From: a virus
IMG/VR virus record: IMGVR_UViG_3300009551_000020
Location: 1-52,798 of that record
Length of the DNA stretch: 52,798 nt
Strand: one strand, 5' to 3'
Shown: one piece after another, positions 1-52,798 of the stretch
Position numbering within the stretch: position 1 is the first letter of the stretch
Layout of the letters: each line of letters starts with the position of its first letter
Made by a program: the position numbers and the translations under genes
The notes under the pieces: generated by a model
The model's database searches: none
What the model saw: the letters and a program-made list of their open reading frames with translations, nothing else
What the model was told of the DNA's origin: nothing

Positions 1-123
1 ACGCGAAGGTTCCAAGGCACGGTTAGACCGCACACGTATGGATGATTGATTGGAACAATATGGTCAACGACGTGTTGTACGCCGGTCTCGGCCGTGAGGC
101 GCTTGGCTTCGGCGTGTATGGGG
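1..123. repeat. Terminal direct repeat, left copy
   Basis: The first 123 bases are identical to the last 123 bases (52676-52798). The repeat lies inside an HNH endonuclease gene that is complete only when the two ends are merged. I therefore read it as the overlap of a circular assembly or a circularly permuted genome, not as a long physical terminal repeat. The non-redundant unit is 52,675 bp. Confidence 0.95.
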
Positions 124-272
124 TCGAGATGTTCGTTGGAAACCCACGGGGGGCGCGAGAGTATGCGCCCGCGAACGTAGGTGCGGCGAGGGTGTCTTTT
201 GAGCCAATCGGGCTCAACCCCGCGAATCAGCCAAGGCCGAAGCGCGGGGGCGTAGAACTTTTGAAAGCTCAA
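1..272 (-). CDS. HNH endonuclease, N-terminal part (continues across the circular junction)
   Basis: This gene reads off the left end of the window and continues at 52675, ending at a TAG at 52606-52608, giving 113 residues in all. The chosen start is TTG at 272, which overlaps the TGA of the upstream gene as TTGA; an overlap of this kind suggests translational coupling. The visible N-terminal half carries a basic stretch (around residues 26-40) followed by a helix leading to the HNH core. Small phage HNH proteins of this type nick or cut DNA and in many tailed phages assist terminase in packaging. Here the gene lies at the end of the early minus-strand operon and not beside terL, so a packaging role is only an inference. 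A TTG start is a weak point of the call. Confidence 0.8.
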   Translation of the reverse strand, partial: MSFQKFYAPALRPWLIRGVEPDWLKRHPRRTYVRGRILSRPPWVSNEHLDPIHAEAKRLTAETGVQHVVDHIVPINHPYVCGLTVPWNLR

Positions 273-454
273 GGCTTCGAGCGTGCGTTCATCATATCGA
301 CGACGGCTTGCGCGTCGGCGTCAGTGTAGAACATTCGGTGTTGCTGATGGCTCGGTAACTCAACCCCGCCACCATACGCAAACACTTTCCCGTTGGTGTT
401 GTCCGTCATGTGTTTTACCCCGGCGAACTTCCCCAAGCTGTACCGTTTTCTCAT
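269..454 (-). CDS. Small hypothetical protein
   Basis: A 61-residue basic protein of unknown function. Its ATG overlaps the stop of the upstream gene (ATGA at 451-454) and its own TGA overlaps the TTG start of the HNH gene, so it is embedded in the early minus-strand operon. The C-terminal half (DADAQAVVDMM) looks helical. I recognise no domain. The tight overlaps on both sides are the main support. Confidence 0.65.
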   Translation of the reverse strand: MRKRYSLGKFAGVKHMTDNTNGKVFAYGGGVELPSHQQHRMFYTDADAQAVVDMMNARSKP

Positions 455-759
455 ACTGTAACCTCAATTGCCGCGATTGTTTCAACCCAAAATGCGGGGC
501 CGTCGGGCATTAACGGGCTTTCCCGATGACCCCGGCCAAATACGCCCCATAATGGACCCGTCGAGAGTGTGTTCCACTCTTTAGCCCGATACACGAGCTT
601 ATGCTCGGGCACGTAAATCAACCAACACGGCTTGCCCTCGGCACCCGCGTTACGGTCGATGAAAACATACTTCACCGTACCGGCGTCGATAAGGTAGCTC
701 GTACAACGACCGTCTATGACAGCCTCGGGAACCGGGAACGGTTTGTGTGGTTTGCTCAT
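451..759 (-). CDS. Hypothetical early protein
   Basis: A 102-residue protein starting at ATG 759, behind a purine-rich AGGGGAA stretch; an in-frame extension upstream exists but lacks a better ribosome site. The ATG overlaps the stop of the preceding gene (ATGA), and the stop overlaps the next gene in the same way. It has an N-terminal basic/proline segment (KPHKPFPVPE) and a beta-rich, tryptophan-containing body. No family recognised. Confidence 0.65.
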   Translation of the reverse strand: MSKPHKPFPVPEAVIDGRCTSYLIDAGTVKYVFIDRNAGAEGKPCWLIYVPEHKLVYRAKEWNTLSTGPLWGVFGRGHRESPLMPDGPAFWVETIAAIEVTV

Positions 760-962
760 TGCTTTTCCCCTAACATCGACACCGACCAGAAGAAATGCCA
801 ACCCGTCTCGACTATGCGAATTTGCACAATGTCGAGTTCGGCGGCTGCATCACGGCAACGGGGGTCGTCTATTTCCTCAATCGTAGCCAGCATACCGACC
901 GCGACAAGCCCCCGCGCTCTTTCCGGTACATCGGTAATCATTACGGTGTCGCCGGGCTTCAC
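756..962 (-). CDS. Hypothetical early protein, small beta-barrel-like
   Basis: A 68-residue protein with a GTG start at 962 that overlaps the stop of the upstream gene. It begins KPGDTVMITDVPERARGLVA, a pattern common in small SH3-like beta barrels (a turn binding or structural fold), followed by acidic residues and a C-terminal tryptophan/phenylalanine patch. The fold suggestion is inference from the pattern only. It is translationally coupled on both sides. Confidence 0.6.
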   Translation of the reverse strand: MKPGDTVMITDVPERARGLVAVGMLATIEEIDDPRCRDAAAELDIVQIRIVETGWHFFWSVSMLGEKQ

Positions 963-1510
963 AATGCGCAGCCTTGGTTATGGTTGTTGATGACCGAGTG
1001 CAGCGAGAACGCAATCGAGACAGTATGCCATGCAATCCGCCCAACGTACCACGGGCCGACCGAACCGTCGTTCGCTTGGTCATGCTTTGCGACCTCATCA
1101 TCGAGCCACGACGTAACCATGGTGTGAACCGTAGCAAGCGCGATGTTGGTTAGCAAGACGCGCGACGGGCTCGGATACTGCGACCCGTAGACTTTTACGG
1201 CGAGCGGGTCGGCCTCACGGTTGCAGCGTACAACCGTCGTGGGGTTACGGTCGCGCTTAAGGTGCATCGTTTGCGCCGTGTCTATTCCATCGAGCACAAG
1301 CCAAGCGCCCTCGGCCATGTTCGAGTTATATTGCTCGTTCTTCGGCTGCAAGGGTATAGGTAGCATTGCGCAACCCTGAAGCGATACGAGCACGAGTGCC
1401 AACGTCAGAATGACGGCGATACGAAACGGCCAACGTGCGAGGCGTACGAACTGCCACACGGTAGCGGCACCAACGAGACCCAAGAATATTGCAATGATAT
1501 GCACCAACAC
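959..1510 (-). CDS. Predicted membrane protein with lipobox-like motif
   Basis: A 183-residue protein with a GTG start at 1510, preceded by a strong GGAGGG site seven bases upstream. Two hydrophobic segments are visible: residues about 4-26 (IIAIFLGLVGAATVW) and about 30-47 (VILTLALVLVSLQGC). The second ends in LQGC, which resembles a lipoprotein cleavage site but is internal, so processing is uncertain. The remaining 135 residues are soluble and probably periplasmic or cytoplasmic. It is an early gene, so a host-takeover or superinfection-exclusion role is conceivable but unsupported. Confidence 0.65.
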   Translation of the reverse strand: MLVHIIAIFLGLVGAATVWQFVRLARWPFRIAVILTLALVLVSLQGCAMLPIPLQPKNEQYNSNMAEGAWLVLDGIDTAQTMHLKRDRNPTTVVRCNREADPLAVKVYGSQYPSPSRVLLTNIALATVHTMVTSWLDDEVAKHDQANDGSVGPWYVGRIAWHTVSIAFSLHSVINNHNQGCAL

Positions 1511-1513
1511 GGC

Positions 1514-1726
1514 TCAACCCTCCGAAGGCACGGCGGCCTTTTCCATGGCAACGACGAACAAGGCGACATTGCCTCGGCGCATTTCGTTGCACGTTTGCGC
1601 GGTCCAAAATCCTGAAGCCTCGCCCACGGTTACGGCAGTCATCGAGGTTACGAACTCGATAATTGCCTTCAACGTCGGGTCGTTGTTACCGCGTATGTTG
1701 GCGGCGTCGATTTCCTCGGGGCTCAT
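1514..1726 (-). CDS. Small hypothetical protein
   Basis: A 70-residue protein, start ATG 1726, overlapping the upstream stop as ATGA. The N-terminal half is acidic and helical (SPEEIDAANIRGNNDPTLKA), and the rest is mildly hydrophobic. No family recognised. The overlap structure and codon use match its neighbours. Confidence 0.6.
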   Translation of the reverse strand: MSPEEIDAANIRGNNDPTLKAIIEFVTSMTAVTVGEASGFWTAQTCNEMRRGNVALFVVAMEKAAVPSEG

Positions 1727-2070
1727 GGGTATTCAACTCCCAACGAGAGCCACTGCGCCGGGGTTACGGTCAACACCTTCTCCTTGTGGCGGCCCCATAG
1801 CGCCGGCTGCGCTTTCTCGCCATGCTTCGGGCAACGATGGTCGAGAATGATGTTCGCGCGAGTCTTCTCGAACGGCTCAAACCAACGTTCCTCGCAAGTC
1901 TTGCGCAACGTCTCGGGCGACTGGTCGCAGATACACGCACCCGAGCCCGGTTTGCCGCCGAAATGCTGTTTCAACTCGTCGATGAGCATTTCGTACGTCT
2001 TGCCCGTCTCGTTCACGCGTATCATATCGGCTACGAACCGGCCAATCGTCTCGGCGTCTTCGGGTTTCAT
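1723..2070 (-). CDS. Hypothetical protein with Cys/His residues
   Basis: A 115-residue protein, start ATG 2070, overlapping the upstream stop (ATGA). It has an N-terminal helical region (PEDAETIGRFVADMIRV), then CICD at about residues 46-49 and HRCPKHGEK near residues 77-85, a Cys/His arrangement that could bind a metal. Function unknown. Confidence 0.6.
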   Translation of the reverse strand: MKPEDAETIGRFVADMIRVNETGKTYEMLIDELKQHFGGKPGSGACICDQSPETLRKTCEERWFEPFEKTRANIILDHRCPKHGEKAQPALWGRHKEKVLTVTPAQWLSLGVEYP

Positions 2071-2213
2071 GACGTGTAATACTCCCGCATGACGGCTTGT
2101 TGAAAATCGCTCAACAGTGTGTTGAGTTCGGCAACGCTGTAGGTCTTGGTGCCGGCTTCAAGATGCCGCTTGAACATCTCGTGAATCTTGCGGCGCACCT
2201 CGTCGGGGCTCAT
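2067..2213 (-). CDS. Very small helical protein
   Basis: A 48-residue protein. The start is ATG 2213, which overlaps the TGA of the small gene at 2210-2386, rather than a longer non-ATG extension. A GGGGTG stretch lies upstream. The sequence is charged and helical (SPDEVRRKIHEMFKRHLEAG). Function unknown; supported by coupling on both sides. Confidence 0.55.
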   Translation of the reverse strand: MSPDEVRRKIHEMFKRHLEAGTKTYSVAELNTLLSDFQQAVMREYYTS

Positions 2214-2386
2214 TTCAACACCCCCGCTTGACGGGCCGCGCCGTAGGCTTCGGCGTAGCGCTTGAAGTCGCGCTCGTGGGCGGCCTTGGCTTGCATGAGG
2301 TCGTGCGTTGACTTCGACAGCGCAATACAAGCCGAGACGTATTCCTCGCGAGCCTTGGCTTGTGCCGGTGTGTCTGGTGTGTCCAT
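2210..2386 (-). CDS. Small coiled-coil-like protein
   Basis: A 58-residue protein. The start is ATG 2386 with a strong GAGGG site four bases upstream, and the stop overlaps the next start as ATGA. The sequence is Ala/Lys/Glu-rich and helical throughout (AQAKAREEYVSACIALSKS), suggesting a short coiled coil. The ribosome site and the coupled overlap make this one of the better supported small genes here. Confidence 0.65.
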   Translation of the reverse strand: MDTPDTPAQAKAREEYVSACIALSKSTHDLMQAKAAHERDFKRYAEAYGAARQAGVLK

Positions 2387-2444
2387 GATTCCCTCGTGTT
2401 AGCGTTCAAGGGTGCGGCAGTCGGCGACCCCGCACCATTCAACA

Positions 2445-2627
2445 CTAGCCCCCGGTGCGCGGTTCCTGTACTTCGATACGGTCGCCAACCGACAGTACCC
2501 AACGTTGGCGAGACAGCGCGGCCATAACCTCGCGCTCGCATGACTCGGGGTCGTTGACGGTCAACTCGACCCTATCAAGCTCGCCGCTTGTCGCGTTGGC
2601 GAGAACTAAATCGACTTTCGTAGCCAC
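2445..2627 (-). CDS. Small hypothetical protein
   Basis: A 60-residue protein with a GTG start at 2627 and a textbook GGAGG site seven bases upstream, which overlaps the stop codon of the gene before it. It alternates short beta strands with charged turns (ELDRVELTVNDPESCEREVM). Function unknown. Confidence 0.65.
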   Translation of the reverse strand: MATKVDLVLANATSGELDRVELTVNDPESCEREVMAALSRQRWVLSVGDRIEVQEPRTGG

Positions 2628-2630
2628 GGT

Positions 2631-2981
2631 CTAACCTCCAATGAAAAAGCAACGGTCGGAAAACACAACTTGAGCCATCACACGGTCACGATGGAACTCG
2701 TAAGCGCTGTTGATGAACTTCAGCGCAACTCGCTTGGGAACCTCGACGTTGCCGCTAATGTACGCAACGCGATGTTTGCCGGGGTCAACCCCGTTTTGGT
2801 CGAGGGTTGGGGTATCCCATGAGGCGCGCACGAAGAACGTACGGCCGGTCGAACGCTTCACTAGCCGCATAAGCTCGGGCACTGTGACCTCGAACTTACG
2901 CAACGGGTCGGTGTCATCAGACCGCACGAGTACAGACTCACGAGGCAACTCGCGGCCCTTCGGTGTAAGTTTGTTACCCAT
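2631..2981 (-). CDS. Hypothetical early protein
   Basis: A 116-residue protein, start ATG 2981, with GGAG nine bases upstream. The N-terminus is basic, a central segment (FEVTVPELMRLVKRSTGR) looks like strand-helix, and the C-terminus is beta-rich. Four bases separate it from the upstream gene, and its stop lies within the ribosome site of the next. No family recognised. Confidence 0.65.
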   Translation of the reverse strand: MGNKLTPKGRELPRESVLVRSDDTDPLRKFEVTVPELMRLVKRSTGRTFFVRASWDTPTLDQNGVDPGKHRVAYISGNVEVPKRVALKFINSAYEFHRDRVMAQVVFSDRCFFIGG

Positions 2982-2984
2982 GGC

Positions 2985-3224
2985 TCAAAACTCCAGTTCG
3001 AGCGGCGCGAGGCGCACGGGGTCCGAGTAGCCCATGAGGTCGAAAAACTCAATCTCGTAGGCGTTGGCGTCGGTCGGGCGCGGCGTGTTGTGCATCGCAA
3101 GCGCATCGACAACCGCGTCGCGTACATCGTCGCGGATGAACTCGCGCTCGGCCTCGGTGAAAATCGGTGTCATGAGCGCTTCTTCGTAGGCTTGCGCGAT
3201 GACGTGGGTGGGATAGGCAAACAT
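2985..3224 (-). CDS. Hypothetical early protein, first gene after promoter P1
   Basis: A 79-residue acidic protein. I choose ATG 3224 because an AGGAG site lies nine bases upstream; an in-frame TTG at 3266 would extend it but has no comparable site. The sequence is helical (TEAEREFIRDDVRDAVVDAL) with an aromatic, acidic C-terminus. It lies about 110 bases downstream of promoter P1 and overlaps a candidate 51-residue ORF in another frame. Function unknown. Confidence 0.65.
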   Translation of the reverse strand: MFAYPTHVIAQAYEEALMTPIFTEAEREFIRDDVRDAVVDALAMHNTPRPTDANAYEIEFFDLMGYSDPVRLAPLELEF

Positions 3225-3325
3225 TGCTTGGTACTCCTGTCTTGCTTCACGCGCTCGACCGACCAAGGGCAGTCGATGAGGTCGGCCGAGCGCTTCTTGC
3301 TGTCTAGTGTGTTGTATGGGTCCAT
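3170..3325 (-). CDS. Candidate 51-residue leader ORF, possibly leaderless
   Basis: This ORF begins at ATG 3325, only seven bases after the TATAAT box of promoter P1, so the transcript would start at or almost at the ATG. The N-terminal half reads as plausible protein (MDPYNTLDSKKRSADLIDCP). The C-terminal half is basic, proline/serine-rich and overlaps the next gene in another frame. No ribosome site is possible in such a short leader. It may be a real leaderless peptide, a leader ORF affecting the next gene, or chance. Confidence 0.35.
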   Translation of the reverse strand: MDPYNTLDSKKRSADLIDCPWSVERVKQDRSTKQCLPIPPTSSRKPTKKRS

Positions 3326-3332
3326 GTGGCGC

Positions 3333-3379
3333 ATTATACTGACGGCTCGGTCAGTTTCCTAGATGCGCGTCACACTTTC
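3333..3379 (-). promoter_or_regulatory. Promoter P1 with operator (conserved cassette)
   Basis: Read on the minus strand, the order is GAAAGTGTGACG (3368-3379), a 12-base spacer, the palindrome ACTGAC-N6-GTCAGT (3338-3355), then a perfect TATAAT (3333-3338) that shares one base with the operator. The same arrangement with identical spacing occurs at 4414-4460 and 38331-38376. No good TTGACA lies 17 bases upstream of the -10 box, so the GTGTGACG block may be an activator site. A protein bound to the palindrome would block polymerase. Confidence 0.75.
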
Positions 3380-4379
3380 ACACGCCGGGGGCCGCTTTGA
3401 TGCGAAGCCGCTCGGCTACCAACGTTTCGATATCCTGCACCAAGGGCGCGGCGGCCGGGAACACCTTCACCACCAACGCGCCATGCTTCGGCCGCCAGTG
3501 CGAAAGCTGCATCGGACCCCAATAGATGTTGTTCTGTTCCTCGGTCATGTTGCCGCCGACTCGGGCGTCAAGGCACAGTTTCTGTATCGCGTCGCGCTTC
3601 TTGTCGAACACCCGGTTTAACTTATCGAGGTCGTCTTTCCGTGCCTTCTTCGTGGTATAGCCGCCCTCGGCAATGACCGGCTTCGGGTTCATCGCGTTGC
3701 GAATTTCCTTCGAGGTCCAACGCAACTCGCGGTGAGCTTCCGCGCCCACGCGCTTGACGTACCAACCGATGAGACGGTCGCTACCCCATTGCGAGAACGC
3801 CGGGCGCATCAACTCGTACTCGTGCCCCTCGTGGGAGAACTTGAGACCTTGCGTAAGCGCGGTCTTAGTGAGTTCTTCGTTCGGGTACAGCGGTTGACCA
3901 AGGCGCGGGATAACATCGCGGTTCAAGAACTGTGCGTGACCTCGGAACCCGGCGGCGTTCATCTCAGCGTCGGCAATGGCCTCGTCGATACGCGCCTTAC
4001 GCTCGTCGGGGGTCGCCTGAGCAATGGGCAACGCGTCATAGTCGCCCATGGTCTTGCGCTCGCCGCCGCCCCGTGTGCGTTCGACCTTCTCTTTCTTCGG
4101 ATTCCAACGTTTGAACATCGACGGCACAAGCTCGCCGCTCTTGAGCTTACGGGCGTCTTCTTCGTGGCCCTCGGCGGCGCGTATGCAATTCGCGATGGTT
4201 TGACGGGTGTACGATACATCGTGCTCGGCGGGCGAGATACCGGCCGCGTTGCAGACGTACTGAAAAGCCCCGTATATGACCTTGTAGCCGTGTTTGGCTA
4301 ACAGCTTCGTGTTGTTGTCAACAGCCTGGATAGAGCCGCAAGCTTGGCACGTGCCTCGGTGCGTGTGTGTCGTCTTCAT
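3378..4379 (-). CDS. Hypothetical protein with N-terminal CxxC, first gene after promoter P2
   Basis: A 333-residue protein starting at ATG 4379, six bases after AAGGGG. The N-terminus carries TCQACG around residues 10-15 followed by LLAKHGYKV and a further Cys. This arrangement recurs in uncharacterised bacterial and phage proteins and may bind zinc. The middle is highly charged (KKEKVERTRGGGERKTM) and helical, and the C-terminal third is mixed alpha/beta. It sits 35 bases downstream of the P2 -10 box and is flanked by P1 on the other side, so it is a one-gene transcription unit or the end of one. Function unknown. Confidence 0.75.
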   Translation of the reverse strand: MKTTHTHRGTCQACGSIQAVDNNTKLLAKHGYKVIYGAFQYVCNAAGISPAEHDVSYTRQTIANCIRAAEGHEEDARKLKSGELVPSMFKRWNPKKEKVERTRGGGERKTMGDYDALPIAQATPDERKARIDEAIADAEMNAAGFRGHAQFLNRDVIPRLGQPLYPNEELTKTALTQGLKFSHEGHEYELMRPAFSQWGSDRLIGWYVKRVGAEAHRELRWTSKEIRNAMNPKPVIAEGGYTTKKARKDDLDKLNRVFDKKRDAIQKLCLDARVGGNMTEEQNNIYWGPMQLSHWRPKHGALVVKVFPAAAPLVQDIETLVAERLRIKAAPGV

Positions 4380-4413
4380 GTTCAACCCCTTACCGTGTGT
4401 AGCGAATGAGGCC

Positions 4414-4460
4414 AGTATACTGACGCCTCGGTCAGTTTGCTAGACCTACGTCACACTTTC
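4414..4460 (-). promoter_or_regulatory. Promoter P2 with operator (conserved cassette)
   Basis: Minus-strand cassette: GAAAGTGTGACG at 4449-4460, a 12-base spacer, ACTGAC-N6-GTCAGT at 4419-4436 and TATACT at 4414-4419. Position and spacing match P1 and P3. The cassette begins immediately after the stop codon of the preceding gene (4461), leading to the 333-residue gene at 4379. Confidence 0.75.
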
Positions 4461-4904
4461 TCAGGGTGCCTCGATATGTGAAATGGGGAACAGCCGCACA
4501 GTGTCGGGGCTCGCGTATGGTTTCAAGGCCGTAGCGATACGTATAGCCGCGTTGAAACATGCCCGGCTTTGAATCGAGAACGTGCCCGAAGCGACGGCGT
4601 AATAGGCGTCTTCGGCCTCGGCGTAGGTGTAGACCACGAGCCGCCCCGTGTAGCGTTGGGCGACCTTATGAACGTGCGAGCGTGGGTCGCGTACGCTACG
4701 GCCGCCTAGCGAGTCTTCGTACGCGCCTTCCTCGGCCCCTACAAGTTGACTCAACACCTCTTTGCGTGCGTTGATAGTGATAGCCGAGGGCAACATACCA
4801 TCGTAGTGAGCCCCGCGTATGTCGATTGCGACCGGCTTCCACTCAACCGTGCGCCAATGAGGCTCGAACTGAGCCCGCCGCATAATGGTGTAGTCGTTGC
4901 TCAT
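4461..4904 (-). CDS. Hypothetical early protein
   Basis: A 147-residue protein, start ATG 4904, overlapping the upstream stop by four bases (ATGA). The centre reads DPRSHVHKVAQRYTGRLVVY and then a Tyr/Ala-rich stretch, and the C-terminus is helical. It is followed directly by promoter P2. No family recognised. Confidence 0.65.
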   Translation of the reverse strand: MSNDYTIMRRAQFEPHWRTVEWKPVAIDIRGAHYDGMLPSAITINARKEVLSQLVGAEEGAYEDSLGGRSVRDPRSHVHKVAQRYTGRLVVYTYAEAEDAYYAVASGTFSIQSRACFNAAIRIATALKPYASPDTVRLFPISHIEAP

Positions 4905-5128
4905 GCTTCACCGTACAACAGTTCCGAGAAAGTGCCGCCGCAACGCATATCGTCGGCTTCCATTTCGAGGCGCGACTCGTCGTCAGTCTCGAAGGCGGCC
5001 GACCATGCGCCCGAGCGTTCGGGGTCGTGGCTCCAATCGGCGGCGTCTTGGTCGTCGCGGTTGGCCTCGCCCACGTCTTCGGCTTGATAGAGCGAGAGCA
5101 TGGCAACGTATTCAAGGTATTCGTTCAT
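4901..5128 (-). CDS. Small acidic protein
   Basis: A 75-residue, strongly acidic protein (AEDVGEANRDDQDAADW and later ETDDESRLEMEADD). I choose ATG 5128, which has AAGGG seven bases upstream. Strongly acidic small early proteins can be DNA mimics or host-protein inhibitors, but nothing here shows that specifically. It is coupled to the next gene by an ATGA overlap. Confidence 0.65.
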   Translation of the reverse strand: MNEYLEYVAMLSLYQAEDVGEANRDDQDAADWSHDPERSGAWSAAFETDDESRLEMEADDMRCGGTFSELLYGEA

Positions 5129-5200
5129 CGTCTTACCCTTCGACCGTAGAAACTGAGGGCAGCTTACGCCTTGCAAGCTGCAATGTGTGTGAATGGCGTC

Positions 5201-5620
5201 TCAATCTTGGTTACGAGGGTCGCCCAAGGCGTACTTGCCCCGTTCTTCTATCTCAGTCATTGCGGCTTCAAGCTCGGACATATATTGCAAGCCACGGTCG
5301 GCGCGGTTCTTGCGTAGAAACTCGAAGATGCAATGTTGCAAGTAGACTCTAAGCGTTACCCGTTCGTCGCGGGTAAGGTCGGCCCCCGTCCAAAGCTTCG
5401 ACGTTGCAAGAGGCGTAAGCTTGGTTGTCCATGGGTTCATCTTGGCGCGAAACTTGGTGAGGCATCCAAGACACCCGGCGTTGCTGACGTAGCGCAAGGC
5501 TAGGTGTCCGTGTTTGCACGCCTTACCCGTATAGAAGTAAGAGCGGCCGGCGTTGGCTGCATCTTGCCTTGAGATTATGGCGTAGCTGCCGTCGCTGTTC
5601 GTGAGTGGACCCAAGAGCAT
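5201..5620 (-). CDS. Zinc-motif protein, possible nuclease fragment
   Basis: A 139-residue protein with a strong AGGAGGG site before ATG 5620; it is the first gene of the early minus-strand operon at this end. Residues about 27-53 read YFYTGKACKHGHLALRYVSN followed by CLGC, giving C-x2-H-x-H plus C-x2-C. The same motif precedes HNH or endonuclease-VII-like nuclease domains in other phages. The rest is helical with no obvious HNH core, so this may be a stand-alone zinc domain used in DNA or protein binding. Confidence 0.7.
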   Translation of the reverse strand: MLLGPLTNSDGSYAIISRQDAANAGRSYFYTGKACKHGHLALRYVSNAGCLGCLTKFRAKMNPWTTKLTPLATSKLWTGADLTRDERVTLRVYLQHCIFEFLRKNRADRGLQYMSELEAAMTEIEERGKYALGDPRNQD

Positions 5621-5881
5621 TTGACCCTCCTACCCTCTTTTCTACCAATGGTTTAGATATTTAGTGTAATCACCTTAACCCCTCTTGTCTATCTAAATAT
5701 CTAAAACATTGGTATATGGAAAGATACGCGCGTGAAGGATTACTCAATGCAGCTTGCAAGCTCGTCTTGCGTAGTGGGTTACATTGGCACCTAAAACAAT
5801 TTACAATACAAGTCGTTGACGGAGTTCACAAAATCACGCTAGGCTTGCAAATAGAACCTATACACCTTGCGAGCCTTGGAC
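5621..5881. promoter_or_regulatory. Divergent intergenic control region between early and late modules
   Basis: About 260 bases without a confident gene, clearly more AT-rich than the rest. They separate the minus-strand early operon from the plus-strand terminase operon. It holds a 22-bp inverted repeat (5643-5664 and 5693-5714) and a 12-bp palindrome AGCTTGCAAGCT (5751-5762). A TACAAT box follows at about 5796-5801 and a TTGACG at 5817-5822, pointing to terS, but neither has a good partner at the right distance. A plus-strand ORF from 5716 runs into terS in another frame and I do not accept it as a gene. Early and late promoters most likely lie here. Confidence 0.55.
5643..5714. repeat. 22-bp inverted repeat with 28-bp centre
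   Basis: Left arm 5643-5664 and right arm 5693-5714 are reverse complements with a single mismatch in 22 positions. The centre is 28 bases. Both arms contain TTTAGATATTTAG, an AT-rich core unusual for this genome. The position, between divergent transcription units, suits an operator or an origin-like element. Confidence 0.85.
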
Positions 5882-6793
5882 ATGCCCCGACCACGGAAAG
5901 ACCGGCCCCCGATCCCCCAAGCGGGCGATACTCCGCTAGTTCCCGTGGGAACAACCGCGACCGTCTCGCAACCCCCGACGTTGCAAGAGCTAGCGATTGC
6001 ATTGACGCCGGCCGAGGAAGCGTTCGCACGTCTGTTCGTGTTGTATAACAACGCTACGCGCGCATACATCGAAGCGTATCAGTACGAGGGCAAGCGCCAC
6101 GTTGCGCGGCAATACGCGTGGGAAACATCTAACAAGCCGCACGTTCGAGCACGCGTTCGCGAGTATGAGTCTGCGGCGGCTGCTGCTACGGTCATCGACT
6201 ACGCGGCCATACTCGAACACGACCGCGCTATCGTCGAGGGGTTTAAACACGCGGACCAAGTAACGCAATACGTGCATGAGTGTTGCCGTTACTGCCACGG
6301 CACCGAGCACAAGTACCAATGGGTTGACTTCGAGGAATACTTGCACGCTCTAACAACCGTTGACGATGAGAACGCTAAGCGTCGGGAGTTAGGCAAGCGC
6401 GAGTTGCAACAGCCGAGCGACGACGGCGGCTACGGCTACGACCCACAAGCTGAGCCTAATTTGTTCTGCCCTCGATGCGAAGGGCGAGGCGTGCCACGTG
6501 CGGTTATTGCCGACACGACCAAGTTGCAAGGGCCGGCCCGCGTTATCGTGAAGGGTATAAAGGTTACGAGCACGGGAACCGAGGTGTTGTTTCACGATGT
6601 TGACAAAGCGAAAGAACGCCTCTTGCGTGCGGGCGGCATTCTGAAAGACGACGCGGCCTCGGTCGCCAAGGGTGCGGCGGCCGGCGCGGCTGCGGGCGCG
6701 GCTGCGGGCGCGGCTGCGGCTATCGCGGCGGCCGAGCGGGCGAAGGAAATGACCCTCGAAGAAGCTCAACGGATGTATTTGGAACTAGGCTAG
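5882..6793 (+). CDS. terS: Terminase small subunit
   Basis: A 303-residue protein recognising the packaging site on phage DNA and recruiting the large subunit. I choose ATG 5882 over an in-frame TTG 15 bases upstream; neither has a strong ribosome site. Residues about 40-100 contain the helical DNA-binding region typical of Terminase_2-type small subunits (LTPAEEAFARLFV, then a Tyr-rich helix pair). Two Cys clusters, CCRYC (134-138) and CPRC (196-199), probably form a zinc site, as in many relatives. The C-terminus has an alanine-rich tandem repeat (about 264-284) encoded by GGCGCGGCTGCG units. It is the first gene of the late operon. Confidence 0.85.
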   Translation: MPRPRKDRPPIPQAGDTPLVPVGTTATVSQPPTLQELAIALTPAEEAFARLFVLYNNATRAYIEAYQYEGKRHVARQYAWETSNKPHVRARVREYESAAAAATVIDYAAILEHDRAIVEGFKHADQVTQYVHECCRYCHGTEHKYQWVDFEEYLHALTTVDDENAKRRELGKRELQQPSDDGGYGYDPQAEPNLFCPRCEGRGVPRAVIADTTKLQGPARVIVKGIKVTSTGTEVLFHDVDKAKERLLRAGGILKDDAASVAKGAAAGAAAGAAAGAAAAIAAAERAKEMTLEEAQRMYLELG

Positions 6794-6914
6794 CCGCTCG
6801 GGCGGCGTCGTATCCCATGCGAGTGAATCGACACATCAACACCAAGCGCCGGCTATCGGCGACGAGCTTAGATGTCTTGGCTACTAGTTCCTCGCATTGC
6901 TGTGCAAGGCTCAT
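6720..6914 (-). CDS. Candidate small antisense gene between terS and terL
   Basis: A 64-residue minus-strand ORF from ATG 6914 with GAGG nine bases upstream. Its first 45 residues lie in the gap between terS and terL and look like a helical protein (AQQCEELVAKTSKLVADSRR). The C-terminal third is antisense to terS. It would be the only minus-strand gene in the 30-kb late module, so it may be chance; a competing plus-strand ORF of 50 residues (6820-6972) covers the same gap. Confidence 0.25.
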   Translation of the reverse strand: MSLAQQCEELVAKTSKLVADSRRLVLMCRFTRMGYDAARAASLVPNTSVELLRGSFPSPARPPR

Positions 6915-6994
6915 GGTCGGGTACCTCATGCGTAACGATAGTTGCATGTTGCCTTGGGTTTTGTGTTAGGCGCTTTGAAACACGTCACATAATT

Positions 6995-8743
6995 ATGAAT
7001 GCCGCTGTTGACATAATGCCCGAATTGATTGCCCCGGCCGACGATTGGCGGCTCGACGGCTTTTGGAGCAACCCCGATTACCTGCCTATCTGGCAAAAGC
7101 GCTTGCAACGCAAGGCGCGCATGCGGAGCGACCCGCAGTATTTGAAGGCGTTGCAAACGTACTACCCAACACATATTGCCGACTTCGTACAAGATTGGGG
7201 CGTGACCGTTGACCCACGTAACGCCAAGATGCGCGAGCCCGGCACGAAAAAGCGGCCGATACTTATGCCCTTCGTGTTGTTTCATCGACAGCGCGAAATG
7301 ATTGATTGGATGTTGGCACGTTGGAAGGCTAGCGAGGAGGGCGACGGCGACGGCATCCTAGTCAAGTCGCGAGACTGCGGCGCGTCGTGGCTTGCCATGG
7401 CGACGGCGATATCGTTGTGTTTGTTCTACGATGACATTTCGATAGGCTTTGGCTCGGCGATTAAAGATAAGGTAGACAACGCGGGCGACCCCGACTCGTT
7501 GTTCTACAAGGGCCGAATGTTCTTGCGGTATCTGCCGTACGAGTTTAAGGGGCTATGGGAAGAAGGCAAGCCACGTTATAGCGCCGACATGCGTATGTTG
7601 TTTCCCGATAACGGTAGCAGCATCACGGGCGAATGCGGCGACAAGATAGGGCGCGGCGGCCGCAAGACGATATACGTTACAGACGAGGGCGCGTTCGTCG
7701 AACACCCGAAGGTCGTAGACGGCAACTTGTCCGCTAACACGAACTGCCGTATCGAACTGTCAACAGTCAACGGCCTTGCAAACAGCTTCGCCGAGCGTGC
7801 GCGCGGTGGCTTGATAGATCGGTTCGACTTCGATTACCACGACGACCCGCGCAAGTGTTACAAAGACGAAAAGGGCGTATTGCAACTTCGGCCTTGGTTC
7901 GCCAAGAAGAAAGCCAAAACCGACCCTGTGGTGTGGGCGCAAGAGTACGAGCGCGACTTCATGGCCTCGGTCGAGGGCATTATCATCCCGCAAGAGTGGG
8001 TCGAGGCTGCGGTTGATGCGCACATTAAGCTAGGCATCGACGTTACGGGCGCGCGTTGGGGTTCGTACGATATAGCCGACCAAGGCAAGGATAAATGTTG
8101 CTACGCCAGCGGCAAGGGCATCTTGCTCGACTTCATCGAGTCTTGGAAGGGCAAAGGCTCGGATACGTACAAGTCAACCGAACGTGCTATGCGTCTTGCG
8201 GACCAACACAACGACGAGCATTTTTTCTACGACGCCGACGGTATGGGCGCGGGCGTGCGTGGCGACACCAACAAGATAAACGAGGAACGCGAAGCCGAGC
8301 GTAAGGCCAAGGGCGAGACACGTTGGAATCGCTTTCTAGCTGCGTTCGCGTTCCGGGGCTCGGCCGGTGTGCTCGACCCTGACTTGCCGGTTCCAGGCAC
8401 CGACGGCGACCGAATCAACAAGGATTTCTTCGAGAACTATAAGGCGCAATGTTGGTGGGCACTTCGTTGCAAGTTCCGCGCGACGTTCCAAGCTGTAACG
8501 GGAGTCGTGACCGATTGGAACGCCGACGACCTCATCTCGATATCGTCGCAGCTACCCGAACTTGCAAGAACCAAAAGCGAGCTTTCGCAACCCGTGTGGC
8601 TTTGGAGCAAGACGGGTAAAATGATGATTGACAAGACCCCCGACGATGTGGCTAGCCCAAATAACGGCGACGCGGTTATGATGCGCTTTGGCTACTCACG
8701 GCCCCCGCTCGAATTCAGCGACGAATTGCTCGAACAGCTATAG
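6995..8743 (+). CDS. terL: Terminase large subunit
   Basis: A 582-residue packaging motor combining an ATPase and a nuclease. A deviant Walker A, KSRDCGASW, lies at about residues 124-132, and Walker B with catalytic acid, TIYVTDEGAF, at about 225-234. The nuclease domain has acidic motifs YDIADQGKD, FFYDADGMGAGV and NNGDAVMMRFGY, as expected for the RNase H-like fold that cuts concatemers. The start is uncertain: ATG 6995 (or 7016) is used because the longer frame from 6872 encodes a Cys-rich stretch unlike terminases. About 200 bases separate it from terS. The downstream portal gene follows after seven bases. Confidence 0.9.
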   Translation: MNAAVDIMPELIAPADDWRLDGFWSNPDYLPIWQKRLQRKARMRSDPQYLKALQTYYPTHIADFVQDWGVTVDPRNAKMREPGTKKRPILMPFVLFHRQREMIDWMLARWKASEEGDGDGILVKSRDCGASWLAMATAISLCLFYDDISIGFGSAIKDKVDNAGDPDSLFYKGRMFLRYLPYEFKGLWEEGKPRYSADMRMLFPDNGSSITGECGDKIGRGGRKTIYVTDEGAFVEHPKVVDGNLSANTNCRIELSTVNGLANSFAERARGGLIDRFDFDYHDDPRKCYKDEKGVLQLRPWFAKKKAKTDPVVWAQEYERDFMASVEGIIIPQEWVEAAVDAHIKLGIDVTGARWGSYDIADQGKDKCCYASGKGILLDFIESWKGKGSDTYKSTERAMRLADQHNDEHFFYDADGMGAGVRGDTNKINEEREAERKAKGETRWNRFLAAFAFRGSAGVLDPDLPVPGTDGDRINKDFFENYKAQCWWALRCKFRATFQAVTGVVTDWNADDLISISSQLPELARTKSELSQPVWLWSKTGKMMIDKTPDDVASPNNGDAVMMRFGYSRPPLEFSDELLEQL

Positions 8744-8750
8744 AGGCACC

Positions 8751-10382
8751 ATGCTTAAGTCATTCGCTCGATTACTGCGCAGCTTTGCGGCGAAACTCTC
8801 TCCGGATCCCACGCCCGAGCCCGCGAATCCGGTTAACCCGCTGGCGTGGGCGCGTGCCGGTCTTGGCCGGGAATCGGCCGGCTTCGACCCCATGCCCGGC
8901 GGCGTGCGCGTCGAATACTCGATGCCTGAAGACTTGCCGGGCGTTCGGCCCTCGAAGATGCCTGCCGAGGAAAAGACCGAGGGCGACGGCGGCGTCGTGC
9001 TCGCCATGGATGCCGGCGGGAAAGAGCAGCTTGCGACTGACGACGGTTGGAACATGCCGCCCGGCGCTTGGGGCTTTGGGCAGTCGGCCGCAATCGGGCC
9101 GGGTCTTGCCTTCCTCGGCTTTCCGTACCTTGCCGAACTTCAACAAATAACAGAGTACCGCACGCCTTGCGAGTCGTTGGCTACCGAGATGACCCGCCGA
9201 TGGGGCAAGCTCAAGAACATGGGCAAGTCGGATCTAACCGAGAAGATAAAGGAAATTACAACTTGCTTGGATGAAATGAAAGTACGCGAGCGCTTTCGTT
9301 GGGCGGCGTACATCGAAGAAGCGTTCGGGCGTTCGCATCTTTACGTATCGGTGAAAGACCAAGACGACGACCGCAACCGACAGCTTCCGTTGACCGAGAT
9401 AGCTAAGGGCTCGTTACTTGGCTTCCGCACCGTTGAGCCGTATTGGGTCACGCCCTACGCTTGGAACGCTACGCATCCCGAGCGCGAAGACTTCTACAAG
9501 CCGAGTTCGTGGTTTGTGTTGGGTCGTAAAACCCACGCAACGCGTATGTTGACTTTCATATTCCGAGAAGTTCCCGACCTCTTGAAGCCGGCGTACAGCT
9601 TTAGCGGCGTCTCGATGACGCAACTAATGATGCCCTACGTTAACCGTTGGTTGCGTACGGCCAAGAACGTCAACGATCTAATCAACATTTTCTCGATTGT
9701 CACGTTGTCAACAGACCTTGCGGCAATGTTGCAATTGCCGGTTGAGTCGCCCAAGAGCTTGCTTAGTCGTGTGCGGGCGTTCACGCAGACTCGCGACAAT
9801 CGCGGCATGATGGTCATAAACAAGGGCACTGAGGAACTTACAACGCAGAACGTACCCCTAAGCTCGCTCGACAAGTTGCAGGCTCAGGCACAAGAGCACA
9901 TGGCAACGCCCGCGCGCATGTCGTTGTTGAAGTTCTTCGGAATCACGCCGTCGGGGTTGAACGCAACAGCCGAGCCCGAGGTCAACGCGCAGAACGATTA
10001 CGTACACTCGATGCAAGAGCATGGGTTCAACGCCAACATGAAAGTTGTGTTGATATTCGTGCAAATGCACCTTTACGGCAAGGTCGAGAAAGACCTCGTT
10101 TGGGAATGGCTCAACTTGTACGAGCCTAACGGTAAGGAAAAGGCCGAGATACGCAAGGCCGACGCCGACCGCGACTCGGCATACATCGAGAAGAATGTCA
10201 TAAGCCCCGACGAGGTGCGCAACCGTCTACGCATGGACCCCGAAAGCGGGTACGACGGCCTCGAAGGAGACGCGCCCGAGCCGCAGGAATGGAACGGCGG
10301 CCCCGAGCCCGCGCCGGGCGAGGAAGAAGTTGACACCGACGGCCCGCCGAAGGCGAAACCCAAGGCCAAGAGCGGCGAGTGA
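8751..10382 (+). CDS. Portal protein (DUF1073 type)
   Basis: A 543-residue protein expected to form the dodecameric portal through which DNA enters the head. AGAGG precedes ATG 8751. Features of the DUF1073 family are visible: ITEYRTPCESLATEMTRRW near residue 135, a long helical crown/wing region, and the sequence around residues 370-420 with SSLDKLQAQAQEHMATPAR followed by LLKFFGITPSGLNATAEPE. The N-terminal 90 residues are Pro/Gly-rich and probably disordered, and the C-terminal 40 residues are acidic and proline-rich. Its stop overlaps the next gene (GTGA). Confidence 0.9.
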   Translation: MLKSFARLLRSFAAKLSPDPTPEPANPVNPLAWARAGLGRESAGFDPMPGGVRVEYSMPEDLPGVRPSKMPAEEKTEGDGGVVLAMDAGGKEQLATDDGWNMPPGAWGFGQSAAIGPGLAFLGFPYLAELQQITEYRTPCESLATEMTRRWGKLKNMGKSDLTEKIKEITTCLDEMKVRERFRWAAYIEEAFGRSHLYVSVKDQDDDRNRQLPLTEIAKGSLLGFRTVEPYWVTPYAWNATHPEREDFYKPSSWFVLGRKTHATRMLTFIFREVPDLLKPAYSFSGVSMTQLMMPYVNRWLRTAKNVNDLINIFSIVTLSTDLAAMLQLPVESPKSLLSRVRAFTQTRDNRGMMVINKGTEELTTQNVPLSSLDKLQAQAQEHMATPARMSLLKFFGITPSGLNATAEPEVNAQNDYVHSMQEHGFNANMKVVLIFVQMHLYGKVEKDLVWEWLNLYEPNGKEKAEIRKADADRDSAYIEKNVISPDEVRNRLRMDPESGYDGLEGDAPEPQEWNGGPEPAPGEEEVDTDGPPKAKPKAKSGE

Positions 10383-10717
10383 TATTCGTACATCAAACAC
10401 GGTTCGGCGCGGCTAAGGGCAATTGCATGCAAGCCGCGTCGGCCTCGTTCCTCGACTTGCCTATCGACCTCGTACCCGACTTCGGCCAACGTGGCGGTTG
10501 GGATGCAATGCGCGAGTTCTTCGCGGCGTACGGCTACACGCTCGAACAACGCGAGGTCGGGTTCGTGCCCCGTGGGTATTACTTCGAGGTCGGCGTCAGT
10601 ACGCAGCTACACGAGCACATAGTCGTCTGTCAAATGGGGCGGCTAGTTCACGACCCGAACCCGCAAGGCCGAGGGCTCATTATGCGGCGTTTCGTGCTTT
10701 GGCCTCGACCGGGTTGA
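10379..10717 (+). CDS. Papain/C39-like cysteine peptidase candidate
   Basis: A 112-residue protein with a GTG start overlapping the portal stop (GTGA). The pattern GNCMQAA (Cys16), then LPIDLVPDF, an aromatic helix, and HEHIVV (His80) followed by VHDPNPQGRGL (Asp92) matches a small papain/C39-like family that I recall from other phages. Cys16, His80 and Asp92 would be the catalytic triad. Co-translation with the portal suggests a role in head maturation or in processing of an injected protein, but no substrate is known. Catalytic activity is inferred from the motif only. Confidence 0.65.
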   Translation: MIFVHQTRFGAAKGNCMQAASASFLDLPIDLVPDFGQRGGWDAMREFFAAYGYTLEQREVGFVPRGYYFEVGVSTQLHEHIVVCQMGRLVHDPNPQGRGLIMRRFVLWPRPG

Positions 10718-10743
10718 CGCTTCGGTCAGTTCTAGCGTAGGGT
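10713..10743 (+). promoter_or_regulatory. Operator copy and possible weak promoter
   Basis: GTTGAC-N6-GTCAGT at 10713-10730 is a variant of the regulon palindrome and overlaps the end of the peptidase-like gene. TTGACG (10714-10719) could act as a -35 box, with a poor TAGGGT 18 bases further on. If it works as a promoter it would lead to the genes from 10886. Confidence 0.45.
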
Positions 10744-10885
10744 TGAGGTGCGCCCGTGGTACTGGTCGGTTCGGTGATAGGGCGCAGCTAAGTCCTTGTG
10801 TGCTTACCGGCTATGGGGCCGGGTAGGGGCAACACTCGCCACGGGCGATTTATGAAGATGACATTTCCGCAACGGAGGGGCAAAG

Positions 10886-11296
10886 GTGCAAGCCGAAGAT
10901 ACCGCGACAGTTCCAAGACTACCCGAAAAGCCGTTCGCGTACGCGGGGTTGTCGGTGCGAGGGTTCTCGGCCGAAAGGCTGACCCCGCTACCGAATCAAA
11001 ACATCACGGTTCCCGACGAGGTAGGCGAGACAATCGCTCGAAGAAATCTCGCAAGGCGATTCACCGAAAGCAGAATTGCTATTGCTTTGGTTGGCCTTGG
11101 TCTGCGGCCGGCGGCCCTCACCGTAAGGGCTCACGTTCGAGCGATGATTTCTTTCGCAGGACTGGCGCGCGTGGCTGCGAATACGAGCCCGACCGTAGAG
11201 TTGTCATCGACCCCGAAACCGGCGCACCATTCTGAGGAAGTTTGGCTCGGCGGCGACAACTACGTTACGACTGACGATTTAGAGGTCGAGTTATGA
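10886..11296 (+). CDS. Hypothetical protein with a second open frame overlapping it
   Basis: A 136-residue ORF with a GTG start and an excellent GGAGG site; its stop overlaps the next gene (ATGA). The first 60 residues look like real protein (LPEKPFAYAGLSVRGFSAER), as do the last 20 (GGDNYVTTDDLEVEL). Between about 11060 and 11235 the other forward frame looks equally or more protein-like, with paired cysteines (NCYCFGWPW) and EYEPDRRVVIDPETGAPF before a stop at 11235. Either two overlapping genes or a frameshift is present. No family recognised. Confidence 0.5.
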   Translation: MQAEDTATVPRLPEKPFAYAGLSVRGFSAERLTPLPNQNITVPDEVGETIARRNLARRFTESRIAIALVGLGLRPAALTVRAHVRAMISFAGLARVAANTSPTVELSSTPKPAHHSEEVWLGGDNYVTTDDLEVEL

Positions 11297-11523
11297 GCCA
11301 TAGGCAAGGCAACACGAAGGCGTTTGATAACCGTTGGCGCAAGGCTCGCGAGAAAGCCAAGGCCGCGCGTAAGGCTCGCAAGAAACAACGGGGGTTTTTT
11401 AATATCTCAACGGGCGAATGGTACGCGTTCTTGGCGTGCGTAGGCGTTGTAGGGTACGCAATCATTCGCGGGGTTGAGTGGCTGTTAGCTCACGTGTCGT
11501 TGCATTGGGCGGTACATGGCTAA
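11293..11523 (+). CDS. Small membrane protein with basic N-terminus
   Basis: A 76-residue protein, start overlapping the previous stop (ATGA). The first 36 residues are Lys/Arg/Ala-rich (WRKAREKAKAARKARKKQRG) and helical. One transmembrane segment follows at about residues 46-66 (WYAFLACVGVVGYAIIRGVE). Its role in a head module is unknown; membrane association during assembly or DNA entry is a guess. Confidence 0.6.
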   Translation: MSHRQGNTKAFDNRWRKAREKAKAARKARKKQRGFFNISTGEWYAFLACVGVVGYAIIRGVEWLLAHVSLHWAVHG

Positions 11524-12451
11524 GCTCGTCAATCCCGGCAAGCGCAAAGTTATTGCCGCGATTCACGCCAACGCGGGCGTTACCGATTGGTACGCCAAGA
11601 CGTTGCAAGAGGTGTTGAACGAGGCGTTCGCCGACGCTGTTATGATGCTTACGGCAGTCTTAGGCAAGGGCGAGTTAGTGCCCGCCGGCATAGCGGTTGA
11701 CCGTTGCGTGTGGTACGTAGAGCCCCGTCTCGTGCATCTTGCGTACGATGAACACGGGCAGGCAACACAATCTCGCATGCAAGAGGGGTTTTGGCTCATC
11801 GCGGTAGACGCGCCGCCCACGGTAACGAAGGTCGATAAGGCGCTGAAGAAATGGGGCGACAAATGGCAAAGGAAGTTCGACAAGCTCTCGCGGGAAGTCT
11901 CGAAGCGTTTTGCAACGCGTTCTTTCGGGACAACCGACACATCGTTAAAGGCGGCTTTGCGCAACGCCGGCTTTACGGTCTCATTCAAACCCACGAAACG
12001 CAGCTTGGAAAGTTACAAGTTAGTCGTAGCCGACAACGTGGGGTTGATTCGGAACCTACAGCAAAGTCTGTACAACAAGATTCAACAAGACACATGGGCA
12101 AGCGTAAGGGCCGGCGGCGACATGGCCTCGTTGGCCTCAAAGCTACACAAGTCATACGGGATTGAGGCGAAGCGCGCGGCGCTCATAGCTCGCGACCAGA
12201 ACAACAAGGCCAAGGCAACACTCGAAGCCGCACGCCGGCAAGAGTTAGGGTTGCGCCGCGCCATATGGCAACATTCGGGCGGCGGAAAGGAACCGCGCCC
12301 CGTGCATCTTGCTTGGGGTCGTGAGGGCAAGGTGTTCGACCTCGACAAAGGCTTGTACGACCCCGACGAGGGCCAATGGGTCTTGCCCGGCACCCTCATC
12401 AATTGCCGTTGCACCTCACGGGCGGTTATTCCAGGGTTCGACGACGAATAG
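11516..12451 (+). CDS. Head morphogenesis protein (SPP1 gp7/Mu F-like)
   Basis: A 311-residue minor head protein. The diagnostic C-terminal region is present: a helical Arg/Lys-rich stretch (ARDQNNKAKATLEAARRQEL), then a conserved PRPVHLAW, DPDEGQWVLPG, and INCRCTSRAVIPGF at the end. In relatives this protein associates with the portal and with a few copies inside the head. The gene overlaps the preceding one by eight bases, and its TAG stop forms one edge of a perfect hairpin (12449-12466). Confidence 0.85.
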   Translation: MAKLVNPGKRKVIAAIHANAGVTDWYAKTLQEVLNEAFADAVMMLTAVLGKGELVPAGIAVDRCVWYVEPRLVHLAYDEHGQATQSRMQEGFWLIAVDAPPTVTKVDKALKKWGDKWQRKFDKLSREVSKRFATRSFGTTDTSLKAALRNAGFTVSFKPTKRSLESYKLVVADNVGLIRNLQQSLYNKIQQDTWASVRAGGDMASLASKLHKSYGIEAKRAALIARDQNNKAKATLEAARRQELGLRRAIWQHSGGGKEPRPVHLAWGREGKVFDLDKGLYDPDEGQWVLPGTLINCRCTSRAVIPGFDDE

Positions 12452-12466
12452 TTCCCACGGGAACTA
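12449..12466. repeat. TAGTTCCC/GGGAACTA hairpin, intergenic copy 1
   Basis: TAGTTCCCACGGGAACTA has eight-base perfect arms around two bases. It begins at the stop codon of the head morphogenesis gene. The same element follows the tube gene at 21965-21984 and occurs inside terS (5937-5954, one mismatch) and the proline-rich gene (44020-44037). No T-run follows, so it is not a standard terminator. Confidence 0.7.
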
Positions 12467-12510
12467 TCGGACATTGACCATAAGACGGACGCCGCGCTAT
12501 TCTGTGCGGC

Positions 12511-13359
12511 ATGTCTCAATCCTTTGCCGACGCCATGCAAGCCGCCGCCGACCTCGCGACGGCCCGCGCCCCTCGTTTGGCGAAAGACGCCGACAACCGC
12601 ATGACGCCGGCCGCCGCCGGATACATGGAACTCGACGGAGCGCAAAAGGCCGGCGACTGCGATAAGGTGAAGGTGCCCAACGGGGTAAGCAAGTTGCTCG
12701 GTTGCTGCAACGAGTACAAGCCGCAGACCGGCGCGAAAGACTTCCGTTGCGGGCTATGCACGCACCTCGTAGAGAAACCGGCCGGTCAAGACGCAATGCC
12801 CCGGCTCGCCATGGACCGAGCGCCTACGATGCGCTCGAAAGATATCAACGGTTGGCTACACGTCAAAGATTGCAAGATATCGAAGGCGAACGTTTGCCCC
12901 TACATCGGCCGCGAGATACCCAACAGCGAGAAACTAGGGCTCGACCCCGAGAAGGTTTATAACCTGTATCGGGATGCCGCCGCGCTCGAAGCCTCGGCCG
13001 CGTCATTCGAGCGTGCGCCGCTCATGTTGGAACACCTCGGCGTTACGGCTCAATCTGCGCAGAACCCCAACATCAAGCGCAGAATTATTGGGGCTATTTC
13101 CAACGTGCGTTGGGTTGCGCCGTACCTTGTCGCCGACCTCACCGTGTGGGATGGCGAAGGTATCGAGGCTATCGAGTCAACACGTCAACAAGAGCTTTCG
13201 CCGGGGTATCACTACCGCCCCGAGATGACTCCCGGCTCGATGCACGGGAACCCCTATGACGGCAGAATGCTTGACATAGTTGCAAACCATCTTTGTATTG
13301 TAGATACTGGCCGCACCGGACCCGACGTTATGGTCAACGACAAGGCACCCTCAGCATGA
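12511..13359 (+). CDS. DUF2213-type prohead protease candidate
   Basis: A 282-residue protein. The C-terminal half matches the DUF2213 pattern of phage maturation-protease-like proteins: VADLTVWDGEGIEAIEST, QELSPGYHYRPEM, YDGRMLDIVANHLCIVDTGR, TGPDVMV. The N-terminal half is unusual, with a Cys-rich segment (CCNEYK, CGLC, later KDCKI and NVCPY) that could bind zinc or an iron-sulphur cluster. It overlaps the next gene, a scaffold candidate, by ATGA. In some relatives the two parts form one protein. ATG 12511 lacks a strong ribosome site. Confidence 0.7.
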   Translation: MSQSFADAMQAAADLATARAPRLAKDADNRMTPAAAGYMELDGAQKAGDCDKVKVPNGVSKLLGCCNEYKPQTGAKDFRCGLCTHLVEKPAGQDAMPRLAMDRAPTMRSKDINGWLHVKDCKISKANVCPYIGREIPNSEKLGLDPEKVYNLYRDAAALEASAASFERAPLMLEHLGVTAQSAQNPNIKRRIIGAISNVRWVAPYLVADLTVWDGEGIEAIESTRQQELSPGYHYRPEMTPGSMHGNPYDGRMLDIVANHLCIVDTGRTGPDVMVNDKAPSA

Positions 13360-14114
13360 AACTTGCACAGGTTATCGCGCTCGCCGCCGCTGGCGGTTTT
13401 CTGGCGGCCGACAAGAAACCCGAAGACTTGACGGCGTTTCTGCTCGCCGAAGACAAGAAGGCGAAGGATAAGGGCGGCGCGTACGACCGCGCCCGAGACG
13501 AGGCCGAGGAAGCCGAAGACACCTACGCCGAGGGCATGGATTCTAAGTCAGCCGCGATGGATTCGGCCGAGGAAAAAGAAGACGAGGGCAAGGGCGAAGA
13601 CAAGGCCGCGAAAGACCGCAAGGCCGCTCGTGACGCCCGTAAGTCGGCTCGTGACGCCCGCAAGGCGGCCCGTGATTCTCGCAAGGCGGCTCGCGACAAG
13701 CGCGCGAAAGACGCCAACACCGACCCCGAGCACACCAACGACAACGAACTCGAACAAGCCACGACCGGCACGCCGGCCAAGACTGGCGAGAGCAAGTCGG
13801 GTGCGACGATGGACTCGGCCGAAGTTGACCGGCGCATTGCTGCGGCCGTTGCCTCGCGTGACGAGCTTCACCGCGCCTCGCGCGAGGTCGAGTCGATTGT
13901 TGGCGTACGCGCGTTCGACAGCGCGGGCGACGCGTATAAGGCGGCGCTCGAACACCTCGGCGTCGATATCAAAGACGTGCCCCCGTCAGCCTACCGCGCG
14001 TTGCTGACACTGGCGAAAGACCGAGCCTCGACGGCCGCCCCCGCGCCGTACGCGCTCGACTCGGCGTCAGCCGCTGAGATTGCGGCGAAGATTCCGAACC
14101 TCAACCGGCTGTAA
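13356..14114 (+). CDS. Scaffolding-like protein
   Basis: A 252-residue, highly charged, Ala/Lys/Asp/Glu-rich helical protein. Residues about 80-120 hold a heptad-like tandem repeat of the type KAARDARK/SARDARK/AARDSRK, giving a long basic helix. The C-terminal 90 residues form an ordinary helical domain (VDRRIAAAVASRDELHRASR). Such composition directly before the capsid genes is typical of scaffolds or of the tail part of DUF2213 proteins. It is translationally coupled to the protease candidate. Confidence 0.6.
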   Translation: MKLAQVIALAAAGGFLAADKKPEDLTAFLLAEDKKAKDKGGAYDRARDEAEEAEDTYAEGMDSKSAAMDSAEEKEDEGKGEDKAAKDRKAARDARKSARDARKAARDSRKAARDKRAKDANTDPEHTNDNELEQATTGTPAKTGESKSGATMDSAEVDRRIAAAVASRDELHRASREVESIVGVRAFDSAGDAYKAALEHLGVDIKDVPPSAYRALLTLAKDRASTAAPAPYALDSASAAEIAAKIPNLNRL

Positions 14115-14140
14115 TTTCCTACCTACAGGAACAAGCGAAC

Positions 14141-15340
14141 ATGGGTTTTCAGACAACCATCAACGATTACCAAGCGCCGGGCCAGCCGGGCGACTTCGCC
14201 TCGCTCAATCCGTTTTCCTCGGTGTTGGCGGGTAACGGTGCGCTTGTCGCGCCGGCAACCGGCCTCATCGTCGGCAACTTCTTTTGGGTCGGGCCGCAGG
14301 GTCAAACCTCGCAATCGTTCGTTGCGGGTTGGCAGATTGCGTTCCTCGGCCGCAACATGCAAGCGCTCATCACTGAGTTTTTGGGTGAAGCAACCCTCGT
14401 AGTTCCCGAGGGGTTCATGGTCACGGGATTCAACGGCGGCGACTTTTTCGCGAACTTCCCGGCGGGGGCAACCGACGGCGGGTTTGTGTTCGCTGACCCG
14501 AACGACGGCACGCCGGTCTCGAACACGACCAACAGCGCGCCCACGCTCGGCACCGCGACGGCCTCGGCCGGCTTCAGCGGCACCGCGAATGTGACCAACG
14601 GCTCGGCCGTGTTGACTGTTGCAACGGTCGTTCACGGAATTATCAACGTCGGCGATACCGTTTCCGACTCGACGACCGGCGCGAACATCCCGGCCGGTAC
14701 AACGATCCTGAATCAGCTTACCGGCACCGCTGGCGGCGTCGGTACGTACACGATGAGCGCCAACGCGGCGGGTACGGGTGCCGGCGATACCATCGCGGCG
14801 CAGTCGTCCCACATGCTTGTTACGGCAGTCGCGGCGGGTGCCCTCAACGTCGGCGACGTGTTCTCGGGTACTGCGGTCTCGGCGGGTACCTCGATCGTTG
14901 CTCAGGCGACCCCGTTCTCGGGCGTGGCGAGCACGACCAACGCGAGCGCGAATCTGACCATCACGGCAGTTCCGGCCGGCGTTGACTTGCTGCGCAAGGG
15001 CGCAACCATCACGGGGCCGAACATTCCGGCCGGCACGACCATCTCGTCTCAGACCAGCGGTACGCCGGGCGGCGTGGGCGTGTATGTGATGAGCGCCAAC
15101 GCCACGGCGACGGCGGCGGGTCAGCCCGTCACGACAACCGATACCCTCACGGGAACCGGGTTGTACACCTTCAGCCCGAGCCCGCAGGTTTTCGGTGCGC
15201 TCGCGGTCGGCGAAACCATCACGGTTGCCGGCACTGCTCAGGCGACCGGCTTCCGTGTTCGAGGAACCTATCAGGCTCCGCAGGGTGCGCCGGTAGCGCC
15301 CAACGGAGTGTGGAAAATCAGCGCGCCGGTCAACGGTTAA
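14141..15340 (+). CDS. Structural cement/decoration protein with repeated inserts
   Basis: A 399-residue virion protein. Residues 1-130 match the N-terminus of phage cement proteins (QAPGQPGDFASLNPFSSVLA, then a VAPATGLIVGNFFWVG strand). Residues about 145-330 hold repeats with the pattern LT(V/I)xxVxxGxLxVGDxVxG, IPAGTTI and TGTxGGVGTYxMSANA: a full copy at about 14580-14790, a short one at 14815-14910 and a full one at 14925-15120. The same module is inserted in the sheath (20225-20420) and baseplate J protein (28385-28610). The last 70 residues return to the cement-type ending. Confidence 0.75.
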   Translation: MGFQTTINDYQAPGQPGDFASLNPFSSVLAGNGALVAPATGLIVGNFFWVGPQGQTSQSFVAGWQIAFLGRNMQALITEFLGEATLVVPEGFMVTGFNGGDFFANFPAGATDGGFVFADPNDGTPVSNTTNSAPTLGTATASAGFSGTANVTNGSAVLTVATVVHGIINVGDTVSDSTTGANIPAGTTILNQLTGTAGGVGTYTMSANAAGTGAGDTIAAQSSHMLVTAVAAGALNVGDVFSGTAVSAGTSIVAQATPFSGVASTTNASANLTITAVPAGVDLLRKGATITGPNIPAGTTISSQTSGTPGGVGVYVMSANATATAAGQPVTTTDTLTGTGLYTFSPSPQVFGALAVGETITVAGTAQATGFRVRGTYQAPQGAPVAPNGVWKISAPVNG

Positions 15341-15364
15341 TCCCGAGGCACACGAGACCCCAAC

Positions 15365-16399
15365 ATGAAACGAATCGCAGTAGATACCGCCAAGCTCGAA
15401 CGCAGCTACGGGATTATCTTCATGGGTCGCGACTCCCGCGCGCACATGTTCTACGGTAGCCCCGAGCAAATGGCGTTCGACGCGCAGCCCGGCCTCGTCA
15501 CGACTCAGAACGCCGGCATTCTGTCGTTGTTCACGACCTACGTCGAGCCCGAGGTCATCGAGATTTTGGTGCGCCCGACCAAGGCGGCCGAACTCTACGG
15601 CGAGACCAAAAAGGGCACATGGGTCTCGGATACCATCGCGTTTATCCAGGCGGAACGCACGGGCTCGGTGTCGAGCTACGGTGACTTCTCCAACGACGCG
15701 ATGAGCGACGCAAACATTGATTTCCCGCAACGCCAGTCGTACCACTACCAGACCAACACCCGTTGGGGCGAGCGCGAGATTGCGCGAGCCGCCGAGGCGA
15801 AAGTTGACCTCGCGAACTGGAAACAGCGCTCGTCGGCCCTCGCTATCGAGAAGTACCAGAACTACGCCTATCTGTACGGCATCAACGGCTTGCAGAACTA
15901 CGGCGGCACGAACGACCCGTTCTTGCCCGCGCCGATTGCGCCCACGCTCAATTGGTTTCAGCAGACCGACCCGACCGCGATTTTCGGCGACGTGTTGCGC
16001 ATTGTGCAGCAAGCGATTGCGCAGGGTAACGGGCTCGTTGACACGAACACCCGGTTCCGCATGGGCATGAGCCCCGGCAATCAGTCGAATTTCAGCAAGA
16101 CGAACCAGTTCAACTACAACGTCAACGACCAGATTAAGAAGAACTTTCCGAATCTGACCATCGTGACGGTGCCCGAGTTTGCCATCAACGGCGGCGGCGG
16201 GGTTGCTGGCGGCACCGAGTTCGTACAGCTTATCGCGGAAATTCCCGAGGGCGGCAAGACCGTCGAGGCCGCTTTCACCGAGAAGATGCGCGCCCATGCA
16301 ATGGTCGTGAAGTCAAGCTCGTGGGAGCAAAAGAAGTCGGCCGGCACGTGGGGCGTGGTGTTCTACCGCCCGGTGTTGGTCGCCGCGATGTTGGGATAA
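15365..16399 (+). CDS. Major capsid protein (DUF2184 type)
   Basis: A 344-residue shell protein. The sequence has the features of the DUF2184 HK97-fold family: an early VEPEVIEILVRPTKAAELYG, then KKGTWVSDTIAFIQAERTG, DIDFPQRQSYHYQTNTRWGE-like motifs and RAAEAKVDLANWKQRSSALA, and a C-terminal KSSSWEQKKSAGTWGVVFYR. No cleaved N-terminal delta domain is obvious, which fits a separate scaffold. It follows the cement gene after 24 bases and precedes a second cement-like gene after three bases. Confidence 0.88.
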   Translation: MKRIAVDTAKLERSYGIIFMGRDSRAHMFYGSPEQMAFDAQPGLVTTQNAGILSLFTTYVEPEVIEILVRPTKAAELYGETKKGTWVSDTIAFIQAERTGSVSSYGDFSNDAMSDANIDFPQRQSYHYQTNTRWGEREIARAAEAKVDLANWKQRSSALAIEKYQNYAYLYGINGLQNYGGTNDPFLPAPIAPTLNWFQQTDPTAIFGDVLRIVQQAIAQGNGLVDTNTRFRMGMSPGNQSNFSKTNQFNYNVNDQIKKNFPNLTIVTVPEFAINGGGGVAGGTEFVQLIAEIPEGGKTVEAAFTEKMRAHAMVVKSSSWEQKKSAGTWGVVFYRPVLVAAMLG

Positions 16400-16402
16400 C
16401 AC

Positions 16403-16963
16403 GTGCGCGCCTTGGGCGCAGTGTACGAGGGCGCGTTCGCTTCGAGGGTACTTGCTCAAAACCTCGAATCGCTCGCGCCCTTCGCGTTTTCTCTCGCCGG
16501 CTCGGGCTCGTGGGTTGCTGCGCGCGGCGGCTTGCTTCAAGGCCGGTTCGGTTTCGGGCAATACTCCACGGGGCTTGTCACTAACGCCGCTCCTACCGAC
16601 GCGTACGAGCTTGGCGTCGTCATCCCCTTACAGTCTACGAACAACGCCAACGGTGACGTTGTAGGCGGCCCCGCGAAGTTTGGCGGGCCGCTCGCGCGTT
16701 GGACGTGGCAGACGTGGGACAAGACTGCGAAGGCGTGGCGGCTGCGGCAAGGGCTCATGACGACGCTAGCCCCGCAAGGCAACTTTTTCCTGAAGTTTGC
16801 CGGGGGCGCGAATTACGGCGATACTGTTTACGCCTCGACCGTTGACGGTACTGCCGTTTCGGGCTCGGGGGTTCCGAATACCGTCGCGACCGCGTTTAAA
16901 GTCTGCGGGGTCGGCGGGCCGGGAAAGCTCGTTGTTGTGTCATCGGCCGCAAAATTTACATGA
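16403..16963 (+). CDS. Second cement/decoration-like structural protein
   Basis: A 186-residue protein with a GTG start. It is Gly/Ala-rich and beta-rich. Residues about 45-65 (LLQGRFGFGQYSTGLVTNA) and the following AYELGVVIPLQSTNNANGDV resemble the core of phage cement proteins, so it probably binds the capsid surface. The cement label is inferred from pattern and position between the capsid and connector genes. No export or membrane signal is present. Confidence 0.6.
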   Translation: MRALGAVYEGAFASRVLAQNLESLAPFAFSLAGSGSWVAARGGLLQGRFGFGQYSTGLVTNAAPTDAYELGVVIPLQSTNNANGDVVGGPAKFGGPLARWTWQTWDKTAKAWRLRQGLMTTLAPQGNFFLKFAGGANYGDTVYASTVDGTAVSGSGVPNTVATAFKVCGVGGPGKLVVVSSAAKFT

Positions 16964-16972
16964 GGTGAGATT

Positions 16973-17434
16973 ATGGCAGGAGAAACAGTTTCGATTGGTT
17001 GCAGGCTCCCGAACGGTATTCGGTTGGAAGTCGGCGTAAAGGCGAGCCATGTTGGAAACGGCGGCGCACCCTTCGCGATGGTTGTCAAAGGCGACGACTA
17101 CGAGCAAGTGTTGTTGCGTGGTACGAATCAACATTTGATCGTACGCGACCAGCGTCGCGCCCCCGTGGCCGTATTGCCCAATCAGCGCGAGCGCGAGCCG
17201 TACATCAATCACAACATTTCCAAGGCGTTTTGGGATCGTTGGTGTAAGGAAAATGCCAAGTCATGGCACCTCACAAGCGGGCAACTCTTTGTTGTGAAGA
17301 ACAACCCGAGCGAGATTAAGGCGGCTGCGATTGACGCGGCGGCCAAGTCGAAGCCGCTCTTTCAGGCGTTGGACCCCAAAGAGGTCATGAAGCTCGAAAA
17401 CGTCGAGATTGCGAAACGCGAAGACGAGGAATAA
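16973..17434 (+). CDS. Hypothetical virion-module protein, paralogue of 17954-18232
   Basis: A 153-residue protein with a GAGGTG ribosome site. It begins with a short domain, VSIGCRLPNGIRLEVG, that closely matches the start of the 92-residue protein at 17954. Both then have a W-x2-W region and a GxxFVV ending. The C-terminal 45 residues are helical and charged (KEVMKLENVEIAKREDEE). The pair brackets the head-tail connector gene. Function unknown; a decoration or adaptor role is plausible. Confidence 0.6.
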   Translation: MAGETVSIGCRLPNGIRLEVGVKASHVGNGGAPFAMVVKGDDYEQVLLRGTNQHLIVRDQRRAPVAVLPNQREREPYINHNISKAFWDRWCKENAKSWHLTSGQLFVVKNNPSEIKAAAIDAAAKSKPLFQALDPKEVMKLENVEIAKREDEE

Positions 17435-17437
17435 CTC

Positions 17438-17947
17438 GTGCCCGTCGTACCTTGCCCTTCACCGTGCCCGCCGATAACTCGGGGCGTCGTACAGTTCGAC
17501 GCTACCGAGTTCAACGCGCTGTACCCTGAGTTTTCGGGGCTCAACCCCACGGTGCAACAGAACTCGTTTAACGACGCGACGTTTCTACTCAACAACTCGT
17601 GCGGGTCGGCCGTGTGTGATGCCAACCAACGCATGTCGCTGTTGTATACGCTGACGGCGCATTGTCTGTTGATTGATCGGGGCACGAACGACGGGGCCGG
17701 TAACGTCACGCCCGCGCAAGGTATCGTCGGCCGTATTGACAGTGCGGCCGAGGGTACGGTCAACGTAAGCGCGTCGTATAACAACGAAGTTACGATGAGC
17801 GAGGCGTATTTCATACAAACGAAGTACGGGGCCAAATTCTGGCAACAGACTGCCCCCTATCGGACCATGGTTTACGTCGGGCCGCCTTCCTTTGGTCCGA
17901 ACGGCCCCGGATACCCGTTTGACGATAGCGGCTTTTTGCTGGACTAA
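17438..17947 (+). CDS. Head-tail connector protein (DUF4054 type)
   Basis: A 169-residue protein with a GTG start. The pattern FDATEFNALYPEFSGLNPTV, a helical middle, RIDSAAEGTVNVSASY and YFIQTKYGAKFWQQTAPYRT fits DUF4054 adaptor proteins, which bind under the portal and link it to the tail. It lies between two paralogous small genes and upstream of tail-completion genes, which is the expected place. Confidence 0.75.
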   Translation: MPVVPCPSPCPPITRGVVQFDATEFNALYPEFSGLNPTVQQNSFNDATFLLNNSCGSAVCDANQRMSLLYTLTAHCLLIDRGTNDGAGNVTPAQGIVGRIDSAAEGTVNVSASYNNEVTMSEAYFIQTKYGAKFWQQTAPYRTMVYVGPPSFGPNGPGYPFDDSGFLLD

Positions 17948-17953
17948 CACCCT

Positions 17954-18232
17954 ATGCCCGACACTGTGAAAGTTGCTTGCGGTCTCCCGAACGGGCTTAC
18001 GCTCGAAGTCGGATCGCCTACCGTGCTCAAGAGCGGCGAGCTTTCATCGACGTACAAGACCGCGCACCTTGTTGGATTCGTCGAGGCCGGTAAAAAGGCC
18101 GTGACCTTCCCGACCAAGGGGAAACAGCGGTTCGGAGTTACCACGGTCGCGACCGACCTTTGGGCGGCGTGGCTTGCTAAAAACAAAACCCTTCGCTACG
18201 TTGTCGAGGGGTCGGTGTTTGTCGTACCGTGA
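17954..18232 (+). CDS. Hypothetical protein, paralogue of 16973-17434
   Basis: A 92-residue protein beginning PDTVKVACGLPNGLTLEVG, which aligns with the start of the 153-residue protein two genes upstream. It continues with ATDLWAAWLAKNKTLRYVVE and a GSVFVV end, matching the same order of features there. It overlaps the next gene by GTGA. Probably a small beta-rich structural protein; function unknown. Confidence 0.6.
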   Translation: MPDTVKVACGLPNGLTLEVGSPTVLKSGELSSTYKTAHLVGFVEAGKKAVTFPTKGKQRFGVTTVATDLWAAWLAKNKTLRYVVEGSVFVVP

Positions 18233-18795
18233 AAGCGATTCAGGCAAACGCAACGATTAAGGGCGGCGAGGGGTTGAAAAAATACCTCTTTAACGTCGCC
18301 CAACGGCTCGGCACTAGCGGTACGGTACGCGTGGGGTTTCTCGAAGGTGCAATGTACCCGGCAACAGACTCGACGCGGTTCCGCCAAGGTGTGGCGCGTC
18401 TTAATGCTGTTGGACCTCGTAAGCCAAGCGCCCGAGCTTTCGTCGGTCCACGTAAGGCGACTGCTACGCCGCCTTTGCCGGTAGCGACCGTCGCGTTCTG
18501 GAATAACTTCGGAACGAGCCGAGCCCCGGCCCGCCCGTTCTTTTCCGACATGATTGCCGAGGATTCGCCCACGTGGGGGCGCAAGCTCGCCGCCGTAGCC
18601 AAGGCGGCGAAGTACGACACCAAGTTGACTCTTGCGCGTATGGGCGAAGGCATACAAGGCCGACTCGTTAAGAAAATTGTCGATTGGCCGGCCGACAACG
18701 CCCCGTTGACTGTCGCAATTAAGGGGTTCAACAAGGGGCTAATTGACCAAGGCATAATGCAACGTTCGACCGGCTACGAGGTCGTCGGCGCATGA
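18229..18795 (+). CDS. Tail completion/HK97 gp10-like protein
   Basis: A 188-residue protein with a GTG start overlapping the previous stop. The pattern VRVGFLEGAMYP, then VATVAFWNNFGTSRAPARPF, FF-S-DMIAE and a helical C-terminus is typical of gp10-like neck or tail-completion proteins. Its place after DUF4054 and before the neck terminator supports this. Coupled to the next gene by ATGA. Confidence 0.7.
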   Translation: MKAIQANATIKGGEGLKKYLFNVAQRLGTSGTVRVGFLEGAMYPATDSTRFRQGVARLNAVGPRKPSARAFVGPRKATATPPLPVATVAFWNNFGTSRAPARPFFSDMIAEDSPTWGRKLAAVAKAAKYDTKLTLARMGEGIQGRLVKKIVDWPADNAPLTVAIKGFNKGLIDQGIMQRSTGYEVVGA

Positions 18796-19229
18796 CCATA
18801 GGAAACCTACACGGCCTTGTACGCGGGGCAATCAACTCGGTGAACCCCGATGTTGCCGGGCAATGGCTCGTATCGACGGGAAACACTGTTGGCCCCTCGG
18901 GCAAGTCAACGCCGTCGTACGCGGCGGCCGTACCGGCACGGTTTCAGGTTCAAGCCGTGCGCGGGTCCGACCTCAAAAAGTACGCGTTCCTACAGGCGCA
19001 AGGCGTGTACCGCGCCGTGTATGCGTACGCGAACCTCGATGCAATCAACCGCGTCGAGTCGAAGGGCGGCGACCTCTTGACGTTTCCGCAGTACCCCAAC
19101 GGCCCGGCCCGCACGTGGCTTGTGTCTGCGGTAGATGAGCCTTGGACCTCGGGTAACGGCAACTTGGCATGGTGTCGAGTCATCGTCACGTTGCAGCTTG
19201 ACCCCAACAACCCCGTGTCGCAAGTATGA
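18792..19229 (+). CDS. Neck/tail adaptor protein, unknown family
   Basis: A 145-residue beta-rich protein overlapping both neighbours by four bases. It contains AVPARFQVQAVRGSDLKKYA, a Tyr/Ala-rich stretch and RTWLVSAVDEPWTSGNGNLA. The position between the gp10-like and neck terminator genes points to a head-tail joining role. I recognise no specific family. Confidence 0.6.
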   Translation: MTIGNLHGLVRGAINSVNPDVAGQWLVSTGNTVGPSGKSTPSYAAAVPARFQVQAVRGSDLKKYAFLQAQGVYRAVYAYANLDAINRVESKGGDLLTFPQYPNGPARTWLVSAVDEPWTSGNGNLAWCRVIVTLQLDPNNPVSQV

Positions 19230-19762
19230 CCTACGTTGTAACACCGACTCAAGAAGACTTATACACCGTGTTATCGACTTTCCTACAGTCGGTTACGGGG
19301 TTGGGTCAACAACTTGTGTTGCAAGGTTTGCCGAACCGTTCGAGTATGCCGGCGGCGTCGCCCGGCTTTGTCACGATGCAGCTTAGCCAAGGCAACCGAC
19401 TAAATTACAACATTGACACTTGGGACGCTACCGACCCGGCCGCGACCGCGATTACTTCCGAGACCCATTGGAAGGAACGGCTACAAGTCGATTTCTACGG
19501 CGCAACGTCAGGCGACTGGTCGAGAATCTTCGCCGGGCTATGGAAGGATGAAACCGCAGTTCTCGCCCTTCAACCCACGTGCGAGCCGCTGTACTGCCAT
19601 GACCCCTTACTAGCCCCTCTTGACGACAGCGAACAGCAGTACGAACAGCGCTGGACCGTCGAGGCGTTTTTACAATACAATCCTGTCGTGTCCGTTCCCA
19701 TGCAATTTGCCGACACGCTTAGCGTTACGCTCATCAACGTAGACGAGGCTTACCCTCCATGA
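19226..19762 (+). CDS. Neck terminator-like protein (gp12/LIC_12616 type)
   Basis: A 178-residue protein. LVLQGLPNRSSMPAASPGFV followed by WKERLQVDFYGATSGDWSRI and an RWTVEAFLQYNPVVSV strand match the phage neck terminator family found directly before DUF3383 sheath genes. It should cap the tail tube and sheath at the neck. It overlaps both neighbours by four bases, consistent with coupled translation. Confidence 0.7.
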   Translation: MTYVVTPTQEDLYTVLSTFLQSVTGLGQQLVLQGLPNRSSMPAASPGFVTMQLSQGNRLNYNIDTWDATDPAATAITSETHWKERLQVDFYGATSGDWSRIFAGLWKDETAVLALQPTCEPLYCHDPLLAPLDDSEQQYEQRWTVEAFLQYNPVVSVPMQFADTLSVTLINVDEAYPP

Positions 19763-21519
19763 ATTCTATCCCAATGAGTCAGCTTATCGGCGGCGTGCCG
19801 AGCGTGCTATCGGCCGGCGGAAACCCGCTGTCGCCGAACGGCGTATTGCTCACGACCGACACCTCGATTCCGATAGGCGTTGCTCAAGGCTTCCCGACCG
19901 CGCTCGCCGTGCAAAACTGGTTCGGCGTCAACTCGCCCGAGGCCGCGCTCGGCAACGTGTATTTCAACGGGTTCATCGGGGCGGATTCGCTACCCGGTAC
20001 GCTTTGGTTCTACCAGTATAACCAATCGGCCGTGTCTGCCTATCTGCGCGGGGGCTCGTTGGCCTCGACCGCGCTGTCGGTTATTCAGGCGCTCACGGGC
20101 ACCGTCATCGTTTCGGTAGACGGGCGCACTGTCACCTCGGCGAACATCAACCTCGCGAGCGCTACGAGCTTCACCAACGCGGCAACCCTGATTCAGACCG
20201 GGTTACAGACTGCGGGCAACGTATGGTCGGGTACCTTCACGACGACCAACGCCTCGACCGTCGTTACGATCAATACGACCGTCGGGGGTCAACTTCACGT
20301 CGGCGATATCATCGTCGGCACCGATATCCCGGTCGGCGCAACGATTACCTCTTTCGGCACCTATACCGTTCTCGCGGGCACGGGTACGGTGAACATTTCA
20401 GCCCCGGCGACCGGCGCGGCCGGCCCGACGGCGGGCACGGTTACGGCGCTACCTACGGTTACGTACGACAGCCTACGGGCGGCGTTCGTCATCACGTCGC
20501 CCACGACTGGCGCGACGAGTACGCTCGCCTACGCGACCGGCACAATTGCGGCGGGGCTCAAGCTGGATTTAGCAACGGGCGCGGTACTGTCGCAGGGTGC
20601 CGCCCCGGCAACCCCGGCCGGCGCAATGAACGGCGTCGTCGCGAGCACACAAAATTGGGTCACGTTCTCGCGGGTGTTCGACCTCACGAGCGACGTTACC
20701 GACGACCTCGCGTTTGCTGCGTGGGCTAGCAACTCAAGCCCGGCGGGTCAAGAACGCTTTTTATATGTTCAATGGGACGCATCCTTGGCCGAAACGACCG
20801 GCCCGGCTCCGACGAGTTTCGGGGCTCAAGTCGTGGCGGCGGCGTACAACGGCGTGATGCCGAACTTTGACCTTTCGAGCGGGAAGAAAGCAGCGTTCGT
20901 TATGGGCGCGATTGCCTCGCTCGATACCAACGCGACCGGCGGGCGTATTACGCTGGCGTACAAGGGGCAAGCCGGGCTCGTTGCTGACGTTACCGACGCC
21001 ACGGTCGCCGCAAACCTTGCCGGCACTCCGTACGGCTCGGGCGGCAACGGGTACAACTTCTACGGCTCGTTTGCGACCGCGAATCAGGCGTTCAACTTCT
21101 TGCAGCCGGGAAGCATGCCGGGGCAATGGAAATGGGTCGATGCGTACGTCAACCAAGTGTTGATGTTTTCCGACTTTCAACTCGCGCTCGCCGAGCTTGA
21201 GACGAACGTCAAGTCGATTCCGTACAACACGGCCGGGTACAACTTGGTTCGGTCGGCGTTGGCTGATCCTATCCAAAAGTACCTCAACTTCGGCGCGATT
21301 CAGCCGGGTATTCCGTTGTCGGCATCTCAGGCGCAGCAAGTCAACTTGGCCGCCGGCAAGAAAATCGACCAAGTTCTCTCGTCAGTCGGTTGGTACTTGC
21401 AGATTCTACCGGCCTCGGCTCAGGTTCGCGGCTTGCGCGGCTCGCCGCCTATGAAGTTCTGGTACACCGACGGCGGCTCGATTCAGTCGTTGTTGCTCGC
21501 AACCATCGACGTTCAATAA
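19759..21519 (+). CDS. Contractile tail sheath protein (DUF3383 type)
   Basis: A 586-residue protein forming the contractile sheath. DUF3383 features include the N-terminal LTTDTSIPIG and FGVNSPEAALGNVYF, and a C-terminal region KKIDQVLSSVGWYLQILPA, RGLRGSPPMKFWYTDGGSIQ and LLLATIDVQ, which is the usual ending of this family. Residues about 155-225 hold one copy of the insert module also seen in the cement and baseplate J proteins (20225-20420). Its stop is followed after 12 bases by the tube gene. Confidence 0.85.
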   Translation: MNSIPMSQLIGGVPSVLSAGGNPLSPNGVLLTTDTSIPIGVAQGFPTALAVQNWFGVNSPEAALGNVYFNGFIGADSLPGTLWFYQYNQSAVSAYLRGGSLASTALSVIQALTGTVIVSVDGRTVTSANINLASATSFTNAATLIQTGLQTAGNVWSGTFTTTNASTVVTINTTVGGQLHVGDIIVGTDIPVGATITSFGTYTVLAGTGTVNISAPATGAAGPTAGTVTALPTVTYDSLRAAFVITSPTTGATSTLAYATGTIAAGLKLDLATGAVLSQGAAPATPAGAMNGVVASTQNWVTFSRVFDLTSDVTDDLAFAAWASNSSPAGQERFLYVQWDASLAETTGPAPTSFGAQVVAAAYNGVMPNFDLSSGKKAAFVMGAIASLDTNATGGRITLAYKGQAGLVADVTDATVAANLAGTPYGSGGNGYNFYGSFATANQAFNFLQPGSMPGQWKWVDAYVNQVLMFSDFQLALAELETNVKSIPYNTAGYNLVRSALADPIQKYLNFGAIQPGIPLSASQAQQVNLAAGKKIDQVLSSVGWYLQILPASAQVRGLRGSPPMKFWYTDGGSIQSLLLATIDVQ

Positions 21520-21531
21520 GGGCACTGACAC

Positions 21532-21963
21532 ATGGGCACCATTACAACCGCCAACGCAAGCGTCGTTCTCTCGATTCCCGACGTTTTCACCGTTGACCAA
21601 ATTCTCTCAGGCTTCGCGGCTGACGACGCGTTTACCGCGCAAGCCTTCAAGATGACCGAGCAACGCATGGGCGTTGACGGTATTCTGTCGGCCGGCTACA
21701 CGCCGAGCCCGAAGCCGTTCGGTATCACGTTCCAACCCGACTCGCCCTCGATTCTGGTTTTCGACGCGTGGGGGCTCGCGCATATCGCAGCTAAAGAGGC
21801 GTTACAAGCCTCGATGGTCATTACAATGCCGAGTTTCGGGAAGGTGTTCAACTTCAACGTCGGTTGGCTCGATGACTTCAAGGCGCTACCCGACGCGAAG
21901 AAGGTCGCGGAGCCTCAGACGTACACGATCATTTGGCAGGATATCGTTGCGGTTCCGCTATAA
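21532..21963 (+). CDS. Tail tube protein
   Basis: A 143-residue protein located, as expected, between the sheath and the tail assembly chaperone. Tube-like features include an early SIPDVFTVDQILSGFAADDA, a GVDGILSAGYTPSPKPFGI turn, and a strand-rich C-terminus ending TYTIIWQDIVAVPL. It would polymerise as hexameric rings inside the sheath. A perfect hairpin (21965-21984) follows its stop, separating it from the chaperone gene. Confidence 0.78.
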   Translation: MGTITTANASVVLSIPDVFTVDQILSGFAADDAFTAQAFKMTEQRMGVDGILSAGYTPSPKPFGITFQPDSPSILVFDAWGLAHIAAKEALQASMVITMPSFGKVFNFNVGWLDDFKALPDAKKVAEPQTYTIIWQDIVAVPL

Positions 21964-21964
21964 G

Positions 21965-21984
21965 TTAGTTCCCACGGGAACTAA
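21965..21984. repeat. TTAGTTCCC/GGGAACTAA hairpin, intergenic copy 2
   Basis: Nine-base perfect arms around a two-base centre directly after the tube stop codon, matching the element at 12449-12466. It sits between a highly expressed structural gene and the chaperone gene. It could be an RNA processing or stability hairpin, since no T-run follows. Confidence 0.7.
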
Positions 21985-22011
21985 CGCGCACTGACTACAC
22001 AATGAAAAATC

Positions 22012-22527
22012 ATGCGAAAAACAGAACGATTGACTATCAAGACCGAGGGCCGGGATAAGGGCAAGACCTTTATTCTAACTGAAATGCCTTGCGACCAAGG
22101 CGAGCGTTGGGCGCTCCGTGCGCTCTTGGCGCTCACCAACACGGGCGCGTCAATTCCCGAGGAAGCGCTCGGGGCGGGCATGGCCGGGCTTGCCGCCGTA
22201 GGAATACAGGCGCTTGGCATGCTCGACGCAACGCAGGTACAACCCCTACTTGATGAGCTTTGGCCGGCGTGCGTGCGTATCGTGCCGCCGAATGAAAAGC
22301 TCATGCCGCAAGAAATCTTGCCGGGCATCAACTCTCAAATTGAAGAGGTCAAGACCCGACTCGAAATTTACACGGCGTTGTTCAAACTGCATACGGGTTT
22401 TTCGATGCCCGCCGAACTCCCGACTTCGGATACTCGGGAATCGCCGGGCAAAATCGAGGGCGGTTGGATTTCGTCAATGTCCCGCGCATTGTTGGCACTC
22501 TGGTCGCGAATCGCCTTGCGACCCTAG
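22012..22527 (+). CDS. Tail assembly chaperone, short form
   Basis: A 171-residue zero-frame product. Its place between the tube and tape measure genes is the standard place of tail assembly chaperones (lambda G/T-like). The N-terminal half is beta-rich (ERLTIKTEGRDKGKTFILTE); the rest is helical. At 22395-22401 the sequence G GGT TTT in frame is a canonical -1 slippery heptamer. Beyond it the -1 frame stays open to 22634 and reads more like protein than the short zero-frame tail, which ends in SRALLALWSRIALRP. Confidence 0.75.
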   Translation: MRKTERLTIKTEGRDKGKTFILTEMPCDQGERWALRALLALTNTGASIPEEALGAGMAGLAAVGIQALGMLDATQVQPLLDELWPACVRIVPPNEKLMPQEILPGINSQIEEVKTRLEIYTALFKLHTGFSMPAELPTSDTRESPGKIEGGWISSMSRALLALWSRIALRP

Positions 22528-22634
22528 TCGAATTGCAAACCGTACTCGGCGTCGAGGATGCGTATAACCTGTTAGAAGTTCTTTCCGTCGAGAATTACAA
22601 CCGAGCTAAGGCAAATGCCCGCAACAATAATTGA
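22012..22634 (+). CDS. Tail assembly chaperone, -1 frameshift extended form
   Basis: This is the predicted 207-residue fusion made by slipping back one base at 22395-22401 (G GGT TTT). The extension reads FFDARRTPDFGYSGIAGQNR, then VPRIVGTLVANRLATLVEL, QTVLGVEDAYNLLEVLS and VENYNRAKANARNNN, ending at TGA 22632-22634, which overlaps the start of the tape measure gene. The helical extension is the expected tape-measure-binding part. No start with a ribosome site is apparent for the -1 frame alone. Frameshifting is inferred from the heptamer and the reading frames. Confidence 0.7.
22395..22401 (+). promoter_or_regulatory. Programmed -1 ribosomal frameshift site
   Basis: The heptamer G GGT TTT (X XXY YYZ) is in register with the chaperone zero frame, as codons AC-G GGT TTT. 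A -1 slip gives GGG TTT and keeps pairing in both sites. The downstream -1 frame is open for 237 bases and reaches the tape measure start, as in other tailed phages. Confidence 0.7.
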
Positions 22635-24255
22635 CGCCCTTGTCGTAACGCTCGGCCTTGATGCGCGAGGCTTCAAGAACGGCGTACGCAAGACGCAAGA
22701 CGACTTCAGCGCGGGCACGAAGAAATGGACGCAGGAAAGCAAGAAGAACGTAAACGAGTTCTCCGACGCCCTCGGCTCGGTCGTTCGGCAAGCGGCGTTG
22801 TTGGTGTTCGGGTTCGAGGGTATCAAGGGCGCAATTAGCTACTTCGCCGGCCTCAACGTAGCGAACGCGAACCTCGGCCGATTCTCCAAGAACCTCGGCG
22901 AATCCGCGCACGAGGTCAACACGTGGGATTCAGCCGTAGAACTTGCGGGCGGCTCGGCGAAAGATGCACAAACCGACCTCATGGCGTTGTCGAACTCTAT
23001 CACAGCGTTAAAGGCTACGGGCGACGTTTCGCCGCTGTTGCTGTTGTTCCAACGTATGGGTGTTGCGATCTATGACGCCCAAGGGCGTACGCGCAAGCTT
23101 ACCGACTTGTACAAAGACCTCGGCGACAAACTTCGCCAGTACAACCGCGCCGACGCGTTTAACCTCGCGCGGCAAGCCGGGCTTAGCGAGTCAACGTTCA
23201 ATCTGATACGTGCCGAGGGTGACGAGCGCGAGCGGCTGTTGCGCCTCGCCGAGCAGAACAACACGGTCACGGATGAGTCAACGCAGAAAGCCGCCGAGTT
23301 GCAAGAGGAATGGCGAGGTATCGGGCAGACCGTCAAAGGTGTTGCGCTCGAACTGTTGGGCGACATTACGCCGGCCGTGCAAACGGTGTTCGGTTGGGTT
23401 CAAAAGCTTTTTACCGGAATCAAGAACACCGGCTTTTTGCAGGGTGTGTTCACTGCGTTGGGCGGCGCTATTCGGGTTGTAGTAGACCTCGCGCGGCTCG
23501 CATGGTCGGGCTTGTCTCAGCTTTTCAATTTATTGGCCGACACCAAACTCGGGAAGATTATCGGGAAGCTTTGGACAATTGCGAAAGGTTACGGCAAAGA
23601 GTTCGTTGCGCAAGCCGACCGCATGGCCGACGAACTCGCACCCGAGGAAAAGCCGCCAGTACCGCCAAAAGCTAAGACGACGGCCGATTACCGGGCAAAG
23701 ATTGCCGAGACCGAAAAGGCGTTAGGTATCCCCACGGGTACGCTAGACAAGCTCGCGCGTACGGAGTCTAACTACGACCCGAACGCAAAGAACGCGCGCA
23801 CGGGCGCAACGGGTATAGTACAGCTACTTCCGAAGTATTTCCCCAACGCGGGTAAAGACGCGTTCGCGGATATCGACACGGGCGGAAAGTACCTCTTGCA
23901 GCTTTATAAACAGTTTGGGTCTTGGGAACTCGCCGCAGCCGCGTACAATACGGGGCCGGCGAATCTGAAGAAGATTTTAGCCGGTACGAAAGCGTTGCCG
24001 CGCGAGACCAAGAACTATGTTGGTTCTATCTTCGGGCCGAACAACAACGCGCTTGCGGCGGCTCAGTTTGCCAACGCGCAAGCCGTACCGGGGCAATCGG
24101 GCGGCGGGGGTAACACTTCGACGACTACGATTGACATTGACCAAATTAACGTGCATGCCCCCAACGCCAAAGACGCGAACGGTATAGCCGCCGAGCTTCC
24201 GGGGGCGTTGAAGCGTAAGGGTATAGTCGCGCAAGCCGACTCGGGTATGAGCTAA
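22615..24255 (+). CDS. Tape measure protein with lytic transglycosylase domain
   Basis: A 546-residue protein that sets tail length and is ejected at infection. AAGG precedes ATG 22615. Residues 1-60 are a helical start, about 60-300 form long helices, and hydrophobic segments lie near residues 57-72 and 275-310. Residues about 360-470 are an SLT-type lytic transglycosylase: TLDKLARTESNYDPNAKN with catalytic Glu384, GATGIVQLLPKYFPNAG and WELAAAAYNTGP. It would open peptidoglycan during DNA entry. At the usual 0.15 nm per residue the tail would be short, near 80 nm. The C-terminal 60 residues are strand-rich. Confidence 0.88.
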   Translation: MPATIIDALVVTLGLDARGFKNGVRKTQDDFSAGTKKWTQESKKNVNEFSDALGSVVRQAALLVFGFEGIKGAISYFAGLNVANANLGRFSKNLGESAHEVNTWDSAVELAGGSAKDAQTDLMALSNSITALKATGDVSPLLLLFQRMGVAIYDAQGRTRKLTDLYKDLGDKLRQYNRADAFNLARQAGLSESTFNLIRAEGDERERLLRLAEQNNTVTDESTQKAAELQEEWRGIGQTVKGVALELLGDITPAVQTVFGWVQKLFTGIKNTGFLQGVFTALGGAIRVVVDLARLAWSGLSQLFNLLADTKLGKIIGKLWTIAKGYGKEFVAQADRMADELAPEEKPPVPPKAKTTADYRAKIAETEKALGIPTGTLDKLARTESNYDPNAKNARTGATGIVQLLPKYFPNAGKDAFADIDTGGKYLLQLYKQFGSWELAAAAYNTGPANLKKILAGTKALPRETKNYVGSIFGPNNNALAAAQFANAQAVPGQSGGGGNTSTTTIDIDQINVHAPNAKDANGIAAELPGALKRKGIVAQADSGMS

Positions 24256-24256
24256 C

Positions 24257-24940
24257 ATGCCTTCCGTATTCATTCCAAAGCCCCCGTTTCCGAATGTACC
24301 GTTCTTGTTGGGCGTGCCTCAACTCGTACGCTCGCTGTTGTTTCAGCCGGCGACGACGGTTGTACTCGGGGCTCAGGCGCAACATGGTCTTTGGGCGTCG
24401 GCTCAAGTAGCCCCCTCGTGGGGTATCTTTGACGACAACGGCAACAAGGTCATAACCCCCGACAACGTGTACGCCTTTAGCGACCGTCGGGAGTGGCGCG
24501 AGTCTGACTACCCGGTTCAACGCGGCGCGTTCGACACCTTCAACAAGGTTATTATTCCGCCCGAGCAAATGGTGCGGATGACCAAGGGCGGAACCCTTTC
24601 GCAACGTACGGCGTTTTTGAAGTCGATTCGGAACATTGAAGGCGACACCAATACGTACGCCATTCTCACGCCCGAGGAAACTTACTTTAGCGTCAACATA
24701 ACCCGAGTTGAGCTTGTGCGGCGTAGTTCCGAGGGTGCGTACTTCCTCGAAGTTGACGTATTCTTTCGTACTATCGTCGAGCAAAACGCGCAGTATTCAA
24801 CGACGGCGGCGAACACGGCTAACGCGCAAAACCCGCCGGCCCTCCCGCCCGTCAACCAAGGCAACATACAGCCGCAACCGATTGTGCCGAACAGTGTGCA
24901 AACGGTCGTAACCAACGCCGTGGCGAGCGCTCCGCTATGA
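24257..24940 (+). CDS. Dit-like/baseplate hub-associated tail protein
   Basis: A 227-residue protein. Its N-terminus (PKPPFPNVPFLLGVPQLVRS) and the segment WGIFDDNGNKVITPDNVYAF followed by REWRESDYPVQRGAFDTFNK match the Dit-like tail protein domain found after tape measure genes in Pam3-type baseplates. The C-terminal 45 residues are Pro/Asn/Gln-rich. It should sit at the tube end as part of the central hub. Coupled by ATGA to the plug-like gene. Confidence 0.68.
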   Translation: MPSVFIPKPPFPNVPFLLGVPQLVRSLLFQPATTVVLGAQAQHGLWASAQVAPSWGIFDDNGNKVITPDNVYAFSDRREWRESDYPVQRGAFDTFNKVIIPPEQMVRMTKGGTLSQRTAFLKSIRNIEGDTNTYAILTPEETYFSVNITRVELVRRSSEGAYFLEVDVFFRTIVEQNAQYSTTAANTANAQNPPALPPVNQGNIQPQPIVPNSVQTVVTNAVASAPL

Positions 24941-25281
24941 TGCTCATACCCCTAAGCGCGGTCGCGTCTCAAACGCTACAGTTTGTTGCGGGCGGGCAGA
25001 ACTGCCAAATGTCGGTGTACACAAAAGACGGGTACGACTACAACGACGTAACGTTGAGCACGCCGAAAGAGTACATCGCGATTGATTTCGCGTATAACGG
25101 TATTCAAGTAACCAACACTCAGAATTGCTTGAACCGAAAGCGGCTGTTGATTAATCGACAGTATTTCGGCTTCGTTGGCGACTTCATGTTTGTAGATACG
25201 CAAGGTACAGACGACCCGCAATATACCGGGCTCGGCTCGCGTTGGGTCTTGGTGTACTTAGAAGCGAGCGACCTACCGTGA
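24937..25281 (+). CDS. Baseplate plug-like protein (Pam3 gp18 type)
   Basis: A 114-residue beta-rich protein. LSAVASQTLQFVAGGQNCQM, then YIAIDFAYNG, NRKRLLINRQYFGFVGDFMF and a YTGLGSRWVLVYL end fit the plug-type domain in the Pam3 baseplate, always between a Dit-like and a hub gene. It overlaps both neighbours by four bases. The assignment rests on pattern and gene order. Confidence 0.65.
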   Translation: MMLIPLSAVASQTLQFVAGGQNCQMSVYTKDGYDYNDVTLSTPKEYIAIDFAYNGIQVTNTQNCLNRKRLLINRQYFGFVGDFMFVDTQGTDDPQYTGLGSRWVLVYLEASDLP

Positions 25282-26162
25282 CGACCTTCACGAAGAAAAA
25301 CCTACGGTATACGTTCATACTCTCTAACAACGCCGTGTTCGAGGGTACGAACTCGAACACCTTGAAAGTTGACGGGCTACGTTCCTCGGCCATGATACAA
25401 GGCTCGGGCTTGCCGGCGTTTCCCGAGGCGCATTTAATCGTGTACGGTTTGAAGCAAGCCGACATGAACGCGCTTACCGCGACTCAGTTTCAGCCCCTTG
25501 CCATGCAACGCAATACAGTCATCGTCGAGGCCGACAGCGGGCAAGGGTTCTCGACCGTCTTCTCGGGGCAGATTATCACAAGCGGCCCTAACTATGACGG
25601 CATCCCGGCGGCGTCGTTGAATGTGCAAGCTCGCGTGCTCGGGTTCGATTCGTTGAACCCGGCTACCCCTACGAGCTACACGGGGGCGACCAGTGTTGCA
25701 AACATCGTGGGAACTATTGCCTCGAAGCTCGGGTACGTACTCGAAAACAACGGGGTAAATGTCAACTTGAGCAATCCGTATTTCGGCGGTACGCTCGTTG
25801 ACCAGCTACGTGCGGTTGCTTCGCAAGCCGGAATTGACGTGTACACCGAGGGCAATGTCATTGCGATATGTCCCAAGGGTGCGCCTCGTCAACAGCAGTC
25901 GTTTACGTTGTCGCCAACATCCGGCCTCGTGGGGTACCCAAAGCTCGACTATCAACGCGGTTACGTCTATGTGAAAGCGTTGTTCAATTCGGCTTTTCGT
26001 TTCGGCGGCCCGATTACCGTGCAAGGCTCCGACGTACCGCTCGCTAACGGCAATTGGGTAATCGGTACGCTAGCCCACGCGCTTGACGCCGTAACCCCCG
26101 GCGGGCGTTGGTTTACGGATATGTTGCTTTACCCGCCGAACAGTTTGCCCCCGATATCATGA
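25278..26162 (+). CDS. Baseplate hub protein
   Basis: A 294-residue protein. I choose the GTG at 25278, which overlaps the previous stop (GTGA), over an upstream in-frame start. The N-terminal 150 residues are beta-rich hub-like domains (IVEADSGQGFSTVFSGQIIT). A middle segment (SVANIVGTIASKLGY, VDQLRAVASQAGIDVYTEG) resembles the gpD/gp27-type hub fold, and the C-terminus ends GGRWFTDMLLYPPNSLPPIS. It would form the trimeric hub carrying the spike encoded next. Confidence 0.68.
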   Translation: MTTFTKKNLRYTFILSNNAVFEGTNSNTLKVDGLRSSAMIQGSGLPAFPEAHLIVYGLKQADMNALTATQFQPLAMQRNTVIVEADSGQGFSTVFSGQIITSGPNYDGIPAASLNVQARVLGFDSLNPATPTSYTGATSVANIVGTIASKLGYVLENNGVNVNLSNPYFGGTLVDQLRAVASQAGIDVYTEGNVIAICPKGAPRQQQSFTLSPTSGLVGYPKLDYQRGYVYVKALFNSAFRFGGPITVQGSDVPLANGNWVIGTLAHALDAVTPGGRWFTDMLLYPPNSLPPIS

Positions 26163-26818
26163 GCGAAGTATTCGGACAACAAGACACCTCGACGACGACA
26201 GACGATTATAATACGTTGTCGTTCGTCTTTTGGTTGCTGATGAACAACATTCAAACGGCGACCATTGTCAAGGTCATATCTTGCACAAACGACGGCGGCT
26301 TGAGCCCCGTTGGTCGGGTCACGGTGCAGCCGTGCGTAAACCAAATGACAGGAAATCGTCAAGCCGTGGCGCACGGTCAACTTTTCAATTGCCTGTATTC
26401 GCGGGTATCGGGCGGCCGTAACGCCGTCATCATGGACCCCGAAGCCGGCGACCTCGGGCTTATGGTGTTCTGTTCTCGCGACTTATCCGGGGTCGTTGCA
26501 AACCAAGGGCCGGCGAACCCCGGTTCGTTTCGCAAGTTTGATTGGGCGGATGGCGTCTTTACGATGAACGTGCCGTTAGGTGTTACTCCTAACCAGTACA
26601 TACGGTTTTCGGATACTGACGGAATCGAGATTGTGTCGCCGGTCAAGTTCAAAGTGTCGGCCCCGATCATTGACTTAGAGGCTACGACCTCACTAACAGC
26701 TAACAGCCCGTTGAACGATATCAAAGGCGGCGGCACCAAGATTGACGGCAAGGTGTTCTTGCCGCACGAGCATAGCGGCGTTACTACAGGCGGCGGGAAT
26801 ACCGGGGGCGTTGTTTAA
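26159..26818 (+). CDS. Baseplate spike protein (Gp138 N-terminal type)
   Basis: A 219-residue protein with ATG 26159 overlapping the hub stop. An early helix (FVFWLLMNNIQTATIVKVIS) leads to an OB-like barrel (GLSPVGRVTVQPCVNQM), then MDPEAGDLGLMVFCSRDLSG. The C-terminal half has strand repeats and ends with DGKVFLPHEHSGVTTGGGN, the His-containing tip typical of membrane-piercing spikes that bind a metal. It should pierce the outer membrane on sheath contraction. Confidence 0.8.
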   Translation: MSEVFGQQDTSTTTDDYNTLSFVFWLLMNNIQTATIVKVISCTNDGGLSPVGRVTVQPCVNQMTGNRQAVAHGQLFNCLYSRVSGGRNAVIMDPEAGDLGLMVFCSRDLSGVVANQGPANPGSFRKFDWADGVFTMNVPLGVTPNQYIRFSDTDGIEIVSPVKFKVSAPIIDLEATTSLTANSPLNDIKGGGTKIDGKVFLPHEHSGVTTGGGNTGGVV

Positions 26819-27210
26819 TGGATACTCTCTTACTCGACCTCGACACGTGGGATTACGTCGTAGACGCGGCGGGCAATTGGGCGGTTGCTACCGGCCCGTA
26901 CGCTCTTGCGCAAGACGTAGCGAGCGCGTGCCGACTCATCAAAGGCGAGCTTTGGTACGACACCTCGCAAGGTATCCCGTACTTGAACCTCAACGGGGGT
27001 AAAGGCGGCCCGAACAACAACTCGAACGTTCTCGGTCAGACGCCGCCTATTTCGTTGCTTCAGGAGTATTTAGTGCAAGCGGCCTTGACCGTTCCGGGTG
27101 TAGTCTCGGCCGTTGCCGTGATACAGTCTTTCAGTGCGGCCACGCGCCAAGTCGTGGGGCAAGTACAGTTCACCGACTCGAACGGTAACACGGGCACCGT
27201 AGCGATATGA
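26818..27210 (+). CDS. Baseplate wedge protein (gp25-like)
   Basis: A 130-residue protein starting in a TAATG overlap with the spike stop. LLLDLDTWDYVVDAAGNWAV, then DVASACRLIKGELWYDTSQG and LVQAALTVPGVVSAVAVIQS match gp25-like baseplate proteins that attach the first sheath ring and bind the wedge. It lies immediately before baseplate J, the usual order. Confidence 0.75.
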   Translation: MDTLLLDLDTWDYVVDAAGNWAVATGPYALAQDVASACRLIKGELWYDTSQGIPYLNLNGGKGGPNNNSNVLGQTPPISLLQEYLVQAALTVPGVVSAVAVIQSFSAATRQVVGQVQFTDSNGNTGTVAI

Positions 27211-28682
27211 GCGACACTTCAGTTACGCCGGTCAAGTTCACGCCAACGGGGCTCGTAATCCCGCCGCAGTCTCAGACGCTTGCCGAGGTGCAAGCTGATA
27301 TGAATGCGGCGTTCGGCGGGAAGCTAAACTTTGGTACGACGGCGCAACCCGGCGGCGCTCCGGGGCAGGTACAGCAAGCGGCGAGTTATACGGCGATCAT
27401 TGCCGACAATAACAGTGTGTTTGCCGAGTTCGTTGACCAAGTTGACCCCGACAACTCTACCGGATTCATGCAAGACGCCATAAAGCGAATTTACTTCATG
27501 AACCGCAAGCCGGGTACGCCGACCTCGGTGCAACTCGTGTGTACCGGCGACCTCGGTACGCCTATCCCGGTCGGGGCGCAAGCTCGCGACACCAGCGGCA
27601 ACATTTACGTTTGCACGCAAGCCGGCACTATCCCGGCGGGCGGTAGCGTTACGCTTGCGTTTGCGAATATGGTACTCGGCCCGATTCCGTGCCCGGCCAA
27701 CACTGTAACAGGAATCTATCAGTCTATTCCGGGTTGGGATACCGTCAACAACCCCGGACCCGGCACGCCCGGTACGAATGTCGAATCGGCGGCCGACTTC
27801 GAGTTTCGTCGTCAGAATTCAGTCGCGGCCAACGCCCACGGGTCAACCCCCGCGATATACGGGGCCGTGTTCGGCGTGGCGGGTGTTATAGACGCCTTCG
27901 CGACCGAGAACGATACCGACAACCCAATCAACGGGCCGCTCGGCGCGAATCAGTCTGTACCCAACAGCACAAACTACTCTGTTGTTGCTCACTCGTTTTA
28001 CATCGCGGTAATCGGCGGCGCGGCTCAGGATATAGGCGAGGCCATTTGGTCGAAGAAGAACGAAGGCTCGAACATGAACGGCAACACGACTGTTGTCGTG
28101 AAGGATACGAGCGGGTACTCGTTTCCTCAGCCGTCGTACAACATCACGTTCAACCGTCCGACGGCGACCTCGTACAACTTCATAATCAACATAAAGAACA
28201 GCGCGAACTTACCCTCGACGATTGTCGCCGACGTGCAAGCGGCCGTGACTGCGCAGTTCAACGGAACCAACGGCGGCCAACGAGCGCGTATCGGTTCTCT
28301 ATTACTTGCCGCGTCGTACTACGGCCCGGTTGCAACGTGCGAAGGGCCGAGCAACCCGGTACAGGTTTTGTCGATTTTCATAGGCTCGACATTCTCGGGT
28401 ACGGGTTCGGTTGTGACCGGCTCGGAAACGTTGACCATTTCGGCCGTCGGCTCGGGCTCGCTGTCGCCGGGAACCGTCTTGACCGGCACCAGCGTTGCAA
28501 GCGGCGCGACCATCGTGCAACAGCTTACAGGCACGCCGGGCGGCGTGGGAACCTATCAAATGAGCGCACAAGCCACGGGCACGGCCGGCCCCGAGGCCAT
28601 TACTGGCGCGGGCGGCACGGCGCAACAGATAGGTATTGACCAAGCGCCGGTTATCGGAACGATTACAGTCAACTTGGTGTAA
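27207..28682 (+). CDS. Baseplate J-like wedge protein
   Basis: A 491-residue protein with typical baseplate J features: an early helix, FMQDAIKRIYFMNRKPGTPT, VQLVCTGDLGTPIPVGAQAR, IPAGGSVTLAFANMVLGPI, and ESAADFEFRRQNSVAANAHG followed by AIYGAVFGVAGVIDAF. Residues about 393-468 (28385-28610) carry a copy of the insert module shared with the cement and sheath proteins (TGTPGGVGTYQMSAQATG). This position is near the C-terminus, where the module probably projects from the baseplate. Confidence 0.82.
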   Translation: MSDTSVTPVKFTPTGLVIPPQSQTLAEVQADMNAAFGGKLNFGTTAQPGGAPGQVQQAASYTAIIADNNSVFAEFVDQVDPDNSTGFMQDAIKRIYFMNRKPGTPTSVQLVCTGDLGTPIPVGAQARDTSGNIYVCTQAGTIPAGGSVTLAFANMVLGPIPCPANTVTGIYQSIPGWDTVNNPGPGTPGTNVESAADFEFRRQNSVAANAHGSTPAIYGAVFGVAGVIDAFATENDTDNPINGPLGANQSVPNSTNYSVVAHSFYIAVIGGAAQDIGEAIWSKKNEGSNMNGNTTVVVKDTSGYSFPQPSYNITFNRPTATSYNFIINIKNSANLPSTIVADVQAAVTAQFNGTNGGQRARIGSLLLAASYYGPVATCEGPSNPVQVLSIFIGSTFSGTGSVVTGSETLTISAVGSGSLSPGTVLTGTSVASGATIVQQLTGTPGGVGTYQMSAQATGTAGPEAITGAGGTAQQIGIDQAPVIGTITVNLV

Positions 28683-28683
28683 C

Positions 28684-29385
28684 GTGTTAGACACCAACGA
28701 AACACTTTGCAGCGAGTACGCAAACAGTCCGACACTGTTGCAACTCATTGCAAACATGAATCAGTACCTTGACCCTCGCGTCAACTTAATCAACTTCTAT
28801 AACTACGTGTGGAATGTTGACACGGCCGTCGGCTTCGGGCTCGACATTTGGGGCCGCATCGTGGGCGTGAATCGCGTCGTACCGATACCCGGAACCTCGG
28901 GCTCGTTCGGGTTCATCAATGACGACTTTCCCTACGATTGGCAAAACTTCGGAAGCGCGAACGCTCCCGGTACCGGCGGCCCGTTCTTCGGCGGCCAAGA
29001 GGTAACGGGCGGGTTCTCGTTGAATGATGACTCTTTCCGTACGCTGATACTCACTAAGGCGCTTGCGAACATCGTAGCGACGACCGCGCCGGCCATGAAT
29101 CAGCTAATACGCAATCTATTTCCGGGTCGCGGGCGCGCGTATACGACGGACCTCGGCAAGTCGAACGCCTCGGCGGGCGGCATGCAAATGAGGTACGTTT
29201 TCGAGTTCCCCTTGACTACAATCGAGTATGCTATCCTCGCATTTAGCGGCGTACTCCCGCACCCGGCCGGTGTCAAGGTTTCGATTCTGGTAATACCGGC
29301 GGGCTCGTTTGGCTTCCAAGAGCAAGGGCCGTTGGTGAATCCGTTCGACTTTGGCACGTTCTATACACCTCCTACGACGGGATAA
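28684..29385 (+). CDS. Baseplate protein (DUF2612 type)
   Basis: A 233-residue protein with GTG 28684 one base after the previous stop. The pattern FYNYVWNVDTAVGFGLDIWG, then RIVGVNRVVPIPG, FSLNDDSFRTLILTKALANI and PAMNQLIRNLFPGRGRAYTT is that of DUF2612 proteins, which sit between baseplate J and tail fibres and correspond to a fibre-bearing wedge protein. Confidence 0.8.
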   Translation: MLDTNETLCSEYANSPTLLQLIANMNQYLDPRVNLINFYNYVWNVDTAVGFGLDIWGRIVGVNRVVPIPGTSGSFGFINDDFPYDWQNFGSANAPGTGGPFFGGQEVTGGFSLNDDSFRTLILTKALANIVATTAPAMNQLIRNLFPGRGRAYTTDLGKSNASAGGMQMRYVFEFPLTTIEYAILAFSGVLPHPAGVKVSILVIPAGSFGFQEQGPLVNPFDFGTFYTPPTTG

Positions 29386-29391
29386 CCCACG

Positions 29392-30762
29392 ATGCCGGGC
29401 GCACCTACCCCCGAAACCCTTCTAGCGGCCATAGCCTCGGCTGCGGCGGCCGGCGGCTTGCCGGGCGACCGTACCGACCCCATGCCCGAGACTTCGACCG
29501 GCACGAACGCCGCGTCGGTCGAGGGCGGCTTTCCTGCTATCACGATGCAGAACGAGCTAGCGGGCGGTAAGCCCCCGCTCGGCCAAGACATGAACGGGTT
29601 CTTGTTCCTCATCTCATCGCACACACTGTACGTTGAATGCGGGCAGACTTACCAGTTCAACGCGACCCTTGCCGCGAAAATCGGCGGGTACCTCACGGGC
29701 ACCATTCTCGGCATGGCCGACGGCTCGGGGCTTTGGCTTTGCACGACGAACGCGAATACCAACAACCCCGACACGGGCGGCGCGGGTTGGGCACCTATCT
29801 CGGCATACGGTACGACGACAGTCAACGGGCTTACCGGCGGCACGGTCACGCTTACGGCGGCGCAAGCCAAGTACGGCGTTATAATACTCAACGGCGTGTT
29901 GACGGGTAATCTCGTCATCAACTTGCCGCAGTATTTGAAAGAATGGTTGATTATCAACAACACCTCGGGCGCGTTCTCGACTACGGTCAAGACTGCCGCC
30001 GGGGGCTCGGTCGGCGTAGTCGTACCGCAAGGCGGGTTCTCGGCCCCCGTGGGTGTCTACAGCGTAGCCGACGGCAACATTTATCCGACGGTCGCGCCGG
30101 TCAATTTGCCTATTGACCAGAATCCGAACCCGTTGACTATCGTACAGCGTACCAACGCGGGTTATGTGTTGGCGACGTACTTCAACCAAAACAGCGCGTA
30201 CGAGAACCCGACTATAGGCGGCGTCGTTGTTGTCAACAACAGCGATAATAACTATTTCCGAAAAATCGGGTTGACTAACTTCGAGGCGCAACTCTTGTTG
30301 CAAGGTCTCGCGGGTCAGCTTGTAAACGGCCAAGTTCCTTTCAGTGTTATATCGCAATGGGCGGCGGCGCTTTTTTCGAGCCCCGCGCTTACAGGTATCC
30401 CCACGGTGCCGACTGCGCCGGGCGGCACGAACACGACCCAAGCGGCCTCGACTGCGTTCGTTCAAGCGGCCGTTGGCGGCTCGGCGTCTTTCACTAGCAA
30501 CGCGCTTTGGGCAGTGTTGCCCGGCGGCCTTGTCGTGCAAGCCGGGGTCGTGGGTTCATCGGGCGGCGTGGGAAGTGTGACGTTCGGTGTTACCTCGGGA
30601 ACCCGAGCCTTCCCCAACAAGCTTATTGCGCCTATCGTCATTGACGTAGCCGGCGGCCCGGTCCAAACATGGTTAAGTTCCGTTATCGGTACTCAGTCGT
30701 TCAACTTCGGTACGTCGAACAGCGGCTCGGCTACGAACTACTTTATCGCCGTAGGGTACTAA
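29392..30762 (+). CDS. Tail fibre protein 1
   Basis: A 456-residue protein. Residues about 40-140 are an attachment-type domain: FPAITMQNELAGGKPPLGQD, MNGFLFLISSHTLYVE, IGGYLTGTILGMADGSGLWL, then NTNNPDTGGAGW. The next gene carries the same order. A strand-rich shaft follows, and the C-terminus (LPGGLVVQAGVVGSSGG to SGSATNYFIAVGY) resembles a fibre tip domain. It would bind the host surface. Confidence 0.78.
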   Translation: MPGAPTPETLLAAIASAAAAGGLPGDRTDPMPETSTGTNAASVEGGFPAITMQNELAGGKPPLGQDMNGFLFLISSHTLYVECGQTYQFNATLAAKIGGYLTGTILGMADGSGLWLCTTNANTNNPDTGGAGWAPISAYGTTTVNGLTGGTVTLTAAQAKYGVIILNGVLTGNLVINLPQYLKEWLIINNTSGAFSTTVKTAAGGSVGVVVPQGGFSAPVGVYSVADGNIYPTVAPVNLPIDQNPNPLTIVQRTNAGYVLATYFNQNSAYENPTIGGVVVVNNSDNNYFRKIGLTNFEAQLLLQGLAGQLVNGQVPFSVISQWAAALFSSPALTGIPTVPTAPGGTNTTQAASTAFVQAAVGGSASFTSNALWAVLPGGLVVQAGVVGSSGGVGSVTFGVTSGTRAFPNKLIAPIVIDVAGGPVQTWLSSVIGTQSFNFGTSNSGSATNYFIAVGY

Positions 30763-30765
30763 CAC

Positions 30766-31512
30766 ATGACCGGACAAGCGCAACCGCCACGGCTCGTTGA
30801 ACCTTTTGCGAAGAACGCGACGACGTGTACGCCCTCGGCCCCCGTGCCCGGCGGCCGTACCTTCCCGTTTCCTCAGCCGTCGCAAATTTCGATCCTAAGC
30901 GGCGCGGCTTCGCTTGACGACGGGTTCGTTCCCCTCAACATGACCGACCCGGCCTCGGGCGGCGTGCCGCCTTTCGGCGTCGATATGAACGGCATTTTGT
31001 TCTATCTGTCGTCATGGTGCGCATACCTCGGGGCGGGTCAGCTTCCGCAGTACGACGCCACGTTGCAAACGTTCATGGGCGGATACGCGCAAGGCGCGGT
31101 ACTTTCCAAGGCTGCGGCCCCGTGGGAAACATGGACGAGCATTGTTGACGGCAACATGACGAACCCGGATACGGGCGGCGCGGGTTGGGTTTCGTCTCGA
31201 ACGTTGTACAACTCGTCGGCTCAAACGGCCGGAACTCATGCTGACTTCGTGTTACCCGGCGCGAGCGACTTTATTCTCGACATAGACTGTTCGGCCGGTA
31301 ACGTCAACATAAACGGCATCATAGCGCAACGCAACGGACAGTCGTTGACGATTCGCAAGAGCGATAGTTCGGCCAATGTGTTAACAATTGCCGTTGGGGT
31401 CGGTACGGCCGGGAATCAAGTACAGTATGTTGGCGACGTTGGGCTAGCTCAGCAATACGCCTCGGTTACGATTCTCAAGAATTCAACTCTCAATGCTTGG
31501 GTAGTGAAATGA
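30766..31512 (+). CDS. Tail fibre protein 2, short
   Basis: A 248-residue protein sharing its N-terminal architecture with fibre 1: SLDDGFVPLNMTDPASGGVP, DMNGILFYLSSW, GGYAQGAVL and TNPDTGGAGW. A short beta-rich C-terminal domain follows. It may attach to the same baseplate site as fibre 1, or act as an adaptor for the long fibre encoded next, with which it overlaps by ATGA. Confidence 0.72.
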   Translation: MTGQAQPPRLVEPFAKNATTCTPSAPVPGGRTFPFPQPSQISILSGAASLDDGFVPLNMTDPASGGVPPFGVDMNGILFYLSSWCAYLGAGQLPQYDATLQTFMGGYAQGAVLSKAAAPWETWTSIVDGNMTNPDTGGAGWVSSRTLYNSSAQTAGTHADFVLPGASDFILDIDCSAGNVNINGIIAQRNGQSLTIRKSDSSANVLTIAVGVGTAGNQVQYVGDVGLAQQYASVTILKNSTLNAWVVK

Positions 31513-33947
31513 AGACGTTCAAGGGTATTTTGTACGGCGTTGCAATCGCGATTGCGGTCTCGGCCGGCGCGGCGACGGTATACAACTATTTCCCGCCGCC
31601 GGGCATGACTTACAGCCCGACGGCCGGGTTCACCGTGGGAACTCCTACGGGCGGCGCACAAGGTGCGGGCACCATTAACGCGCAAGGTGTGTTCGTAAAT
31701 GGTTCGGCTGTATCAGTCAAGACCATCGCTAACCCCTCGGGAACTGTCGGGTTGACTGCGGTCAACGGTTCGACGGGAAACGTAATGGACGCCGGAAGCG
31801 CGCCCCCGCTTTCGCAATCTATAGCGCCAACATGGACGGGCGCACATATTTGGACGGGGGCGGGAACTCCTAACCTCGGCCCCATATTGATTGAAAACAA
31901 TTCGCCGACCTTTGGGTTGCAGGAAACCGACCAAGGTACCGACGGTAAGAACTGGCGAGTTAGTTCTAACGGCGGGTCGTACCTTGTCCAATTGTTAGAC
32001 GATGCTACGACGACCGTAAAGAACGCATTAAAGTTTGATCGCTCGGCGGCTGTTCTTACGAATATGACGTTCGGTAACGCAACCGATAATCCTACGTTCC
32101 AGTTTTCCGGGTCGGGTTCGGCATCGTTCAATGGCCCTATAAACGCCAACAGTTCAACGGGCGTAGCTCTTACAGTCAACGGCACCTCGGGTAATACGGC
32201 GCTTGTTGTCAACCCGCAATCCGCCGCAACGGGTATTGCTATCGTAGCGCCCACGGCTAACACGGCGTCCATTGCTTTACGCGGCAATAATAACGCCGGG
32301 TCGGCGGGCGGCGTTGTTTCGCAAGACGGCTCGAACAATGTACATCTTGCAAACCTCGGCGCGGCAGATATTGACCTCGATACCAACGGCTCAAACCGTA
32401 TAGCTATCAAGAGCACGGGCGGCGTACTCATTGGCTCGCCTACCGGGGGCGACAAGGGTGCAGGCACCATAAACGCGGTCGGTTTGTACGTCGGCGGCGT
32501 AGCCGTGGGAACCGGGGGCGGCACGCCGGGCGGGTCAAGCGGGCAGATTCAGTATAACAACGGCGGCGTGTTTGGCGGCGCAGGGTTAGTTTTCACTAGC
32601 CCCACGAGCTTTAGCTACAATACTGTGCCGTTTTTCACGGTTAACGGTACGACTAACACTTTCTCGTATGGGGGCTCGGGAGCGGGCGACGCGTTTCCGG
32701 TACTAGCTCGGTACAACGCAGGTTCGGGCGGCTCGGATACGATGTTTTACCATTCGCGTGGCGCGTCGGTTGGTACTAACACCATACTGCAAGCCAACGA
32801 CGAGACAGGTTCAATATCGTTCATGGGAAGCGACGGAACGGGTACACCCGTTCGTAACGCCCGAATCATAGGCTTAGTTGATGGCACGCCGTCGGCGGGT
32901 ACGAGTTACCCCGGTCGTATTGAGTTCTATACGGTGCCCGTAGGTAGCACGACTATCGCTAAAGCATTGACGATAGACAGTACGCAAACACTTACCGCAA
33001 CTCAAGGTATCAATGCCGGCGGAAGCATTGGAACCGTCAAGACCAATGCCGGCGGCGGCATTCAAGTTTCTGCGCAAAATAACGATGCAGCTTCTAACAA
33101 CAGTTTTGCGCAAGTATTATCGGCGAACTCGTCGCATTCGTTTCATCATCTGATTACAGGAACGGCGCAAACTACAGCGTTTATAACTAATGGGTTTGCT
33201 GGCGAAGGCGCATACGAATACACCGACGCGGGAGTACCTCTGTGTATAGGTTCGGCCGGCGCTTGCCGCATGAATATCAACACCAGCGGGGCTATAACCG
33301 TTAACGCGCCTTCGAGCGGCCCTGCGGTTTCTATAACCGGCGTTGCGGGGTCTACTGCACTTACGTTAGCGGCGGGCGGGGCCGGTCAAGACGTTTTACA
33401 AATTCGTAATACGGCCGGAAGTACCGCTTTCGGGCTGTATGTTCAAGCGGGTTCTAGCTCGTCGGATTACAACACCAATTGGACCAACAACAGCGGCGGC
33501 ACGACGTACATGCGGTTGTACGGCGACGGGGGTTTAACGGTAGGTAACAACCCAACGGGCGGCGACCAAGGGGCGGGAGTCGTCAACGTCTCCAGTGATT
33601 TACGCGTCAACAACGTCAGTGCGTGTTTATCAAACGGCGCTAACTGCGGCCCCGCCGGGCGAGTTACGTTGGCCTGGAGTGGTACATGCAACGGTTCGGG
33701 TTGTGTTAGCGGTGTTTCAAAAAACGTTTCTAGTGTCGTGCGAAACAGCGCAGGAAACTACACCGTCAACGAATCTAGCAGTATAGGAAGCTCGTCAGTA
33801 TGTACGGTAAGCACGTTCGGTTCGGTGAACTCCGGGTTGTTCATGCATATGTCGTCTGTGCTTGCTTCTACGGTAAATGTTCTATCGGTTAATAGTTCGG
33901 GCACGCAAACCGACGTTTTAGGTTTTTCGATCATATGCATGTCGTAA
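31509..33947 (+). CDS. Long tail fibre/spike with N-terminal hydrophobic signal-like segment
   Basis: An 812-residue Gly/Ser/Thr/Asn-rich beta-structured protein. The unit PTGGxxGAGTINAxGxxVxG occurs at three places (about residues 44-62, 312-330 and 680-700), dividing the shaft. The start is unusual: MKTFKGILYGVAIAIAVSAG followed by AATVYNYF looks like a signal peptide or membrane anchor, which fibres made in the cytoplasm do not need. The C-terminal region has several cysteines (CNGSGCVSGV, SSVCTVS). It is the last tail gene, and codon use is more AT-rich toward its 3-prime end. Confidence 0.7.
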   Translation: MKTFKGILYGVAIAIAVSAGAATVYNYFPPPGMTYSPTAGFTVGTPTGGAQGAGTINAQGVFVNGSAVSVKTIANPSGTVGLTAVNGSTGNVMDAGSAPPLSQSIAPTWTGAHIWTGAGTPNLGPILIENNSPTFGLQETDQGTDGKNWRVSSNGGSYLVQLLDDATTTVKNALKFDRSAAVLTNMTFGNATDNPTFQFSGSGSASFNGPINANSSTGVALTVNGTSGNTALVVNPQSAATGIAIVAPTANTASIALRGNNNAGSAGGVVSQDGSNNVHLANLGAADIDLDTNGSNRIAIKSTGGVLIGSPTGGDKGAGTINAVGLYVGGVAVGTGGGTPGGSSGQIQYNNGGVFGGAGLVFTSPTSFSYNTVPFFTVNGTTNTFSYGGSGAGDAFPVLARYNAGSGGSDTMFYHSRGASVGTNTILQANDETGSISFMGSDGTGTPVRNARIIGLVDGTPSAGTSYPGRIEFYTVPVGSTTIAKALTIDSTQTLTATQGINAGGSIGTVKTNAGGGIQVSAQNNDAASNNSFAQVLSANSSHSFHHLITGTAQTTAFITNGFAGEGAYEYTDAGVPLCIGSAGACRMNINTSGAITVNAPSSGPAVSITGVAGSTALTLAAGGAGQDVLQIRNTAGSTAFGLYVQAGSSSSDYNTNWTNNSGGTTYMRLYGDGGLTVGNNPTGGDQGAGVVNVSSDLRVNNVSACLSNGANCGPAGRVTLAWSGTCNGSGCVSGVSKNVSSVVRNSAGNYTVNESSSIGSSSVCTVSTFGSVNSGLFMHMSSVLASTVNVLSVNSSGTQTDVLGFSIICMS

Positions 33948-33961
33948 CCGGGCACGCTAAC

Positions 33962-34222
33962 ATGAGCACGGAAATAGAGGGTCAAATGGGGTTGGATGAA
34001 ACAAGCCGCGCTATTGGAAGGCTCGAAGCGGCTCAGGAAGCGACCAAAACAGACGTTGCGACGTTGAAAGAGCGCACCGAACGGATGGACGCAAAGTTAG
34101 ATAAATTACTCGCGAGGTCTGACAAAGTACGTTGGACCGTAAAACATTGGGTTGCGCTTGTAGCCTCGGGTAGCGTGGGCGGGGGCGGCTTCGCTCACCT
34201 CTTACGGAAGCTCATCGAATGA
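33962..34222 (+). CDS. Small coiled-coil membrane protein, holin/hemolysin-XhlA-like candidate
   Basis: An 86-residue protein from ATG 33962. Residues 10-55 form a heptad-rich helix (RAIGRLEAAQEATKTDVATL, then KERTERMDAKLDKLLARSDK). A weakly hydrophobic C-terminal segment (WVALVASGSVGGGGFAHLL) ends LRKLIE. This layout resembles XhlA-type lysis accessory proteins. It overlaps the endolysin start by four bases, so a lysis role is likely. Confidence 0.58.
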   Translation: MSTEIEGQMGLDETSRAIGRLEAAQEATKTDVATLKERTERMDAKLDKLLARSDKVRWTVKHWVALVASGSVGGGGFAHLLRKLIE

Positions 34223-34740
34223 CGCGCGACGGTGCAATAGCGTTACAGATACGCCTCGAAGGTGGGTACGCCAACGTGAAAGGCGACCCCGGCGGCCGAA
34301 CGAAATACGGTATCACTCAAGCGACCTTGACTAACTACCGAGTTAAGAACCCCGAGCTTCCGCCCGATGTAGCGGACCTAACACCCGAGCAAGCGACGGA
34401 AATATACCGCACGGTTGATTGGGACGTTATGCACTGCGACGACCTTCCGCCCGCGCTCGCGGCGCTCATGTTGAACTCGGCAGTCAACCAAGGCGAGCCC
34501 ACGTCGGTTGCCCTCTTGCAAGAGTGCGTGAAGGTGCCCGTTGACTTCCGTATGGGGCCGCAAACACTCGCCGCCGTCAAGGCGTGGCGCTCGCCCTACA
34601 TGCCCGAACAGTCGCTCGCCGAGGAATTCGCCGCCCACGTGGGCGTCAAGTACGCCTCGTTGTACGCGAAAGAGGGACAATTCGAGCTTGGTTGGCTTCG
34701 GCGGCTGTTTCGGGTATACACTCTCGCCGTTTCCTCTTAA
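34219..34740 (+). CDS. Endolysin, glycoside hydrolase 108 family
   Basis: A 173-residue peptidoglycan hydrolase. The GH108 signature is present: LEGGYANVKGDPGGRTKYGI with catalytic Glu14, then LTPEQATEIYRTVDWDVMHC and LNSAVNQGEPTSVALLQECV, followed by the small peptidoglycan-binding-like C-terminal part (RMGPQTLAAVKAW). No export signal is visible, so release should need a holin. It overlaps the upstream membrane protein (ATGA), forming a lysis cassette. Confidence 0.88.
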   Translation: MTRDGAIALQIRLEGGYANVKGDPGGRTKYGITQATLTNYRVKNPELPPDVADLTPEQATEIYRTVDWDVMHCDDLPPALAALMLNSAVNQGEPTSVALLQECVKVPVDFRMGPQTLAAVKAWRSPYMPEQSLAEEFAAHVGVKYASLYAKEGQFELGWLRRLFRVYTLAVSS

Positions 34741-34760
34741 ATCGCACAGGAGTTCGCACT

Positions 34761-35432
34761 ATGCTTTCATGGCTCAAGTCGGCGTCGTCTTCGTACCTCG
34801 CTCACCTTACCGGCTACCTCGTTGCGGGCGCGACCATCGTGTCGGGCATCAACCCGAAGGTTCTACCCCCGCAGTACGCTTTCCTTACCGCCCTTGCTGG
34901 CGTCATTGTGAACGCCGGGCATCATGGCTACACCGTTGCGAACGCTTCGCCCGTGGCGAAAGCGGCCCTCGACGCGGCAGTCAAGGCGGCTGTTGACGCG
35001 GCCACGGCTGCGGTTAAAGTTGCCCCGGTCTTGGCCGTTCTCATGCTCGTGCCGTTCTTGCACGGTTGCGCCTCGGTAACGGGTTGGTTCAACTCGCCGT
35101 CGGCTCAGCCGGTCATCGTCGCCGCTGTCGATGTGGCTGTCGCTACTGCCGAACAGAAAGGCGTAAGCGCGACTCAGATTAATGACATTGCCAAGCAAGC
35201 TCTCGTAGCGAATCAGTCTACGAGCGCAACCCTTGCGACCGTGGCGGCCGTCGTCAATCAGCAGCTTGCCAAGCTCAATTTGCCGGCCGGCGACCTCGCC
35301 GCCGCGCAGATTCTTGAAGTTGCCCTCGCCGCCGAGATACAGTCGCGTATAGGCACGAACGCCGACCTCGCCGCAGCCCGAGCGGCCGTTGCCGACGTGT
35401 TGAACGCAGTTATCGAAGCGACCGGAGGTTAA
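34761..35432 (+). CDS. Lysis-module membrane protein with internal lipobox, holin/spanin candidate
   Basis: A 223-residue protein with CAGGAG before ATG 34761. The first 70 residues have two hydrophobic segments (LAHLTGYLVAGATIVSGI and YAFLTALAGVIVNAG), which could form a holin. A third hydrophobic stretch, PVLAVLMLVPFLHGCAS, ends in LHGC, a good lipobox, followed by 130 Ala-rich helical residues. One possibility is an inner-membrane part fused to an outer-membrane lipoprotein part, as in a spanin. Another is a second, internal start (GTG/ATG near residue 99) giving a separate lipoprotein. No other spanin pair is visible. Confidence 0.5.
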   Translation: MLSWLKSASSSYLAHLTGYLVAGATIVSGINPKVLPPQYAFLTALAGVIVNAGHHGYTVANASPVAKAALDAAVKAAVDAATAAVKVAPVLAVLMLVPFLHGCASVTGWFNSPSAQPVIVAAVDVAVATAEQKGVSATQINDIAKQALVANQSTSATLATVAAVVNQQLAKLNLPAGDLAAAQILEVALAAEIQSRIGTNADLAAARAAVADVLNAVIEATGG

Positions 35433-35435
35433 AGC

Positions 35436-35828
35436 GTGCGTCGATTCTTACCGGGCTTGCTGGCGGCCCTAATCGCCAGCGTAGCGACGGCGGCCCCGAC
35501 GTGTGTCGTGGGGTCCAATACTCAGCCGCCAACGGCCGTCGTGTCGTTCGTAGCTCCGACGCTTCAGTCGGACGGTACGCCCTTCCCGGCGGGCACTGTG
35601 CTGACGTACAACCTGTACCAAGGCACCGCCAGCGGGGCCGAAATCAAGGTCGCCTCGGGGCTCGGGCCGAACTCGCCTATCACGGTGTCGAGCGGCCTTA
35701 CGAGCGGCCAAACGGTCTATTGGTACTTGACCGCTGTCGATACCGGGGGCGAGGGGCTACCGAGCAACGAAGCCTGTAAGGTCTTTCCGGCCGCCGTGCC
35801 GGGCACCTTCGTCATTACCATCAAGTAA
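35436..35828 (+). CDS. Secreted FN3-like protein
   Basis: A 130-residue protein with a GTG start. A clear signal peptide (MRRFLPGLLAALIASVATAA, cleavage likely after the last Ala) is followed by a single beta-sandwich with fibronectin-III character: PPTAVVSFVAPTLQSDGTPF, LTYNLYQGTASGAEIKVA, then SGLTSGQTVYWYLTAVDTGG. Two cysteines could pair. Exported single-domain phage proteins can act in superinfection exclusion or bind the host surface; the role here is unknown. Its stop overlaps the next start. Confidence 0.62.
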   Translation: MRRFLPGLLAALIASVATAAPTCVVGSNTQPPTAVVSFVAPTLQSDGTPFPAGTVLTYNLYQGTASGAEIKVASGLGPNSPITVSSGLTSGQTVYWYLTAVDTGGEGLPSNEACKVFPAAVPGTFVITIK

Positions 35829-36283
35829 TGTTCAAGACCGCTCTTACGCTCCGTGCCGACCCGAGGGCCGACCTTTGGGTCGTCACGGAGCCTCTAATTT
35901 GGGACGACCAGAAGTACGGGACTCTTACCCTATGCCCGGTCGGATTCGTTACAGACCTCGCCTCGACCCCGCTACACGTCGATGACAACGGCCCGAGCCG
36001 TCGGCCCGCCGCCGGTCACGACGCCGGCTACAAGCTCTTACGGCGTTGGGGGAAAGACTTTTGGGACAACTTCTTGCGCGACGCCATTCTAGCCGAGGGC
36101 GGCGGGCGTTTCCGCGCCGAGGTCTACTATCGCGCTGTACTCTGGTTTGGCCGCTCGGCGTGGGAGTCTGACGGCAAACCCGTCTCGGCGGCAGACTTCG
36201 ACACTATCGCGAACTTCGAGGCGTGGCGGGCTTCTAAATTCGTCGGGGCCAGTCTTGCCCAACCCGGATTTAACTTAAGGTAA
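35828..36283 (+). CDS. DUF1353 protein
   Basis: A 151-residue protein starting in a TAATG overlap. The DUF1353 pattern is clear: CPVGFVTDLASTPLHV, then RRPAAGHDAGYKLL and RDAILAEGGGRFRAEVYYRA. The conserved D-A-S and H-D residues suggest a metal-binding or hydrolase-like fold, but the family function is not established. It commonly lies near phage lysis genes and is the last gene of the late operon here. Confidence 0.75.
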   Translation: MFKTALTLRADPRADLWVVTEPLIWDDQKYGTLTLCPVGFVTDLASTPLHVDDNGPSRRPAAGHDAGYKLLRRWGKDFWDNFLRDAILAEGGGRFRAEVYYRAVLWFGRSAWESDGKPVSAADFDTIANFEAWRASKFVGASLAQPGFNLR

Positions 36284-36391
36284 TTAGTCTTGACTTGGCG
36301 AGGCGAGTCGCGAGAGTTCGCCGGTACTAGGTAGGCTAGGAAACCATCCGGCTACTAAGCTGTTGACCCGCCCCGACAAGGCTATCTCAAA
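36284..36391. other. Convergent intergenic gap
   Basis: About 108 bases between the end of the late operon and the convergent small secreted gene. I see no ORF of note and only weak short hairpins (for example GGCGA/TCGCC around 36318-36342), without a T-run. Confidence 0.5.
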
Positions 36392-36589
36392 CTAGACAAA
36401 ACAGAACTGACCGAACGGGCCGAGGATGAGGCAATACGGCTTCACCGTGCCGGCGCTCCCGCTCCCGCTGATACCCTGCGGAGCCGGGCTACCGCCCCCG
36501 CTGATACCCGAGGGCGTCGCGTTCCCGGCGGAACAAACACCCGTAACGCATGCGGCGGCGGCCAAAACAATCAACTTACCTTTCAACAT
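36392..36589 (-). CDS. Small secreted protein
   Basis: A 65-residue protein from ATG 36589 with GGAG five bases upstream. A signal peptide (LKGKLIVLAAAACVTGVCSA) is followed by a Gly/Ser/Pro-rich mature part with the repeat GISGGGSPAPQ/GISGSGSAG and two cysteines near the end (YCLILGPFGQFCFV). It is convergent with the late operon and separated from the helicase gene by a terminator, so it is its own unit. Function unknown; secretion suggests an envelope role. Confidence 0.6.
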   Translation of the reverse strand: MLKGKLIVLAAAACVTGVCSAGNATPSGISGGGSPAPQGISGSGSAGTVKPYCLILGPFGQFCFV

Positions 36590-36619
36590 AAATACTCCAT
36601 TGGTTGCTCGTGCTCGTTG

Positions 36620-36656
36620 AAAAGGCGGCTTGCAACACGAGCATTGCAAGCCGCCT
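36620..36656 (-). terminator. Intrinsic terminator after the helicase gene
   Basis: The arms AGGCGGCTTGCAA (36623-36635) and TTGCAAGCCGCCT (36644-36656) form a perfect 13-bp stem with an eight-base loop. On the minus strand it is followed by TTTT. It lies 15 bases after the helicase stop and ends the replication operon. Confidence 0.88.
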
Positions 36657-36670
36657 ATGATCCTACCCTA

Positions 36671-38281
36671 TTATGCCGCAGCCTCGACAGGCTCGGCCTT
36701 GCCAATCTTCACCTTGACGCGTTCCTCGAACATCACGAGTTCGGCCTTGGCGCGGGTCGCCGCGACGTAGCACAGGTTACGCTCTTGCTGTTTCTGCCAC
36801 GGCTGACGCGCCCACGAGGCCGGGCACGCTGAGGCGTTGAGCCACCAAACGCGGTCGGCTTCAAGACCCTTCGACTTGTGAATCGTCGCCAGTGTCACGC
36901 CCGAGCGCCGGTCGTTAAAGAGGTCGTCGATAACCTGCAAGAGCGCGGGAATGGTGCGCTCGGTTTCGGGCAACCCCTCAATCAAACACATAACCGAATC
37001 CGTCTTGTCTTTCACGGCCTCGGCCTTGGCCTCGGAACCCTTCGCGATGTACTTCTGATATTCGCGCTCGGTGAAGGCTTCGAGCTTGGCGACCAACGCG
37101 TCGATGCCCTTCGCGTTCATCTTCTTAACCAACGCTTTCAACCCTTCGCCGATATCCTTCCCCATGACTCGGGCCGGGATGCGAGCGCGTAGGAACTGGT
37201 ACGCCAACGCAATCAACGGGCGCGAGGTGCGACACACCACGAGGTCGGAGCCTACGAAGTCTTCATGTTTCCAAGACTGGTCGAGGTTCTTGACGATGCC
37301 CTCGACCGCGCCGGGGGCGGCTTCGATATCCGTGCCCCATTGCTTGGCATACTCAACAATCGAAGTAGCGCAACGGTACGTCACGGTGAGCGGCAGTTCG
37401 ACCGCGCCGAACTCTTGGGCAATCATGTCCATCGAGTTAGAGTCGGCACCGCGAAAGCCGTAGATAGCCTGTGCGGGGTCGCCCACGGCGATAAGCCGCG
37501 AATTCGGCTTCATGATTTTGCGGAGTATGGCGCGCTGAATCGCGTTGGTGTCTTGCGCCTCATCGACAAACACATAGTCGAACTTGGGAAGGCTGATGTT
37601 GTCTTTTACCGCGAAGTACAAGAGGTCGTCGAAGTCGAGCAACGCGGAACGGTTCGACCATTCCAAAAGCTGCATTGCGAGTTCGATACCGCGCTCGACC
37701 GTGGCAGCCTCGTTGTCGAGTTCGAGGTCGTGGTATTCGACGAGCCCTTGCCACACCTCGGGAATGTTCTGACACAAGCAACCTACGCCCGAGTTGCGCG
37801 CAAGGCCGACCAACCGAACGATGAAGTTCCCGTACATTTGTGAGTCGCGCTTGCTCATGTAGTTAAGGGCGGCGCTACGTACGATGCGAAGATTGCGCGC
37901 GGCAATTTCGGCGTCAGTCGCGGCCCCGTCGGACGGATATCCTACGGCGAACTTGCCAAGGTTTTCTTCGTTGTTCACCGCGTCAGTAATCAAAAGGCGC
38001 AGCTTGTTCGACTCGACGTTATTGCAACCCTTGGCGCGGGTCACGGGCGAGAACGTCAACGAGTGAAACGTGCGGCCGTTTATGCCCCGGCCCTTGAGTT
38101 CGTCGGCAATCGACTTGTTGAAGGCTAGGAAGATGTGCGACCCCGTGGGAATTCGCTTGACCATCTCGACGCCCGTCGTAGTCTTGCCCGAGCCGGCTAC
38201 GGCTTTGACAATGGCGTTACCGCGACCGTTCGCGATGAAGTCGAAACAAGTGTTCTGGTAGGGGGACCATGCGCGCGTCAT
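36671..38281 (-). CDS. UvrD/Rep-type SF1 DNA helicase
   Basis: A 536-residue 3-prime to 5-prime helicase candidate for phage DNA replication or recombination. Motif I AVAGSGKTTTG lies near residue 30, Ia IFLAFNKSIADELKG, II FVDEAQDTNAIQ, III AVGDPAQAIYGFRG, IV YRCATSIVEYA, V ATIHKSKGLEADRVWW and VI NLCYVAATRAKAELVMF, so it is complete. The start ATG 38281 follows an ACGGAG site, and promoter P3 lies 50 bases upstream. The reading frame extends further upstream but crosses P3. It is the last gene of this operon before a strong terminator. Confidence 0.92.
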   Translation of the reverse strand: MTRAWSPYQNTCFDFIANGRGNAIVKAVAGSGKTTTGVEMVKRIPTGSHIFLAFNKSIADELKGRGINGRTFHSLTFSPVTRAKGCNNVESNKLRLLITDAVNNEENLGKFAVGYPSDGAATDAEIAARNLRIVRSAALNYMSKRDSQMYGNFIVRLVGLARNSGVGCLCQNIPEVWQGLVEYHDLELDNEAATVERGIELAMQLLEWSNRSALLDFDDLLYFAVKDNISLPKFDYVFVDEAQDTNAIQRAILRKIMKPNSRLIAVGDPAQAIYGFRGADSNSMDMIAQEFGAVELPLTVTYRCATSIVEYAKQWGTDIEAAPGAVEGIVKNLDQSWKHEDFVGSDLVVCRTSRPLIALAYQFLRARIPARVMGKDIGEGLKALVKKMNAKGIDALVAKLEAFTEREYQKYIAKGSEAKAEAVKDKTDSVMCLIEGLPETERTIPALLQVIDDLFNDRRSGVTLATIHKSKGLEADRVWWLNASACPASWARQPWQKQQERNLCYVAATRAKAELVMFEERVKVKIGKAEPVEAAA

Positions 38282-38330
38282 TGTCGTTGCTCCGTTAACC
38301 GTTAGTGGCCGGTCGCTTGACCGTGAGCGC

Positions 38331-38377
38331 ATTATACTGACGCTTCGGTCAGTCGTCGAGACCCCCGTCACACTTTT
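38331..38377 (-). promoter_or_regulatory. Promoter P3 with operator (conserved cassette)
   Basis: Minus-strand cassette: AAAGTGTGACG (38366-38376), a 12-base spacer, ACTGAC-N6-GTCAGT (38336-38353) and TATAAT (38331-38336). It drives the helicase. The distal element falls within the last codons of the small gene at 38349-38612, yet spacing and sequence match P1 and P2, whose distal elements are non-coding. Confidence 0.75.
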
Positions 38378-38612
38378 GCATCTTGCCGGCGGGTATTTGA
38401 TGCCAGCGACGCCAGAAACACCCGCCGGCCTCGATGCACCGCCAAGGGCCGACGCAACGCACCTCGAAGCCTTTACCGCAGTACATGCCGTCGGTAGCGA
38501 CCACGGTACAGGGTAGCCCGTTCTTGCGTTCCTCGACAAGCCGGGCGCGGCTGTCAGCGTCGCTAATTGGGGCCGGCGTTGTTACGCCCTCGGGGTTATT
38601 CCCATTTTCCAT
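38349..38612 (-). CDS. Small Cys-containing protein
   Basis: An 87-residue protein whose ATG (38612) lies within the last codons of the DNA polymerase gene, a 17-base overlap. Five cysteines occur in the second half (PCTVVATDGMYCGKGFEVRC and WRCIEAGGCFWRRW), suggesting a small metal-binding or disulphide-rich domain. Its last codons overlap the P3 promoter cassette. Function unknown. Confidence 0.6.
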   Translation of the reverse strand: MENGNNPEGVTTPAPISDADSRARLVEERKNGLPCTVVATDGMYCGKGFEVRCVGPWRCIEAGGCFWRRWHQIPAGKMQKCDGGLDD

Positions 38613-40908
38613 AACGATGCGTCTCGTCTGCGTCGGGGGCTTTGATCGGCCAACGCCGGCCCCAATCGTCTATCATCCATTCGTCGAGAGTGTTTACGAT
38701 GCGTAGATATTCGGCCTTGTCGCCTTGCCCGTCTTTGACCTCGGTCACAATTTCGTCGTGTGTGTGCATCACGGGCAGGTAGACGCCCGTAAGCTCAAGG
38801 CGTACAAGCGAGTTCGCTTGCGGTTGCCGGGCGACGTTGGCTACCGAGTTTTGAGTTAAGACGCCCCCGTAAAGGTCCATGCGGACCCAACCGCCCTTGC
38901 CCTTCGTTTGGTTCGAGTTCCAACCAACGTAACTTAGTTCGAGTTCCCACGGTCTCGACCATTCCTTTTTAGCCGGCTCAAGGCGGGGCTCGTGGTACAC
39001 CAACGGAGCATAGCCGCCGGGCGGTTGGCAGTACAACACGTCGTTATGAACTTGGAACTTCACGCCGAGCGGGCCGGGGCGGTTGGTGAAGCAATGGCCG
39101 GGGTTTAGAACGGCCTCGATTGCCGCCCCTTCTAGCCCGTAGCGGCACTGCACCTCGTCGCGCTTGAACTTGTTACGTGTTTGGCCGCCCCATAACTCAA
39201 CAGTCGCGGGGGTCTTGGCTCGCATTCGCAAGATGAGTTGCTTTAGCTCGGCGTCGGTAACGTTGTCTAGGATGCCGTCTTTATCGAGCTTACGCCAACC
39301 CCCTAACCAAGCGCCGAAGCCGTTCGCGAGCGTGGGAACTTTGCCGTATAGTTGCCGGTCGGGATGGTGTTTGCCCGTTTGCTTTTTATATAGCTCGTAC
39401 TCTATAACGGGTGTGCCGGTTAGCTGCGAAGCTGTTTCTAGGTATATCGAGCCGTTGTTATGGAACACATCGAGAACCCATTTCTCGCCGGCAAGAGCCG
39501 CAGTCACGACGGCTTGTATAGCGCTGTAGTCTGACGACATAAGGCGCGTACCGTCGGCGGCAATGATGACCGAGCGTAAGCAATGCGTTATAACTTCCAA
39601 CGCTTCCATGGGCTCGTTGTCTTTGTCATCCCACGGGGGGCCGTTCTTGAACACGCCCTCGACGTACTCAAGGCTACGGCTCGCGAGCACGGCTAGCGCA
39701 AATTCGACTTGCTCGGGCTTGTTGAATTTTCCTTTAACAAGGTTCGCAACTTGTACGTTCTGCCCGTTCCAAAGCTGAGTATGCGCGGCCGCGAAGGCGT
39801 ATTGATCGCGCAAGCGCTCGTCGGGGCAGACTTGACAGCGCATTGCGTATAGTTTCTTGACACTGCCGAAGCTAAGGGTTCGACGTATTTCCAACACCCG
39901 TCGTACGGCGCGGGTGTGATTCTTTTCGAGTTCTTCCTCGACGATATCCTCGTCGAGCCCGTCGAGGTATACGCCTTGTGTTTTCAACCATTCTAGGGTT
40001 GGCTTCACCTCGTTGTGAGTCTGTACGGAACCGTTGGTTATCTGCCGCAGTTCTGCCCAATACTTGGCCTCAGCTTGTTGAATTATCGCGATACAATCGT
40101 CGATGACTTTCAAGTCGAGGCGCATGCCGCGATGGTTTATACGCTGGTCAACTTTCCAAATTGCAAGCTCGCGGGGCGGTAGGTCGGGTATGCGGGTCGA
40201 GGCTTCCGACTCGGCCATGATATCTTGCACGTTGTACGCGTCGAACTTGGCGAAGTCGAGCGGCGCAGTCTCGCGCGTCCAACGCGTAAGGCGATTGTTC
40301 TTCGTAGGGTTACGCGGTCGAGTCAACTTGCCGATAAGGTTCGAGCCTTCCTTATCCTTTTGTTGTGTTAGCTTCAGTACGCCGCCCGCGTCTTCTAGCT
40401 TACGAGGGTACGCGGCAAGAGCCGCCTTTGCCATGCAACACCGAAGTTGTTCAAGATACAACGGCGGCCAACCGAGCTTAGGAACACAATACAGGTTCCA
40501 AACGGTAGCCTCGAAAAACACGTTCCAAGCTTCGACGAGCCCCGTTACATCTTCTTCGACAGTCCATTCGCCGTTGGTAAACTCCCAAATACGATGTTGA
40601 TAGCGTTTGACCCAATTGAGCAACGGCGCGGGGTTGGGCATACCCGGCCGCCAGATTCGCGCACCCTCACCGTCTTTCAGGTTATAGGCAAGTTGAATGA
40701 TATCGAATGATGGATGTAGTACATAGTTGTAGGTTCCCACGACGGGCAACCCGCGCTTGGTCTTACCCGCCAGCGGCAACCCCTTCCATTTTTGCGTGCC
40801 GTCATCCCATAGAAACCCGGCCTCGCTGAAAGTCTCGAAGTCGGCCTCGGGTAGAATCGTCGCGAACCCGTTCATTACGGGTATTCGTTGCCCGACGGTA
40901 ACTAACAT
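38596..40908 (-). CDS. DNA polymerase, family A, with 3-5 exonuclease
   Basis: A 770-residue replicative polymerase. The exonuclease has Exo I DFETFSE (about residues 23-29) and a later KFDAYNVQDIMAESEAS. Polymerase motif A is SSDYSAIQAVVTAALAGE with Asp460, motif B RQLYGKVPTLANGFGAWLGG, and motif C THDEIVTEV with the catalytic HDE at 717-719. In motif A the residue normally Glu (steric gate, DYSxIE) is Gln465 (codon CAA). ATG 40908 follows GGGGG. The gene lies behind a terminator-like hairpin that separates it from the ssDNA-binding gene. Confidence 0.92.
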   Translation of the reverse strand: MLVTVGQRIPVMNGFATILPEADFETFSEAGFLWDDGTQKWKGLPLAGKTKRGLPVVGTYNYVLHPSFDIIQLAYNLKDGEGARIWRPGMPNPAPLLNWVKRYQHRIWEFTNGEWTVEEDVTGLVEAWNVFFEATVWNLYCVPKLGWPPLYLEQLRCCMAKAALAAYPRKLEDAGGVLKLTQQKDKEGSNLIGKLTRPRNPTKNNRLTRWTRETAPLDFAKFDAYNVQDIMAESEASTRIPDLPPRELAIWKVDQRINHRGMRLDLKVIDDCIAIIQQAEAKYWAELRQITNGSVQTHNEVKPTLEWLKTQGVYLDGLDEDIVEEELEKNHTRAVRRVLEIRRTLSFGSVKKLYAMRCQVCPDERLRDQYAFAAAHTQLWNGQNVQVANLVKGKFNKPEQVEFALAVLASRSLEYVEGVFKNGPPWDDKDNEPMEALEVITHCLRSVIIAADGTRLMSSDYSAIQAVVTAALAGEKWVLDVFHNNGSIYLETASQLTGTPVIEYELYKKQTGKHHPDRQLYGKVPTLANGFGAWLGGWRKLDKDGILDNVTDAELKQLILRMRAKTPATVELWGGQTRNKFKRDEVQCRYGLEGAAIEAVLNPGHCFTNRPGPLGVKFQVHNDVLYCQPPGGYAPLVYHEPRLEPAKKEWSRPWELELSYVGWNSNQTKGKGGWVRMDLYGGVLTQNSVANVARQPQANSLVRLELTGVYLPVMHTHDEIVTEVKDGQGDKAEYLRIVNTLDEWMIDDWGRRWPIKAPDADETHRYGKWE

Positions 40909-40922
40909 CTAACCCCCTAGAC

Positions 40923-40950
40923 AAAAAGGCCGGGGCTGTTAACCCCGGCC
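40923..40950 (-). terminator. Terminator between the ssDNA-binding and polymerase genes
   Basis: GGCCGGGG (40928-40935) and CCCCGGCC (40943-40950) form an eight-base perfect stem with a seven-base loop. TTTTT follows on the minus strand. It lies 32 bases after the ssDNA-binding gene and 15 bases before the polymerase ATG. It would lower polymerase expression relative to the ssDNA-binding protein. Confidence 0.85.
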
Positions 40951-40981
40951 GAGCTTAGTGCAGTCTCAACACTCCGTCACA

Positions 40982-41926
40982 TCAAACCATGTAGCCGTGC
41001 GCCCTCAACGTTGCGTCCGTCCAACCCGCCGCGATGAAAGCGGCGTACGTCTGACCGGCGGCCTTGTCGGTCATCTTCGGGCCGCTCGGGGCCGCTGGCG
41101 GCGGGGCCGGCGGCGCGGGCGGGGCGGCTGTTGCTCCGGGGGCCGGCGGCGCTCCCGGCGCACCAACAAACCCCGGCGCGGGCGAGACCGGAACTTGCGG
41201 GGGCGCGGCGTTCTGCGCGGGCGGGGGCGGCTGCGGGGCACCGTTCGGCGGGGGCGGCGTGGGCGAGCCCGAGGGCGCGGAAGCCGGTCGAGACCCTACC
41301 GGGGTCATACCGGCCGGGGCTGCGCCCGCTGGCGTTGCAAAGGCTTGTTTGAGGTCGGGGCCGCCCATGATTGGGTCGCCGAGCCCTTGCAACGCAACGC
41401 CCATGTGATTGAGATACACGCCCGGCGACTTGCCGGTGTTTCCCACGACCGACGCGGCGACGCGCACGTAGTCGCCACACTTCACCGCGCCTTTGTCTAA
41501 CAGGTACTGCGACCCATCGGCGTTGGTGAACTTGATTGGGAAACCGCTGTTGAAGGTGAAAACCCAATGACCGGGGTACCCTTCCTTATCGCACGGGCGT
41601 TGTTTGGCTTTGGCGCTCTTTACGGTCGAGTCACCGTCTTGCACCTTCCAAGAGAAGTCGGAACCGCCCGCCGCTTGCGGATGGTCGGCGAAGCCTTGGG
41701 CATGGATGATTTTGCCCTCGGGAGAATCCCACCAACCGGCCTCGCCGGGCTGTTTGGCGATGGCAAGGCCGAAACGGAAAGACAACTTCGGCGTACCGTC
41801 GTCGTTGTTGCCGAGCGGGTTGCCGTCGAAGTCTTTCGTACACGGGTCGTACAGACTGTTAGTACCGTTGTCGGCACCAGTCCAAACAATCCGGCCAATA
41901 CGAGTTGTGAACGGGGTCGCTTTCAT
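40982..41926 (-). CDS. Phage ssDNA-binding-like protein with proline-rich linker
   Basis: A 314-residue protein. Residues 1-190 resemble the OB-fold of gp2.5/DUF2815-type phage proteins: TTRIGRIVWTGADNGTNSLY, LSFRFGLAIAKQPGEAG, HWVFTFNSGFPIKFTNADG, and GDYVRVAASVVGNTGKSPG followed by VYLNHMGVAL. Residues about 205-275 are a Pro/Ala/Gly-rich linker. The C-terminus MTDKAAGQTYAAFIAAGWTD (ending AHGYMV) is a conserved tip in such proteins, probably a partner-binding element. The position between the nuclease and polymerase genes supports the role. Confidence 0.72.
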   Translation of the reverse strand: MKATPFTTRIGRIVWTGADNGTNSLYDPCTKDFDGNPLGNNDDGTPKLSFRFGLAIAKQPGEAGWWDSPEGKIIHAQGFADHPQAAGGSDFSWKVQDGDSTVKSAKAKQRPCDKEGYPGHWVFTFNSGFPIKFTNADGSQYLLDKGAVKCGDYVRVAASVVGNTGKSPGVYLNHMGVALQGLGDPIMGGPDLKQAFATPAGAAPAGMTPVGSRPASAPSGSPTPPPPNGAPQPPPPAQNAAPPQVPVSPAPGFVGAPGAPPAPGATAAPPAPPAPPPAAPSGPKMTDKAAGQTYAAFIAAGWTDATLRAHGYMV

Positions 41927-41932
41927 GTGCGG

Positions 41933-43063
41933 TTAGCTCCGAAAAAGTTTACGGGTGCGAACGGTGTCATCAGGTACGAGACGCATTGCGCCTCGGGGTC
42001 GGTGAGCGTAATCGTCTATAACAGCGGCGTCAATGCCCTTTTTAACGCACTGAGTCGGTGTTAGGACGGCAAGCGGCTTGCGTAAGTCGAACCCGAATAA
42101 GTCGCCGAGTTCGGCTATCTTATTCGCGGGTGCGTCATCTTTCCATTTCCATTTACCCTGCCCGGCTTCCATACCCCAATGCGGTATAGAGTGCCCCATA
42201 CGAGCGAGGTTCGATGCGTGCTCGTACAGTCCGGTGTACCGCGCTTCGAGGCGTTTGATTGCCTCTTTCAAGATGCGAAGCTCGGACCCTACCGCGTCGT
42301 CGGGCATTTCGCGAACCTCAGCCGTTCCCGAGTAGTCAACGACGGTAGCGGTTGAAGTCTGAAGCGTCTTACACACGTGACGCGCTTGGCAGTCGAGGCA
42401 ATGCCGGCCGGTTATCGTGGGCGGGTTAGGGCCGAGGGCGAGTTCAACGCGAGGTGCGATGACTTCCGCACATATGCGGTAAATCTCGCCAACGGTTGTT
42501 TTCCATTCCCTTACCGCTCCGTGTGTGTAGTTCCTCGGTTGCACGATGACCAACATAACCGGGAAGTCGAGCGGCAACCCGAGGAACCGGGCAATACCGG
42601 CGGCGTATGCTACAAGTTGATAATGCTCGAACACCTCAACGAATCGGTGCCCGTACTTGTAGTCGATGACCTTCAACAGTTTGAGGAAGGTTTCGAGGAT
42701 GTAGCGCCAATAATCGGGCGTACCCCAACACTCGGCGTGTACGTCGGGAATGCTGACGGCTTCCTCGTATCGGCCGCCGGCTTGCGCTTCCTCGGCGTAA
42801 ATCGCGGCCCCGTCAATCATGTCGTCGTCAATCTCGAAGTCGTAGCCGCCGACTTTTACCTTACGACCGAGCGGCCACGCGTCGCGATGTTCGTGCCCTT
42901 GCGCATGCTTCAGTGCTACGGTATGCGCGAGTTGCCCTTCGGCTTGTTCCTCCGTTGGTGGCGTTAGCTCGCCTTTGGCCTCGACTTGTTCTTGTAACTG
43001 CAAGCTACCCGGACAAGGAACCGTTAGGTGTAGCTTGCTCGGCATCACTCTCGCATGTGACAT
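41933..43063 (-). CDS. DUF2800 Cas4/RecB-like nuclease
   Basis: A 376-residue protein. ATG 43063 has GAGG six bases upstream. The N-terminus MPSKLHLTVPCPGSLQL and then EEQAEGQLAHTVALKHAQG match the DUF2800 start. The nuclease core is visible as LLKVIDYKYGHRFVEVF (Asp-x-Lys motif). A Cys cluster, HCLDCQARHVC, could hold an iron-sulphur cluster together with an N-terminal Cys, as in Cas4 proteins. It probably acts in recombination or end processing next to the ssDNA-binding protein. Confidence 0.8.
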   Translation of the reverse strand: MSHARVMPSKLHLTVPCPGSLQLQEQVEAKGELTPPTEEQAEGQLAHTVALKHAQGHEHRDAWPLGRKVKVGGYDFEIDDDMIDGAAIYAEEAQAGGRYEEAVSIPDVHAECWGTPDYWRYILETFLKLLKVIDYKYGHRFVEVFEHYQLVAYAAGIARFLGLPLDFPVMLVIVQPRNYTHGAVREWKTTVGEIYRICAEVIAPRVELALGPNPPTITGRHCLDCQARHVCKTLQTSTATVVDYSGTAEVREMPDDAVGSELRILKEAIKRLEARYTGLYEHASNLARMGHSIPHWGMEAGQGKWKWKDDAPANKIAELGDLFGFDLRKPLAVLTPTQCVKKGIDAAVIDDYAHRPRGAMRLVPDDTVRTRKLFRS

Positions 43064-43175
43064 GCTCGACCTCATCGTGTTCGTAGAAGAACGCCGGCCG
43101 GCGACCGTCATACAACAGCCAACCGACCGGCCCGACGAACAGCACAACGCCCGCGTTGTACCATTCGCCTTTCAT
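43005..43175 (-). CDS. Small membrane protein overlapping the DUF2800 start
   Basis: A 56-residue protein from ATG 43175, which overlaps the stop of the upstream proline-rich gene as TGATG. One hydrophobic segment lies at about residues 8-24 (AGVVLFVGPVGWLLYDG). An acidic part follows (FFYEHDEVEHVTCESDAEQ). Its last 59 bases overlap the DUF2800 gene in another frame. It fills the only gap in an otherwise contiguous operon. Confidence 0.6.
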   Translation of the reverse strand: MKGEWYNAGVVLFVGPVGWLLYDGRRPAFFYEHDEVEHVTCESDAEQATPNGSLSG

Positions 43176-44161
43176 CACATCAACCCGAGCGCCGCCGCGT
43201 CGATATCCTTCTCGACGCCGGGAATGAGGTGTTCAAACCCCTTCAACGCCATCAACGACGGCGACCCGTGGCTCGTGCAGATTTCCGAGACCTTGGCCGG
43301 CGTGATTTTGCCCGCTTTGGTGAGGTCGGTAATCTTGTCGATGAGCTTGCGGTAAGGTGTGAGCGCATCGCTTGCGCCCACGCCCCCAACGGCGGGTGCG
43401 GGCGGAACGGGCACAGATGACCCAACGCCGTTTGGTGCAGGCACGCCGGGAGCGGGGGCGACAGGCGGGACCGGGGGCACAGGCACGGAATTTGACCCGG
43501 TAGGAGTTGAGGCGAGGGGAAGAGACCCCCGGCGGGCGGCTAATTCAGCCGTGACCGACTGAACGAGCGCGGGGTCAACACCCTTTTTCAACTTCCAAGT
43601 GTTGTCTTTCTTCTTGCTCTTGCCTTTCTGGTGTATCCGTTCATCCCACGGCAACCCGGCGGCGTCTACCTCGGCAGACACAACACCCGGCGCACCCGCC
43701 GCAGTAGTCACACTCGAAGGGGCCGCGCTCGCGCCCGCAGTATTCACACTCGGGGGCGGCGGGGGTACGTTTCCCGTGTTGGTGCCCTCGTCGTCGCTGT
43801 CATCGTCGCCGTTGTCTTCGGTCGAGGGCGGCGGGGGTACTGGCGGCGCGGGCGGGGCCGGGGGCACGTTAGACGCAAGCGCCGACCCCGTGGGCGCGGT
43901 CGGGGCACTCGTCGAAGTATTCGCCGCAGCCGAGGCACCGACATTGCTCGCACCCGTAGCCGTTGCCGTTGCCGTTGCCGTTGCAGCCGGAGCAACGGGC
44001 GGCGCGGAAGGGGCCGCGCTAGTTCCCGTGGGAACTATCTCGTTTTCGTCGAGGTCGCCGATAGTGTGCAACATCAGGTACGCGGCGGCGCGGATCATAC
44101 GAAGCCGGCCGGGGTCTTTCGTAGTCGCGTCGTCGTGGTCGAAGTCTATATGAACGTGCAT
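43175..44161 (-). CDS. Proline/alanine-rich phage protein of unknown function
   Basis: A 328-residue protein from ATG 44161, eight bases after GGAG. Residues 1-40 form a small domain (HVHIDFDHDD, then RLRMIRAAAYLMLHTIGDL). Two long Pro/Ala/Thr/Val-rich linkers surround a conserved middle: GLPWDERIHQKGKSKKKDNT followed by WKLKKGVDPALV, a motif seen in many phage replication regions. The C-terminal 70 residues are a helical domain (YRKLIDKITDLTKAGKITPA). It is the first gene of the replication operon. One linker contains a six-base tandem repeat near 43961-43985. Confidence 0.72.
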   Translation of the reverse strand: MHVHIDFDHDDATTKDPGRLRMIRAAAYLMLHTIGDLDENEIVPTGTSAAPSAPPVAPAATATATATATGASNVGASAAANTSTSAPTAPTGSALASNVPPAPPAPPVPPPPSTEDNGDDDSDDEGTNTGNVPPPPPSVNTAGASAAPSSVTTAAGAPGVVSAEVDAAGLPWDERIHQKGKSKKKDNTWKLKKGVDPALVQSVTAELAARRGSLPLASTPTGSNSVPVPPVPPVAPAPGVPAPNGVGSSVPVPPAPAVGGVGASDALTPYRKLIDKITDLTKAGKITPAKVSEICTSHGSPSLMALKGFEHLIPGVEKDIDAAALGLM

Positions 44162-44189
44162 TGTGCGAACTCCGTCGTTTGCGTTGTGC

Positions 44190-44234
44190 TTGACAAGGGC
44201 GGCCAGTTTGCACAAAACTGACCGAACCGTCAAC
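44190..44234. promoter_or_regulatory. Divergent promoter region with operator
   Basis: Between the divergent genes at 44161 and 44252. The regulon palindrome ACTGAC-N6-GTCAAC lies at 44217-44234. On the minus strand TTGACG (44228-44233), a 17-base spacer and CAAACT (44205-44210) form a promoter for the proline-rich gene. On the plus strand a perfect TTGACA (44190-44195) with a weak AAAACT 18 bases later faces the TOPRIM gene. One operator could therefore control both operons. Confidence 0.65.
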
Positions 44235-44251
44235 TAAGGGGTCAACGCACC

Positions 44252-45139
44252 ATGGCAACCGAGAAGTACCGCTATTTCAATTTCGCCGACGGAACCCTCA
44301 CCCTCATCGACACTATGAACGAGATTATCGAGTCGTACGTCGGCAAGGGGTTCATGCTCACCATTCGACAGCTTTATTACCAATTGGTCGCACGCGACAT
44401 AATCGAGAACTCGCAAAAGAGCTACAAACGCGTAACCAGCATTGCGAACGACGCGCGCCTCGCCGGCCTCATGGATTGGGATGCCATCGAAGATAGAACG
44501 CGCGACTTCGTACGCCGTACTCGTTGGAAGAACGGGCAACAGATTCTCGAAGCCGCCGCAAGCTCGTTTCACGTTGATATGTGGCAACACCAACCGCGCC
44601 GGGTGTTTGTCATCATCGAGAAAGAGGCTCTTGTTGGTGTTCTGACGCCCGTGTGTCAGAAGTACGATACGCCCATACTCGCCGCTCGCGGGTATCCTTC
44701 CTGTACCGTACTGCGCGACTTCGCCCTCGAAGACATTATGCCGTTCATGGATACGCAAGACGTAACCATACTACACCTCGGCGACCATGACCCGAGCGGC
44801 ATAGACATGACTCGCGACCTAACCGAGCGTATCCGTTTGTTCTCCCGCGATGAGGGGCACACGGTCGAGTTAGTACGTCTTGCGCTCACCATGGAACAGA
44901 TACAAGAGCGTAGCCCGCCGCCTAACCCGGCCAAGACGACCGACTCTCGCTTTCAGCAGTACATGGAACAGTTCGGCAACGAGTCGTGGGAACTCGACGC
45001 GCTTCCGCCCGAGTACCTTGTGAACCTCGTCGAAACTGAAATTCTCGAACGTGTAGAAGAGGCGCAATGGCAAGCTGACCAACGCCGCGTAGCCGACGTA
45101 CAAAAGCGTATCCGCAAGGCCGCCGAGTCGTTCGCGTAA
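44252..45139 (+). CDS. TopoVIA/Spo11-like TOPRIM protein
   Basis: A 295-residue protein. Residues about 30-75 look like a winged helix: FMLTIRQLYYQLVARDIIEN and RVTSIANDARLAGLMDWDAI. A TOPRIM domain follows, with VFVIIEKEALVGVL (acidic Glu), ARGYPSCTVLRDFA and ILHLGDHDPSGIDMTRDL (Asp-x-Asp). This winged helix plus TOPRIM order is that of topoisomerase VI subunit A relatives. TopoVIA cuts DNA with a winged-helix tyrosine; Tyr37 or Tyr38 in LYYQL are candidates. No subunit B is visible; the adjacent SF2 helicase could be the partner ATPase. Confidence 0.65.
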   Translation: MATEKYRYFNFADGTLTLIDTMNEIIESYVGKGFMLTIRQLYYQLVARDIIENSQKSYKRVTSIANDARLAGLMDWDAIEDRTRDFVRRTRWKNGQQILEAAASSFHVDMWQHQPRRVFVIIEKEALVGVLTPVCQKYDTPILAARGYPSCTVLRDFALEDIMPFMDTQDVTILHLGDHDPSGIDMTRDLTERIRLFSRDEGHTVELVRLALTMEQIQERSPPPNPAKTTDSRFQQYMEQFGNESWELDALPPEYLVNLVETEILERVEEAQWQADQRRVADVQKRIRKAAESFA

Positions 45140-46890
45140 TGCTTCGTGACTTCCAACAAGAGGTAGAGAACGGAATCTTTACCTCTTGGAACGAGCCAAA
45201 CGTTTTCAATGTAATGTCGGTCATGCCCACGGGGGCGGGTAAAACCGTTCTCATGGGCGACATTATAGGTAAGATGAGCCGGCCGACGTGTGCCATTGCG
45301 CACCGTCAAGAGCTTGTTTCTCAGGTATCGCTAGCGCTCAACCGTGAAGGCATCCATCACGGCATCATTGCGCCGAAGACAACTCAACAACAGATTATCA
45401 GGTTACACCATGAAACTCATGGTTACAGCCGTTATAGCTATCGTTCTGACGTGCGTGTTGCCGGTGTTGATTCCCTCCGTGATGCTGATACTAAAGACCG
45501 CTGGTTTGCTTCGGTTGGCCTTACAGTAATCGACGAGGGGCACCATGTACTTACAGCCAACAAATGGGGTAAGGCGTTTACTCTCTTTCCTAACTCGCGT
45601 GGTCTGTTTCTTACTGCTCATGCCTATAGGGCTGACGGCTGCGGCCTTGGTCGTCATGCTAGCGGCCTCGTTGATAGGCTTGTGCTTGGCCCTACTTGTC
45701 GCGAGCTTATTACTCGCGGCTTTCTAACTGACTACGACATCTATTGCCCCGAGTCTGACATTGACTTTTCAGAAGTCGAGATTAGCCCGACTACGGGCGA
45801 CCTCGTGTTACCGCAGCTTCGGGCCGCAACTCACAAGTCGAAACAACTCGTCGGCGACGTAGTGAAGGAATACTTGCGGCTCGCCCCCGGCAAGTTAGGA
45901 GTTACGTTTGCTGTTGATATCGAAGAAGCAAAGAAAATCGCGGCGGCGTTCAACGCCTCGGGAGTGCCCGCAGAAATCATTACGGCAAAGACTCCTATTA
46001 CAGTGCGAGGCCAATTTATGCGAATGTTCCGTGAGCGGCGCATTCTGCAATTGGTTTCCGTTGACTGTTTGGGAGAAGGTGTTGACGTGCCTGCTATCGA
46101 GGTTGTATCGCTGGCGCGTCGAACGGCGTCGTTTCAATTGTACGCACAACAAACGGGCCGAGCGCTTCGAGTGTTGGTTAGCGATGACGAGGCGCGCGTA
46201 TGGGGAAATTACTCGGATTGGGAACGCCTCGCGCGTATTGCAGCCTCGTCAAAGCCGCGAGCGATTATCATAGACCACGTTGGCAACACGGTTTACTTTG
46301 CTCAGTATCACGGCCGCTTGTGTTCGCGGCAGTCGTACACACTCGACGACCGCGAGTCAAAGACACGCCCACGTAATGGCCCCGATTCGCTTCGCCCTTG
46401 CTCGCAAGGCTTCCGGCCGCCCGATACAACAATCATAAAAGGGTGTTTGAAACCCTATGAGAAGTTTTACACGTCGTGCCCTTACTGCGGCGTCGTGCCC
46501 TACGTTGCCGGCCGTGCGCAGCCTGAGCAAGTTGACGGCGATATCGTCTTACTCGACCCTGCCGTTCTTGTAGCCTTGCAGAACGAAATTGCGAAGATTG
46601 ACGGGCCGCCGCCCCCGGTATACGACGGCGCGGTCGGGGGCGCGATAGTCAAGAACCATTACAACCGCCAGCGACACCAAGCGAGCTTGCGGCATGTTAT
46701 GGCGCTATGGGGCGGTTGGCGTATTCACCTCGGCGAAGACTTGCGCCAAGCGCAGAAACGGTTTTATCTTACCTACGGGGTTGACGTTGTAACGGCGTGT
46801 ACCCTCGGCGTGGGCGAGGCTGACGGGCTCGCGGCACGGATACAGAAAGACCTAACAGATAACGGCGTAGTCGAGGCAATGGCCGCATGA
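45139..46890 (+). CDS. SF2 DEAD/DEAH-type helicase
   Basis: A 583-residue helicase starting one base into the previous stop. Motif I is MPTGAGKTVLM, II VIDEGHH, III LTAHAYRADGCGLG, V LVSVDCLGEGVDVPAIEVV and VI QLYAQQTGRALR. In relatives motif III is usually TATP; here it is TAHA, and this change lies inside a stretch (45409-45727) where codon use differs sharply and the +1 frame encodes two hydrophobic ORFs. After the helicase core there is a CPYCGVVPYVAG zinc-knuckle-like element and a helical C-terminal domain. It probably unwinds DNA for replication. Confidence 0.85.
   Translation: MLRDFQQEVENGIFTSWNEPNVFNVMSVMPTGAGKTVLMGDIIGKMSRPTCAIAHRQELVSQVSLALNREGIHHGIIAPKTTQQQIIRLHHETHGYSRYSYRSDVRVAGVDSLRDADTKDRWFASVGLTVIDEGHHVLTANKWGKAFTLFPNSRGLFLTAHAYRADGCGLGRHASGLVDRLVLGPTCRELITRGFLTDYDIYCPESDIDFSEVEISPTTGDLVLPQLRAATHKSKQLVGDVVKEYLRLAPGKLGVTFAVDIEEAKKIAAAFNASGVPAEIITAKTPITVRGQFMRMFRERRILQLVSVDCLGEGVDVPAIEVVSLARRTASFQLYAQQTGRALRVLVSDDEARVWGNYSDWERLARIAASSKPRAIIIDHVGNTVYFAQYHGRLCSRQSYTLDDRESKTRPRNGPDSLRPCSQGFRPPDTTIIKGCLKPYEKFYTSCPYCGVVPYVAGRAQPEQVDGDIVLLDPAVLVALQNEIAKIDGPPPPVYDGAVGGAIVKNHYNRQRHQASLRHVMALWGGWRIHLGEDLRQAQKRFYLTYGVDVVTACTLGVGEADGLAARIQKDLTDNGVVEAMAA
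45410..45529 (+). CDS. Candidate overprinted small membrane protein A (inside the helicase gene)
   Basis: A 39-residue ORF in the +1 frame of the helicase, from ATG 45410 to TAA 45529. AGG lies seven bases upstream. It is almost entirely one hydrophobic segment (VTAVIAIVLTCVLPVLIPSV) with a short Lys/Arg C-terminus. The helicase codons over this ORF end in T far more often than elsewhere. Since the helicase third base is the second base of this frame, T there gives hydrophobic residues. Either the small protein is selected, or unusual helicase codon use makes a hydrophobic shadow. Confidence 0.45.
   Translation: MKLMVTAVIAIVLTCVLPVLIPSVMLILKTAGLLRLALQ
45545..45727 (+). CDS. Candidate overprinted small membrane protein B (inside the helicase gene)
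   Basis: A 60-residue ORF in the same frame as A, 15 bases after its stop, from ATG 45545 to TAA 45727, with a strong GAGGGG site four bases upstream. It has two predicted membrane segments (FLTRVVCFLLLMPIGLTAAA, then LVVMLAASLIGLCLALLVAS) and almost no charged residues outside the first 20. Size and layout resemble small holins or pore-forming peptides. The altered helicase codon use ends at this ORF's stop. The gene covers the mutated helicase motif III. Confidence 0.5.
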   Translation: MYLQPTNGVRRLLSFLTRVVCFLLLMPIGLTAAALVVMLAASLIGLCLALLVASLLLAAF

Positions 46891-47099
46891 GCACGAAAGC
46901 GCAACAAGTTCTCAACCCGCATAGCGATTGGAACCAAGCGGGCAACGATGAGCCGGTGTTCGTACTGCGGGCTCGTAACTGGAAAGCTGCGCTCGTGTTG
47001 GTTGCCATTACCAAGACCGAAGGGCATACGACTGACGAGCTTTTGAAAGCCGCTCTTGCTATGCGAGAGTGGAGTCGGGATAACGAGATACCATTTTAG
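46887..47099 (+). CDS. Small protein with DEPVFVLRA motif, copy 1
   Basis: A 70-residue protein, ATG overlapping the helicase stop (ATGA). It contains AGNDEPVFVLRARNWKAALV, which matches the first part of the next gene (ADDEPVFVLRANDENAPAIV). The rest is helical (TTDELLKAALAMREWSRDNE). The motif recurs in small phage proteins of unknown function; a nucleotide- or protein-binding adaptor role is a guess. Confidence 0.62.
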   Translation: MSTKAQQVLNPHSDWNQAGNDEPVFVLRARNWKAALVLVAITKTEGHTTDELLKAALAMREWSRDNEIPF

Positions 47100-47108
47100 G
47101 AAGTCAAC

Positions 47109-47369
47109 ATGCTGAAACGCGATGAGTTAGCCAACCCTGAAAGCTGCATCAACAAAGCCGCCGACGACGAGCCCGTGTTCGTACTACGCGCTAACGACGA
47201 GAACGCACCCGCTATCGTTACGGAATGGTGTCGCGAGTACATCGTAAGCAAGGGCGGTTGGTCGAAGTTGACCGAAGAACAGCGCAAGAAGTACAACGAG
47301 GCTATGCACCTCGCAAGCGACATGCGTATTTGGAAGATGCACCAACACAAACGGCGGGCCGGGGTATGA
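47109..47369 (+). CDS. Small protein with DEPVFVLRA motif, copy 2
   Basis: An 86-residue protein with AGGAAG before ATG 47109. It shares DEPVFVLRA with the preceding gene, then has NDENAPAIVTEWCREYIVSK and a basic helical end. The two adjacent genes probably arose by duplication, though only the motif is clearly shared. It overlaps the VRR-NUC gene by ATGA. Confidence 0.65.
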   Translation: MLKRDELANPESCINKAADDEPVFVLRANDENAPAIVTEWCREYIVSKGGWSKLTEEQRKKYNEAMHLASDMRIWKMHQHKRRAGV

Positions 47370-47830
47370 CCCTCATCGAATGGGCGCTCAAATGGAAGAT
47401 TCCGCCCGGCGCTCTAAAGGAACTTGCGCATACGTGTATGTACTTTGGGGCTGAGGAAAACACAAAGCCCGAGGCCACCGTACAACGCGAAGTTAGATTG
47501 GAAGCCGCACGACTCGACAAGCTGTTGTTCCGAAACAATCGCGGCGCGGGCAAGATGGAATCGGGAAACTTCGTACGCTACGGGCTCGCCAACGACTCAA
47601 AGAAGCTCGGCGACGCGGTGAAGTCTGCCGACCTTATCGGAATCGAGCGCGTTGTCATCACGCCCGAGATGGTCGGGCATTTCATCGGGCGGTTTTTGTC
47701 GGTCGAGGTCAAGGCCGAAAACTGGCGCTATACAGGCACACCCGAGGAAGTCGCGCAAGTCTCATGGGCAACGACCATTAACCATTACGGCGGCCGGGCG
47801 ATCATAACCAATCGCGTCGGTACGCTTTGA
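47366..47830 (+). CDS. VRR-NUC domain nuclease
   Basis: A 154-residue protein from ATG 47366. The PD-(D/E)xK core is complete: E43-type helix VRLEAARLDKLLFRNNRGAG, RYGLANDSKKLGDAVKSADL with Asp89, and FLSVEVKAENW with Glu114 and Lys116. VRR-NUC proteins cut branched or flapped DNA in replication and repair. Its frame runs upstream of 47366, but the ATGA overlap with the previous gene marks the start. The stop lies within the operator before the TetR-like gene. Confidence 0.85.
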   Translation: MTLIEWALKWKIPPGALKELAHTCMYFGAEENTKPEATVQREVRLEAARLDKLLFRNNRGAGKMESGNFVRYGLANDSKKLGDAVKSADLIGIERVVITPEMVGHFIGRFLSVEVKAENWRYTGTPEEVAQVSWATTINHYGGRAIITNRVGTL

Positions 47831-47855
47831 CACTCGCGTCAGTCCGCAGTAAGGT
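47826..47855 (+). promoter_or_regulatory. Operator and possible promoter of the TetR-like gene
   Basis: TTTGAC-N6-GTCAGT at 47826-47843 is a variant of the regulon palindrome with arms and spacing preserved. TTGACA (47827-47832) is a good -35 box, but only a weak TAAGGT lies 17 bases further. The regulator start codon is at 47865. The arrangement suggests autoregulation. Confidence 0.6.
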
Positions 47856-47864
47856 GAACGACCT

Positions 47865-48149
47865 ATGATTCTAAAAGACACGATTCTAAAAGAAGCCGTT
47901 CGAGTCGTACGGCAACGGGGGCTCGCGGGTCTAACGCGTCGTCTTGTCGCGAACGGTGCCGGGTGTGCCGTGGGAACCGTGAACTATCATTTCGAGAGCA
48001 TGGCCGACTTGTGTGCCGAGGTCATTGCGCACGCCGTCGCCGCCGAAGACATTCAACTATTGGCTCGCAACATTGGAGACCCGAAGGTAACGGCGAAGCT
48101 TTCGCCAGAATTGAAAGCTCGCGTTGCAAAGTATATCGCCGGCCGATAA
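47865..48149 (+). CDS. Mini TetR-family transcriptional regulator
   Basis: A 94-residue protein from ATG 47865 with AAGGTG upstream. Residues 1-57 follow the TetR DNA-binding domain: ILKEAVRVVRQRGLAGLTRR, then AVGTVNYHFESMADLCAEVI, with the usual recognition helix and NYHF turn. TetR proteins are normally near 200 residues; here only about 40 residues follow, so the ligand/dimer domain is much reduced. A match to the nine-copy palindrome lies directly upstream, which suggests that it binds these sites, including its own. That link is inference. Confidence 0.75.
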   Translation: MILKDTILKEAVRVVRQRGLAGLTRRLVANGAGCAVGTVNYHFESMADLCAEVIAHAVAAEDIQLLARNIGDPKVTAKLSPELKARVAKYIAGR

Positions 48150-48158
48150 GCAAAAAGG

Positions 48159-48190
48159 GGCCGACCGAGCCGCACAGCAAACGGTCGGCC
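48159..48190. repeat. Hairpin between the regulator and primase-helicase genes
   Basis: GGCCGACCG (48159-48167) and CGGTCGGCC (48182-48190) form a nine-base perfect stem with a 14-base loop. On the minus strand it is followed by CCTTTTT, so it looks like a terminator for antisense transcription. On the plus strand, the direction of the genes, no T-run follows. Confidence 0.7.
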
Positions 48191-48210
48191 TAACAGTTCG
48201 CACTGACGCG

Positions 48211-50708
48211 ATGAAGAATACGACATTACTCGATGCGCTTGCAAACCGGCGCATGTTCATCCTATATCGCGTTGAGCCGCGCGAAGATGGAAAGACCGAC
48301 AAACTACCCTCACACCCGCTTACGGGAGCCGGGCCGCCCGACGAACCGCGCAAGACTTCGATAAACGGCCAAGACCCCGCCAATTGGATGCTCCCCCACG
48401 AGGCGTTGCAATGGGCGTACCAATGGAACCTAGCGAAGCCGGTCGGCGTTCTGAGTTTCGGCGTCGGCATCGTTATCCATGAGGGTTGCGGAATCTTCGC
48501 CCTCGACTTCGACTACTGCCGCGAAGCCTCGGGCGGTTGGATGCCGCACGTAATCAACTTCGAGGGCCGCTTTCGCGGGGCGTACGCCGAGACCTCGTTG
48601 TCGGGTCGAGGTCGGCACGTCTTCGGGAGCTACGCCGGCCCCGCGCCCGCGCACGGGGTCAAGAACAAGACCTATCGAATGGAAGCGTACACCAAGGCGC
48701 GATTTATAGCCTTGACCGGCGAAGACGTGGCCGGGTCCGTTTTAACAGAATGCACGAAGCCGCTCGCCGCCTTCCTCGCCGAGTTCTTTCCCGAGAACCC
48801 CGAGCCCGAGCACGGGGTCGAGTGGACAACAGCCCCTGTAGCCTCTTGGCGCGGCCCTACAGACGACGCGCAACTAATCGCCCGCGCTATCCGGTCGCAT
48901 AGCCTCGGGGCTGTCTTTGGCGGTAAGGCTTCGTTTGGCGACCTATGGCGAGCCGACGCCGAAATACTCGCGAAGGTTTTCCCGTCTCAGAACTCACATA
49001 GCTCTTGGGACGGATCAGCCGCCGACCAAGCGCTAGCGAATCATCTTGCATTCTGGACCGGCAACGACTGCGAACGTATGTTGCGGCTAATGTGGCAATC
49101 GGGGCTCGTGCGGGACAAATGGCACCGCGCCGACTACCTACCGCGTACGATTCTCGGTGCGACGGGCACACAACGCGAATGGTACGTCGAAAAAGAACAA
49201 CCCGTGCCGAGCCCGCCGCCGGTCGAGGCCGCCGTACCCGCCCCGCCTGGAGTTCCGCCCCCGCCCACGGTGCCGAACCCGCCGCCCGGTACGGTTGCAA
49301 TCGAGATGGCAGTACCCGCGCCGCCGGCCTCGGCTGAAAAGCCACTCAAGCCCGGCGAGCTTCCCCCCGTGGGCGAGTATTGTAGTATTCACATGATGCG
49401 GCAGATTTTCGACGGCTACTGTTACGTGCAAGACATACACGCGATACAGTTACCCGACGGCTCGACGACAACTAAGGAACGCTTCGACTCAACATTCGGC
49501 GGCCCGCTTTACGCGATGACTGCCGACGGTCAGAAACAACCAAGAGCGCATGGGATGCTTACACGCTTTCAGAAATCTATCGTTTCCCGCGTGTTGAAAC
49601 GCAATACTTCAAACCGGGCGAGGCAACCGGAACAATTCGTGTACGCGAGGGGCGCAGGGAAATCAACTCTTACCGCGTTGCTGACGTGCGCCGAGTCAAA
49701 GGCGACCCGAGCCCGTTCCTTGACCTCGTAAACCGTATGCTCCCGCAAGGTCAAGATGCGCACATTCTGTTGTGCTACTTGGCCGCATGCTGTCAAAACC
49801 TCGGCAAAAAATTCTCTTGGGCACCGTTCATACAAGGCACCAAGGGTAACGGCAAGACAACCATTGGGCAGGTACTAGAGTATTGCATGTCGCTTCGCTA
49901 TACGCATTGGGCGAAGTCGGATCAGATAGGCGAGAAGTTCAACTCGTTCCTCGTCGAGAAGTTACTCGTTATTGTCGATGAGATGTACAGCGACGACACC
50001 CGCGAGTTGCAAGAAGCGTTGAAGCTCTTGGTTACGGCAAAGCGTATGGAAATACGCGCGATGCAAACCGACAAGGTTATGAAAGAAGTGTGTTTCAACA
50101 TGCTTCTATTCTCGAACCATCAAAACGGCGTACGAATCGACATTGACGAACGCCGTTACGCGCCGCTGTTCTGCGCGCAACAGTCCAAAGCTGACAAGCT
50201 TCGCGACGGTCTAACGAAACCGTACTTCATTGCGTTGCATCGTTGGTTAGACGCCGACGGCTACGCCATAGTGTACGACTACCTCATGAGCTTCGAGATT
50301 ACCGACGAGTTCAACCCGGCGACCTCATGCATTGAGGCACCCGTCACGACCTCGACCGAGCACGCCGCGACCGCGAGCCTTGGCGGCGTCGAACAAGAAC
50401 TCGTCGAGGCCGTGAAGCAAGAACACGACGGGTTCCGCAACGGTTGGATATCGTCACAGGCTGTTGACTTTCTGCTAGCTCGGTGCGGCAAAGACAAGGC
50501 GATTCCGAGGAACGCACGCAAGAACCTTGTTATGTCGCTCGGGTACATCCCGCACCCGAGTCTCGGCCCCGAGGGCATGCTCGGCGTACCTATGCCCGAC
50601 GGCGCACGGCCTCGGCTGTACGTCTTGAAGGGGCACCCGTGGGCGGTTGACTACCTTACCCCCGATCAGGTCAAGGCGGGCTTTATGGACGCACAGAAGA
50701 GGGCATGA
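48211..50708 (+). CDS. Primase-helicase, interrupted by an apparent one-base frameshift
   Basis: Two overlapping frames (48211-49731 and the -1 frame open from about 49535 to 50708) together encode one protein of about 832 residues. The N-terminal part has an NrS-1/archaeo-eukaryotic primase-like core: GIFALDFDYC, AETSLSGRGRHVFG, KTYRMEAYTKARFIALTG. A Pro-rich linker follows, then a helicase with Walker A IQGTKGNGKTTIGQ and Walker B LLVIVDEMYSDD. The join is at CAGAAACAA (49531-49539). One additional A would restore QKTTKSAWDAYTLSEIYRFP, which fits the family. I list the whole span as one gene. The break may be a sequencing error in an A-run or real. Confidence 0.78.
49531..49540 (+). other. 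Probable frameshift position in the primase-helicase gene
   Basis: In the first frame the sequence continues into a basic, unlikely tail that stops at 49731. In the -1 frame, the sequence from ACA ACC AAG at 49536 joins smoothly to the helicase part. No canonical slippery heptamer is in register, so programmed frameshifting is less likely than a one-base deletion in the A-run. Confidence 0.75.
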
Positions 50709-50884
50709 CCCCCGATACTTACGAGAAGACGGCAAACGCCGGGCTCAATCTGTTGTTGAAGCCTGAAGATGCCCGGCGGCTACGCGCCAAGGCATGGCGT
50801 CACATACACCGAATCAACCCGGCCAAGGCTCGGGAGTTATGGCGAAAGGTGAAGGAACGAGAGCCGTTAGAGGTTCGGCCTTGA
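50705..50884 (+). CDS. Small basic helical protein
   Basis: A 59-residue protein whose ATG overlaps the primase-helicase stop (ATGA). It is helical and Lys/Arg/Ala-rich (KPEDARRLRAKAWRHIHRIN, then PAKARELWRKVKEREPLE). The size and charge suggest a DNA- or protein-binding accessory. It is the last gene of the plus-strand replication operon. Confidence 0.62.
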   Translation: MTPDTYEKTANAGLNLLLKPEDARRLRAKAWRHIHRINPAKARELWRKVKEREPLEVRP

Positions 50885-50919
50885 CCGGCCGTTATATGTT
50901 GAATTCGCCCATTTCCCCA

Positions 50920-50965
50920 TAGCTCGCGCGGCACGGTCGAGGGGGTCAACACATCGCGCGAGCTA
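50920..50965. repeat. Large inverted repeat at the convergent junction
   Basis: TAGCTCGCGCG (50920-50930) and CGCGCGAGCTA (50955-50965) form an 11-base perfect stem around 24 bases, with CCCC/GGGG pairing possible outside it. It lies between the end of the plus-strand operon and the minus-strand genes. No T-run is present in either direction, so termination would not be the simple intrinsic type. Confidence 0.75.
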
Positions 50966-51340
50966 CGGGGCGGGACACGTCAGCCGGGCGGTAGCTTGTT
51001 GAAGCCTGAAAACCGCCCGACGTAAACCATAAAGGAACCGTACAACAAACCGGCGACGACGATTACGCCGACGATGAGAAGAACTTTCACCAAGAACCCT
51101 CGACTCTGTGACAGCGAGCACAGTATCGGCGGAACTGACCGGGGCGTCAAGAGGGTCGCCGGCTTGACGGCGCAACATCCATCCCGGCGGCAAACAGTAG
51201 TCGCGGCGCTCCCGTTCGGAAATAGCGATTTTCTCGTGAGGGCCGAAAAACGCCTTTATGAGCGGGTCGTTCTCGGCCTCAATAGCCGCGCGTCGGTGCC
51301 CGTCGAGGCGTCGTTCGATGAATTCGTGTTGCGTTTCCAT
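50963..51340 (-). CDS. Candidate hypothetical protein
   Basis: An ORF of 125 residues from ATG 51340. The first 60 residues look like real protein (METQHEFIERRLDGHRRAAI, then HEKIAISERERRDYCLPPGW). The last 45 residues are Arg-rich and antiparallel to good sense in a different frame, where a small membrane protein (50980-51090) is encoded. The promoter with operator at 51122-51151 lies inside it. A frameshift or an early true end is possible. No clear ribosome site. Confidence 0.4.
   Translation of the reverse strand: METQHEFIERRLDGHRRAAIEAENDPLIKAFFGPHEKIAISERERRDYCLPPGWMLRRQAGDPLDAPVSSADTVLAVTESRVLGESSSHRRRNRRRRFVVRFLYGLRRAVFRLQQATARLTCPAP
50980..51090 (-). CDS. Very small membrane protein
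   Basis: A 36-residue protein with GTG 51090 preceded by GAGGG at six bases. It consists of one membrane segment (VKVLLIVGVIVVAGLLYGSF) and a short basic tail (VYVGRFSGFNKLPPG). A promoter with a regulon operator (-35 TTGACG, -10 GATACT) lies about 32 bases upstream, which strongly supports it as a real gene. Function unknown. Confidence 0.55.
   Translation of the reverse strand: MKVLLIVGVIVVAGLLYGSFMVYVGRFSGFNKLPPG
51122..51151 (-). promoter_or_regulatory. Promoter with operator before the 36-residue membrane protein
   Basis: On the minus strand TTGACG (51145-51150), a 17-base spacer and GATACT (51122-51127) form a good housekeeping-type promoter. The operator variant ACTGAC-N6-GTCAAG (51134-51151) covers the -35 box and part of the spacer. 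Binding there would exclude polymerase. Confidence 0.68.
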
Positions 51341-51396
51341 GTGTCGCACTGTACCGACTACAACGGGGCTCATCCGTGAACCCCGTCGCAGATTCG

Positions 51397-51687
51397 TCAG
51401 CCAACGGGATGCCGCCAAAGCCAAGCTATCCCGGCTTGCAAACAGTCCATTTCCATTTGCGTTGCGTCAATCACGGCTGCGGCGTATCGCGAGTCGAGAT
51501 GACGGTGCCGTTCTAACTCACCTTCCATCGCGAGAAGTCTAAACCGCGCCGCGCGCAGTAAACAGCTACGCCACTCAACGTGCAATTTGTCATCGTCAGC
51601 CGCCAATGTAAACAACGGCGGCTTTGGTGGCGTGGCCGGCGGCGGAGGAGGAACGCCGCCCCCTTCGTTTCCGTTGTTGCTGTTCAT
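51397..51687 (-). CDS. Hypothetical early protein
   Basis: A 96-residue protein from ATG 51687, overlapping the previous stop (ATGA). Residues 1-25 are Gly/Pro-rich (NEGGGVPPPPPATPPKPPLF) and the rest is helical, Arg/Ala-rich (RSCLLRAARFRLLAMEGELE). No family recognised. Confidence 0.62.
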   Translation of the reverse strand: MNSNNGNEGGGVPPPPPATPPKPPLFTLAADDDKLHVEWRSCLLRAARFRLLAMEGELERHRHLDSRYAAAVIDATQMEMDCLQAGIAWLWRHPVG

Positions 51688-52424
51688 GACAGCGCGCCCC
51701 TATTCAACAACGGGGTTCCCACGCGGGTGCGGGCCGGGCCGGTATCGCGGGGCCGCGCGCCCGCTACAACCGTCGTTGCGCCGGGCTCGGGTTGCTCGCC
51801 GCCGTTGAGCGAGTCGAGAACCTTTTGCAACTCGTCCATGATGCCCTCGATTTCGCGGGCGGCCTCGTCGGGGTTGTCCCGTGCTCGGCGGGTAACGGCC
51901 CGTAGCAATGCCCCCGAGGCGCGCTGTATTTGCCGCGCGACCTTATCCTCGGGTTCCGGGGGTGCGACAGCGGCTCGCAAGCCGGCCTTGGTCACGGTCT
52001 CGGCGTCAAGGGTGCGAAGGTCGCCGCCGCCCTTTACGAACGCCGTAAGCGTGGACATTGCCGAGCGGGCAAACGCCGAGCGGCTGTTGCGTTCGAGGCT
52101 GCGGCGTCGCTGTTCCTTCGAGTCGATATCGGCCTCGATGGCAATGTCGGGAGTCGTGACCCCGCGCAGTACGGCGGCGTAGAACCGCTCGTGTGTCTCG
52201 ACCAACACGGCGAGTTGAGCTTCGGCGTTGACCCGTGCCGCCGCCCGACCCCGTGGGCGACCGAGCTTGGCTTGTGTACCGACGAGCAACACCCGCAAGT
52301 ACGTTCCGTCGGCTTGAGCAACGACGACGTTGGACGTGTAACGTTCGGCGGCGAGGGTTTCGACCTCGTGCTCGTTGTGTACGACGTAGTGAGCTTTGAC
52401 GAGCTTGGCAACAATTCCGTTCAT
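51684..52424 (-). CDS. Hypothetical early protein, regulated by an operator and a sigma-54-like site
   Basis: A 246-residue protein from ATG 52424 with AGAGG nine bases upstream. Residues 1-60 form a beta-rich start (VVVAQADGTYLRVLLVGTQA) followed by KLGRPRGRAAARVNAEAQLA, an AT-hook-like basic turn. The rest is helical and charged. Upstream lie the regulon operator (52455-52472), placed as a hairpin with a T-run in the leader, and a perfect match to the sigma-54 -24/-12 consensus (52487-52503). Function unknown; DNA binding is possible. Confidence 0.65.
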   Translation of the reverse strand: MNGIVAKLVKAHYVVHNEHEVETLAAERYTSNVVVAQADGTYLRVLLVGTQAKLGRPRGRAAARVNAEAQLAVLVETHERFYAAVLRGVTTPDIAIEADIDSKEQRRRSLERNSRSAFARSAMSTLTAFVKGGGDLRTLDAETVTKAGLRAAVAPPEPEDKVARQIQRASGALLRAVTRRARDNPDEAAREIEGIMDELQKVLDSLNGGEQPEPGATTVVAGARPRDTGPARTRVGTPLLNRGALS

Positions 52425-52454
52425 GTCTGCATACCTCTATGTTGGGTTGTAAAA

Positions 52455-52472
52455 ACTGACGCTTTGGTCAGT
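52455..52472 (-). promoter_or_regulatory. Operator copy in the leader of the 52424 gene
   Basis: ACTGAC-N6-GTCAGT with perfect arms. On the minus strand it is followed by TTTTT, so as RNA it would also form a terminator-like hairpin in the leader of the downstream gene. Confidence 0.7.
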
Positions 52473-52486
52473 CGCCCTTGAGAGGA

Positions 52487-52503
52487 TGCAACACCCGTGC
52501 CAA
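52487..52503 (-). promoter_or_regulatory. Sigma-54-type promoter match
   Basis: The minus strand reads TTGGCACGGGTGTTGCA, which matches the -24/-12 consensus YTGGCACGrNNNTTGCW at every defined position. Transcription would start about 12 bases after the -12 element, at the edge of the operator, leading to the gene at 52424. No enhancer-binding activator is encoded in the window. Confidence 0.5.
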
Positions 52504-52558
52504 CCCTGAAACCCGCTACAACCGCTATTAACTTCCGGTCAAGACCGTGCCTAAGCTG

Positions 52559-52598
52559 AAAAACTGACCGAAGCGTCAGTTACGTATTACAATACGTA
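52559..52598 (-). terminator. Operator/terminator hairpin plus palindrome after the HNH gene
   Basis: ACTGAC-N6-GTCAGT (52563-52580) has perfect arms and on the minus strand is followed by TTTTT (52559-52563). It lies 26 bases after the HNH stop, so it can end that operon while also being a regulon operator. Next to it is an 18-bp palindrome, TACGTATTACAATACGTA (52581-52598). Confidence 0.68.
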
Positions 52599-52605
52599 GT
52601 GTTAC

Positions 52606-52798
52606 CTACAACGCTAGCTCTAACTGGTCAGGGTTCCAGTAACCCGACTTCGAGGCGTTCTGACGCCATGTAATGACGCGAAGGTTCCAAGGCACGGTTA
52701 GACCGCACACGTATGGATGATTGATTGGAACAATATGGTCAACGACGTGTTGTACGCCGGTCTCGGCCGTGAGGCGCTTGGCTTCGGCGTGTATGGGG
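52606..52798 (-). CDS. HNH endonuclease, C-terminal part (continued from position 1)
   Basis: This is the catalytic half of the gene that starts at 272; 52676-52798 duplicates positions 1-123. The HNH motif is clear: HVVDHIVPINHPYVCGLTVP followed by WNLRVITWRQNASKSG, with the two His/Asp pairs, the central Asn and the final N-x3-K. Cleavage requires a metal ion bound by these residues. The protein ends LELAL at TAG 52606-52608, just before a hairpin terminator that is also an operator copy. Confidence 0.88.
   Translation of the reverse strand, partial: PIHAEAKRLTAETGVQHVVDHIVPINHPYVCGLTVPWNLRVITWRQNASKSGYWNPDQLELAL
52676..52798. repeat. Terminal direct repeat, right copy
   Basis: Identical to positions 1-123. 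Merging the two copies closes the molecule into a circle and restores the HNH gene. Confidence 0.95.

Follow-up and report, generated by a model that had tools for sequence, protein, structure and literature searches.

Here we describe a probable overprinted gene in the genome of a tailed phage, in which a small membrane protein appears to be encoded in the +1 frame of the helicase gene, over a stretch that starts at helicase motif II and extends past motif III. Judging from the coding patterns of the window and of its homologues, we regard this reading as likely, and the overprint itself, the open reading frame termed ORF2 below, is well supported. An excess of T at the third positions of helicase codons (T3) and an excess of hydropathy in the +1 frame track the boundaries of the ORF across homologues, from which we infer translation, membrane insertion and some role for the product.

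The window, that is the whole stretch of 52,798 nucleotides that was analysed, is a 52.8-kb virus record of a tailed phage with terminase and portal genes and an endolysin of the GH108 type at 34219-34740 (match to phrog_315 and Glyco_hydro_108). A megablast search of the window against known phages gave no match. Its replication module comprises a DNA polymerase, an ssDNA-binding protein, a topoisomerase-like gene and the host gene of the overprint, an SF2-type phage helicase of 583 amino acids (45139-46890, plus strand; phrog_16, E 9e-67; PF04851, PF00271), to which proteins from 1498 phage records are related. In Vibrio phage Rostov M3/CP-T1 and Pseudomonas phage MR14 the related helicases (L024 1438-4419, L025 1576-4149) exceed it in length by a few hundred residues and align in two segments, as though they carried in-frame insertions such as inteins. 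Between helicase and primase lies a gene for a 94-amino-acid protein with a TetR-type N-terminal DNA-binding domain (47865-48149; PF00440), and small genes resembling it are annotated in related phages.

Two hydrophobic ORFs with ATG starts lie 15 bases apart in the +1 frame of the helicase on the plus strand, ORF1 with 39 codons (45410-45529) and ORF2 with 60 (45545-45727), exact to the base as the initial annotation had described them. Its count of T-ending helicase codons was likewise reproduced: 55 of 106 within the stretch (45409-45726), 21 of 90 before and 9 of 50 after, or 0.52, 0.23 and 0.18. When synonymous codons were shuffled within the gene, so that both the protein and the codon usage stayed the same, the z-scores for T3 and +1 hydropathy were +4.5 and +5.2 over ORF2, and +4.7 and +5.0 over ORF1. 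The helicase patch ranks first for T3 among the 49 genes of the window (z 4.7), and the next, in the DNA polymerase gene (40417-40599, minus strand, about codons 103-163 of 38596-40908), reaches z 4.3 with a +1 frame that is not open, not strongly hydrophobic and has stops nearby. Since such a patch can occur without an open hydrophobic +1 frame, the pattern in this genome alone is suggestive only, and its significance comes from homologues.

We therefore turned to a close set of 33 distinct helicases including the window, the others from IMG/VR, found by protein-based scans and by a degenerate DNA pattern for the clade-typical TAHxxR(A/G)DGxGLGR, and to a distant set of 13 TATP-type helicases from named phages; a scan of genome contigs for homologues yielded one remote match only. 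The ORF2 stretch had been fixed in advance by the window before the 32 other homologues were tested. Indeed, T3 was raised over this stretch in those 32 (Stouffer Z 8.6, mean z 1.52; 8.4-8.6 over 45547-45770; 5.3 in homologues outside the window's own clade of nine), and the +1 frame, whose openness the initial annotation had suggested testing in aligned homologues, was open over ORF2 in 14 of 33 against 2.1 expected from synonymous shuffles; as the homologues share ancestry, neither the Stouffer nor the openness figures are fully independent. Along the gene the T3 profile peaks at the ORF2 stretch and is flat or negative elsewhere, except for a shoulder over ORF1. Open homologues have a mean T3 z of +3.19 and homologues with stops one of +0.39. 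Openness is part of what defines a carrier and is itself favoured by T3, yet taken alone it predicts a z of only +0.25. At four-fold sites in the clade, T rises from 0.24 to 0.51 while A and G fall by about half and C is nearly kept. In all 13 TATP-type helicases the +1 frame is interrupted by stops in the stretch, and their T3 z is at most 1.6.

The initial annotation had named T-rich homologues with +1 stops as evidence that would speak against it. Raised T3 was found mainly where the frame is open, but L034, L042 and L059 combine stops with a mild rise (z about 2), which may reflect decaying copies or noise. In two other homologues, L011 and L063, the frame is open but T3 over the ORF2 segment is scarcely raised, and L052, in which the +1 frame stops at 45667, was not counted as a full carrier. 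Among the carriers, stops over the ORF2 segment exceed expectation in the +2, -1 and -2 frames and fall short of it in the -0 frame (11 against 20.7), and only +1 is clear in all of them, a partly circular result since openness was the criterion for calling a carrier. In most lineages the open length is not remarkable by itself, and the length of open runs over the whole gene was uninformative except for +1 in L061, L063 and L011.

Because the homologues are not fully independent, the tracking of ORF boundaries and the comparison of sister pairs matter more. The claim that the change in T stops at the ORF2 stop codon holds in the window and also in L003 and L068, where the ORF ends at the same position, 45727, and T3 falls back there; in L055 and L062 the ORF stops a few codons further on. 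Over the next 20 codons, T3 z ranges from -1.8 to 1.2 in these five carriers, whereas it is still raised in the nine in which the ORF runs on (0.4 to 3.9; Mann-Whitney p 0.0035). At the other end, the ORF1 stretch is T-rich and open in +1 in the window, L002, L011, L061 and L062 and not T-rich in L003, L009, L054 and L068, and T3 is not raised there in L001 either. Selection at helicase silent sites thus appears confined to the overlap, the T3 excess being local and following the ORF ends, and a mutational bias is disfavoured since it would not respect the stop codons of another frame.

Sister pairs point the same way. The sisters L065 and L068 share one amino-acid lineage, yet 33 of 61 codons in the stretch end in T in L068 (16.4 expected) against 15 in L065, and it is there that the two differ most at silent sites; in the pair L062 and L067, T3 also differs in the stretch while the helicase amino acids are kept. 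The depression of silent-site change for which the initial annotation had suggested testing this stretch was found in one comparison and not in another. The window and L003, whose silent sites are near saturation outside the stretch, have 66% identical codons at shared residues inside it against 36% over the gene (33% expected), whereas silent-site likeness between the window and its nearest relative, L001, is 0.50 inside and 0.61 outside. Elsewhere in the gene, the next part of the helicase (45874-46165) has unusually conserved codons, and within it the +1 frame over 45925-46042 is open in 18 of 33 homologues (6.2 expected), with T3 below expectation and a polar and basic translation. Antisense to the helicase, L001 has an open frame of 265 codons (p 0.003 against shuffles) and L030 and L064 have similar ones, which probably reflect composition.

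The start signals of ORF2 coincide with a helicase motif. Read directly from the DNA, its ribosome-site-like sequence and ATG, GAGGGGCACCATG (45535-45547, plus strand), are built from the motif II codons for DEGHH, and GAGGGG-CACC-ATG is the codon string of motif II DEGHHV (45532-45549). The initial annotation had assigned a ribosome site to both ORFs and called that of ORF2 strong; the GAGGGG is indeed present, but its strength simply follows from the motif II codons, and the site of ORF1 (AGG at 45400) is weak. The motif II codon choice that creates the ATG occurs in 8 of the 9 carriers that lack an upstream extension against 3 of 16 non-carriers (Fisher p 0.001), a difference suggesting that carriers in need of the start retain it. 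Five carriers lack a motif II ATG, and L060 has no obvious start for its +1 ORF. The replacement of TATP by TAHA in motif III, which had been tied to the ORF stretch, turned out to be clade-wide and unrelated to it: TAHx is common to 33 of 33 close homologues, one search for which had TAHx as its pattern, with L001-L003, L009 and L011 found without it. As TAHx is present with or without an open +1 frame, TAHA is ruled out as a consequence of the overprint.

The predicted ORF2 product has a basic N-terminus (net charge +3) followed by about 45 hydrophobic residues (GRAVY 1.79). AlphaFold2 modelled the 60-residue product as one long helix (residues 6-59, pLDDT 85), and a 178-residue form from other homologues as all helical at low confidence (pLDDT 61). 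Searches of the ORF products against Pfam and PHROGs at relaxed limits returned chance-level matches only. The sequence of ORF2-type peptides is weakly conserved while hydropathy is kept, a combination also seen in other membrane-active proteins overprinted in phages, namely phiX174 E and the leviviral Sgl proteins; similarity between +1 peptides exceeded region-restricted shuffles, but so did that of other regions of the gene.

Carriers are not confined to one lineage. On the helicase tree, for which the carrier labels also included L052, the window belongs to a supported clade of nine (98/85) made up of carriers only, and the other carriers, L046, L054, L055, L062 and L068, are scattered, so several gains or losses are needed. 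The ORF also varies in length. The window, L003 and L068 have the 60-residue form, and L001, L009, L046, L054 and L055 have forms of 65-130 residues with the same start; L011, L061 and L063 share an upstream ATG and a common end that give the 178-residue form, and L002 and L062 have extended +1 ORFs too. In L002, L011, L061 and L062 the ORF1 segment is fused to ORF2, open and raised in T3. ORF1 and ORF2 of the window are thus probably halves of a longer ORF split by a stop codon, ORF1 being the detached 5' part. As a separate gene ORF1 is weakly supported, and since it is missing in L001 and L003 an independent function is doubtful. It is quite possible, if somewhat short of probable, that these ORFs form an orphan set of overprinted membrane proteins that repeatedly arise or are lost at one hot spot in the helicase of tailed phages, where motif II doubles as ribosome site and start.

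The main alternative is that something other than a protein maintains the T-rich third positions, such as mRNA structure, translation speed or a nucleic-acid signal. Every codon with T as its middle base encodes F, L, I, M or V, and since helicase position 3 is position 2 of the +1 frame, hydrophobic shadows would then arise automatically. Hydropathy is indeed not independent of T3, the identity of the peptide is poorly conserved, and the mild rises in L034, L042 and L059 occur despite stops. Such a signal would, however, have to be raised mainly where +1 is open and to fall at lineage-specific ORF ends, to a degree far beyond the +0.25 predicted by openness, and an Rfam search found nothing significant; we therefore consider it unlikely, though it is the most credible of the rivals.

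The initial annotation had itself cautioned that the segment might have been acquired T-rich by recombination, with the hydrophobic ORFs as a by-product, and the silent sites of some close pairs are unusually different (window-L001 at ORF1, L009-L060, L065-L068). A recombined segment would bring its own amino acids, whereas those of the stretch follow the lineage of the gene: within it L068 agrees with L065 at 51 comparable residues and with the window at 41, and sister helicases of one amino-acid lineage differ sharply in T3. Moreover, the same T3 excess is seen across diverged lineages that are close to saturation at their other silent sites, where the trace of an old acquisition would have been erased, and recombination is very improbable. 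Chance, with the patch as just one of the many shifts in codon usage that a phage genome contains, gains some credit from the patch in the DNA polymerase gene, but the recurrence at the same place in 32 other homologues refutes it for the T3 of ORF2 and leaves it least probable of all; for ORF1 it is not fully refuted. Taken together, the data favour a hydrophobic +1 protein under selection over a recombined T-rich segment. The initial proposal that selection for hydrophobic residues forces T into helicase third positions is thus supported for ORF2, where the excess recurs with the open frame and stops with the ORF ends.

In layout ORF2 resembles several known systems. In phiX174, gene E lies inside gene D, and the third-position T of D supplies the second-position T of a leucine-rich transmembrane stretch of E (review PMC8227390). 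As in ORF2, a membrane protein is overprinted on another gene and uses T3 of the old frame; unlike ORF2, E is the lysis gene of a small ssDNA phage, whereas ORF2 lies in the helicase of a tailed phage that has an endolysin, and its T rise is local and lineage-specific. The Sgl proteins of leviviruses are small, share no mutual similarity, often lie in +1 of the replication gene (rep) and are quickly gained and lost in near relatives (PMC7693330). ORF2 shares the small embedded +1 protein in a replication gene and its lability among near relatives, but leviviruses are ssRNA phages without endolysin, the function of Sgl was shown by lysis assays, and most Sgls lie in less conserved parts of Rep whereas ORF2 spans the conserved helicase motifs II-III. 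Lambda Rz1, an o-spanin, is a membrane-associated protein embedded in +1 of Rz in a tailed dsDNA phage (PMC6139136), and in that respect is alike; it is, however, a lipoprotein in a lysis cassette. We rejected an Rz1-like embedded o-spanin for ORF2, the host gene being a helicase and no lipobox-type signal being seen by eye in the product, which begins MYLQPTNGVRRLLSFL.

ORF2 has one feature in common with single-gene lysis proteins, its predicted product being a small embedded hydrophobic membrane protein (60 residues, one helix). The phage has its own endolysin (34219-34740), so ORF2 is unlikely to be its only lysis gene, the role as sole lysis gene of an endolysin-free phage was rejected, and despite its similarity in layout to phiX174 E and leviviral Sgl we would not file it as a lysis protein. 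The most likely role may be that of a membrane-active protein made with the replication genes, for example in superinfection exclusion or as an accessory lysis effector, which we regard as possible but doubtful; any specific function is unlikely to fare better.

The overprint could work as follows. Ribosomes on the helicase mRNA would start at the ATG within motif II (CAC CAT G), for which the purine-rich codons of that motif would serve as ribosome site. The resulting 60-residue peptide, basic and then hydrophobic, would insert into the inner membrane of the host. Selection favouring hydrophobic residues would act on the second base of +1 codons, which is the helicase third base, such that T accumulates there with the helicase protein unchanged. 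The ORF is labile, varying in length among lineages and absent from many.

Overprinted membrane genes are classic in tiny phages; to our knowledge few have been demonstrated within the core replication genes of tailed dsDNA phages, in which they escape annotation. If the hot-spot reading is true, the 60-residue, 65-130-residue, 178-residue and split forms would constitute a natural series of gene birth inside a gene, and carriers, non-carriers and sister pairs make the gain and loss of an overlapping gene traceable at silent sites. They also suggest a cheap screen, in which local T3 patches in core genes may lead to hidden membrane proteins of phages.
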